Source: Planctomycetaceae bacterium
GTDB taxonomy: Bacteria > Planctomycetota > Planctomycetia > Pirellulales > UBA1268
Length of the DNA stretch: 35,884 nt
Direction: 5' to 3'
NCBI GenBank assembly: GCA_021300535.1
Contig: JAJTED010000044.1
Location: 1-35,884, forward strand
Below the pieces are notes generated by a model. It was not told where the DNA came from, searched no databases, and saw nothing but the letters and a program-made list of their open reading frames with translations. Shown here in pieces: positions 1 to 35,884 of the stretch. The position numbers and the translations under genes are program-made. Each line of letters begins with the position of its first letter. Position 1 is the first letter of the stretch.

Positions 1-2835
1 GGCAATGAAGAGCAGCTCATCCCAGAGCCGGTCGAGCTCCTTCGCCTCGGCTTCGTTGAGCATGAGCCGGCGGAGATGGTCGTCCTCGCGGTAGTAGAGA
101 TTCAGCGTGATCACCTCGTCCACCGGCACGATGCGGCCGTAGCAGACCGCCTGCGGAAAGAGGCTGCGGAAGTCGGTGAACGCGGCCTCGAACCGCCGCC
201 ACGCGGCGGAATCCTTGCGGGCCACGATCGGCAGCGAAGGCACGAGGCCCGTGGGCACCGCGGCATCGCCGGGATTCGCCGCCACTTCGAGCTGAACGCT
301 CGCGTCGTCGGCAGCAGCTGGATGGAGCGTGCCCTCGACCACGAGCTCACAGCCCTCGACCAGATCGGCCGGAATCGCGCACGTGAGCGCGTGGGGGGCC
401 TGCATGCATAGATCATGGGCCTCGGCGGCAAGGCCTTGCGGATGTCGGCCGAAGACCGCGGGGTCGAGGCCCGCGGCGACGTCCCGGTGACCCTTGTCGG
501 CCGGGCTCACCGCCCCATCCGGCGACGGCTGCATGCCGGAGAGCAGCGGGCCCAACGGCGAGAGCAGGAGCCGCCGCAGTCGGGCGTCGGGCGAGTCGTC
601 TTTTTCGAGGCCGGCGGCGTCGCCGAGGCCGGCACCGTCGCCCGCGAGCAGTCGCTCGAACTCGGCGGCGATCGTGGCCCGCTCTGTCGGCCCGGCCGCC
701 GACCTCCACCGCGCCAGCAGGGAACCGGTCGGGATCGTCCAGCCGCCGGTCGAGCCCTCGGGCTCCGCCGCGAAGTGCCAGACGTTCGCATTGCCCTGCC
801 GATCCACGTGCGGATTCGAGGCGAGGATGTCGGCCGATACGTCACGGGCCAGGTCCCACTCGCGGTCGCCCGCGCGGATCGTGAGCTCGACGCGGGTGAG
901 GTCGCAGCTTGCGTCGCCGTCGCGGGCCCCCACGACGACGGCCACGACTTCGCCCTTCCGCACGGGAAGCGGGCCGAACGGCCCGAACGCGGGTTCGCGA
1001 TTCGCGTCGCTCGTGAGTGCCTCGCGGGTCTTGCCCCGCCACACCTCGACCGACACGGCCGTGCCGTTCCCGCAGCCGCGGTGGGCTCGGATCGCTTTGC
1101 CGCGAATCTCCACGGCTCCCGTGATCGGGCTCCGCCAGCCGACGATCACGCGATGCTTTACGTCGGGATGCACGACCACGCTGTGCGGATCGACCGTGCC
1201 GGGAATGCGGAACGGCTCGTCCGACGAGTTGGCGATCGCCCGCAGTTCTCCCTGGCCTCGCCAGCCGTTGACCGCGTCCCAGCCCGCGACTTTTTCCAGC
1301 TTCTTGTCGAGCAGCCCGATGAACGCCGGCTCGGTCGCCCCGAAGCCCAGATACGCAAGCCAGGCTGCAAGCAGCCGCGGATCGACGGCGTGCTTCTCGG
1401 CCAGCGCGGCGACCTTCGCGTCGAGGGCGGCGGCCGGCACCGCGGGCTCCGCCATGGCCTCGGACACCGCCGCGAGACATTTTGCCGCGGTCGAAGCCAC
1501 CCGCGCGCGGTCGGCGGCGAGCCTGGCCACCCTAGACCGTACGAGCGAGAGCGGCAGATCGGCCCGGCCCGGGGCCACGAGCCGCGGATTCCGCCAGACG
1601 ACGACGTCGTGGTCGCGGCCGTCGCCGGCATCGCCGGCCGCGAGCCGGATCGTGACGGGGCTCCCGTCTTTCGGCACCGCGAGCTTGACGCGGAATTCTT
1701 GCCGCTCTTCGAGGGGCGTCACGGCCTCCATTCAGGAGGGCGGGCCATCTTCCGCGCCGAACTGGCGGACGATCTGGCCGGCAGCGTTGAACTTCCAGGC
1801 AGCCTGCTGCCACTGGGCCACGAGTGCGGCGACCGCCGCGGCGTCCTCGGGCTGCGCGGCCTTCCAGCGGCCGCGCAGGGAATCGAGGATCGCGGACGGC
1901 GGTCTCGGCGATCCGGCTTCGTCCGCCGCAAGCGCGGCATGAAGAGCGCCGAGATACTTCGGGCTCAGGCCCCGCTCGCGGGCCACCGCGGCCACGGCAT
2001 CGCCACCCTGCGCGAGGCGATCGCGTTCGACGAGGGTCGCGAGCAGGTATTTCTCGACCGGCAGGAAGCCCTCGTGCCCGACGTCAAGCTTGACTCGTTG
2101 CAGCACCGTCGTCTGCGCGCTCGCCGCAGCCGCGTCGAGAGGCTGGGAATACCTCGCGTAGAACCGCTTGAGCCGTGCCACCGCCTCGTCGGCGAAGTCG
2201 CGCCGGGAATCGCCTGCCGAGAACCGCAGCCCATCGGGCAGGAGCACGGCGTGGGCCGCGATCCCCTTGGCGGCGTCGAGATACTTGGTCGCCAGGCTCG
2301 GCGACATGACGAGCGATTGCCCGGTGTTCGTGAAACCCTCGCCCGCGCCGCCGTCGGCAGGAAACTCCTTGGCGGGGTCGAGCCCATCGACGCCCGTGAG
2401 ATCGCGGATCGTGTGCGTGTATTCGGCGTTGTTGAGCCGGCGCAGGACGACGCGGCCCGGATCGCCGGCATGGGCCCGCGCCTCGGCCGCAAGGAACGCC
2501 CGCAGCCAATCGGCGAGAAGCTGCATGAGCTTGGCATGCCTGCCGAGCCCGGCGGGATCGGCCGTGAAGGAGAGGTCGACCTCTCCCTCCGCAGAGTCGC
2601 CCGAGTGGCAGGCGATGCAGTAGCGGGTCAGCACCGGCCTAGCGGCGGCAAAGCCCGCGGCGGATGCCTCGGCGGCGTGCGCGGCTTCGGGAAGGCCGGT
2701 GGCCAGGAAGGGAGTCAGGAGCCAGCCGGTGAGCAGGAGCCGGACGCACGTGACCGCCGCACTGACGCATTGCCACGTGACCAACCGCGGACGGCGGGCG
2801 GCCGATGCCGCAAGACGAGGCACATTTGGCTGCAT
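1..2835 (-). pseudogene. DUF1587-type planctomycete cytochrome, interrupted by one in-frame TGA; 3' end beyond window
   Basis: From the start at 2835 the frame gives a long N-terminal signal (hydrophobic to about residue 54), a heme-binding CIACH at residues 73-77, and a DUF1587 segment (RRLNNAEYTHTIRDLTGVD, then a region ending near DGLRFS). After residue 367 the frame meets TGA at 1734-1732. It then stays open in the same frame for 577 codons to the window edge, starting MEAVTPLEERQEFRVKL. In homologues this place usually reads W-(L/M)-E-x-V-(T/S)-P-L, so the TGA sits where TGG (Trp) is expected. The downstream part is clearly coding (for example GWRSPITGAVEIRGKAIRAH). Family members are exported multidomain heme proteins with no settled function. 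I infer one ancestral gene with a nonsense mutation or a base error; the upstream half alone would make a 367-residue protein. Confidence 0.8.
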
Positions 2836-2951
2836 GGCACAGAATCCGCCGGTGTCGCTGCGGTCGGAGACCTCGACTTACACATGGTATCGACATCCCC
2901 GGATTCTGTCGACGGTTTTTGGCAGGCATGTGGCGTCGAGGAATCCGCGGA
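2836..2951. other. Intergenic spacer, DUF1587 gene to ceramidase-like gene
   Basis: A 116-bp gap between the stop of the ceramidase-like gene and the start of the DUF1587 gene, both on the minus strand. I see no hairpin with a T-run and no convincing promoter. Confidence 0.4.
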
Positions 2952-4223
2952 TCAGCGGTCTTCGTGCCGGGCCAGTTCCACCAGCTGGTCGATCAACGCC
3001 TCGCCGTCACCGGGCTCGAGGCCCGCGGGCGCGGCGCCGACCTCGTATCCTCCCTCGGCGAACGCCCCGCGGTGCGGCCAGTAGCCGTTCCAGCCATTGG
3101 TCAGCGTGGCGAGCAGCACCGGCCTCTCCAGCCGCCGGCGGAGGTCGACCGCCAACTCGCCGAACAGTTCGACCGGTGCGGCGACGACGAAGGCGGCACC
3201 CACGTGCCAGACGGCGATGTCGATCTCATGGCCGCGGATGACGACCGTCTTGGAGCGGCAGACGAGATTTCCCCCCTCGATGGCCGGTATCGGCCGCGTG
3301 GCCTGAGCCAGCGTGCGGACGAAGGCGCCGGCCGTCTCGCCGATGCGATCGACGTTCCGCGGATCTTCCTGCGTCGCCATCCAGGGATGGACGTTGCCCG
3401 CCGCGCCGAGCACGAACAGGCTCTTGCCATCGGGAATGTTGGCGTCGAGCCAGGTGCAGGCGGCGCCGGGATAGTCGCTGCTGATCATGCGGCTGGCCTT
3501 GCCGAACACGACCGGGTGGGCCCCGAGACTCCAGACGTTGACCTGCCGGGGACCGTTGACCTGGCGAAACTGAAGCAGCGTGCAGGTCGGATCGGGCGCC
3601 GGACGCGGCGGATGGTCGGCGATCGTCTGCGGGTTCCAGCACATGCGGATCGTGCCATCGACCAGCACCCGGCGGTTGTATCCCAGGCCGAGGGCGGCCT
3701 CCTGGATCCAGGCCGTCACGGGATGGCAGAGGTCGTTCGCCCGGCGGACGGCGTCGAGGATCTTCGGCTGGATCGACTGCAGGTAGTCGTCGGATGGAAA
3801 CGGCCCCGAGTGCGTGTGGCTGGTGCTGACGAGGACGTGGGCCGCGTCGGTGTCGATTGACTGGGCGATCTCCGTCCGCAGCCGACGGCAGGCCGCGTTG
3901 GGCAACACGCACAGGTCGAGACCGACGAGCACGGCCGTGCGGCTCCCCTCCTTGAGGACGCAGGCGCGGGCCAGCAGCGGGAGATGGACGCCGTCGCTGC
4001 CCGACCTGCCACGCGGCTCCGGATATCCCATCAGCGGCACGGACGGGTGCGGCGTGATGTCGCTGGAGCCGAAACCGCACCGCAGGTGCACCGCGGGCGG
4101 CATCACGGACGGCGTCGGAGCCTGCTCGAGGGGCCGTGCCGCCGGCGCTGCGGGCGGCGGGTCGGCCGCCTGGGGCCCAAACCCCATCACGGCCCCGACG
4201 ATCGAGCACACGACGACGGTCAT
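2952..4223 (-). CDS. Neutral ceramidase-like metal-dependent hydrolase, exported
   Basis: A 423-residue product from the ATG at 4223. The frame stays open upstream to 4460, but I chose 4223 because it puts a signal peptide first (MTVVVCSIVGAVMGFGPQAA). Motifs fit the N-terminal domain of the neutral/alkaline ceramidase family (Pfam PF04734): GFGSSDITPHPSVPLMGY near the start, STSHTHSGPFPSDDY (the HTHSGP metal-binding motif), SLGAHPVVFG (His), and LGAAGNVHPW. The immunoglobulin-like C-terminal domain of true ceramidases is absent, as is common in planctomycete homologues. In the family, zinc-dependent ceramidases cleave the amide bond of N-acyl sphingoid lipids. The substrate here is unknown and could be another amide. 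It lies 294 bp downstream of the giant fusion gene and may be cotranscribed with it. Confidence 0.8.
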   Translation of the reverse strand: MTVVVCSIVGAVMGFGPQAADPPPAAPAARPLEQAPTPSVMPPAVHLRCGFGSSDITPHPSVPLMGYPEPRGRSGSDGVHLPLLARACVLKEGSRTAVLVGLDLCVLPNAACRRLRTEIAQSIDTDAAHVLVSTSHTHSGPFPSDDYLQSIQPKILDAVRRANDLCHPVTAWIQEAALGLGYNRRVLVDGTIRMCWNPQTIADHPPRPAPDPTCTLLQFRQVNGPRQVNVWSLGAHPVVFGKASRMISSDYPGAACTWLDANIPDGKSLFVLGAAGNVHPWMATQEDPRNVDRIGETAGAFVRTLAQATRPIPAIEGGNLVCRSKTVVIRGHEIDIAVWHVGAAFVVAAPVELFGELAVDLRRRLERPVLLATLTNGWNGYWPHRGAFAEGGYEVGAAPAGLEPGDGEALIDQLVELARHEDR

Positions 4224-4517
4224 CGTGGCCGGATGCCGCGACACCTTCGTGATCCTGCCGTGACGAACGGCCTGGCCCGCCAGGCAGGAGGGCTGCCGCG
4301 CCACGGCGACGTCAGCCGGATTCGGCGCCCAGCGCCCGAACATTCTCGGCCGGAACGACGAGCAGAACCCCTGCCAATCCATAATGCGAAAGCCCCTGAA
4401 GGGGAAGCGCCCCTGCACGCCGCGTCGGCTCGGCACCGCAAACCCGCACGGCTTTGCCAACCGGCCGGAGTCTACCTTCCGCGGATGGCTGGCGAAACAA
4501 ACAGCGGGGTCACGCGG
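4224..4517. other. Intergenic region with a CCCC-TGAA-GGGG palindrome
   Basis: A 294-bp spacer between two minus-strand genes. It holds a perfect 4-bp stem palindrome CCCCTGAAGGGG (4393-4404) followed at once by AGCGCCCCT, which offers an alternative pairing. There is no T-run. It could be a weak structure after the fusion gene or part of a leader for the ceramidase-like gene. I see no gene. Confidence 0.35.
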
Positions 4518-7500
4518 TCATTGCGCACCGTCGCCTGTCGACGGGTCGCGCAGCCAGGCGAGGATGTCGGCGACATCCTGGGGGGTGAGCACCCTGGCGA
4601 GCGAATCCGGCATCAGCGACACCGGGCTCGCCGAGAGTTCTTCGATGTCCTTCCGCAGCACCGTCCGCGTCTTTCCCTCCTGCTGCTTGAGCGTCACGCT
4701 GGAGGCCGTCTCGGCCGCCAGCAGGCCGGTGAACACCTGGCCGCCGGTGGTGACCAGGGTATACGACGTATAGCCACCGGAGATTTGCGCGCTGGGGGCG
4801 AGAATCGACAACAGCAGGGTTTGCTCGGGCTGCTGCGCCTCCGCCGTCAACGACGGCCCCACCACCACGCCCAGGCCGTGGGCCTGATGGCAGACACCGC
4901 AGTGTTGTTTGAACAATGCAGCGCCGCGGGCCCGGTCCCGCGGCCTGGCCAGGGCCTGGGAATACTCGGCGATCTGTCCGTCGACGTTCGCCACCAGTTT
5001 GGCGAATTGGGCATGGGCCCGCCGGGCGAGCGTCGCGTCGGGATGCCGCTCGAGTGCCGTCCGCTGCATGGCGGTGCATGCCGATGCCGGGAGGGCTCCC
5101 GCCTCCAGGGCATCGACCACGGCCGGCAGCCGGTCGGTGCGGGCGAAGCAGGCCTCCAGGATCGCCTCGCGGACGACCGGCGTGGCCGCCTCGAAGTTGC
5201 GGATCAAGGCCGCCGTGACGGCGGGGTCGTTTTCGGAGGCGAGTTCCCGCACGGCCGCCAGCCGCGACTCGGGCTCCGCGAGGGTTTCGCCGACCCGCGT
5301 TGTGAGACCCGCGATCCGCCGCTCGCGCTCGCCGCCGGTCTCGATCTTCATCAGCCGGACAAGATCCCGGGCGGCGGCGGCAACGACGGGATCGGCATCT
5401 GCCGTCGCCGCCCGCACGGCCGCTACGGTCGCCGGCTCGAGGTTTACCGCCACGGGCGCGTTGAACGCATTCCGCAGCCCCTGCCAGGCCGTCTTCCGCA
5501 ACGACTCGTCAGAACACCGGGCCAGCGCCGCGATCGCCGCCGCGAACTCGTCGGGAGCCCGGCGGGCGGCAATGGCCGTGGCCAGCGGGCCCACGAGCGC
5601 ACCGGCCTTGCCGATCGCCTCCGGCTTCGACAGCAAGGCGTCGAGCATCCGACCGGCACGACCCGCGAGCCCCGTCATCACCGCCGCGTCCATCCAGGGC
5701 ACGTCGCCCGAACGCCGGGCGATTTCCGCCAGCGTGTCGAGCGCCTGCGGGTCGTTCACGCCACCCAGGGCGATCGCCACCCGCCGCACCACGTCGGCGT
5801 CCGGATCCTCCGCCAAGCCGCGAACCGCCGCGCGGAGTTCCGGGTCGGCAAGCTGCGGCTCGGCGATGGCCACGGCGTGGATGCGGACCGCGGCGTCGGG
5901 ATGCCGGAGGCCGATGCGGACGTCCTGCGGAGCCGCCATGCCCAGGGATTCGAGCGTGCGGAGGGCGTTGATGGCCGTGGTGCGAACGGCCGTCGGCGTG
6001 ATCAGCCGGCGGATGAGCGGCACCGCGGCCGCGACATCGCCACGTTGCACCAGGAGCCGGCGGGCGGTCTGCCGGCGCCAGAACCGCTCGCTCGCCAGTT
6101 CCTGCACCAGGGCGGGCGTGTCCAGCCCGCTCATGTCGGCCGCGGCCTGCGGGGCCCGCTTCTCGGGCACGATCTTCCAGATCCGGCCGCGGTCCTTGCC
6201 GTGGTCGAGCTCATACTGCTGCTGCAAGTAACGCGGAATCGCCGAGTAGTCCTCGATGATCTCGCGGTAGAAGTCCACGACGGCCATGCCGCCGTCGGGT
6301 GCGTGGGCCAGGGCGATGGCATGGAACCAGACGTCCGTCGAGGTGAAGAACTCGCTCTCCGCCTCGGCGGGGATGCGCGTGAACTTCATGGTCCCTTTGT
6401 CACGGACGAGCGCCCCGCGGGTGATGATGTTCTGCGACGGCTCGCAGGCGAAGCATTGGCCGGCCAGGCCGGGAAGTGCCGTGTCGTCGTAGAACAACGG
6501 GCCGCATAACGAGGTGAAGTAGCCGCTGGCGGCCGATTCCGCGACGCCGTACCGCTGCCGGTAGAACTCGGCAAACTCCGCGTTCTCGGCCCGCTTGGTC
6601 CGCCAGGGATGCGGGCGGCTGGTGGGATAGGCGCGTTCGTCGCGGGTGGCCTTTCGCTGGACGGAGCCGAGCGCATAGTCGGGGTTGCGGACCAACGCCT
6701 GCCAAGGGACGGGGGCCGAGAGGATCACGGGCGTCGTCGTGTTGATGACGAGCTTCTCGCCGCGGTCGGTGAACGTGAGGCCGAAGGTCTGGGTGAAGCC
6801 CACCAGGGGTTCGATGGCCGAGCCGTCGGCCTTGAAGCGGAAGTCGCACATGGGGAGATCGACTGGCGCGGCGAGCCGGGGTCCGGTGATCCGCCCGCCG
6901 CCGGATCCGCTGGCTCCGGCATAGATCCAATCGTCGTGTCCCCACTGCGGCTGACTGACGCCCCGCTCGAAAATGCCGGCGGCGAGTCCTTCGAAGAGCA
7001 CCTCGCGAATCTCGGCCACGCCGTCGCCGTCTCGATCGGCCAAAAAGATGATCTGCGGGGCGGCGACGGCGATGATGCCGTCGCGGGCGGGGCAGATGCC
7101 ATAGCAGCCCGGCAGCCGGTCGGCAAACACCGTCGCCTTGTCCATGCGGCCGTCGCCGTCGGTATCGGTGAGCAGCTTGACGGTGCCGTAGGTCGCCGCG
7201 GCGGCTTTTTCCTTGGCCTCCGGACCGGCGGTGATCCGGCGGACCTGCGTGTCCAGTCGCCCGGCCTTGTTCAGTTCCTCGATGTCGAACTGTCCCTCCA
7301 GGTTGTAGCCGTGGAGTTCCGAGACGAAGAGCCGGCCGCGGGCATCCCAGCACACGCCCGAGGGCTCGTTGATGAGCGGTTCGGCGGCGATCAACTCGAC
7401 GGACAGGCCGGCGGGCAGGCGGAAGGTCTGCCGGGAGGCCGCGGGCGAGAGCGGCTGCGGCGCGTCGTCGGGCCGGGGGATGGCGCCGCGGCCCGTCGAG

Positions 7501-9440
7501 TCGGTGGCGGCCTTGGTTGCCGAGGCCAGGCGAAACACGCCCTGGCCGGTCGGCGAACTGGTCAGCACGTACGCCTCGCCGTCGGCGTCCGAGCCGAACC
7601 CGAAGATCGGCTGGCCGCTCCAGGGGATCGTGAGGTTCGTGACGCGGCCGGTGGCCGGGTCGCGGTTCAAGGCCCAGAGCCGGCCCGACACGAAGTCGCC
7701 ATACAGATAGGCACCGACGAGTTCCGGAATCGCCTGGCCGCGGTAGACGAAGCCGCCGACGATGCTCTTGCCGACCCGGTGGTCATACTCCCAGACCGAA
7801 TCGACCAATGGCCCGGCGACCTCGGGACGGTTGCCGAACGGCCGCGTCCCCTCGCGGACGCTCCAGCCGTAGTTGCCGCCCTTGGTGACGATGTTCACCT
7901 CCTCCAACTGATCCTGCCCGACGTCGGCGGCCCAGAGCGTGCCGGTGGCAACGTCGAAGGCGATCTGCCAGGGGTTGCGAAACCCGAAGGCGAAGATCTC
8001 GCCGCGGGCGTTCGCCCTGCCGGCAAACGGGTTGTCGGCAGGGATCGCATAGGCCTTGCCCTCGGCCCGTCGATCGACGTCGATCCGCAGAATCTTGCCG
8101 AGCAGGGTGTCGAGCCTCTGGCCGTTGCCGAACGGGTCGTCGCGGCTTCCTCCGTCGCCCAGCCCCCAGTAGAGAAAGCCGTCGGGGCCGAAGGCGATCG
8201 AGCCGCCGTTGTGGTTCCAGAAGGGCTGGTCGACCGCGAGCACGATTTCCTCGCTCGCCGGGTCGGCCCGGTCCGGGTCCGTGCGACTGACCTTGAACCG
8301 GGCCAGCCGCTCGACCCGCTTCTCGCCCTTGAGGCTGTAGGTGACGAAGAACTCGCCGTTGTCCTTGAACCGCGGATGAAACGCGAGCCCGAGGAGGCCT
8401 TCTTCGTTGTACGTGCCCCAGGGCGACGTGCCGGGCCGCAGGTCGAGAAACAGCTTGCCGGCGACCGCCCCCGGCTTGAAGACGTGGATCATCCCCGCCT
8501 GATCGAGGACGAAGCGACGACCGGAGCCGTCGCCGGAATGGGTCACGACGATGGGCCGCAGCGGCACCACGGGAGTGCCATCTTTCGACTCCGGCGACCA
8601 GCCCTCCCAGGTGGCGTCAGGCAACGCGGGCACGGCGGCGACTGCGGCAGTGCCGTCGGCGAACGGGATCGCGCCACCATCGGCCGGGAGGTTTCGCACC
8701 TTGATCGAGCGATAGGCCACCTCGTCGCCGTGGTCCTGGAGGCAGACGTGGCCGCGGTCAGCCCTGCCGAACTTCGGGAAGGCGGCGAACTTGCTCTTGG
8801 CGACGCGCTCGTGCCAGTCCTTGCTTCCCTTCTGAAACCGCTCGTACACCACGCCATTGACCGCCACCTCGCCGTCGCCCGGGGCGACCCGTAGGTAAAC
8901 GTGATTCCATGTTCCGGCGGGCCGCGTGGCGTCGAGATGCTGTGGCGGCTTTCGGCCGACGGCCTCCTCGAGCTTTCGCACCCAGTCGGGCACGAGCGGC
9001 GCGTACAGCTGGTAGAGCCAACCGGACTTCTGGGGATCCTTGCCGGCGGCGTTGTCCAACACCTGCACCTCCGGCCCGGTCTTCCACGGCGCGTTCTCCT
9101 CTTCGGTGACGTGGAACATGATGCCGCTGTTGCCGCCCGGAGCGATGCGGTATTCGAGCTGGAGCTCGAAGGCCTCGAACTGGTCACGGGTCACGATGTC
9201 GCCGGCCCCCCGGGCCGCCCGCACGACCGCGCCGTCGTGGACCTTCCAGCCCGCGTTCAGCGACTCCTGGCGGAAGGAGCGGAAGGCGCCGGCGCTGGTG
9301 CCGTCGAAAAGCAGCTTCCAGCCGGCCCGCTTCTCGGCCTCGCTGAGCGTGTTCGGAGCCTGCTCCGCCAGGACGGACGTCAGCGGGGCTGCCAGGGCGA
9401 GGATCAGGGCCGGAAGGAACGGTCTCGGCACAATCGGCAT
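4518..9440 (-). CDS. Giant exported fusion: DUF1080 + PQQ sugar dehydrogenase + PVC propeller + HEAT + cytochrome c
   Basis: The protein has 1640 residues, with a signal peptide (1-25) and GGAG 11 nt before the ATG. In order: a DUF1080 / 3-keto-disaccharide hydrolase-like fold (about 40-252: LFDGTSAGAF, GGNSGIMFHV, EVQVLDN); a soluble aldose-dehydrogenase propeller (about 295-640) with FWNHNGGSIAFG (NHNGG at 409-413, including the family's catalytic His), GLGDGG and FGFRNPWQ; a second PVC-type dehydrogenase propeller (about 673-1110) with two DxDGDG loops (near 759 and 802); HEAT repeats (about 1120-1460); and a C-terminal cytochrome c domain with CGVCH at 1514-1518. Family knowledge: PQQ aldose dehydrogenases oxidise sugars to lactones, and DUF1080 members have been shown to hydrolyse 3-keto-glycosides. 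I infer a periplasmic enzyme that oxidises a sugar or glycoside, passes electrons to its own heme, and may cleave the product. PQQ use is not proven, and the second propeller's substrate is unknown. Confidence 0.9.
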   Translation of the reverse strand: MPIVPRPFLPALILALAAPLTSVLAEQAPNTLSEAEKRAGWKLLFDGTSAGAFRSFRQESLNAGWKVHDGAVVRAARGAGDIVTRDQFEAFELQLEYRIAPGGNSGIMFHVTEEENAPWKTGPEVQVLDNAAGKDPQKSGWLYQLYAPLVPDWVRKLEEAVGRKPPQHLDATRPAGTWNHVYLRVAPGDGEVAVNGVVYERFQKGSKDWHERVAKSKFAAFPKFGRADRGHVCLQDHGDEVAYRSIKVRNLPADGGAIPFADGTAAVAAVPALPDATWEGWSPESKDGTPVVPLRPIVVTHSGDGSGRRFVLDQAGMIHVFKPGAVAGKLFLDLRPGTSPWGTYNEEGLLGLAFHPRFKDNGEFFVTYSLKGEKRVERLARFKVSRTDPDRADPASEEIVLAVDQPFWNHNGGSIAFGPDGFLYWGLGDGGSRDDPFGNGQRLDTLLGKILRIDVDRRAEGKAYAIPADNPFAGRANARGEIFAFGFRNPWQIAFDVATGTLWAADVGQDQLEEVNIVTKGGNYGWSVREGTRPFGNRPEVAGPLVDSVWEYDHRVGKSIVGGFVYRGQAIPELVGAYLYGDFVSGRLWALNRDPATGRVTNLTIPWSGQPIFGFGSDADGEAYVLTSSPTGQGVFRLASATKAATDSTGRGAIPRPDDAPQPLSPAASRQTFRLPAGLSVELIAAEPLINEPSGVCWDARGRLFVSELHGYNLEGQFDIEELNKAGRLDTQVRRITAGPEAKEKAAAATYGTVKLLTDTDGDGRMDKATVFADRLPGCYGICPARDGIIAVAAPQIIFLADRDGDGVAEIREVLFEGLAAGIFERGVSQPQWGHDDWIYAGASGSGGGRITGPRLAAPVDLPMCDFRFKADGSAIEPLVGFTQTFGLTFTDRGEKLVINTTTPVILSAPVPWQALVRNPDYALGSVQRKATRDERAYPTSRPHPWRTKRAENAEFAEFYRQRYGVAESAASGYFTSLCGPLFYDDTALPGLAGQCFACEPSQNIITRGALVRDKGTMKFTRIPAEAESEFFTSTDVWFHAIALAHAPDGGMAVVDFYREIIEDYSAIPRYLQQQYELDHGKDRGRIWKIVPEKRAPQAAADMSGLDTPALVQELASERFWRRQTARRLLVQRGDVAAAVPLIRRLITPTAVRTTAINALRTLESLGMAAPQDVRIGLRHPDAAVRIHAVAIAEPQLADPELRAAVRGLAEDPDADVVRRVAIALGGVNDPQALDTLAEIARRSGDVPWMDAAVMTGLAGRAGRMLDALLSKPEAIGKAGALVGPLATAIAARRAPDEFAAAIAALARCSDESLRKTAWQGLRNAFNAPVAVNLEPATVAAVRAATADADPVVAAAARDLVRLMKIETGGERERRIAGLTTRVGETLAEPESRLAAVRELASENDPAVTAALIRNFEAATPVVREAILEACFARTDRLPAVVDALEAGALPASACTAMQRTALERHPDATLARRAHAQFAKLVANVDGQIAEYSQALARPRDRARGAALFKQHCGVCHQAHGLGVVVGPSLTAEAQQPEQTLLLSILAPSAQISGGYTSYTLVTTGGQVFTGLLAAETASSVTLKQQEGKTRTVLRKDIEELSASPVSLMPDSLARVLTPQDVADILAWLRDPSTGDGAQ

Positions 9441-9504
9441 GGCTGTAACTCTCCGGACTGTTCAAGGCGGAGCGTGGGACGCGGCGCGACGCACTGATCC
9501 GACA

Positions 9505-9510
9505 ATCATA
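9505..9510 (-). promoter_or_regulatory. Possible -10 element upstream of the fusion gene
   Basis: On the minus strand TATGAT (5 of 6 to TATAAT) lies 64 bp upstream of the ATG at 9440, in the 225-bp divergent intergenic region. The best -35 at 17-bp spacing, TTTCGC, is weak. This is a suggestion only. Confidence 0.3.
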
Positions 9511-9665
9511 TGCCGCCGCCGCTCCAGGCGAAACGGAGCGGCTTTTTCGCCGCATGAGGCAGTCTGGCTGAACGACGGGACGAGATGTCGGCGTGACGAC
9601 CAGATCAGGAGGATATCCCCGCCCTCGCACTGCGAACTTTCGTTGCCACACCGAGGTGCCGTGTC

Positions 9666-10614
9666 ATGTTCCGCCCTCTCGCCGTGGTCGCTTCGCTCTT
9701 CCTCTCCGCGGTCGGTGCGTCCGGGCTGGGGTCCGAAACGGCAGGCGTGTACACGGCGGAAATCGTGGCGGGGAGTCCGACGCTGGCCGCGGGCGGCATG
9801 GCGTGGTGGAAGGACCGGCTCATCATCGCCGACCGCGGCGGGAAGCGGCTCGTCGCGTTCACCCCGCCGGACACGTTCGAGACGCTGCGCGCGGGGCTCG
9901 TGCCGGTCGGGCTCGCGACCGACCCCGACGGCAACCTCGTCCTTGTCGAGCGCGACCCGAACCGGGTCGTGTGCATCAAGGCGGACGGCACCAGTTCCGT
10001 GATCGCCGAGGAGAACGTCGGCACGCCGCAGTTCGTGACGGTTCACAGGTCCGGCCGCGTGTGCAGGACCGGCGTCCCGGATGCCGCCGCCCGGAGCGTC
10101 ATGCCTGGCGGCGTCGTGGAGGTTCTCTCCCCGAAGATCGGCCACACCTACGGCATCGGCCTGAGCCCGCAACAGGACTGGCTCTACGTCTCGTCGAAGC
10201 TGCCCCATGCCGACGGACGTGTCGTCTGGCGGTTCCCCATCGCGGATGGACGGGAAGATCGGGACCGGCGCGGCGTTCTTCAAGACTCCGGATCTGAAGC
10301 CGCAACTGGAGAATTTCCCGCCGGCGAAGGACGGAAAGGAGACGCTCCTTGGGTGGGTCGGGCGGCTGCAGGGGCTGGCAGTGGACCGGCAGGGGAACGT
10401 GTACGTCGCCGGCGCCGAGTCGCACACTTCGGGCGAGGCCGTGGCGGTCGTTTCGCCCGACGGCACGAAGGTCGTGGCCATGATCCTCGGCGTGCCGCGG
10501 AACGTGTCGGGGCTGGCGTTTGGCGGGCCGGACGGCCGCACGCTCTACATCACCGGAGCCGGGGAGCACCGACTGCACAAGGTTTTGTTGCCCACGCCCG
10601 GCGCGGGGTGGTGA
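9666..10614 (+). pseudogene. NHL/SMP-30-like beta-propeller protein, frameshifted
   Basis: The first frame starts at 9666 (GAGG about 10 nt upstream) with a signal peptide (MFRPLAVVASLFLSAVGASG) and reads as a propeller through GLVPVGLATDPDGNLVLVER, VGTPQFVTVHRSGRV and GIGLSPQQDWLYVSSKLPHA to RVVWRFPIADG near 10247. After that it turns into low-complexity Arg/Gly sequence. The real continuation is the frame one base further on (GTGAAFFKTPD, GRLQGLAVDRQGNVYVAGAE, NVSGLAFGGPDGRTLYITGA), ending at 10614. The switch falls within about 10236-10260, so one extra base (or two missing) has occurred. Joined, the product would be about 315 residues, normal for gluconolactonase/SMP-30-like proteins, which often hydrolyse sugar lactones. 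It is divergent from the sugar-dehydrogenase fusion gene. The frameshift may be real or a sequencing error. Confidence 0.75.
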
Positions 10615-10946
10615 GCGGGATGTGCATGCTCTCCATGGGCCAGGAGTGTCTGGGTTCTGCGTGAACCGCAGGGGGAGCGGAGCCTGGCCTGACCGGGCTT
10701 CCCGGGCGACGACTCGACGATCACAATGACGGCTTTCCGGTCGCGATGTAGGCGGGCATTTCCACGGCGGCACGCGGCCACCTTCTTCTGACGAACAGCG
10801 GCTATGCGATCACCCTCGGCTCATGCCTCTCGTTCGGCGACCGGCCGCTTCGCGGCGGCCGGCATCATGCTCTCGGCGGTCGATCCGCCAGGCTGCGGAC
10901 TGACCATCCCCGCGCGCGGCAGGCTGGGACCGGGGCGGGGGGCAAC
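10615..10946. other. Intergenic region with a GC hairpin
   Basis: 332 bp between the broken propeller gene and the ROK kinase. The clearest structure is a perfect 8-bp stem, CCGGCCGC at 10841-10848 and GCGGCCGG at 10855-10862, with loop TTCGCG and no T-run. It ends 84 bp before the kinase start. I see no convincing gene or promoter. Confidence 0.4.
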
Positions 10947-11795
10947 ATGACGGCATCCCACACAACCCCGCCGGGGGCGGGCGACTGCTGCATCGGCATC
11001 GAGATCGGCGGCACGAAACTCCAGCTCGTCGTCGGCACCGCCGCCGGCCAGATCGTCGAGAGGCGGCGGTTTGCGGTCGATCGCGACGGGGCCGCTGCCG
11101 GTATCCGGGCGCAGATCGCGCATGCCTTGCCGGAGCTGATGCAGTCGCGGCGGCCGGGGGCTGTCGGCGTCGGCTACGGCGGGCCGGTCGATCACCGCAC
11201 CGGCACGATCGTGAAGTCGTATCACGTCGCAGGCTGGAACGGCTTTCCGCTGGGAGCCTGGCTGGCCGAGATCGCGGGCGTGCCGGTGTTCGTGGAGAAC
11301 GACGCCAACGTCGCCGCCCTCGGCGAGGCGATCCACGGCGCGGGTCGCGGCCTCAACCCGGTGTTTTACGTGACGCTGGGCAGCGGCGTCGGTGGCGGTC
11401 TGGTCGCCGATGGCAGCATTTACCACGGCTTTCCGCCGGGCGAGGCGGAGATCGGCCACCTACGGCTGGATCGCACGGGGCGGACTCCGGAGGAATGCTG
11501 CTCCGGCTGGAGCGTGGACCGCAGCATCCGCGCCGCCGTGGCCACGGCGCCCGACAGTCCTCTGGCGGCGTTGGTGGCCGCTGGCCCCGGCCCGGAGGCG
11601 CGACATTTGGCCCCGGCACTCGCGGCCGGTGACCCGGTGGCCCGAGGCGTGCTCGACGCGGCGGCCGAGAATATCGCGGTCACGCTGTCGCACGTCGTTC
11701 ATCTGTTCCACCCGGAGGCGATCGTGATCGGGGGCGGGCTCTCCCTGCTGGGAGAACCGCTGCGGGCGGCGGTCGCCGGTCAGCTCACGCGGTGA
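10947..11795 (+). CDS. ROK-family sugar kinase (glucokinase-like), C terminus clipped
   Basis: 282 residues; GGGGCGGGG lies just before the ATG. ROK signatures are present: nucleotide-binding IGIEIGGTKLQLVVG near the N terminus, VGVGYGGPVD, FVENDANVAALGE with the catalytic Asp, and VTLGSGVGGGLVADG. The usual zinc motif after EIGH (CxCGxxGCxE) is replaced by PEECCSGWSVD, so metal binding is altered or absent. The protein ends at AIVIGGGLSLLGEPLRAAVAGQLTR, roughly 30-40 residues short of a typical ROK C terminus (about 310-330). The DNA just downstream (11796-11907) does not resume the family sequence, and then the group II intron remnant begins. I infer a sugar kinase whose 3' end was lost in the rearrangement that brought the intron or its flank. 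Activity is uncertain. The alternative role is a ROK N-acetylhexosamine kinase. Confidence 0.8.
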   Translation: MTASHTTPPGAGDCCIGIEIGGTKLQLVVGTAAGQIVERRRFAVDRDGAAAGIRAQIAHALPELMQSRRPGAVGVGYGGPVDHRTGTIVKSYHVAGWNGFPLGAWLAEIAGVPVFVENDANVAALGEAIHGAGRGLNPVFYVTLGSGVGGGLVADGSIYHGFPPGEAEIGHLRLDRTGRTPEECCSGWSVDRSIRAAVATAPDSPLAALVAAGPGPEARHLAPALAAGDPVARGVLDAAAENIAVTLSHVVHLFHPEAIVIGGGLSLLGEPLRAAVAGQLTR

Positions 11796-11907
11796 TTTGT
11801 CGGGTGTGACGATCCCGTGCCCTTGAAGCCCGAGGCGCGAGTTTCGATGTTGCGCGTTCTCTATTTCGATGGCCTCGTGCCGTGAAAAGGCGTCTGCATT
11901 CCGGCTG
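11796..11907. other. Unassigned flank between ROK gene and intron remnant
   Basis: 112 bp with no recognisable gene. It is the 3' exon side of the group II intron on the minus strand and also the place where the ROK coding sequence is lost, so it is probably foreign or rearranged DNA. Confidence 0.35.
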
Positions 11908-11950
11908 ATCGGGGCAGGGAGGTCCGATTGAATTCGGGCCCCGCTCCCGC

Positions 11951-11984
11951 CGAACCGTGCTGGCGGATCTCCCGCACACGGCTC
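11951..11984 (-). ncRNA. Group II intron domain V
   Basis: A 34-nt hairpin on the minus strand, beginning GAGCCGTGTGCGGG, with loop region AGATCC and closing strand GCACGGTTCG. Its length, its AGC triad and the bulged geometry match the catalytic domain V of bacterial group II introns. The AGC (not CGC) triad argues against class C. No damage is evident, so the RNA core could still be active if a maturase acts in trans. Confidence 0.8.
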
Positions 11985-11998
11985 TCCGGTCGATGGCC

Positions 11999-12959
11999 TT
12001 ACCTCCGTGAGGATTGAACGACCGTGGCACGGGCGGCTGCCAGACTGAACAGCCCGAGCTCGGCGAAGAAGTGATTTGGCCACCGCTGGTGATCAAGGCT
12101 CCGGCTGATGCCGGGCCGCTTCTGTCGCTTGCGGAGAATGCGCCGCAGGCGGCTCCGTACATACCCATCCACGCTCGCGAACACGTTGCGGTAGGTGGTG
12201 TGCTGGAAGTAGGCGTACCAGCCACGGAGGACCGGATGTACGCTGGCAACCACGCACTGCAGGCTATCGCCCGTCGTTCGTCGAGTGCGCGACCGTATGG
12301 CGTCGCGGAGATTCTTCAGGCTCTTCTCGCGTGGCCAGTGATTCTCGCCGCGGAAGGTGTAGCCCAAGAAGTCGAAGCGGTCCGTACGGGAGTCGACGAT
12401 CCGAGTCTTCGTCGGATGCAGTGCGAGGCCGTTGTCGGCAACCCACTGCCTGACGATCTCCAGCGCCCGAGCGGCTTCTTCTGCCGCCTTTCAAAGGATC
12501 ACGAAGTCGTCGGCATAACGAACCATCTCGAACTCGTGCTCGGCCAGCAGATGGTCGAGCGGATCGAGATAGACCCAACGGCCTGGTCTCGGTCGTGCCC
12601 GGCATCGGGATGTGAACCCGGCGAAACGCCTGCGGGACGTATGTGCCGTCCTTGAGCATCGTCGACAACTCCTGGATCACTCCCGGAAGCCGTCGCTCGA
12701 AGTCCCGGGTCGTCACATGGTCCACGCCGGCGGCACCCTTCTTCCGCGCCATCTTCTGGAACGCTGCCAGCAGATTCCGTTCGGAAAAGACCTTGTCAAA
12801 CAGTCGGAACCATTTCCCTCCCTCCACTCCCTCTTCGAGAGCCGTCACCATGCGGATCGTCCAGACGCACGGTTCGACCCACCGCCACGAGGCGGGGAAC
12901 TCTTCGGCTTGTTGAGCTCGTCGCACTGACGCCGATTGCTCTTCCGCTCGTCCGTCCAT
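11999..12959 (-). pseudogene. ltrA: Group II intron reverse transcriptase/maturase, deleted and frameshifted
   Basis: The N-terminal part (from 12959) reads KWFRLFDKVFSERNLLAAF, KKGAAGVDHVT, LKDGTYVPQAFRRVHIPMPG, TTETRPLG: fingers and RT-0/RT-1 of a group II maturase. At about 12583 it jumps, out of frame, to VYLDPLDHLLAEHEFEMVRY-ADDF, which holds the YADD active-site motif. So most of RT domains 2-4 (very roughly 200 residues) is gone. Just after YADDFVIL there is an in-frame TGA (12492-12494 region) where homologues read Cys. The frame then continues through GYTFRGENHW, the maturase (X) domain LRGWYAYFQHT and RLRRILRKRQKRPG, to ...VQSSRR at 11999. There is no HNH endonuclease domain. The protein cannot be functional as read. 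Confidence 0.85.
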
Positions 12960-13421
12960 TCCTCATCCATCTCCCTGCAGCCCTTTGCTCCGTCGGCGTT
13001 ACCCGACTTCAAAGCTCGTATGGCTCCTCTGACTCCTGCCGGGCTGTTGTCCGGCACCTGGCAGGTCTCATCACTTCATGCACTGAATCTTCCCACCATT
13101 CCGTCTCCAACCACCCCCATCGCTCCGATTGCTTGACTTGCCTTCCACAATCGGCCGTACCGTCGAGATGGCCCGCGGGCCATCCCACCCACTCAGGCAG
13201 GGCAACGCCGACGTCTGTTGGGCTTCACCATTCGCTAGCTGGTTCGCCGCGACGACGGGCCGAATCGAGTTCGTCATCTTACGGATTGGCAGTTCACCTC
13301 CTGTTGCTCTCCACCTCCCCTCGCGGGGACGCAGTTGCGTTCGGTTACGAGGCCCAAGTCCGGCCTCGACGGGGACTCTCACCCCGCTGGTTCGATACAC
13401 TTGCGATCACACGAGCGGCGG

Positions 13422-13712
13422 CCTCCGACCGTCGAATCCGGCTTGTGGATCCATGACCCGCATTCGCAAACCTGGAGGCTTGCGCCACGGAGCGGCAGTC
13501 TCCGAAGGGAACGGGAATGCGCCGATCCGCGCAACATCAAAAGGCGTGAGCCGAGCGGAATGCGGTGCGATTTCCGGTGAAGCGACGCGTATTCCCTCAG
13601 CTTGCGCTTTGGGCTTCCCAGCAACCGGACACGAGCCGCTGCCGTGGCGCAAGCCTCCAGGCTTGCGAATCCGCGTGTTGGAGCCACAGGCCGCATGCGA
13701 CGGTCTGAGACC
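13422..13712. repeat. Imperfect long inverted repeat (MITE- or REP-doublet-like)
   Basis: The arms are 13422-13495 and the reverse complement of 13638-13712, about 85% identical by eye over ~73 bp with one gap. Each arm contains a small hairpin, CGCAAGCC-TGGA-GGCTTGCG in the right arm and CGCAAACC-TGGA-GGCTTGCG in the left. The centre (13496-13637) has no gene. The left arm begins only 10 bp from the 5' end of the group II intron. The layout resembles paired REP sequences or a non-autonomous MITE. No transposase is nearby. Confidence 0.7.
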
Positions 13713-13742
13713 CGCCGCGACGGGGCGTGACGGTTGGGACGA

Positions 13743-13767
13743 CGTAACGCGCGATCGCCGCGTTACG
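13743..13767 (-). terminator. Hairpin across the DUF1552 stop codon
   Basis: A perfect 9-bp stem CGTAACGCG (13743-13751) / CGCGTTACG (13759-13767) with a 7-nt loop. The TAA stop of the DUF1552 gene lies inside the stem. There is no T-run, so an intrinsic terminator is only possible; it may instead protect the 3' end of the mRNA. Confidence 0.45.
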
Positions 13768-15055
13768 CTGCACTCAATTCCGGAATGCCCTGCTCCACGT
13801 GGTTGAACTTCGGATCGGGCACCCCGGCGAACTTCAGCATCTCGACGAACAGGCTGCTGAGCGTCGTCTTCTCGTCGGGGAAGAGCAGGTGCTGCCCCTG
13901 CTTGACCCCCAGTTTTTGCCCGCCGACCAGCAGCATGGGCAGGTTCCGCACGGAATGGGAATCGAACGTGCTCTTGAAGGGGAAGCCCTGGGCCCAGCCC
14001 GTGCCGTTGTTCATGTGGCTGCCGAACATGATGCACGTGTAGTCGAGCAGGGTGCCGGCCCCCACGGGCGTCGCCTGCATCGAGGCGACGAAGTTCGCGA
14101 ACATCTTCACGGCCTTGAGATCGCGGGCCGCCACGATGTCGAGAGCCTTCTGCTGGCCCTTGTGATGGGTATCCGCATGCACGCTCCCCAGTCCGGACGT
14201 GAACATCAAGGTGCCGACCCGGGTCCGCTCCGTGAGCAGTGCCAACCGCATGAGCTCGTACATCGGAGGCTGGCGGCCAAGCCGTTGGGTCGCCACGAAG
14301 GCATCCTTGTCGACATCCGGCGGCGCCTTGTGCAACCAATCACGGTCGCGGGCGATCTGGCGCTCCATGTCCCGAACGGCATCCAGATACGCCTCGAGCT
14401 GACGGGCATCTTCCGTCGAAATCGCCCGCCGCAGCGCCGCGGTCTGCGCCTCCAGGCCATCGAGAATGCTCTCGTTCCGGCTGATCCGCGCCTCGGCCTC
14501 GCGAACGGCCGCGCCCGTCGGGGCGACGAACAACTTTTGAAACAAGTCGCCGGCATCGCTGATCGACGGGATCGGCCGCCCCTTGCGATCGTAGGACAGG
14601 GTACTCGACCACTTGACCGTGCCCGTCCCCCCCGGACCGAGCACCAGGGAAGGATACTGCACGTCTCTCCCGAGATGCTCGGCGGCGACCTGATCGACCG
14701 AGACGGCGTTGCTCGTCGCCTTGGCCCCCGTCAGAAACGTGTCGGCCGCGAGATGACCGTTGTCGTCCCACGTCTGCCGCAGCCCCGACAGCACGGTGAT
14801 CTGGTCGCGAAACGGCTCCAGCGGACGGAGCGTCTCCGTGATCTCCCAATCGCGACCGAGTTTCGTCGGATACCAGCGCACATTGTCGACGCCGTTGCCG
14901 ATGTCATCGATGAACAACAGTCGCGGCCGTGGCGGTCCCGGCTTTCCCGTCTGGTCGGCGGCAAGCAGACCAGGCCGCATCGTCTCCAGCAAAGGCAGAC
15001 CGAGCAGGGCGCAGGAGCCTCGCAGGCAGGTGCGGCGGTCGATTTGACGTCTCAT
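13763..15055 (-). CDS. DUF1552 exported protein
   Basis: 430 residues from the ATG at 15055. I chose this start over the upstream one at 15190 because AGGAAAGAAGG lies 8 nt before it and because it starts a Tat-like signal (MRRQIDRRTCLRGSCALLGL). Family hallmarks are RPRLLFIDDIGNGVDNVRWY near the start, a ruler segment with AYLDAVRDMERQIARDRDWL, LTERTRVGTLMFTSGLG with SVHADTHHKG, GSHMNNGTGWAQGFPF and NLPMLLVGGQKLGVKQGQHL. DUF1552 proteins are almost always paired with DUF1592-type cytochrome genes in planctomycetes and are secreted; their function is not known, although the fold resembles alkaline-phosphatase-like DUF1501 proteins. It ends the operon formed with the lactonase and the DUF1592 cytochrome. 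Confidence 0.9.
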   Translation of the reverse strand: MRRQIDRRTCLRGSCALLGLPLLETMRPGLLAADQTGKPGPPRPRLLFIDDIGNGVDNVRWYPTKLGRDWEITETLRPLEPFRDQITVLSGLRQTWDDNGHLAADTFLTGAKATSNAVSVDQVAAEHLGRDVQYPSLVLGPGGTGTVKWSSTLSYDRKGRPIPSISDAGDLFQKLFVAPTGAAVREAEARISRNESILDGLEAQTAALRRAISTEDARQLEAYLDAVRDMERQIARDRDWLHKAPPDVDKDAFVATQRLGRQPPMYELMRLALLTERTRVGTLMFTSGLGSVHADTHHKGQQKALDIVAARDLKAVKMFANFVASMQATPVGAGTLLDYTCIMFGSHMNNGTGWAQGFPFKSTFDSHSVRNLPMLLVGGQKLGVKQGQHLLFPDEKTTLSSLFVEMLKFAGVPDPKFNHVEQGIPELSAA

Positions 15056-15153
15056 GGCGTTGGCCTTCTTTCCTCGAGGTAATGATCCCTTCCAAACCCG
15101 GCGGCCCTGACTGCCCGCCGGCACCTTACCAAACGAACATTGATTCAGGGGAT

Positions 15154-16293
15154 TCAAGGGATCCGCGGAAATCCGACGATTTCGACCCATACCGGGCCTC
15201 TGTGAACCTCATAACTGTGTTTCGTCGTCGTCCGGCCGGTTTCTTGATCGATGGCATGGACGACGATGCGCCGACCGGTACCTCCTGCCACCACAAAGCG
15301 GCCGCGGGGGTCGATGGCAAAGTCCCGCGGCCCGCGAGCCGTGGCGGTCTGCCCCAAGGCAGCCACTTCACCGGACTTCTGATCGATCGCAAACCCGGCG
15401 ATCGAGTCATGCCCGCGGGTAGACGCGTACACAAAACGACCGTCGGGCGTGACGTGAACATCCGCCCCGCTGCTCCCGGCCGTGTTTTCGGGAACGGTTG
15501 GCAGGGTTTGCATATCGCGAAGTCCGCCGGTGTCGGGATCGACCTGAAAGAACGTCAGCGAACAGCTCCGCTCGTTGACGACGTACAGCCAGTCCTTTGT
15601 CGGGTGAAACCACAGGTGCCGCGGCCGGTGCTTGCCCTTCGGGGGCTTGTGCCGAGCCACGGCCTTGTCCGCCAACCCCGTGCCGTCCTCTCTCCATGCG
15701 TACTGCCAAATCTCTCCGTCGCAGGGAACATAGACGAACTTCCCGTGACGATCGCCGAGGATCGCGTGCGGCCGGGTGCCCGATTCGAGCGCCTGCACTC
15801 GATCGGCCTGCGGACGGCCCTGGTCGTCGAGAGGACAGGCCACGATCTGCTGTTGATGGTACATCGCAGCCAAGAGACACCGGCCGCGGCGATCGACCGA
15901 GATGTACTCCGGAGTTCCGGGCAGCTGGATTTCCGCCAGCGACTTCAAGCCGCCGGATGTCGGGTCGATTTCGTAGGCCTGGATCTTGTCGGGATAGTTG
16001 ACCGCATAGAGCCTGCGGTTCTCCGCGTGCACGGCCAACGGACCGGGCTTTTCCAGCGGCTGCTCGACGACCGGCGTCAGGCCGCCGTCTGCGGCGGACA
16101 GGCGATAGACGCCGATCGCATTGCGATTGCTCTTCGAGAAGTCGCTCCCCGCAAAATAAACGAACGCTAAGTCGTCGTTCCCGGCCGCAACCTCCGGCCC
16201 CGCGGCGCGGCCAGGCAGGCCCTGCCACGCAACCGCAAGCGTGAGGGCAACCCACGGAAGCTTTGCCCGACCACGAACGCCGATGCCGTTCAT
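15154..16293 (-). CDS. Exported lactonase-family seven-bladed beta-propeller
   Basis: 379 residues from the ATG at 16293, preceded by AGAAGGA at a good distance. An ATG 12 nt upstream sits directly on that AGAAGG and is less likely. A Sec signal (LPWVALTLAVAWQGLPGRAAG) comes first. Propeller blades follow the lactonase/6-phosphogluconolactonase pattern (Pfam PF10282): AVHAENRRLYAVNYPDKIQA, SVDRRGRCLLAAMYHQQQI, HPTKDWLYVVNERSCSLTFF, VTPDGRFVYASTRGHDSIAG, and AIDPRGRFVVAGGTGRRI. Known members open 6-phosphogluconolactone or related lactones; a secreted form would act on unphosphorylated sugar lactones. Its place between a DUF1592 cytochrome gene and a DUF1552 gene is unusual and suggests that the cytochrome system and lactone opening are linked. 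The reaction is not proven by sequence. Confidence 0.85.
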   Translation of the reverse strand: MNGIGVRGRAKLPWVALTLAVAWQGLPGRAAGPEVAAGNDDLAFVYFAGSDFSKSNRNAIGVYRLSAADGGLTPVVEQPLEKPGPLAVHAENRRLYAVNYPDKIQAYEIDPTSGGLKSLAEIQLPGTPEYISVDRRGRCLLAAMYHQQQIVACPLDDQGRPQADRVQALESGTRPHAILGDRHGKFVYVPCDGEIWQYAWREDGTGLADKAVARHKPPKGKHRPRHLWFHPTKDWLYVVNERSCSLTFFQVDPDTGGLRDMQTLPTVPENTAGSSGADVHVTPDGRFVYASTRGHDSIAGFAIDQKSGEVAALGQTATARGPRDFAIDPRGRFVVAGGTGRRIVVHAIDQETGRTTTKHSYEVHRGPVWVEIVGFPRIP

Positions 16294-16310
16294 CTCGCGG
16301 CCCATCCTTC

Positions 16311-16344
16311 TGTTGATCAATGTGTTGATCAATGTGTTGATCAA
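16311..16344. repeat. Three tandem copies of a 12-bp unit containing TTGATCAA
   Basis: TGTTGATCAATG occurs at 16311-16322 and 16323-16334, and TGTTGATCAA again at 16335-16344. Each contains the 8-bp palindrome TTGATCAA on a 12-bp period. The array overlaps the TGA stop of the DUF1592 gene (16341-16343) and ends just before the ribosome-binding site of the lactonase gene. It could be an operator, a translational-coupling element or replication slippage. Confidence 0.85.
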
Positions 16345-19217
16345 TAGGTTCTGAAGCTGTCGCTGCGCACGATGAGTTCGATGATCTCCCGCAACCGATA
16401 GCCATCCTTTGCGGCCGTGGCAACGATCTGCTCGATGACGGCCTCGTCCTGATGACGCAGACTGCGGCCCAGCCCGTAGATCATCAGCTTGCTGACGAGA
16501 CACCGCGCAAACACCTGGTCTTTGGAAAGGAGCAACGCCCGCAGCTCCCGCGGGCCGTCCACTGGAACGCCCATGACGACGCCCTTCGTATCGACCGGAT
16601 GCCCCTTCCGCTGAACCTTCTTGGTTTTTTGAGCCGTTGCTGCTGACTTCACGACCGCGCCCTGCGACGACTCTTCGACGATGAGTGGCTTCATGCCATC
16701 CGTTTCGGTCGTCCGCCACTGACCGATCGCACCGTAGTTTTCCAGGGCGAACCCGAGGGGATCGATCTTGTCGTGACAGGCTCTGCAGGAGGCACGGCGG
16801 CGATGGATCTCGAGCTGCTCGCGGACGCTTTTCTGATCCAGGTCCGCCACCGCATTCGCGATCTCTCCCACGTTCTCCGGCGGCGGCGCGGGGGGATCGT
16901 CGAGGATGTTCTCCAGGATGAACATGCCGCGACCGACGATCGACGTGCGGATGCTGCCCGAGGTCAGCTTGAGGATGCTGGCCTGCCCGAGCAGTCCCCC
17001 GCGGACGCCGGCTTGCGGCACATACAGCCCGGCGACAGGCACCTTTCGCCAGGACGAAAACGGCCGCCGCGACTCCTTGCCCGAAAACTTGATTCTGTAC
17101 AGCTCCGCGAGCCGGTCGTTGCACATGAACCAGTCGCTGTCGAGAAACAGCCTGATGCTGCCGTCCGCTCGCAGCACCTCGTGAAAAAAGCGGAGGCTTT
17201 CATTGACCGTCGCCCGCTTGAGCCGGTCATCGTAGTCGTAGAGATCCTGATCGGGCTCGTTCAGACCGATGTTGTACAGGTGCAGCCACTGGGCCGCGAA
17301 ATTGGCGCTCAGCTCGGAAGCATAGGGATGGTCGAGAAGCCGCTTGACCTGCCGCCCGAGGACGGCGGGGTCGGACAGCTCACCCCGATCGGCCGCGGCC
17401 CTCAACTCGGCGTCGGGCGTCGAAGACCAGAGAAACAGGCTCAGCCGCGTCGCCAGATCGTGGGGCGACAGGGGCGTCCCGGGCTTGCGTTCGGCGGCCG
17501 TGTTGGAGGCGAACAGGTGCCGAGGAGAGAGATAGGCGGCGCTGACCGCGGACCGCAGGGAGCCGCGAAAGTCGTTCGTGCGTTGGAAGTTGCGGTCGAA
17601 GACGCCCAACAAGACGTCGAGATCGGCCTGGGCGATCGGCCCGCGATACAACCGGGGAAGGAGCTTGGACAGACACGCCGCGGCCGTGCCGCGGGCATCC
17701 GCCCCGGCGACGGGCCCGGCCGGAAACAGGTCCGTCGGGCGATCGATCAGCGGCAGCGGACCTTCGACTTCCAGATAGTCCACGTCCACGAAGAACGGAT
17801 AGTAGGCCTCGACTTCCTCACGCGGCGGCACCACCGCCGGTTTGCCGAATCTCGCCGGCAGCTCCAGCGGGGGCTTTGGCGTCCGGGGTCGGGCCACGCT
17901 CCCGAAGCGGAAATCGAGGGTCAGGCCGGCGTTGACGGCCCCGACTCTCCCCGAGGTCGCCTCGCCCTCCGCGGCCGAACGAAAATCATCGAACTCCAGC
18001 ACCGTCCAGTCGCCCGGCTTGACGACGATGGATCGATCCGGATTCTCGAAACACAGCCGCGGAGCATCTTCGTCAAGCTCGTACGTCGGACCGTCTGCCA
18101 AATCCCGGGCGTCAAAGCGACCTGCGAAGAAATGACTCCGGTTCAAATACCGGGCCCGCACTTCCACCGGATCCACCCCGTCGGGGAATCGCAGGCGGCA
18201 ACGGATCCGCACCTTGTATCGCCCCGTCCCCGCGACCAGCAGTGACCTCGTTTCGATCACCGTGCCGATCCGATCCGACACCGTCAGGCTGTCCTCGTTG
18301 ATGAGCGGCAGCCCCCCACTGCGATCCAGGATCTCCGAGCCGGGCCGGTAATTCTCCGGGACTTGAAAGAATGAACGCAAGGCCGCCGCGACCTCGTCCT
18401 CGGTTCGCCGCGGTGGCTCCGCGTGGCCGGCGAGCTGCCAGGACATGTCGAAGGCCGCGATCGACCGTTCCGAATAGGGTGCTCCCGACAGGAAGACGCG
18501 GTCGCCGAGCCCCTCGTGGAAAGACTTCTTCTCGTCCGCATACCGCGTGCCGAACTTCACCCGCCAACGCTGCGGTGAATAATCGTCCGTGATCAGGGCG
18601 AGATGACGATCCACCTCCTGCTGATACTGCGTGAGCAACAGGGCCGACTGCCCCAGGCCGGCACCGACGGTGTCGAAGCCATCGATGCGGCCTTCGTCGG
18701 GCAACAACTCGGCGAATGGGGGCAGGTTGTAGAGCCTGCGGTCGACGCCCAGCGTGTCGAGCAGGTCGTTCTGGAGCTGTTCGCGATTCAGGCGGCGGGC
18801 GAAAGTTCCCGCGTACCTGTTCCCGCTGTCGTCGACGACCTTGTCGAGAATGGTGTCCAGGGCCGCGAGCACCGCACGGCGGTCGGCTGCCGACGGCTGC
18901 GCCGCGTCCTGGGGCGGCATCTTGCCCCTGGAGAGCTGCCGATAGACCTTTTCGTACGCCAGCGTGTCAGCCGCACCGGCCTGCTGGGTCGGCCGGTCCG
19001 ACAGCGACTCGATGCGGAAGCCTCCCTCCTCGGCACCTGCAGCGTGACACTCACCGCAGTGCTTGCGAAGAAACGGCGACACGTCCTTCGGCAGAGACTC
19101 GGCCGCCGACAGATGGCGACACGGGAGGCACGGCCAACAAACGATGAGGGCGACAACCGTGGCCGAGAAACGACCGCCCGTGAATCCGGCCAAAAACCTG
19201 CGAGTGCATGGAAGCAT
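16341..19217 (-). CDS. DUF1592-type planctomycete cytochrome (DUF1587/1592/1588/1585), two CxxCH
   Basis: 958 residues; AGGA about 10 nt before the ATG and a signal peptide at the N terminus. CGECH lies at 54-58 in the N-terminal cytochrome region. Then come a DUF1587 segment (RRLNREQLQNDLLDTLGVD), a central sandwich domain, DUF1592 (DLATRLSLFLWSSTPDAEL, FAAQWLHLYNIG), DUF1588 (RGGLLGQASILKLTSGSI, ENILDDPPAPPPENV), a second heme motif CRACH at 811-815, and DUF1585 at the C terminus (SKLMIYGLGRSLRHQDEAVI, IIELIVRSDSFRTY). The order is canonical and nothing is missing. Such proteins are thought to be extracytoplasmic electron-transfer or oxidation enzymes; no member of this exact type is well characterised. 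It is the first gene of the operon with the lactonase and DUF1552. Confidence 0.92.
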   Translation of the reverse strand: MLPCTRRFLAGFTGGRFSATVVALIVCWPCLPCRHLSAAESLPKDVSPFLRKHCGECHAAGAEEGGFRIESLSDRPTQQAGAADTLAYEKVYRQLSRGKMPPQDAAQPSAADRRAVLAALDTILDKVVDDSGNRYAGTFARRLNREQLQNDLLDTLGVDRRLYNLPPFAELLPDEGRIDGFDTVGAGLGQSALLLTQYQQEVDRHLALITDDYSPQRWRVKFGTRYADEKKSFHEGLGDRVFLSGAPYSERSIAAFDMSWQLAGHAEPPRRTEDEVAAALRSFFQVPENYRPGSEILDRSGGLPLINEDSLTVSDRIGTVIETRSLLVAGTGRYKVRIRCRLRFPDGVDPVEVRARYLNRSHFFAGRFDARDLADGPTYELDEDAPRLCFENPDRSIVVKPGDWTVLEFDDFRSAAEGEATSGRVGAVNAGLTLDFRFGSVARPRTPKPPLELPARFGKPAVVPPREEVEAYYPFFVDVDYLEVEGPLPLIDRPTDLFPAGPVAGADARGTAAACLSKLLPRLYRGPIAQADLDVLLGVFDRNFQRTNDFRGSLRSAVSAAYLSPRHLFASNTAAERKPGTPLSPHDLATRLSLFLWSSTPDAELRAAADRGELSDPAVLGRQVKRLLDHPYASELSANFAAQWLHLYNIGLNEPDQDLYDYDDRLKRATVNESLRFFHEVLRADGSIRLFLDSDWFMCNDRLAELYRIKFSGKESRRPFSSWRKVPVAGLYVPQAGVRGGLLGQASILKLTSGSIRTSIVGRGMFILENILDDPPAPPPENVGEIANAVADLDQKSVREQLEIHRRRASCRACHDKIDPLGFALENYGAIGQWRTTETDGMKPLIVEESSQGAVVKSAATAQKTKKVQRKGHPVDTKGVVMGVPVDGPRELRALLLSKDQVFARCLVSKLMIYGLGRSLRHQDEAVIEQIVATAAKDGYRLREIIELIVRSDSFRTY

Positions 19218-19253
19218 GTCTCACATCCTGCCCACATTTGGACGCCACTATCT

Positions 19254-19281
19254 ATAGTACCCAAGAGGGGCGGCGCGGCAA
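19254..19281 (-). promoter_or_regulatory. Candidate sigma-70-type promoter of the DUF1592 operon
   Basis: On the minus strand TTGCCG (19281-19276), a 16-bp spacer and TACTAT (19259-19254), 36 bp before the ATG at 19217. It lies in the only gap between this gene and the upstream SGNH gene, and is AT-richer than its surroundings. Confidence 0.45.
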
Positions 19282-19327
19282 CTCTTGCCACCCCTGCAGC
19301 CGGCGATCCACCAAGGCCGAACGCGTT

Positions 19328-20146
19328 CTAAGGCTGGAACGACTGCGTTGTCTCCCAGGCAACCTCCTGGAGGTGCTGCGCCACGTCGACGGGCAAATCG
19401 GCGGTATAGGTGTTCCCCACCGGCGACTTTTTGAAGATGCTGGCCATCACCACGGCCGCGCCGAGATACGTGCCGGCGAGGCTGGGGTTGCGCTTGTCGG
19501 ATGCATACAAATCGATGTCGGGCCGCCGCGCGATCGATGCGGCAAACGCGGGTCCGGCGGGGACGACACGCATGTGGCTCGCCCGTCCGGCCCTGCGGTA
19601 CTCGGCCGTCAGCTGCTCGGTCATCTGGGGCTCGTCCTCGTAGGCCCAGGTCAGGAACAGCACCGGCTCGGCCCCGGCCCGACGCACCGTGGCAGCGTGG
19701 GCCTTGGCGGTGTCGTGAAAAGACTGCTGCAGCCTGGGGTGGATGGGGCACTGGCTGCAGTCCATCATCATCACCATGTCGTAGGGCCGCACGAACTGGT
19801 TGAAGACCAGCGTGTTGTCGGCCGCGAAACTGTAGCGGGCCATGCCCGAACCCGGCCGGAGGTAGGCGGCCACGTCATGCCAGTCCAGCCCGGCGCCGTT
19901 GATCGTCACCGATGTCTGGCGGGTGCCATGCACGCCGGCCGCAGTGAGCAGCCGGCCCACGTGTCTGTGCATGCTGTTGTTGAAGTAGAAGAAGCTGTTG
20001 CCCACCCACAACAGCGAGTCCGGCGTTTCGCCCTGCCAGCGTGGGATCGGCCGCGGACTGCAGCACGCGGTCAGGAACGCTGCGGCAAGAACGAGCACGC
20101 GGGTCGCGCGGCTCGTGCGCGGTGCCGGGTGAACGGGAGCTGTCAT
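19328..20146 (-). CDS. SGNH-hydrolase-like lipoprotein
   Basis: 272 residues from the ATG at 20146 (GAGG at good spacing). The open frame reaches 20203, but 20146 puts the signal first. A hydrophobic stretch ends at FLTAC, a lipobox, so the mature protein is probably lipid-anchored at Cys. The first block is LLWVGNSFFYFNNSMHRHVG, the G-N-S version of the GDSL motif with the nucleophile Ser. Block II-like VTINGAGLDWHD follows, and the C-terminal block reads DLYASDKRNPSLAGTYLGAA. SGNH proteins usually have D-x-x-H at that place; here Asn stands where His is expected, so hydrolase activity is doubtful unless another His serves. The substrate is unknown; relatives act on acyl or acetyl esters. 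Confidence 0.7.
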   Translation of the reverse strand: MTAPVHPAPRTSRATRVLVLAAAFLTACCSPRPIPRWQGETPDSLLWVGNSFFYFNNSMHRHVGRLLTAAGVHGTRQTSVTINGAGLDWHDVAAYLRPGSGMARYSFAADNTLVFNQFVRPYDMVMMMDCSQCPIHPRLQQSFHDTAKAHAATVRRAGAEPVLFLTWAYEDEPQMTEQLTAEYRRAGRASHMRVVPAGPAFAASIARRPDIDLYASDKRNPSLAGTYLGAAVVMASIFKKSPVGNTYTADLPVDVAQHLQEVAWETTQSFQP

Positions 20147-20621
20147 CCAGAAGCCTCGCTCCGGGTGGGTGCCACGGGCCGTACGCGGCCGCCGGCAGCA
20201 CACGCGGCCACGACGGTGACGAGCGCCCCGGCGCTCGGACCTGCCGCGGCTTTCGGCCCCAGGTTAGCCCGTTCACCTTTGCGTCCGCAAGCATTTTCCC
20301 GCCGCCGGCCGATCCGTGAGCGACGGCATCCGCGGGCGACGACGCAGGTCTCGCACTCCGCAACGCCCGCGCTGCGATGCACGCCGACGCCGGCCCGCAA
20401 ATCCCCGGGGGGCGGAGGCCCCCGGCGGGTAGTCAACAGGCGGATCAGACGGGGGCGGTCCTGCGATCGCCCCGTGGACGCTTACGAACCGGCTGCATAC
20501 ATTCGTAGCCGTGTTGACGCACGATTGAAACACTGCGTTTTCATCACGTTCGGCTGCAGAGCCCTCGTGAACTTCCGCGGCGGTCTCGGCCGCGGGGCCT
20601 AACCTTTGGTCATGAGTCATC
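20147..20621. other. Divergent intergenic region with a GC hairpin
   Basis: 475 bp between the SGNH lipoprotein gene (minus) and the PVC cytochrome gene (plus). It contains a 7-bp hairpin, CCGGGGG (20405-20411) / CCCCCGG (20419-20425), and a promoter candidate listed separately. No gene is seen. Confidence 0.4.
20475..20503 (+). promoter_or_regulatory. Possible promoter of the PVC cytochrome operon
   Basis: TGGACG (20475-20480), a 17-bp spacer, TACATT (20498-20503); each box is 4 of 6 to consensus. It is 119 bp upstream of the ATG at 20622. Confidence 0.3.
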
Positions 20622-23600
20622 ATGCAGCGCCCAAGGCATTCGCTTGCCATCGCGTTCGCCCTGGCGATGGTCGCCGCCAGGGCCGAGGAACCGGGCCAGT
20701 TTCGCGTGCCGGACGGTTTCCGCGTCAGCCAGTTCGCCGGCGACGACCTGGTGCACGACGTCAACTCGATGACCTTCGATCCGCGCGGCCGCGTGGTCGT
20801 TTCGGGCCGCGGCTATGTCAAGACGCTGCATGACGATGATGGCGACGGCCGCGCCGACCGGACGACGCAGTTCGCAGCCGGCCCGGCGAGCGGGGCACGG
20901 GGGCTGGCGTTCGAGGGGCACGATCTCTTCTGCACCGGCGACCATGCCCTGTCCCGCTACCGCGACCGCGACGGCGACGGCACCGCCGACGGCGAACGCG
21001 AGGTGCTCGCGAAATTGCACGTGGAGACAGACCACTCCGCCAACGGGATCGTGCGCGGCCCCGACGGCTGCTTCTACATCGCCTGCGGGAACGACGCGGG
21101 CGTGACTCGCGGTCACATCCACGACGTGCTGTCGCCGGTCGCCGACCCGCAGCAGGGCGTGGTGTATCGCCTCTCGGCCGACGGCACGCGGGCGGACGTT
21201 CTCGCCCACGGGTTCCGCAATCCATACGACCTCGACTTCGACGCCGACGGCACGCTGTGGCTCGTCGACTCCGACGGCGAGCGCGACCAGTATCTGCCCT
21301 GGTACAGCCCGACGCGGCTCTTCGCGGTGGCCACCGGCCGGCACCACGGCTGGGTGCTCCCCGGCTGGCAGCGGAGCTGGAACCGCCCCCCATGGTTTTT
21401 CGACGCGGTGCCCAGGGGGGCGGAATTGGGCCGCGGCTCACCGACCGGCGCGGTCGTCTACCGCCATCGCCGCTTTCCCGAGCGGTATCGGGGGAGCTTC
21501 TTCAGTCTCTGCTGGAGCCTCGGCCGGGTCTACGCCCTGAAGCCGAAGATCGACGGCGACGGCGGCACGGCGACGAGCGAGGTATTTTTGGAGTCGGTCG
21601 GCAGCGACGGCTTCGCGCCGGTCGACATCGAGGTCGGCCCCGACGGGCAGATGTACATCGCCATCGGCGGCCGCGGCACCAAGGGGGGCGTGTTTCGCAT
21701 CGACTACGTCGGCGCCGCGGGCGACGCGGCCGAGGAAGTCCCGGCGGCTGACGCGCCGCTCGTGCGGGTGCTGACGGCCGACCAGCCGCAGGCCGCCTGG
21801 TCGCGGGCCGCATGGCTTCCGGTGGCCCGCGAACTCGGCGCCGACGCCTTCGCGCGGGCCGCGGTCGACGCCGCGCTGCCGGAAGCCGCCCGGGTGCGGG
21901 CGATCGAGGTGCTCACCGATCTGTTCGGTGGCGTGCCCGTGGCTGCCGCCGTGTCGCTGGCAGAGGATCCGAGCCGCATGCTGCGGGCCCGGCTGGCCTG
22001 GTCGCTGGGGCGGAGTCCGGATCGGAATGCGGACGAGCGGGCGGCGGCGCCCGCTGTCAGTGGACAAAGCCCTCCTTCGCCTTTGTCCACTCGGCCGACC
22101 AGTGAAAACGCCGCGGGTTTCCACGGTCGGCATGCCTCACATCCTGCTCGGGCAGACTTGGTTCACAGCCTGCTAGCCCGCCTGACGCACGATGCCGACG
22201 AGCGGGTGCGCCGGCATGCCTGGGAGGCGCTGCTGCAGCTGCCGGCGACGGCCGTGGCGAAGCAGAGGCTCAACTGGGCCGACATCCTCGAGCCGCGGCC
22301 GCGATCCCTGCGGGCCGCGGCGCTGATGGTGCTCGCGCGGCTCGACGCTCCGCCCCCGGTGCCGGCCGATGCGGGGTTGGCGGGCCGGCTGGCGCTGCTC
22401 TGGCGAGGGGCGTTCCGCGGCGAGCTTGGTCACCCGGACCTCGAAACGGCGCGGGCCCTGTTTGCGGATGCCGCGACGCCTGCCGACCGGCTCGAGGCCG
22501 TGCGGCTGATCGAGCTCTGTCTGGGCGACGTCCGCGTCGAGCCGACGGTGCCGGACGTGTACGCCGGCTATGCGGCCGCCCGTCCGCTTCCCGACGATCC
22601 CGCGGCGACCGGACGCGCCGCGCGGACGCTCGCCGCCGCCTTGCCGAGCGGCTCCGCGGCCCTGGATCGGGAGATCGCCCGCGTGCTGGGCATGCTACAA
22701 CTCGAGCAGCCGGCGCAGCTGGAGCGGATCACCGACCTGCTCTCCGCCGCCACCACCGTGGAAGACTCGATCCACTATCTGATCGTGCTCTCGCGGCTGC
22801 CCGGCCAGCGGAGTGCGGCGGTCACGCAGACCACGGCGCGGGGCCTCCTCAGGCTTCATCACACGATGCAGGCCGCGGGCATGCAGGCCGCCCGGTTCTG
22901 GCCGGCGCGGGTGGGCGAGGCTTGCGACAAGCTCCTGGACCGCGATCCCGGCCTCGCGGAGGCGATCGTCGTCGACGAGCGACTCGGCCTGCCCGATCAC
23001 AGCCTGTTCGCGAGCCGTCTGCCCGCCGCCAGCCGCGGCCGTGCCGCCCGTCGGATCTTCGACCGCGTGGGCCGGGAAAACGTCGCGGCTTGGACACCGG
23101 AGATGGTCCTCCTGCTCGAGGCGTTGCCACCGGAGGAGCGGCGGCCGATCCTCCACGAGCTGTGGGACGAGCCGGCGTTGCAGGAGTCCGTGGCGAACCT
23201 CGTCGCCAAGGCGCCCGCCGCCGGCGACCGGGGGATCCTGGTGGAGACGCTCCGGTTCGGGCAGCCGGCCACGGTGCGTGACGTCGCCGACGCCCTGCGG
23301 AAGCTCGAATCCCGGGCGGATCCCGCCGAGCTCGTCGCGGCGATCCGCGTCCTCCGGCAGTTTGCCAGGGAGCCGCAGCATCGCGACACGTGCCGGGCGC
23401 TCGACCGGCTCATCGCCCATTGGACCGCGGCACCGGCGGCGGGCGGAGACTCGCCAGCGATGCCCGCGCACTGGGAATCCTGGCTGCGAAGCCACCACCC
23501 GGAAGCGGCCCAGGGGCTCAACGATTCCGCGGAGGACTTCGTCGCCTGGCAGAAGCGGCTGGATGGGATCGACTGGCGATCGGGCGACGCCCAACGCGGG

Positions 23601-24002
23601 AAGGTCGTCTATCACCAGCGCAGCTGTGCCCGGTGCCATGATGGCAACGCGCGGCTGGGGCCGGAGCTGGCCCCCGTGGCCCGGCGGTTTTCCCGCCAGG
23701 ACCTGTTCACGGCCATCCTCGACCCCGGTCGCGACGTGTCGCCCACCTACCGGCTGACGCAGGTGGAAACCGGGTCGGGAACGGTCGTGACGGGGCAGCT
23801 GCTCTACGAGTCGCCGGAGACCATGCTCATCCAGACGTCTCCCGACACGACCGTCCGGCTCGCGGGGCAGGAGATCCGCTCGGTCCGCAAGAGCCCGCTC
23901 TCGCCGATGCCCAGCGGCCTGCTTCGCGACGCGACCGATCGCGACCTGGCCGATCTCTATGCGTACCTCGTGTCGGCAGCCAACGCCGGCGGCTCCCCCT
24001 GA
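20622..24002 (+). CDS. PVC-type membrane-bound dehydrogenase: propeller + HEAT + cytochrome c
   Basis: 1126 residues with a signal peptide (MQRPRHSLAIAFALAMVAARA). The ribosome-binding site is weak. A propeller (about 28-370) has two DxDGDG loops at 71-76 and 115-120, NPYDLDFDADGTLWLVDSDG and VGPDGQMYIAIGG. HEAT-like repeats follow (about 380-950), and a cytochrome c domain at the end has CARCH at 1002-1006. Family knowledge: the PVC-type propeller-HEAT-heme architecture is abundant in planctomycetes, is probably extracytoplasmic, and has an unsettled substrate. Residues about 477-513 (PAVSGQSPPSPLSTRPTSEN and on) look unlike HEAT sequence and coincide with a DNA hairpin, so this may be an in-frame insertion. 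It begins the plus-strand operon with the isomerase and FGE-like genes. It is a smaller relative of the 1640-residue fusion. Confidence 0.88.
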   Translation: MQRPRHSLAIAFALAMVAARAEEPGQFRVPDGFRVSQFAGDDLVHDVNSMTFDPRGRVVVSGRGYVKTLHDDDGDGRADRTTQFAAGPASGARGLAFEGHDLFCTGDHALSRYRDRDGDGTADGEREVLAKLHVETDHSANGIVRGPDGCFYIACGNDAGVTRGHIHDVLSPVADPQQGVVYRLSADGTRADVLAHGFRNPYDLDFDADGTLWLVDSDGERDQYLPWYSPTRLFAVATGRHHGWVLPGWQRSWNRPPWFFDAVPRGAELGRGSPTGAVVYRHRRFPERYRGSFFSLCWSLGRVYALKPKIDGDGGTATSEVFLESVGSDGFAPVDIEVGPDGQMYIAIGGRGTKGGVFRIDYVGAAGDAAEEVPAADAPLVRVLTADQPQAAWSRAAWLPVARELGADAFARAAVDAALPEAARVRAIEVLTDLFGGVPVAAAVSLAEDPSRMLRARLAWSLGRSPDRNADERAAAPAVSGQSPPSPLSTRPTSENAAGFHGRHASHPARADLVHSLLARLTHDADERVRRHAWEALLQLPATAVAKQRLNWADILEPRPRSLRAAALMVLARLDAPPPVPADAGLAGRLALLWRGAFRGELGHPDLETARALFADAATPADRLEAVRLIELCLGDVRVEPTVPDVYAGYAAARPLPDDPAATGRAARTLAAALPSGSAALDREIARVLGMLQLEQPAQLERITDLLSAATTVEDSIHYLIVLSRLPGQRSAAVTQTTARGLLRLHHTMQAAGMQAARFWPARVGEACDKLLDRDPGLAEAIVVDERLGLPDHSLFASRLPAASRGRAARRIFDRVGRENVAAWTPEMVLLLEALPPEERRPILHELWDEPALQESVANLVAKAPAAGDRGILVETLRFGQPATVRDVADALRKLESRADPAELVAAIRVLRQFAREPQHRDTCRALDRLIAHWTAAPAAGGDSPAMPAHWESWLRSHHPEAAQGLNDSAEDFVAWQKRLDGIDWRSGDAQRGKVVYHQRSCARCHDGNARLGPELAPVARRFSRQDLFTAILDPGRDVSPTYRLTQVETGSGTVVTGQLLYESPETMLIQTSPDTTVRLAGQEIRSVRKSPLSPMPSGLLRDATDRDLADLYAYLVSAANAGGSP
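22059..22091. repeat. Perfect 11-bp hairpin inside a coding sequence
   Basis: AGTGGACAAAG (22059-22069) and CTTTGTCCACT (22081-22091) with an 11-nt loop, inside the HEAT region of the PVC cytochrome gene. Flanking codons give low-complexity Ser/Pro residues that do not fit the repeat pattern, suggesting an inserted palindromic unit. Confidence 0.55.
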
Positions 24003-24069
24003 CGCCGTCGCCATGCGCCCCCCAGCGACCGCTCCCGTTCCCATGTCCCGCCGCTCCCGGAGCATTCCG

Positions 24070-24984
24070 ATGCCAAGCCTCTCCCGCCGTCGTCTCCTGG
24101 CCACCGCGGCCGCCGCCTCGCTCGCCGCCGTCCGGCCTTCCCCGGCGGTCGAGCCGTGGCGGCGCAAGGGGGCCTTCTTCAGCGGGCTGTCGCTGACCAG
24201 TTATTCCCTGCGGCCGTTGATGAAGTGGTGGAGCGGCAAGCAGACCGGCGGCCGGCTCGACTTGTTCGGCTTCCTCGACTACTGCGCCGAGCTGGGCCTG
24301 GAGGCCGCGGAGCTGACGAGCTACTTCTTCGCCGCGCCGGTGGAGCGGGGGGAGATCAACCGCTTGAAGCGGCACGCCGCTCTGCTGGGGCTCGACATTT
24401 CCGCCGGCGCCGTGGCCAACGATTTCGGCCATCCGCCGGAGAGCGACGAGACCCGGCGACAGATGGAGTCGTTCCGCACCTGGATCGACCACTTCGCCGA
24501 TCTCGGGGCGCCGGCCGTGCGGGTGTTCGCCAGCAAGAGCCCGCCGGCGGGAGCCACCGCCGAACAGATCGAGGCCCATGTGATCGCGAACCTCCAGACG
24601 GCGCTCGAGCACGCCGAAAAGCGGGGGGTGATGCTGGGGCTGGAGAATCACGACTTCGCCAAGGACATCGACCGACTGCTGCGGATCCTCGGCGGGATCG
24701 ATTCCGACTGGCTGGGGGTGACCTGGGATTCCGCGAACCTCGCGACGGTGGCCGACCCGTATGCCGAACTGGCCCGCATCGCCCCCTATGCCATCACGGC
24801 CCAGATCAAGGTGACGACGAAGGTGAACGGCGAGAAGCAGCCCGCCGACTTCGGCCGGCTCGTGGGCATCCTCCGCGCCGCCGCCTACCGCGGCTACCTC
24901 GTGCTCGAATACGAGGAGGACGAGGATCCGCTGGTTGCCATCCCGCGCCACATCGGCCGCCTCCGGGATGTGCTGCGGGCGTGA
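24070..24984 (+). CDS. Sugar phosphate isomerase/epimerase-like TIM barrel, Tat-exported
   Basis: 304 residues from the ATG at 24070 (GGAG 9 nt before). The frame is open to 23959, but this start begins a Tat signal, SRRRLLATAAAASLAA. The body matches the xylose isomerase-like TIM-barrel family: GLSLTSYSLRPLMKWW, DYCAELGLEAAELTSYFF, PAVRVFASKSPPAG, MLGLENHDF, GVTWDSANLATV, AQIKVTTKVNGEKQP and YLVLEYEEDEDP. Acidic residues in GLENHD, TWDSAN and LEYEE are candidate metal ligands. Such periplasmic isomerases/epimerases are common beside DUF1080 and PVC oxidoreductase genes, and some relatives take part in 3-keto-sugar chemistry. Substrate unknown. It starts 67 bp after the cytochrome gene and ends 36 bp before the FGE-like gene, so one operon is likely. 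Confidence 0.82.
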   Translation: MPSLSRRRLLATAAAASLAAVRPSPAVEPWRRKGAFFSGLSLTSYSLRPLMKWWSGKQTGGRLDLFGFLDYCAELGLEAAELTSYFFAAPVERGEINRLKRHAALLGLDISAGAVANDFGHPPESDETRRQMESFRTWIDHFADLGAPAVRVFASKSPPAGATAEQIEAHVIANLQTALEHAEKRGVMLGLENHDFAKDIDRLLRILGGIDSDWLGVTWDSANLATVADPYAELARIAPYAITAQIKVTTKVNGEKQPADFGRLVGILRAAAYRGYLVLEYEEDEDPLVAIPRHIGRLRDVLRA

Positions 24985-25020
24985 CGTCATTTCCTGCCGT
25001 CCAAGAGAGAAAGCCCCGCG

Positions 25021-26580
25021 ATGCGACGCGTGTATTCATGCCTCATGGTGGCCTTGCTTCCCGCCATCGTGGCGGCGGAGCCGCCGACAAAGACCATTAC
25101 GCTGCCCGGCGGCGTCGAGGCGCGGTTCGTGTGGATCGCGCCGGGGCGCTATCGCCGGGGAAGTCCTGCGGACGAAACTGAGCGCGGCGCGGATGAGGGC
25201 CCGGCGCATGAGGTGACGTTGACCCGCGGCTTCTTTCTGGGCCGTGAGGAGGTGACCCAGCGGCAGTGGCTGGCCGTCATGGGCACGAATCCGAGCGTCT
25301 TTCGGCAGCCGGTGGCGGATGAAGATCCGCTCGAGCGGCCGGTGGATTCGGTGTCGTGGAACGACGCGCAGCAGTTCATCGATCGGCTCAATGCAGACGG
25401 GCGCGGCAGAGACGACCCGGGCCGCTTTCGCCTGCCGACGGAGGCCGAATGGGAGTTCGCGGCGCGGGCTGGCACGACAACGCCCTATCCCTGGAACGGC
25501 GACGTGCATCGCCATGCGTGGGCCAACAGTCGCTCGTTCGCCCGCACGCATCCGGTCGGCCGGAAGCCCGCCAATGCCTGGGGTCTGCACGACATGCATG
25601 GCAACGTCTGGGAGTGGTGCAGCGACTGGTACGGGCCCTACGCCGCCGCTCCCGCCACCGATCCGACCGGGCCGACGGACGGACACGAGCGGGTCTTTCG
25701 TGGCGGCAGCTGGTATGACTTTGCCCCCGCGTTGCGGTCGGCCAACCGCCATCGGCACCCGCCGGACAAACGCTACACCGCGATCGGGCTGCGCCTCGCG
25801 TTCGATCCCGCGCTCGACCCCGCGGTCGCCCCCGCGAGCGACCACGAGCGCACGGCGCGGCTTCCGGGCGGCGTCGCGATGCGGTTCGCGCGGATTCGCG
25901 GCGGCGAGTTTTCCATGGGCAGTCCGGCGGCCGAGTCCGGTCGGCAGTCCGACGAGGGGCCGGTCCATCGCGTCACCCTGTCCCACGATTATTGGCTCGG
26001 CGTTTTCGAGGTGACCCAGCGGCAATGGCGGGCGGTCATGAGCGCCAATCCATCCGTCTTTCAGGATCAGCCCGCCCACGACGACTGCCCGGTGGAGATG
26101 GTTTCATGGGAGGATGCCCGGCAATTCCTGCACCGCCTCAACGGGCTGGGGCTCGGCGGCACGTTCCGACTCCCCACCGAAGCCGAATGGGAGTTCGCCG
26201 CCCGCGCCGCCACAACGACGCGGTTCGGCTGCGGCGACGATCCCGCCTTTCAAAGCCTGCCGCGCCATGCATGGTTCTATTCGCAGGCCGAGGGCCGGAC
26301 GCATCCCGTCGGCCAGAAAAAGCCCAACGCCTGGGGGCTCTACGACATGCATGGCAACGTCTGGGAATGGTGCAGCGACTGGTACGGCCCGTACGCCGCC
26401 GCTCCCGCCGTCGATCCGACCGGGCCCGCCGCCGGCGACGGCCGCGTCCTCCGCGGCGGCAGCTGGTTCAACGAACCCGAAGCCCTCCGCAGCGCCAACC
26501 GCCTCCGCCATCCCGTCGATTCCCGCCAGACGAATCTCGGGCTGCGCGTGCTCTGGCTCCCCGAGGCGAACCGGCCCTGA
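25021..26580 (+). CDS. Tandem FGE/SUMF1-like protein (two sulfatase-modifying-factor domains)
   Basis: 519 residues with a Sec signal (MRRVYSCLMVALLPAIVAA). Two copies of the formylglycine-generating-enzyme fold (PF03781) sit in tandem, about 27-265 and 280-515. Each has G-x-F/Y-x-M/R-GSP, EVTQRQW, FRLPTEAEWEFAARA, DMHGNVWEWCSDWYGPYAAA and RGGSW. True FGEs have a cysteine pair shortly after RGGSW that binds copper; here those places read YDFAPALRSANRHRH and FNEPEALRSANRLRH, with no Cys. So neither domain should make formylglycine. It is more likely a carbohydrate-binding or structural relative. Two 82-bp stretches (25591-25672 and 26344-26425) are about 94% identical in DNA, showing recent duplication or gene conversion. 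It ends the plus-strand operon. Confidence 0.88.
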   Translation: MRRVYSCLMVALLPAIVAAEPPTKTITLPGGVEARFVWIAPGRYRRGSPADETERGADEGPAHEVTLTRGFFLGREEVTQRQWLAVMGTNPSVFRQPVADEDPLERPVDSVSWNDAQQFIDRLNADGRGRDDPGRFRLPTEAEWEFAARAGTTTPYPWNGDVHRHAWANSRSFARTHPVGRKPANAWGLHDMHGNVWEWCSDWYGPYAAAPATDPTGPTDGHERVFRGGSWYDFAPALRSANRHRHPPDKRYTAIGLRLAFDPALDPAVAPASDHERTARLPGGVAMRFARIRGGEFSMGSPAAESGRQSDEGPVHRVTLSHDYWLGVFEVTQRQWRAVMSANPSVFQDQPAHDDCPVEMVSWEDARQFLHRLNGLGLGGTFRLPTEAEWEFAARAATTTRFGCGDDPAFQSLPRHAWFYSQAEGRTHPVGQKKPNAWGLYDMHGNVWEWCSDWYGPYAAAPAVDPTGPAAGDGRVLRGGSWFNEPEALRSANRLRHPVDSRQTNLGLRVLWLPEANRP

Positions 26581-26656
26581 AGCCAGCCGTCCCTGCCGAG
26601 CGAACAGCGCACGCCGGAATCGAGCCCCCACACCCTTCGGCCACCAGACGCCGGCG

Positions 26657-27316
26657 TCAATCGGCCAGGGGCAAGACCTCGACCTTGCGGATGCTCACCC
26701 TGCTCCCCGGGTCATGCTGCTGGAAAGCGAAGTGGCCCTCCTTGAAGGCCTGCGCGAAATCGAGGTATTCGTACAACTCGTTCCCATCCACCATGACCTT
26801 GATCCGGGTCACGTTGCGACCGCGCCAGACGTCGTCACGGACCTGCAGCTCGTAGGTGAACCACGTGTCCGGCTTGACGAGCTGCTTGTAGACGTGGTTC
26901 CGGCCGTACAGCGAGCCGGTGCGAATCGGATCGGTGTGCGTGCTGGCAATCTGCGCCTCATAGCCGTCGGCGAAGGTCGGCCGGCGGGTCGTGCGGAAGT
27001 AGAGTCCGGAGTTGCCGCCGTCGTTGATCTTGATCTCCGCGCGATAGCGGAAGTTCTTGTACGGCCCCTTGGTGCAGACCAGCATCGAGGCGGCGCCTGA
27101 CCCACGCATTTCGCCATCCACCACTTCCCACACGCTCGCCTGGTTCCCCACCTTTTCCCAGTCGGTCAGCGTCTTGCCGTCGAAGAGCGGGGTCCAGGTG
27201 TCCTCCGCCCGGAGCCCGCCGGAACGGGCCGGCGCAGCCCCGAGGACGGCCGCCACGAACAGCAGCCACACCAGGAACGGAGGGGAAACGAACGGACGGG
27301 AACGCGACAACTGCAT
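26657..27316 (-). CDS. DUF1080 (3-keto-disaccharide hydrolase-like) exported protein
   Basis: 219 residues from the ATG at 27316. GAGGAG lies 8 nt upstream, better than the start at 27388. A Sec signal (LVWLLFVAAVLGAAPARS) is followed by a complete DUF1080 domain: WTPLFDGKTLTDWEKVG, VVDGEMRGSG, INDGGNSGLYFRT, GYEAQIAST, GSLYGRNHVYKQLVKPD, TRIKVMVDGNELYEYLD and FAFQQHDPGSRVSIRKVEV. The fold is a concanavalin-like sandwich, and characterised members hydrolyse 3-keto-glycosides outside the cytoplasm. It is convergent with the FGE-like gene and follows the oxidase gene by 93 bp, with a hairpin between. A stand-alone form of the domain that opens the 1640-residue fusion. Confidence 0.85.
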   Translation of the reverse strand: MQLSRSRPFVSPPFLVWLLFVAAVLGAAPARSGGLRAEDTWTPLFDGKTLTDWEKVGNQASVWEVVDGEMRGSGAASMLVCTKGPYKNFRYRAEIKINDGGNSGLYFRTTRRPTFADGYEAQIASTHTDPIRTGSLYGRNHVYKQLVKPDTWFTYELQVRDDVWRGRNVTRIKVMVDGNELYEYLDFAQAFKEGHFAFQQHDPGSRVSIRKVEVLPLAD

Positions 27317-27397
27317 GGGACTTGCTCCTCGGGGGTGGTGGGTCCGCAACTCGCGGAACTCGATCAGCCGGCTGCAGCTGATCCCCACGGATCAGCC

Positions 27398-27421
27398 GCG
27401 AACCCGCGGCTACGGGTTCGC
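27398..27421 (-). terminator. Hairpin at the end of the hydroxyacid oxidase gene
   Basis: A perfect 9-bp stem GCGAACCCG (27398-27406) / CGGGTTCGC (27413-27421) with a 6-nt loop, overlapping the last codons and stop of the oxidase gene. No T-run. It could attenuate transcription into the DUF1080 gene or stabilise the upstream mRNA. Confidence 0.45.
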
Positions 27422-28648
27422 CTTATGGGGCGTCGGGGCGGATTCGTGAACGGCACCGCTTGAACCCAGATTGCAGACGAGGTCGCCGCGGCTCACGTCC
27501 GCGAGTCGGCTCTTGCCCGCCAGGGCGAAGGTCAGGTCGAGGTCGGCGGCGAGATTGAGCAGATATTCCCGCACGCCCTCGCGGCCGCCCGCCGCCAGCG
27601 CCCACAAGACGGGCCGGCCGACGAGCACGGCCCGCGCCCCGAGCGCCACGGCCTTGAACACGTCCGCCCCACGGCGGATGCCGCCGTCGAACAGCACCGG
27701 CACGCGGTCGCGAACGGCGTCCACCACGGCGGGCAGAACCTCCAGCGTGCCGACCGAGCCGTCCACCTGACGGCCACCATGGTTCGACACCACGATGCCA
27801 TCGACTCCCTGATCGACCGCCCGCCGCGCGTCTTCGGGATGCTGGATTCCCTTCACAAGCAGCGGCAGGTCGGTGTTGTCGCGGAGAAACTTCAGGTCTT
27901 TCCAGGTGCGGGAAAGGTCGGAGAAGACCTGGAGATAACGCTCAGCCGCGGCCGCGACGTCTTCTTCGGGCGGACGCGACAACGAGCGGCGAAACACCGG
28001 GTCGGTGAAGTAGTTCGCCAGTCCCATCCCCTGCAGAAACGGCAGGAATGCCAGCTGCAGGTTTCGCTCCCGCCAGCCCAGGCTTTGGGTGTCGAGCGTG
28101 ACCACGATGGCCGAGTAGCCCGCCCGCTTCGCCCGCTCCAGGAAGCTCAAGGTCAACTCGGGATCCTTGGGCCAGTAGAGCTGGAACCAGCGCGGCCCGG
28201 GGCCGGCGGCCTGGGCCACCTCCTCCATCGAAAACGTCGCCACGTTGCTGATCACGAACGGGATGCCGAGGGCGGCCGCCGCCGCGGCCGACGCCTTCTC
28301 CCCTTCCGGATGGGCCGCCGCCTGGACGCCGATCGGGGCGATGAGCAGCGGCAGGGAAAGGTCGTGCCCCAGCAGCGACACGCCGAAGTCGCGGCTCGAG
28401 ATGTCGCACAGCATGCGGGGCACGATCCGCCAGCGGTCGAACGCCGCCAGGTTGTTGCGGGCGGTCGCCCCGCTGCCGGCGCTGCCGGCGATCCAGTCGT
28501 AGGCTTCCGCCGACAGGATGCTCCGCGCCTTCTCCTCGAGCTGTTCCACCGCCAGGGGGATGAACCCGGGGTCGGTCCGCTTGCCCGTGCGGTAGATCTC
28601 GATCTGCCGCCCGGTCTGGAAGCTGCGCATCGGCTCGGAAGCGTGCAT
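27410..28648 (-). CDS. FMN-dependent alpha-hydroxyacid oxidase/dehydrogenase (LldD family)
   Basis: 412 residues, full length and cytoplasmic (no signal). FMN-family landmarks are all present: YDWIAGSAGSG, PLLIAPIGVQAAAHPEGE, WFQLYWPKDPEL (Tyr158), VTLDTQSLGWRERN, LPLLVKGIQHPEDA (Lys266), GIVVSNHGGRQVDG with catalytic His290 and Arg293, and DGGIRRGADVFKAVALGARA. Family members oxidise L-lactate, glycolate, mandelate or long-chain hydroxyacids to keto acids. GSAGSGATARN is closer to the lactate 2-monooxygenase/oxidase branch than to E. coli LldD, but substrate cannot be read from sequence. A hydroxyacid oxidase beside the aldonate genes might act on glycolate or another product of sugar-acid breakdown (inference). 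Confidence 0.9.
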   Translation of the reverse strand: MHASEPMRSFQTGRQIEIYRTGKRTDPGFIPLAVEQLEEKARSILSAEAYDWIAGSAGSGATARNNLAAFDRWRIVPRMLCDISSRDFGVSLLGHDLSLPLLIAPIGVQAAAHPEGEKASAAAAAALGIPFVISNVATFSMEEVAQAAGPGPRWFQLYWPKDPELTLSFLERAKRAGYSAIVVTLDTQSLGWRERNLQLAFLPFLQGMGLANYFTDPVFRRSLSRPPEEDVAAAAERYLQVFSDLSRTWKDLKFLRDNTDLPLLVKGIQHPEDARRAVDQGVDGIVVSNHGGRQVDGSVGTLEVLPAVVDAVRDRVPVLFDGGIRRGADVFKAVALGARAVLVGRPVLWALAAGGREGVREYLLNLAADLDLTFALAGKSRLADVSRGDLVCNLGSSGAVHESAPTPHKANP

Positions 28649-29001
28649 GGAAGTGTCCGTGGAGATGTCGTCGCGGAGGAAAACAGCCGGTCGAAGATTA
28701 CCGCATGCTCGTGCCGGCCTTCAATCGCCGGCGCAGCGACACGAAGCCCCCAACCCACGCGATCCGCTCGCCAGCAGTCGAGCGCCGGGGCAGTCGGCTC
28801 CCGCGCGGCCGAGAAAATCGGCCGCACCCGACGGGGGCTTCTTGTGCGCTCCCAAAAAGCCCCGGGTGGAAACCCGGGGACACCGGGCACGAAAACCACC
28901 CCTCCGTTCATGCCGCACGAGATTCGCCGGTGCAACCTCTCGCCGCATCGGCAACGGCGCCGCTTCTCTGGCACCGAGCGGCGGGCCGCCCGACGGGCGA
29001 C
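28649..29001. other. Intergenic region holding a hairpin cluster
   Basis: 353 bp between the aldehyde dehydrogenase (stop at 29002) and the oxidase (start at 28648), both minus strand. No gene is seen; the notable content is the hairpin cluster at 28805-28879. Confidence 0.5.
28805..28879. repeat. Cluster of three palindromes, two of them mutually exclusive
   Basis: Stem 1: GCGGCCGA / TCGGCCGC with loop GAAAA (28805-28825). Stem 2: GGGGCTT (28834-28840) / AAGCCCC (28857-28863). Stem 3: CCCCGGGT-GGAA-ACCCGGGG (28860-28879). Stems 2 and 3 share 28860-28863, so they cannot form together. The layout resembles REP-type repeats. Confidence 0.6.
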
Positions 29002-30450
29002 TCACTGCCGCCCGCGGACGCCCTCCACGATCCGCTCGATGCCGAGCGGGTTGGCATCCTGGAGGGCTGCGGGCAGCAGGGCATCGGGCACGTCCTGGTA
29101 GCAGACGGGGCGAATGAACCGCTCGAGCGCCGCTGTTCCCACGCTCGTGAACCGCGCGTCGCTCGTGGCTGGCCAGGGACCGCCGTGCTGCATCGCGTGG
29201 CACACCTCGACGCCGGTGGGAAAGCCGTTGACGATCAGGCGGCCCGCCTTGTGCTCCAAAAGCTCCAGCAGATCGCCCGCCGCCGCGAGATCCTCCGCCG
29301 TGCCGTGGATCGTGGCCGTCAGCTGACCGTCGAGATGCCGGGCCATCGTCCGCAGCTCGGCGACCGTCTTCACGACGACGACGAGGCTCCACGGCCCAAA
29401 CACCTCTTCGGCCAGCCGCTCGTGGTCGAGGAATGTGGCTCCATCCGTCACGGCGATGAGTCCGGCCGCCTCCGTCTTTGCCGGGTCGGCCGCCGTGGCC
29501 GCCCTCCCGAGGATCGCCGTGCCGGCGACGTTCAACAGCGCCTGCCGACCGTTCTCGAACGCGGCGCGGATGTCGGGGGAGAGCATCGACCCCGGCGCGG
29601 CCGCCGCGATCGCCTCGCCGAGCGCGGTGCGGAAGCCGGACAGATCGCCGCTCTCGACGGCGAACACCAGCCCCGGCTCGGGGCGGGCGGCAGCCGCATC
29701 GCACAGCGCCCGACCCGCGGCCCGTGAGCCGGTGAAGCCCACGGCGCGGCAGGCCGGATGCCGCACGAGCGCGGTGCCGATCACGCTTCCTTCGCCGTGG
29801 AGCATGGAAAAAGTGCCGGGCGGCAGGCCGCAGGTCTCGACAGCCCGCTGGATCACGCCGGCGACCAGTTCCGACGTGCCCGGATGCGCCCGGTGGGCCT
29901 TCACGACGACAGGGTTGCCGGTGCACAGGCCGCTGGCCGTGTCGCCCCCGGCCACGGAAAAGGCGAGCGGAAAATTGCTGCTCCCGAACACCACCACCGG
30001 CCCCAGCGGCCGCTTCATCCGCCGCAGGTCCGGCCGGGGCAGGGGCTGTCGATCGGGCTGACGGCGATCGATCCGCGCATCCACCCACGATCCGTCGCGG
30101 GCGGCGGCCGCGAACAAGTGCAGCTGGCCGCACGTGCGGGCCCGCTCGCCGACGAGCCGCGCGGGAGGCAGCGCCGTCTCGGCGTTGGCCCGTTCAATGA
30201 GCGGATCACCGAGCTCCATGAGCCCCGCGGCAATCGTCTCCAGCAGCGTTGCCCGGACCGCGCCGCTCGAACCGCCGAACACCGGCGCCGCCGCGGCGGC
30301 GGCGAGCATGGCCGCCTCCACGTCGTCGAGCGCTGCCATCGAGAAGCGGCCGGGCAGTTCATGGCCATCGAGCGGGCTCGACGCCGTGAAGGAGCGGGCC
30401 GACTCCCGCAGGGATCCGGCGACGAAGTTTCTGCCGTGCAGGCTGGTCAT
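29002..30450 (-). CDS. Alpha-ketoglutarate-semialdehyde-dehydrogenase-like ALDH lacking its catalytic segment
   Basis: 482 residues. It aligns with NADP-dependent aldehyde dehydrogenases of the alpha-ketoglutarate semialdehyde type (about 525 residues): LHGRNFVAGS, ALPPARLVGERARTCGQL, RQPLPRPDLRRMKRPLGPV, GSSNFPLAFSVAGGDTA (conserved Asn159), VVVKAHRAHPGTSELV, AVGFTGSRAAG, then near the C terminus GRLIVNGFPTGVEVCHAMQH and RFIRPVCYQDVPDALLP. After ARPEP (residue about 258) homologues run through PVYAEM...GQFCTNPGLV; here ARPEP joins directly to GLVFAVESG. Roughly 45 residues, holding the general-base Glu and nucleophile Cys, are missing in frame (near 29670-29682). The protein cannot catalyse the normal reaction. 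Either the gene is dead, or the sequence is collapsed. In the pathway it would make alpha-ketoglutarate. Confidence 0.87.
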   Translation of the reverse strand: MTSLHGRNFVAGSLRESARSFTASSPLDGHELPGRFSMAALDDVEAAMLAAAAAAPVFGGSSGAVRATLLETIAAGLMELGDPLIERANAETALPPARLVGERARTCGQLHLFAAAARDGSWVDARIDRRQPDRQPLPRPDLRRMKRPLGPVVVFGSSNFPLAFSVAGGDTASGLCTGNPVVVKAHRAHPGTSELVAGVIQRAVETCGLPPGTFSMLHGEGSVIGTALVRHPACRAVGFTGSRAAGRALCDAAAARPEPGLVFAVESGDLSGFRTALGEAIAAAAPGSMLSPDIRAAFENGRQALLNVAGTAILGRAATAADPAKTEAAGLIAVTDGATFLDHERLAEEVFGPWSLVVVVKTVAELRTMARHLDGQLTATIHGTAEDLAAAGDLLELLEHKAGRLIVNGFPTGVEVCHAMQHGGPWPATSDARFTSVGTAALERFIRPVCYQDVPDALLPAALQDANPLGIERIVEGVRGRQ

Positions 30451-30571
30451 CGAGAGGGCTCCGGAGTGGGGAACGCGGGCTGTCGGATCGTCGGCCGATC
30501 GTCATCGGGACGCGACGGGCCGACCATTGTAGCGACGGGTCGACCCACCGCCGGCCTGCCGCCGCTGGCGA

Positions 30572-31921
30572 TCACCGCAGGGGCCATGCCACCGCCAGGC
30601 AGAGCGTGGCGATCAGGCCGATCGTGCCCTCGACGGCGACCATCACGGAGGCCGTCCGAAGCGTCTGCACCTCCGACATGCCGCTCATCCGTGAGATCAC
30701 CCAAAAGCCGCTGTCATTCATCCACATTCCCACCTTGGACCCGCAGCCGATGGCGATGGCGACGTACACGGGATGAACCGCCGGCGTGCCATCGAGCAGG
30801 ATCGGGGCCATCACGCCCGCCGCGGTGATCATCGCCACCGTCGCCGATCCCTGGGCCATGCGGATCACCGCCGTCAGCAGCCAGGCCAGCGGGATGAGCC
30901 CGAGCCCGGCGGCCGCGGCCAGCCCGGTGGAGACCTGGCCGAGCCCCGCCTCGCGAAGCGTCACGCCGAGGGCCCCGCCCGCCGCGATCACCAGGATGAT
31001 GTTGCCCGCCTCGGTCACCGCCTCGGCGATCGAGCCACGGACGGCCGGCATGCCGGCGCCGCAGGCCGCGAGCAGCACGATGGAGACAAGCGCGGCCAGC
31101 GACAGCGCGACGTTCTTGTCGCCCAGAATGCGGACCGCCGCCAGCGCGCTGGCGGGAATGGCGTCGGCGGTGGACCGCGACAACGATTCCAGGCTGATGA
31201 GCACCAAGGGGAGCAGGATCGGCAGCAGCGCCGCCCAGAGCGGCGGCCCGCTGCCGGCTGCCGTGGCGGAGGCTCGGGTAGCCGCGGCCGATCGCGCCGG
31301 CTCGAGCGGCCACCGGCCGTCGGCCCATCGGGCGTACGCATAGCCGCCCAGCGCCGCAATGATCCCAACGACGAGCCCCACGCCGCTCATCGTCGCGATG
31401 TCGACGCCGAGGGCGTCGGCCACGAACAGCGGCCCCGGCGTCGGAGGCACGAGCGAATGCGTCATCGTGGCGCCCGCGACGATCGCCAGCACGCACACCA
31501 GATACCCGCGGCCAGTCCGCTCCCAGGCCGCCCGAGCCAGCGGCAGAAGCAGATAGAAGACCGTCTCCGCAAACATCGGGATTCCGAGGACGAACCCGGC
31601 CAAGAGCAGGGCCAGCGGCGTGTGCCGCTCGCCCACGCACCGCTGGATGGCGGCCACGATCCGCCGATCGCCACCGGCCGCGGACAGGCAGCTGCCGAGG
31701 ATCGAGGCCATGGCGATCACGATCCCGATGTCGAGCGCCGTCTTGCCGAAGCCCTCGGCCACCCGCTGGCCCGGCCCGACGGGCCGCGCTGCATCGACCG
31801 GCGTGAGCGCGGCGACGACAAACGCCGCCGCGATGAGGATCAGAAACGGATGGAGCCGAAAGGCCAGCACGCCACCGACCACGACCACGAGGGCCGCGAC
31901 GAGAATGGCAAGCGGGGTCAT
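30572..31921 (-). CDS. GntP-family gluconate/aldonate:H+ symporter
   Basis: 449 residues from the ATG at 31921. The frame runs far upstream over the dehydratase gene on the other strand, but that part is antisense sequence. The protein is almost wholly hydrophobic, with about 12-14 membrane segments from MTPLAILVAALVVVVGGVLA onward. Family signatures are GFGKTALDIGIVIAMASILG, FVLGIPMFAETVFYLLLPL, GATMTHSLVPPTPGPLFVAD (strongly conserved in GntP), GSATVAMITAAGVMAP, GCGSKVGMWMNDSGFWVISR (also diagnostic) and LRTASVMVAVEGTIGLI. GntP transporters import gluconate, idonate or related aldonates with protons. Divergent from the aldonate dehydratase gene with 78 bp between starts, so the two are probably controlled from one shared region. 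Confidence 0.92.
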   Translation of the reverse strand: MTPLAILVAALVVVVGGVLAFRLHPFLILIAAAFVVAALTPVDAARPVGPGQRVAEGFGKTALDIGIVIAMASILGSCLSAAGGDRRIVAAIQRCVGERHTPLALLLAGFVLGIPMFAETVFYLLLPLARAAWERTGRGYLVCVLAIVAGATMTHSLVPPTPGPLFVADALGVDIATMSGVGLVVGIIAALGGYAYARWADGRWPLEPARSAAATRASATAAGSGPPLWAALLPILLPLVLISLESLSRSTADAIPASALAAVRILGDKNVALSLAALVSIVLLAACGAGMPAVRGSIAEAVTEAGNIILVIAAGGALGVTLREAGLGQVSTGLAAAAGLGLIPLAWLLTAVIRMAQGSATVAMITAAGVMAPILLDGTPAVHPVYVAIAIGCGSKVGMWMNDSGFWVISRMSGMSEVQTLRTASVMVAVEGTIGLIATLCLAVAWPLR

Positions 31922-31999
31922 GGCGAAGAATTTCACTCCGGACGGCAGGGGAGAAGGTACACTAACTCCCCGGCGACGGCCACCAACACGACGACCGGC
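31922..31999. promoter_or_regulatory. Divergent promoter region of permease and aldonate dehydratase
   Basis: 78 bp between the two divergent starts. On the plus strand TACACT (31958-31963) could be a -10 box; no good -35 is seen at normal spacing. No inverted repeat stands out as an operator. Confidence 0.3.
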
Positions 32000-33742
32000 A
32001 TGACTCGCGATCCTCACGCCCCCAGGCTTTCCCCGAGCGACCTGCGTTCCCAGCGCTGGTTCGCACCGGACGATCTCCGCGCCTTCGGCCATCGCAGCCG
32101 CCTGCGGCAGATGGGCTACTCCGCCGAGGAGGCTGAGGGCCGTCCGGTGATCGCGATCCTCAACTCCTGGAGCGACCTGAGCCAGTGCCACACCCACTTC
32201 CCGGAGCGGGTGCAGGAAGTGAAGCGCGGCGTCTGGCAGGCCGGAGGGTTTCCCCTCGAGATCCCCGTGCTGGCGATCTCGGAAATGTTCATGAAGCCGA
32301 CGGCGATGTTCTATCGCAACCTCCTGGCCATGGAGGTCGAGGAGGTGCTGCGGAGCCATCCGGTCGACGGCTGCGTGCTCATGGGGGGCTGCGACAAGAC
32401 CGTGCCCGGCCTCTTGATGGGAGCGATCTCCGCGGATCTGCCGGCGGTCTTTCTGCCCGCGGGCCCGATGCTCGCCGGCCGCTACCGCAACGAGCGGCTC
32501 GGCAGCGGCACCGACGTCTGGAAATACTGGGCCCAGCGACAGGCCGGCTGCCTCGACGCATGCGTCTGGCGGCAGCTCGAATCGGGCATCGCGCGTTCGG
32601 CGGGCACGTGCATGACGATGGGAACGGCATCCACGCTGGCCGCCGTCGTGGAGACGCTCGGGATGATGCTTCCCGGCGCCGCGACGATTCCCGCCGTGCA
32701 CTCCGCCCACGCCCGGATGGCGGCGGCCTGCGGCCGACGGATCGTGGGCATGGTGTGGGAAGACCTACGGCCGTCGCAGATCCTCTCGCCAGCCTCGTTC
32801 GACAACGCCATCGTCGCCGACATGGCCCTGGCCGGGTCGACCAACGCGATCGTTCACCTGCTCGCGTTGGCCCGCCGTGCCGGCGTGCCGCTGTCGCTCG
32901 ACCGCTTCGACGCCCTCTCCCGCACCACCCCCGTGCTCGCCAACCTGCGACCTGCGGGCGAGTTCCTCATGGAGGATTTTCACGACGCCGGCGGTGTGGC
33001 AGCGCTCCTCTCGCGGATTCCGCATCTGCTCGACCTGAACGCCCTCACCGTAACCGGCAAGACGCTCGGTGCGAACATCGCAGACGCCGAGGTGATCGAC
33101 GAACGGGTGATCCTGCCACTCGATGCGCCGCTCTCGCGGGCCGGCGGCACGTTCGTGCTCCGGGGCAACCTCGCCCCGCACGGCTGCGTGATCAAGCCGA
33201 CGGCCGCCGACCCCAGGCTGCTCAAGCACACCGGGCGGGCCATCGTCTTCGATTCCTATCCCGACATGAAGTCGCGAATCGACGATCCCGCGACCGGCAT
33301 CACGGCCGACGACGTGCTCGTGCTGCGAAATGCCGGACCGCTCGGCGGCCCGGGCATGCCGGAATGGGGCATGCTGCCGATCCCCAAGCCGCTCCTGGAG
33401 CAGGGCGTGCGTGACATGGTGCGGATTTCCGACGCGCGGATGAGCGGCACGAGCTACGGGACGTGCGTGCTCCACGTTGCCCCCGAGGCGGCCATCGGCG
33501 GGCCGCTGGCCGTCGTGCAGACCGGCGACCGCATCGCACTCGACGTGGAGGCCCGGCGGCTCGATGTGCTCGTCGCCGACGAGGAGCTCTCCCGGCGGCT
33601 GGCGGCCTGGAAAGCCCCCGCGCCACGATTCGCCCGCGGCTACGGCTGGCTCTACGGCGAACAGGCGACTCAGGCCGATCTGGGCTGTGACTTCCGGTTT
33701 CTGGAACGCGGCGAGCCGACGCCCGACCCCGACATTTTCTGA
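32000..33742 (+). CDS. IlvD/Edd-family sugar-acid dehydratase (L-arabonate/D-xylonate type)
   Basis: 580 residues from the ATG at 32000; the frame is open upstream only over the antisense of the permease. Cluster and metal ligands are in place: Cys63 in SQCHTHFPERV, Cys131-Asp132-Lys133 in GGCDKTVPGLLMG, and Cys204 in AGTCMTMGTASTL. The spacing matches the three Cys of Rhizobium L-arabinonate dehydratase, which binds a [2Fe-2S] cluster. Other family blocks are WSDLSQCHTHF, ADMALAGSTNAIVHLLALAR, TGKTLGANI, GNLAPHGCVIKPTA, YPDMKSRIDD, GPGMPEWGMLPIP and ISDARMSGTSYGT. The reaction is aldonate to 2-keto-3-deoxy-aldonate. Of the IlvD types it reads as pentonate dehydratase rather than IlvD (dihydroxyacid) or Edd, by inference from the context. 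Cytoplasmic. Confidence 0.93.
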   Translation: MTRDPHAPRLSPSDLRSQRWFAPDDLRAFGHRSRLRQMGYSAEEAEGRPVIAILNSWSDLSQCHTHFPERVQEVKRGVWQAGGFPLEIPVLAISEMFMKPTAMFYRNLLAMEVEEVLRSHPVDGCVLMGGCDKTVPGLLMGAISADLPAVFLPAGPMLAGRYRNERLGSGTDVWKYWAQRQAGCLDACVWRQLESGIARSAGTCMTMGTASTLAAVVETLGMMLPGAATIPAVHSAHARMAAACGRRIVGMVWEDLRPSQILSPASFDNAIVADMALAGSTNAIVHLLALARRAGVPLSLDRFDALSRTTPVLANLRPAGEFLMEDFHDAGGVAALLSRIPHLLDLNALTVTGKTLGANIADAEVIDERVILPLDAPLSRAGGTFVLRGNLAPHGCVIKPTAADPRLLKHTGRAIVFDSYPDMKSRIDDPATGITADDVLVLRNAGPLGGPGMPEWGMLPIPKPLLEQGVRDMVRISDARMSGTSYGTCVLHVAPEAAIGGPLAVVQTGDRIALDVEARRLDVLVADEELSRRLAAWKAPAPRFARGYGWLYGEQATQADLGCDFRFLERGEPTPDPDIF

Positions 33743-33778
33743 CCCCGATCCCACTCTTCTTTCCCCAGCGAGACGCGC

Positions 33779-34696
33779 GTGAACAGTTCCCCCACGCTCA
33801 CGAAGGCCCACCTGCAACGCTCGGTGATGGCCGTACCGCCCCTGGCCCGCACGGTGGCCGGCGGCATCGACCCCGCCGCCAACGAACGCATCATCCGCCA
33901 TCTCGAGCGGGGCGGCGTGTCGCTGCTGCTCTACGGCGGCAACGCCAACATCTATCACCTGCCGCTCGGTGAATACGAGCCGCTACTGGCGATGCTCGCC
34001 CAGACGGCTTCGCCAGACACGCTCGTCGTGCCCGCCGCCGGCCCCACCTTCGGTCTTCTGCTTGAACACGCGCAGGTGATTCGCCGGCACCGGTTCCAAA
34101 CCGTGATGGTGCTGCCGCAGCAGGGCATCACCACGAGCGCGGGCGTGGCGACGGGCGTGCGTCGATTCGTCGAGGCGGCCGGCGTGCCGGCGCTCCTCTA
34201 CATCAAGCACGACGGGTTCATCGAGCCGGCCGACGCGGCCCGGCTCTGCCGCGACGGTCTCATCAGCGCGATCAAGTATGCGACGGTGCGGCCGGATCCG
34301 GCCCGCGACCCGTATCTCCGCGAACTGGTCGGTCTCGTCGACCCGGAGATCATCATCAGCGGCATCGGGGAGCAGCCGGCCATCGTCCACATGCGGGATT
34401 TCGGCCTCGGCGGCTTCACGACCGGCTGCGGGTGCGTGGCGCCGAAGCTTTCCCAGGCCATGCTGGCGGCCATCCGGGCAAAACAGTGGGCCGAGGCGGA
34501 GCGGATTCGCCGGGTGTTCGAGCCGCTGGAAAACCTACGCAACGCCATCAACCCGATCCGCGTCCTGCATGAGGCCGTGACGGCAGCGGACATCGCCGCC
34601 ACCGGCCCGCTCCAGCCGCTCTTGGACAACGTCGAGGAGCGGCATCGCCCGGCGATCGCGGCGGCGGCGCGGGCGCTCGTGGCCGCGGACGGCTGA
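33779..34696 (+). CDS. DapA-family dehydratase/aldolase (2-keto-3-deoxy-pentonate type)
   Basis: 305 residues from the GTG at 33779, 36 bp after the dehydratase gene; an ATG at codon 17 is an alternative start. Class I aldolase/dehydratase TIM barrel with LERGGVSLLLYGGNANIYHL, FQTVMVLPQQGITT, PALLYIKHDGF (Tyr141) and LISAIKYATV, where Lys166 is the Schiff-base residue, and GLGGFTTGCGCVAPKL. Next to a pentonate dehydratase, the likely reaction is dehydration of 2-keto-3-deoxy-L-arabonate to alpha-ketoglutarate semialdehyde, but retro-aldol cleavage to pyruvate and glycolaldehyde is possible for the fold. If glycolaldehyde were made, the nearby alpha-hydroxyacid oxidase would fit (inference). 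Same operon as the dehydratase. Confidence 0.88.
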   Translation: MNSSPTLTKAHLQRSVMAVPPLARTVAGGIDPAANERIIRHLERGGVSLLLYGGNANIYHLPLGEYEPLLAMLAQTASPDTLVVPAAGPTFGLLLEHAQVIRRHRFQTVMVLPQQGITTSAGVATGVRRFVEAAGVPALLYIKHDGFIEPADAARLCRDGLISAIKYATVRPDPARDPYLRELVGLVDPEIIISGIGEQPAIVHMRDFGLGGFTTGCGCVAPKLSQAMLAAIRAKQWAEAERIRRVFEPLENLRNAINPIRVLHEAVTAADIAATGPLQPLLDNVEERHRPAIAAAARALVAADG

Positions 34697-34703
34697 TCCG
34701 TGT

Positions 34704-34748
34704 GAGTCGATAGTCGTGTCGGCATCCGCGGAACGACCGCATCGACTC
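34704..34748 (+). terminator. Two-part hairpin after the DapA-type gene
   Basis: GAGTCGAT (34704-34711) pairs with ATCGACTC (34741-34748), and inside it GTCGT (34713-34717) pairs with ACGAC (34733-34737). It starts 8 bp after the stop codon. No T-run follows, so this is a possible terminator only. Confidence 0.4.
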
Positions 34749-34762
34749 CGAGACGATCACCA

Positions 34763-35095
34763 GGGTCCTACGCCCGGCTCTTGTCCTGTGCCAAAGAGTC
34801 GGCGGGCAAGAAGCAGGGCAGCGGGGGGCGGAAGATCGGCAACGCCCACCTCAAGTGGGCCTTCAGCGAGGCGGCGGCTTTGATGATCCGCAGCAGCCCC
34901 GAGGCGAAGGCATTCATGGAGAAGATGACTCGCCAACGGGGCAAGGCCCGGGCCGTGGTCCTCGTCGCCGCCAAGATCGGCCGCGACGTCTACTGGTTGA
35001 TGAAGCGACAGCAGCCCGTTGACGCCCGGAAACTCTGGAAGAGCAGCCTGCCCAAGAGCGTCCGCACCATGGAGGGAGCCGTCATGAAAGGCTGA
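34763..35095 (+). pseudogene. IS110-family transposase, 3' fragment
   Basis: The frame from about 34763 reads SYARLLSCAKESAGKKQGSG, GRKIGNAHLKWAFSEAA, LMIRSSPEAKAFMEKMTRQR, GKARAVVLVAAKIGRDVYWL and MKRQQPVDARKLW. This is the C-terminal Transposase_20 end of IS110/IS1111-type transposases. The first ~300 residues, including the RuvC-like DEDD domain, are missing. The fragment abuts the hairpin downstream of the DapA-type gene. A dead remnant of an element that excised or was overwritten on its left. Confidence 0.85.
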
Positions 35096-35789
35096 CCGCA
35101 CACGCGGGGCTGGTCGGTGAGCCGACAGTCGAACTGAGCGACGCGCTTGCGACTGACAGCAGCGCCGGTCGAGCACCACGCACGAGGCGAAGGCACTTGC
35201 GGCAGGGCACCCCCCTGACCGCCCGAAGGAGAAGGAGCCTGTGGCTCCACCTTCTTCCGCCCCAGTGCCGTGCCGAAGACCGCCGACTCACTTGCTCGGA
35301 AGAGCCACCGGCCAGCGCCCGCCACCATTCACGAGCACACACAGGGAGATGAGCACGAAACACTGACCCAAGACACACGCGACCGCCGGTCCCGCGAGCC
35401 GACCTGAACGGAGGCGTGCCTCGAGCACGTACTCGACGCTTTGAATAGCCGCTGGGAACGAACGGATGAACTTCGAAAACGCATGGCCTTCACGCCGGAC
35501 TCGCCGCCTGGCGGCGGCTCGCCTGCGTGCGAACGGGCCTGAACACAGGCCTGATCATGCACCGCACGCAGGGTGACACCTCACGGGCACCCAGCTCTGC
35601 GGCCGAGCCTCAGAGAGATGTTTGGCGCGGTCGTGTCAGGACGCACCTGGCACGCTCGACTCCCGATGAAGAAGGATTCCGCGTCGCCGACCGGTCAGGG
35701 CCGGCTGCCACCCCCGCTCGAACCCGAAACACAAAAAGCCGACGATCGGCTGGGAAAATGAAAATGTTTCGGGCGTAACTCGCAAATCG
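35096..35789. other. About 700 bp without a convincing gene, downstream of the IS110 fragment
   Basis: Reading frames here are short and have no family resemblance. A stem-loop GGAGCC-TGT-GGCTCC at 35234-35248, with flanking GAAG/CTTC, is the clearest structure. Part of the region could be the 3' non-coding end of the IS110 element; I could not place its boundary. Confidence 0.5.
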
Positions 35790-35884
35790 CTATGCCGCAG
35801 CCTTGCCATATAGCCGAGTTTGCTCAGTTTCGGCGTGGCGCTCGATGAACTCGTCCCATCGGCCGTTGAGGTAGACGGCCCGCA
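35790..35884 (-). CDS. C-terminal 30 residues of an unidentified gene, cut by the window edge
   Basis: Minus-strand frame ending at TAG 35792-35790, reading RAVYLNGRWDEF, IERHAETEQTRLYGKAAA. The context of mobile DNA makes a transposase C terminus likely, but I cannot assign a family. Most of the gene lies beyond the window. Confidence 0.45.
   Translation of the reverse strand, partial: RAVYLNGRWDEFIERHAETEQTRLYGKAAA

Follow-up and report, generated by a model that had tools for sequence, protein, structure and literature searches.

The aldehyde dehydrogenase gene described here raises the question of how a gene that is otherwise well preserved can lack both of its catalytic residues. It lies in a stretch of 35,884 nucleotides of a Planctomycetaceae bacterium, which was analysed as a whole and is called the window below. 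A single recent in-frame deletion of 138 nt, which inactivated the last enzyme of a pentonate cluster, is the reading that we favour, with a probability of about 0.64.

Identity of the gene and extent of the loss

29002..30450, minus strand: NADP+-dependent aldehyde dehydrogenase gene, alpha-ketoglutaric semialdehyde / 2,5-dioxovalerate dehydrogenase-like, 482 aa, with an internal loss of 138 nt

This gene is an orthologue of the alpha-ketoglutaric semialdehyde and V. harveyi-type NADP+-dependent aldehyde dehydrogenases. Among proteins of solved structure, its product comes closest to 3v4c, the semialdehyde dehydrogenase of S. meliloti (E=2.7e-111), and 1eyy, the NADP+ aldehyde dehydrogenase of V. 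harveyi (E=2.3e-109), which both align as two stretches flanking one gap, with about 41-42% identity in both flanking parts, and identity to planctomycete orthologues reaches 67-89%. Homology indeed extends over the N- and C-terminal parts of this enzyme type, with the same domain order and conserved NADP-binding and C-terminal parts; unlike these enzymes, however, the window protein has lost 46 residues, including the catalytic Glu and Cys. Among family profiles, Pfam Aldedh matched residues 19-256 only (E=1.9e-33), and the NCBIfam equivalogs scored far under their cut-offs.

The preliminary description had claimed an in-frame loss of about 45 residues with both catalytic residues, and alignment with the closest intact orthologue made this claim exact. 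This orthologue, a 528-aa copy in the MAG UBA4655 (locus L062, the same place as G071:C165), is about 90% identical in DNA on either side of the gap, and in comparison with it exactly 138 nt (46 codons) are missing. The gap runs from the D/E in RPDP up to the K in CTKPG and removes 45 residues plus one residue at the join. The open reading frame crosses the junction as ...AAARPEP/GLVFAVESG..., where the slash marks the join. The lost piece holds FAEM (Glu265 of L062) and GQFCT (Cys302 of L062), and both the general-base Glu of (F)AEM and the catalytic Cys of GQFCT are thus missing from the 482-aa protein. This Cys aligns with residue 289 of 1eyy, and Cys289 was reported to be catalytic in the V. 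harveyi enzyme (Vedadi 1995, as cited in PMC5121451). Catalytic activity would not be expected of a protein that lacks both residues, and the enzyme is almost certainly dead.

Pathway context

The gene had also been placed at the last step of a pentonate-degradation cluster, in line with its neighbours:

30572..32083, minus strand: frame of a GntP-family gluconate/sugar-acid permease (Pfam GntP_permease, E=1.6e-82, residues 57-497), open up to 32083, with the true start inside the frame

31991..33742, plus strand: L-arabinonate dehydratase, IlvD/Edd family (NCBIfam NF009559, 946 bits for a cut-off of 882)

33779..34696, plus strand: divergent DHDPS/KdgD-like protein, probable 2-keto-3-deoxy-arabinonate dehydratase, a putative role (NF002958, E=2.7e-8, below cut-off)

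The same four genes, permease included, were found in unchanged order in the loci L062 and L063. The DHDPS-like protein, which is 95% identical in L062, matched Pfam DHDPS at E=6e-4, below cut-off, and possibly represents an uncharacterised subfamily of keto-deoxy-pentonate dehydratases. By this context, the cluster fits the Route II non-phosphorylative pentose pathway with the aldehyde dehydrogenase as its last step, and the neighbouring genes suggest that intact orthologues oxidise alpha-ketoglutaric semialdehyde. Route II (Weimberg-type) clusters have been described (PMC6336799) and resemble that of the window by the adjoining L-arabinonate dehydratase, DHDPS-like dehydratase, aldehyde dehydrogenase and transporter; the window cluster differs from them by a GntP permease where they have an ABC transporter, and by its broken last enzyme. 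A C-terminal fragment of an IS110-family transposase (34781-35095) adjoins the pentonate cluster.

Distribution of the loss among relatives

The loss was confined to the window. In an alignment of full-length homologues, Glu and Cys were present, with no gap at the site, in all 109 of the other sequences (109/109), and only the window's own two copies carried the gap. In every relative for which the motifs were read, 138 nt separate the ends of the segment, and the window therefore represents the derived state. A deletion common to relatives was not found in 72 genomes of the family and 80 further loci. Such a deletion would have pointed to an old, functional form; a conserved pseudo-enzyme is unsupported, since no relative has the same loss. 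The disabling lesion is thus private to the window, as in a pseudogene. The preliminary description held that a related genome with the full segment would refute the loss: every relative indeed has the segment, yet this reveals the ancestral condition and is not enough on its own to refute a genuine deletion in the window.

Other copies in the assembly

The preliminary description had suggested a search for a second intact copy. No second orthologue was found in the assembly, which contained only a paralogue on contig C28 and more distant aldehyde dehydrogenases; when searched with the missing piece, the assembly gave matches only to the window's own flank and to this paralogue. The alternatives offered in the preliminary description, namely a last step that is missing or done elsewhere, or a collapsed sequence, are all compatible with this outcome. 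This paralogue (541 aa) has both motifs intact, as VEMGSVNP and GQFCTKPG, and orthologues of it occur widely in the family. It may have taken over the step, in which case the loss would be neutral and the gene on its way out. This idea, which is compatible with a recent deletion, seems to us possible, at somewhat below an even chance: the paralogue is just 41%/34% identical and is surrounded by genes for an RND pump, a flavin monooxygenase-like protein, a metallo-beta-lactamase-fold protein and a cyclase, with no sugar genes, and the substrate that such a takeover supposes is putative.

Junction and likely route of the deletion

29671..29683, minus strand: deletion junction, with the breakpoint in codon GAG at about 29675-29679, within CCCCGAGCCGGGG, as placed by alignments

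The GC palindrome CCCCGAGCCGGGG, to which the preliminary description had drawn attention, was formed by the join itself. The gene contains 7 palindromes of this kind (stem 5, loop 3) and the window 88, and that at the junction is therefore evidence of nothing; as a cause of the deletion it was rejected, such palindromes being common in this GC-rich gene.

An imperfect direct repeat offers a better lead. In L062, the ends of the lost piece read GACCCGATTCCCGTGTTCGC and AAGCCGGGGCTGGTGTTCGC; they are identical at 13 of 20 positions, both contain GTGTTCGC, in equal codon register, and they share the pattern CCG......GTGTTCGC, which encodes P-x-x-V-F-A at both ends. Of random in-frame pairs within the gene, 0.5% attained a similarity of 13/20, and 23 of the 1429 positions at the same offset (1.6%) were equally similar. 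From a mechanistic point of view, slippage would be the likeliest route. In E. coli, deletions between short direct repeats that do not depend on RecA are indeed documented (PMC5426353); there, as in the window, the intervening stretch is lost together with one copy, whereas the repeat of the window is imperfect and short. We thus suggest that the gene formerly encoded the enzyme converting alpha-ketoglutaric semialdehyde into alpha-ketoglutarate, the last one of a non-phosphorylative pentonate cluster, and that one 138-nt deletion, with its ends in the repeat CCG......GTGTTCGC, fused the NADP-binding part straight to the catalytic part and took out Glu and Cys. The reading frame would have been kept because both ends of the deletion lie in a direct repeat in codon register, and the product would be a protein devoid of catalytic activity in the cell.

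Selection and age of the loss

The remainder of the gene is well conserved, as had been claimed. Between the window and L062, dN/dS was 0.21 for the aldehyde dehydrogenase gene, within the range of its neighbours (0.10-0.33), namely 0.33 for the permease, 0.12 for the L-arabinonate dehydratase and 0.10 for the DHDPS-like gene. With 20 outgroups to polarise the substitutions, 40 synonymous and 21 nonsynonymous changes fell on the window branch, vs. 33 and 21 on the intact branch (Fisher p 0.70). The fraction of the window branch that evolved free of selection was at most 0.12 to 0.20, depending on which of two cut-offs was applied. Among the family-invariant columns, 44 of 45 were retained, the exception being Ala174, changed to Gly. 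The relaxed selection that a pseudogene may show after its lesion was thus not detected, the window and intact branches being alike. Since these branches are alike and the neutral share is small, the substitution pattern argues that the loss is either very young or not in the organism at all. If the deletion is real, it would be a very recent event in this lineage, and the rest of the gene would be undecayed because too little time has passed.

Deletion or assembly artefact

The second of these possibilities deserves serious consideration. An assembly or library artefact would mean that the genome carries an intact gene, from which 138 nt were dropped by a chimeric or slipped read, or by gap closing in a fragmented metagenome assembly. 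The assembly is indeed fragmented (4.0 Mb in 197 contigs, 86% complete), the lost piece is very GC-rich, the remaining gene is free of any relaxation, and false pseudogenes are known to arise from errors of assembly (PMC11017572). The repeat, moreover, is weak, and the lack of decay is exactly what such an error would give, which undermines the deletion reading. Against an artefact, a random error would keep the frame with a 1-in-3 chance, a fragment bearing the missing piece was not found elsewhere in the assembly, and in the aligned stretches of the window contig (C57) and contig C59 with UBA4655 there was no other loss above 18 bp. Assemblers working with long words do not join sites with few bases in common unless the reads themselves carry the junction, and few bases are indeed common to both ends at the exact breakpoint, when L062 stands in for the ancestor. 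We consequently regard an artefact as doubtful, although far from negligible. The sharp in-frame join, the repeat at its ends and the absence of any other loss above 18 bp in aligned C57 and C59 lead us to favour a real deletion, whose deleted form would then exist in the sequenced population, at near 2 to 1 over an artefact, a ratio that is a judgement and not a computed figure.

Predicted structure and the question of a retained function

AlphaFold was run with the same homologue set on the window protein and on an intact orthologue as a control. The intact orthologue was predicted with a mean pLDDT of 92.5 and no segment below 50, vs. 83.2 for the window protein, where values fell below 50 at 256-259 (the junction) and at 412-434, a conserved loop, PTGVEVCHAMQHGGPWPATSDAR, which faces the active site. 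Taken as a whole, the model of the window protein did not superpose on 3v4c (TM 0.57, rmsd 20.6); it should be noted that such a model is no test of protein stability. Selection might keep the shortened protein as a regulator or as a scaffold that binds NADP. This would agree with the open frame and with the lack of relaxed selection, but we consider it highly improbable: the form is absent from all relatives, recency accounts for the lack of decay, the predicted fold seems broken on the active-site side, and the otherwise invariant Ala174 is changed to Gly. A more specific version of this idea, in which the protein is real and retained as an NADP-binding pseudo-aldehyde-dehydrogenase and either controls the arabinonate cluster or acts as a partner of the intact paralogue, is scarcely credible.

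The locus is thus best seen as ordinary: it has either suffered a recent one-off lesion with loss of function or been misassembled, and there is no sign of a novel enzyme type. It calls for caution in annotation, as automatic tools will still label the gene an aldehyde dehydrogenase though both catalytic residues are gone; because these are missing, the locus 29002-30450 is no basis for calling the pentonate pathway complete. If the loss is real, it offers a snapshot of a pathway gene immediately after its inactivation.

Other features of the contig

Over much of the window contig and of C59 (L182), DNA identity to contigs of UBA4655 (G071), a genome of a different genus, is 83-97%, whereas core contigs give only about 72% (protein, C28) and 75-80% (DNA, C164). 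This likeness may reflect large regions that were recently transferred or are shared, or else cross-binning in either assembly. The window also carries multicopy repeats that occur on core contigs such as C164, and transfer or shared islands are therefore as likely as misbinning. Positions 1-114 of the window are identical to the last 114 bases of C59 (18901 bp), and the two contigs therefore probably adjoin.

An intergenic repeat of about 85 bp occurs in inverted pairs at 13413-13718, with dozens of copies at 75-97% identity spread over many contigs of this genome; relatives have few copies. It is preceded by a group II intron (11907-13412; Rfam RF00029 at 11932-11986, minus strand), the only match of an Rfam search of the window and far from the aldehyde dehydrogenase gene. 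Its reverse-transcriptase frame looks interrupted, related copies were found in G010 and G057, and fragments lie at many contig ends. Finally, a large DUF7133/cytochrome c protein (20622-24002) has a close relative in G071 only (88%), the rest of the family reaching about 40% at best, and a 63-residue piece of it, 94% identical, lies near the end of contig C109.
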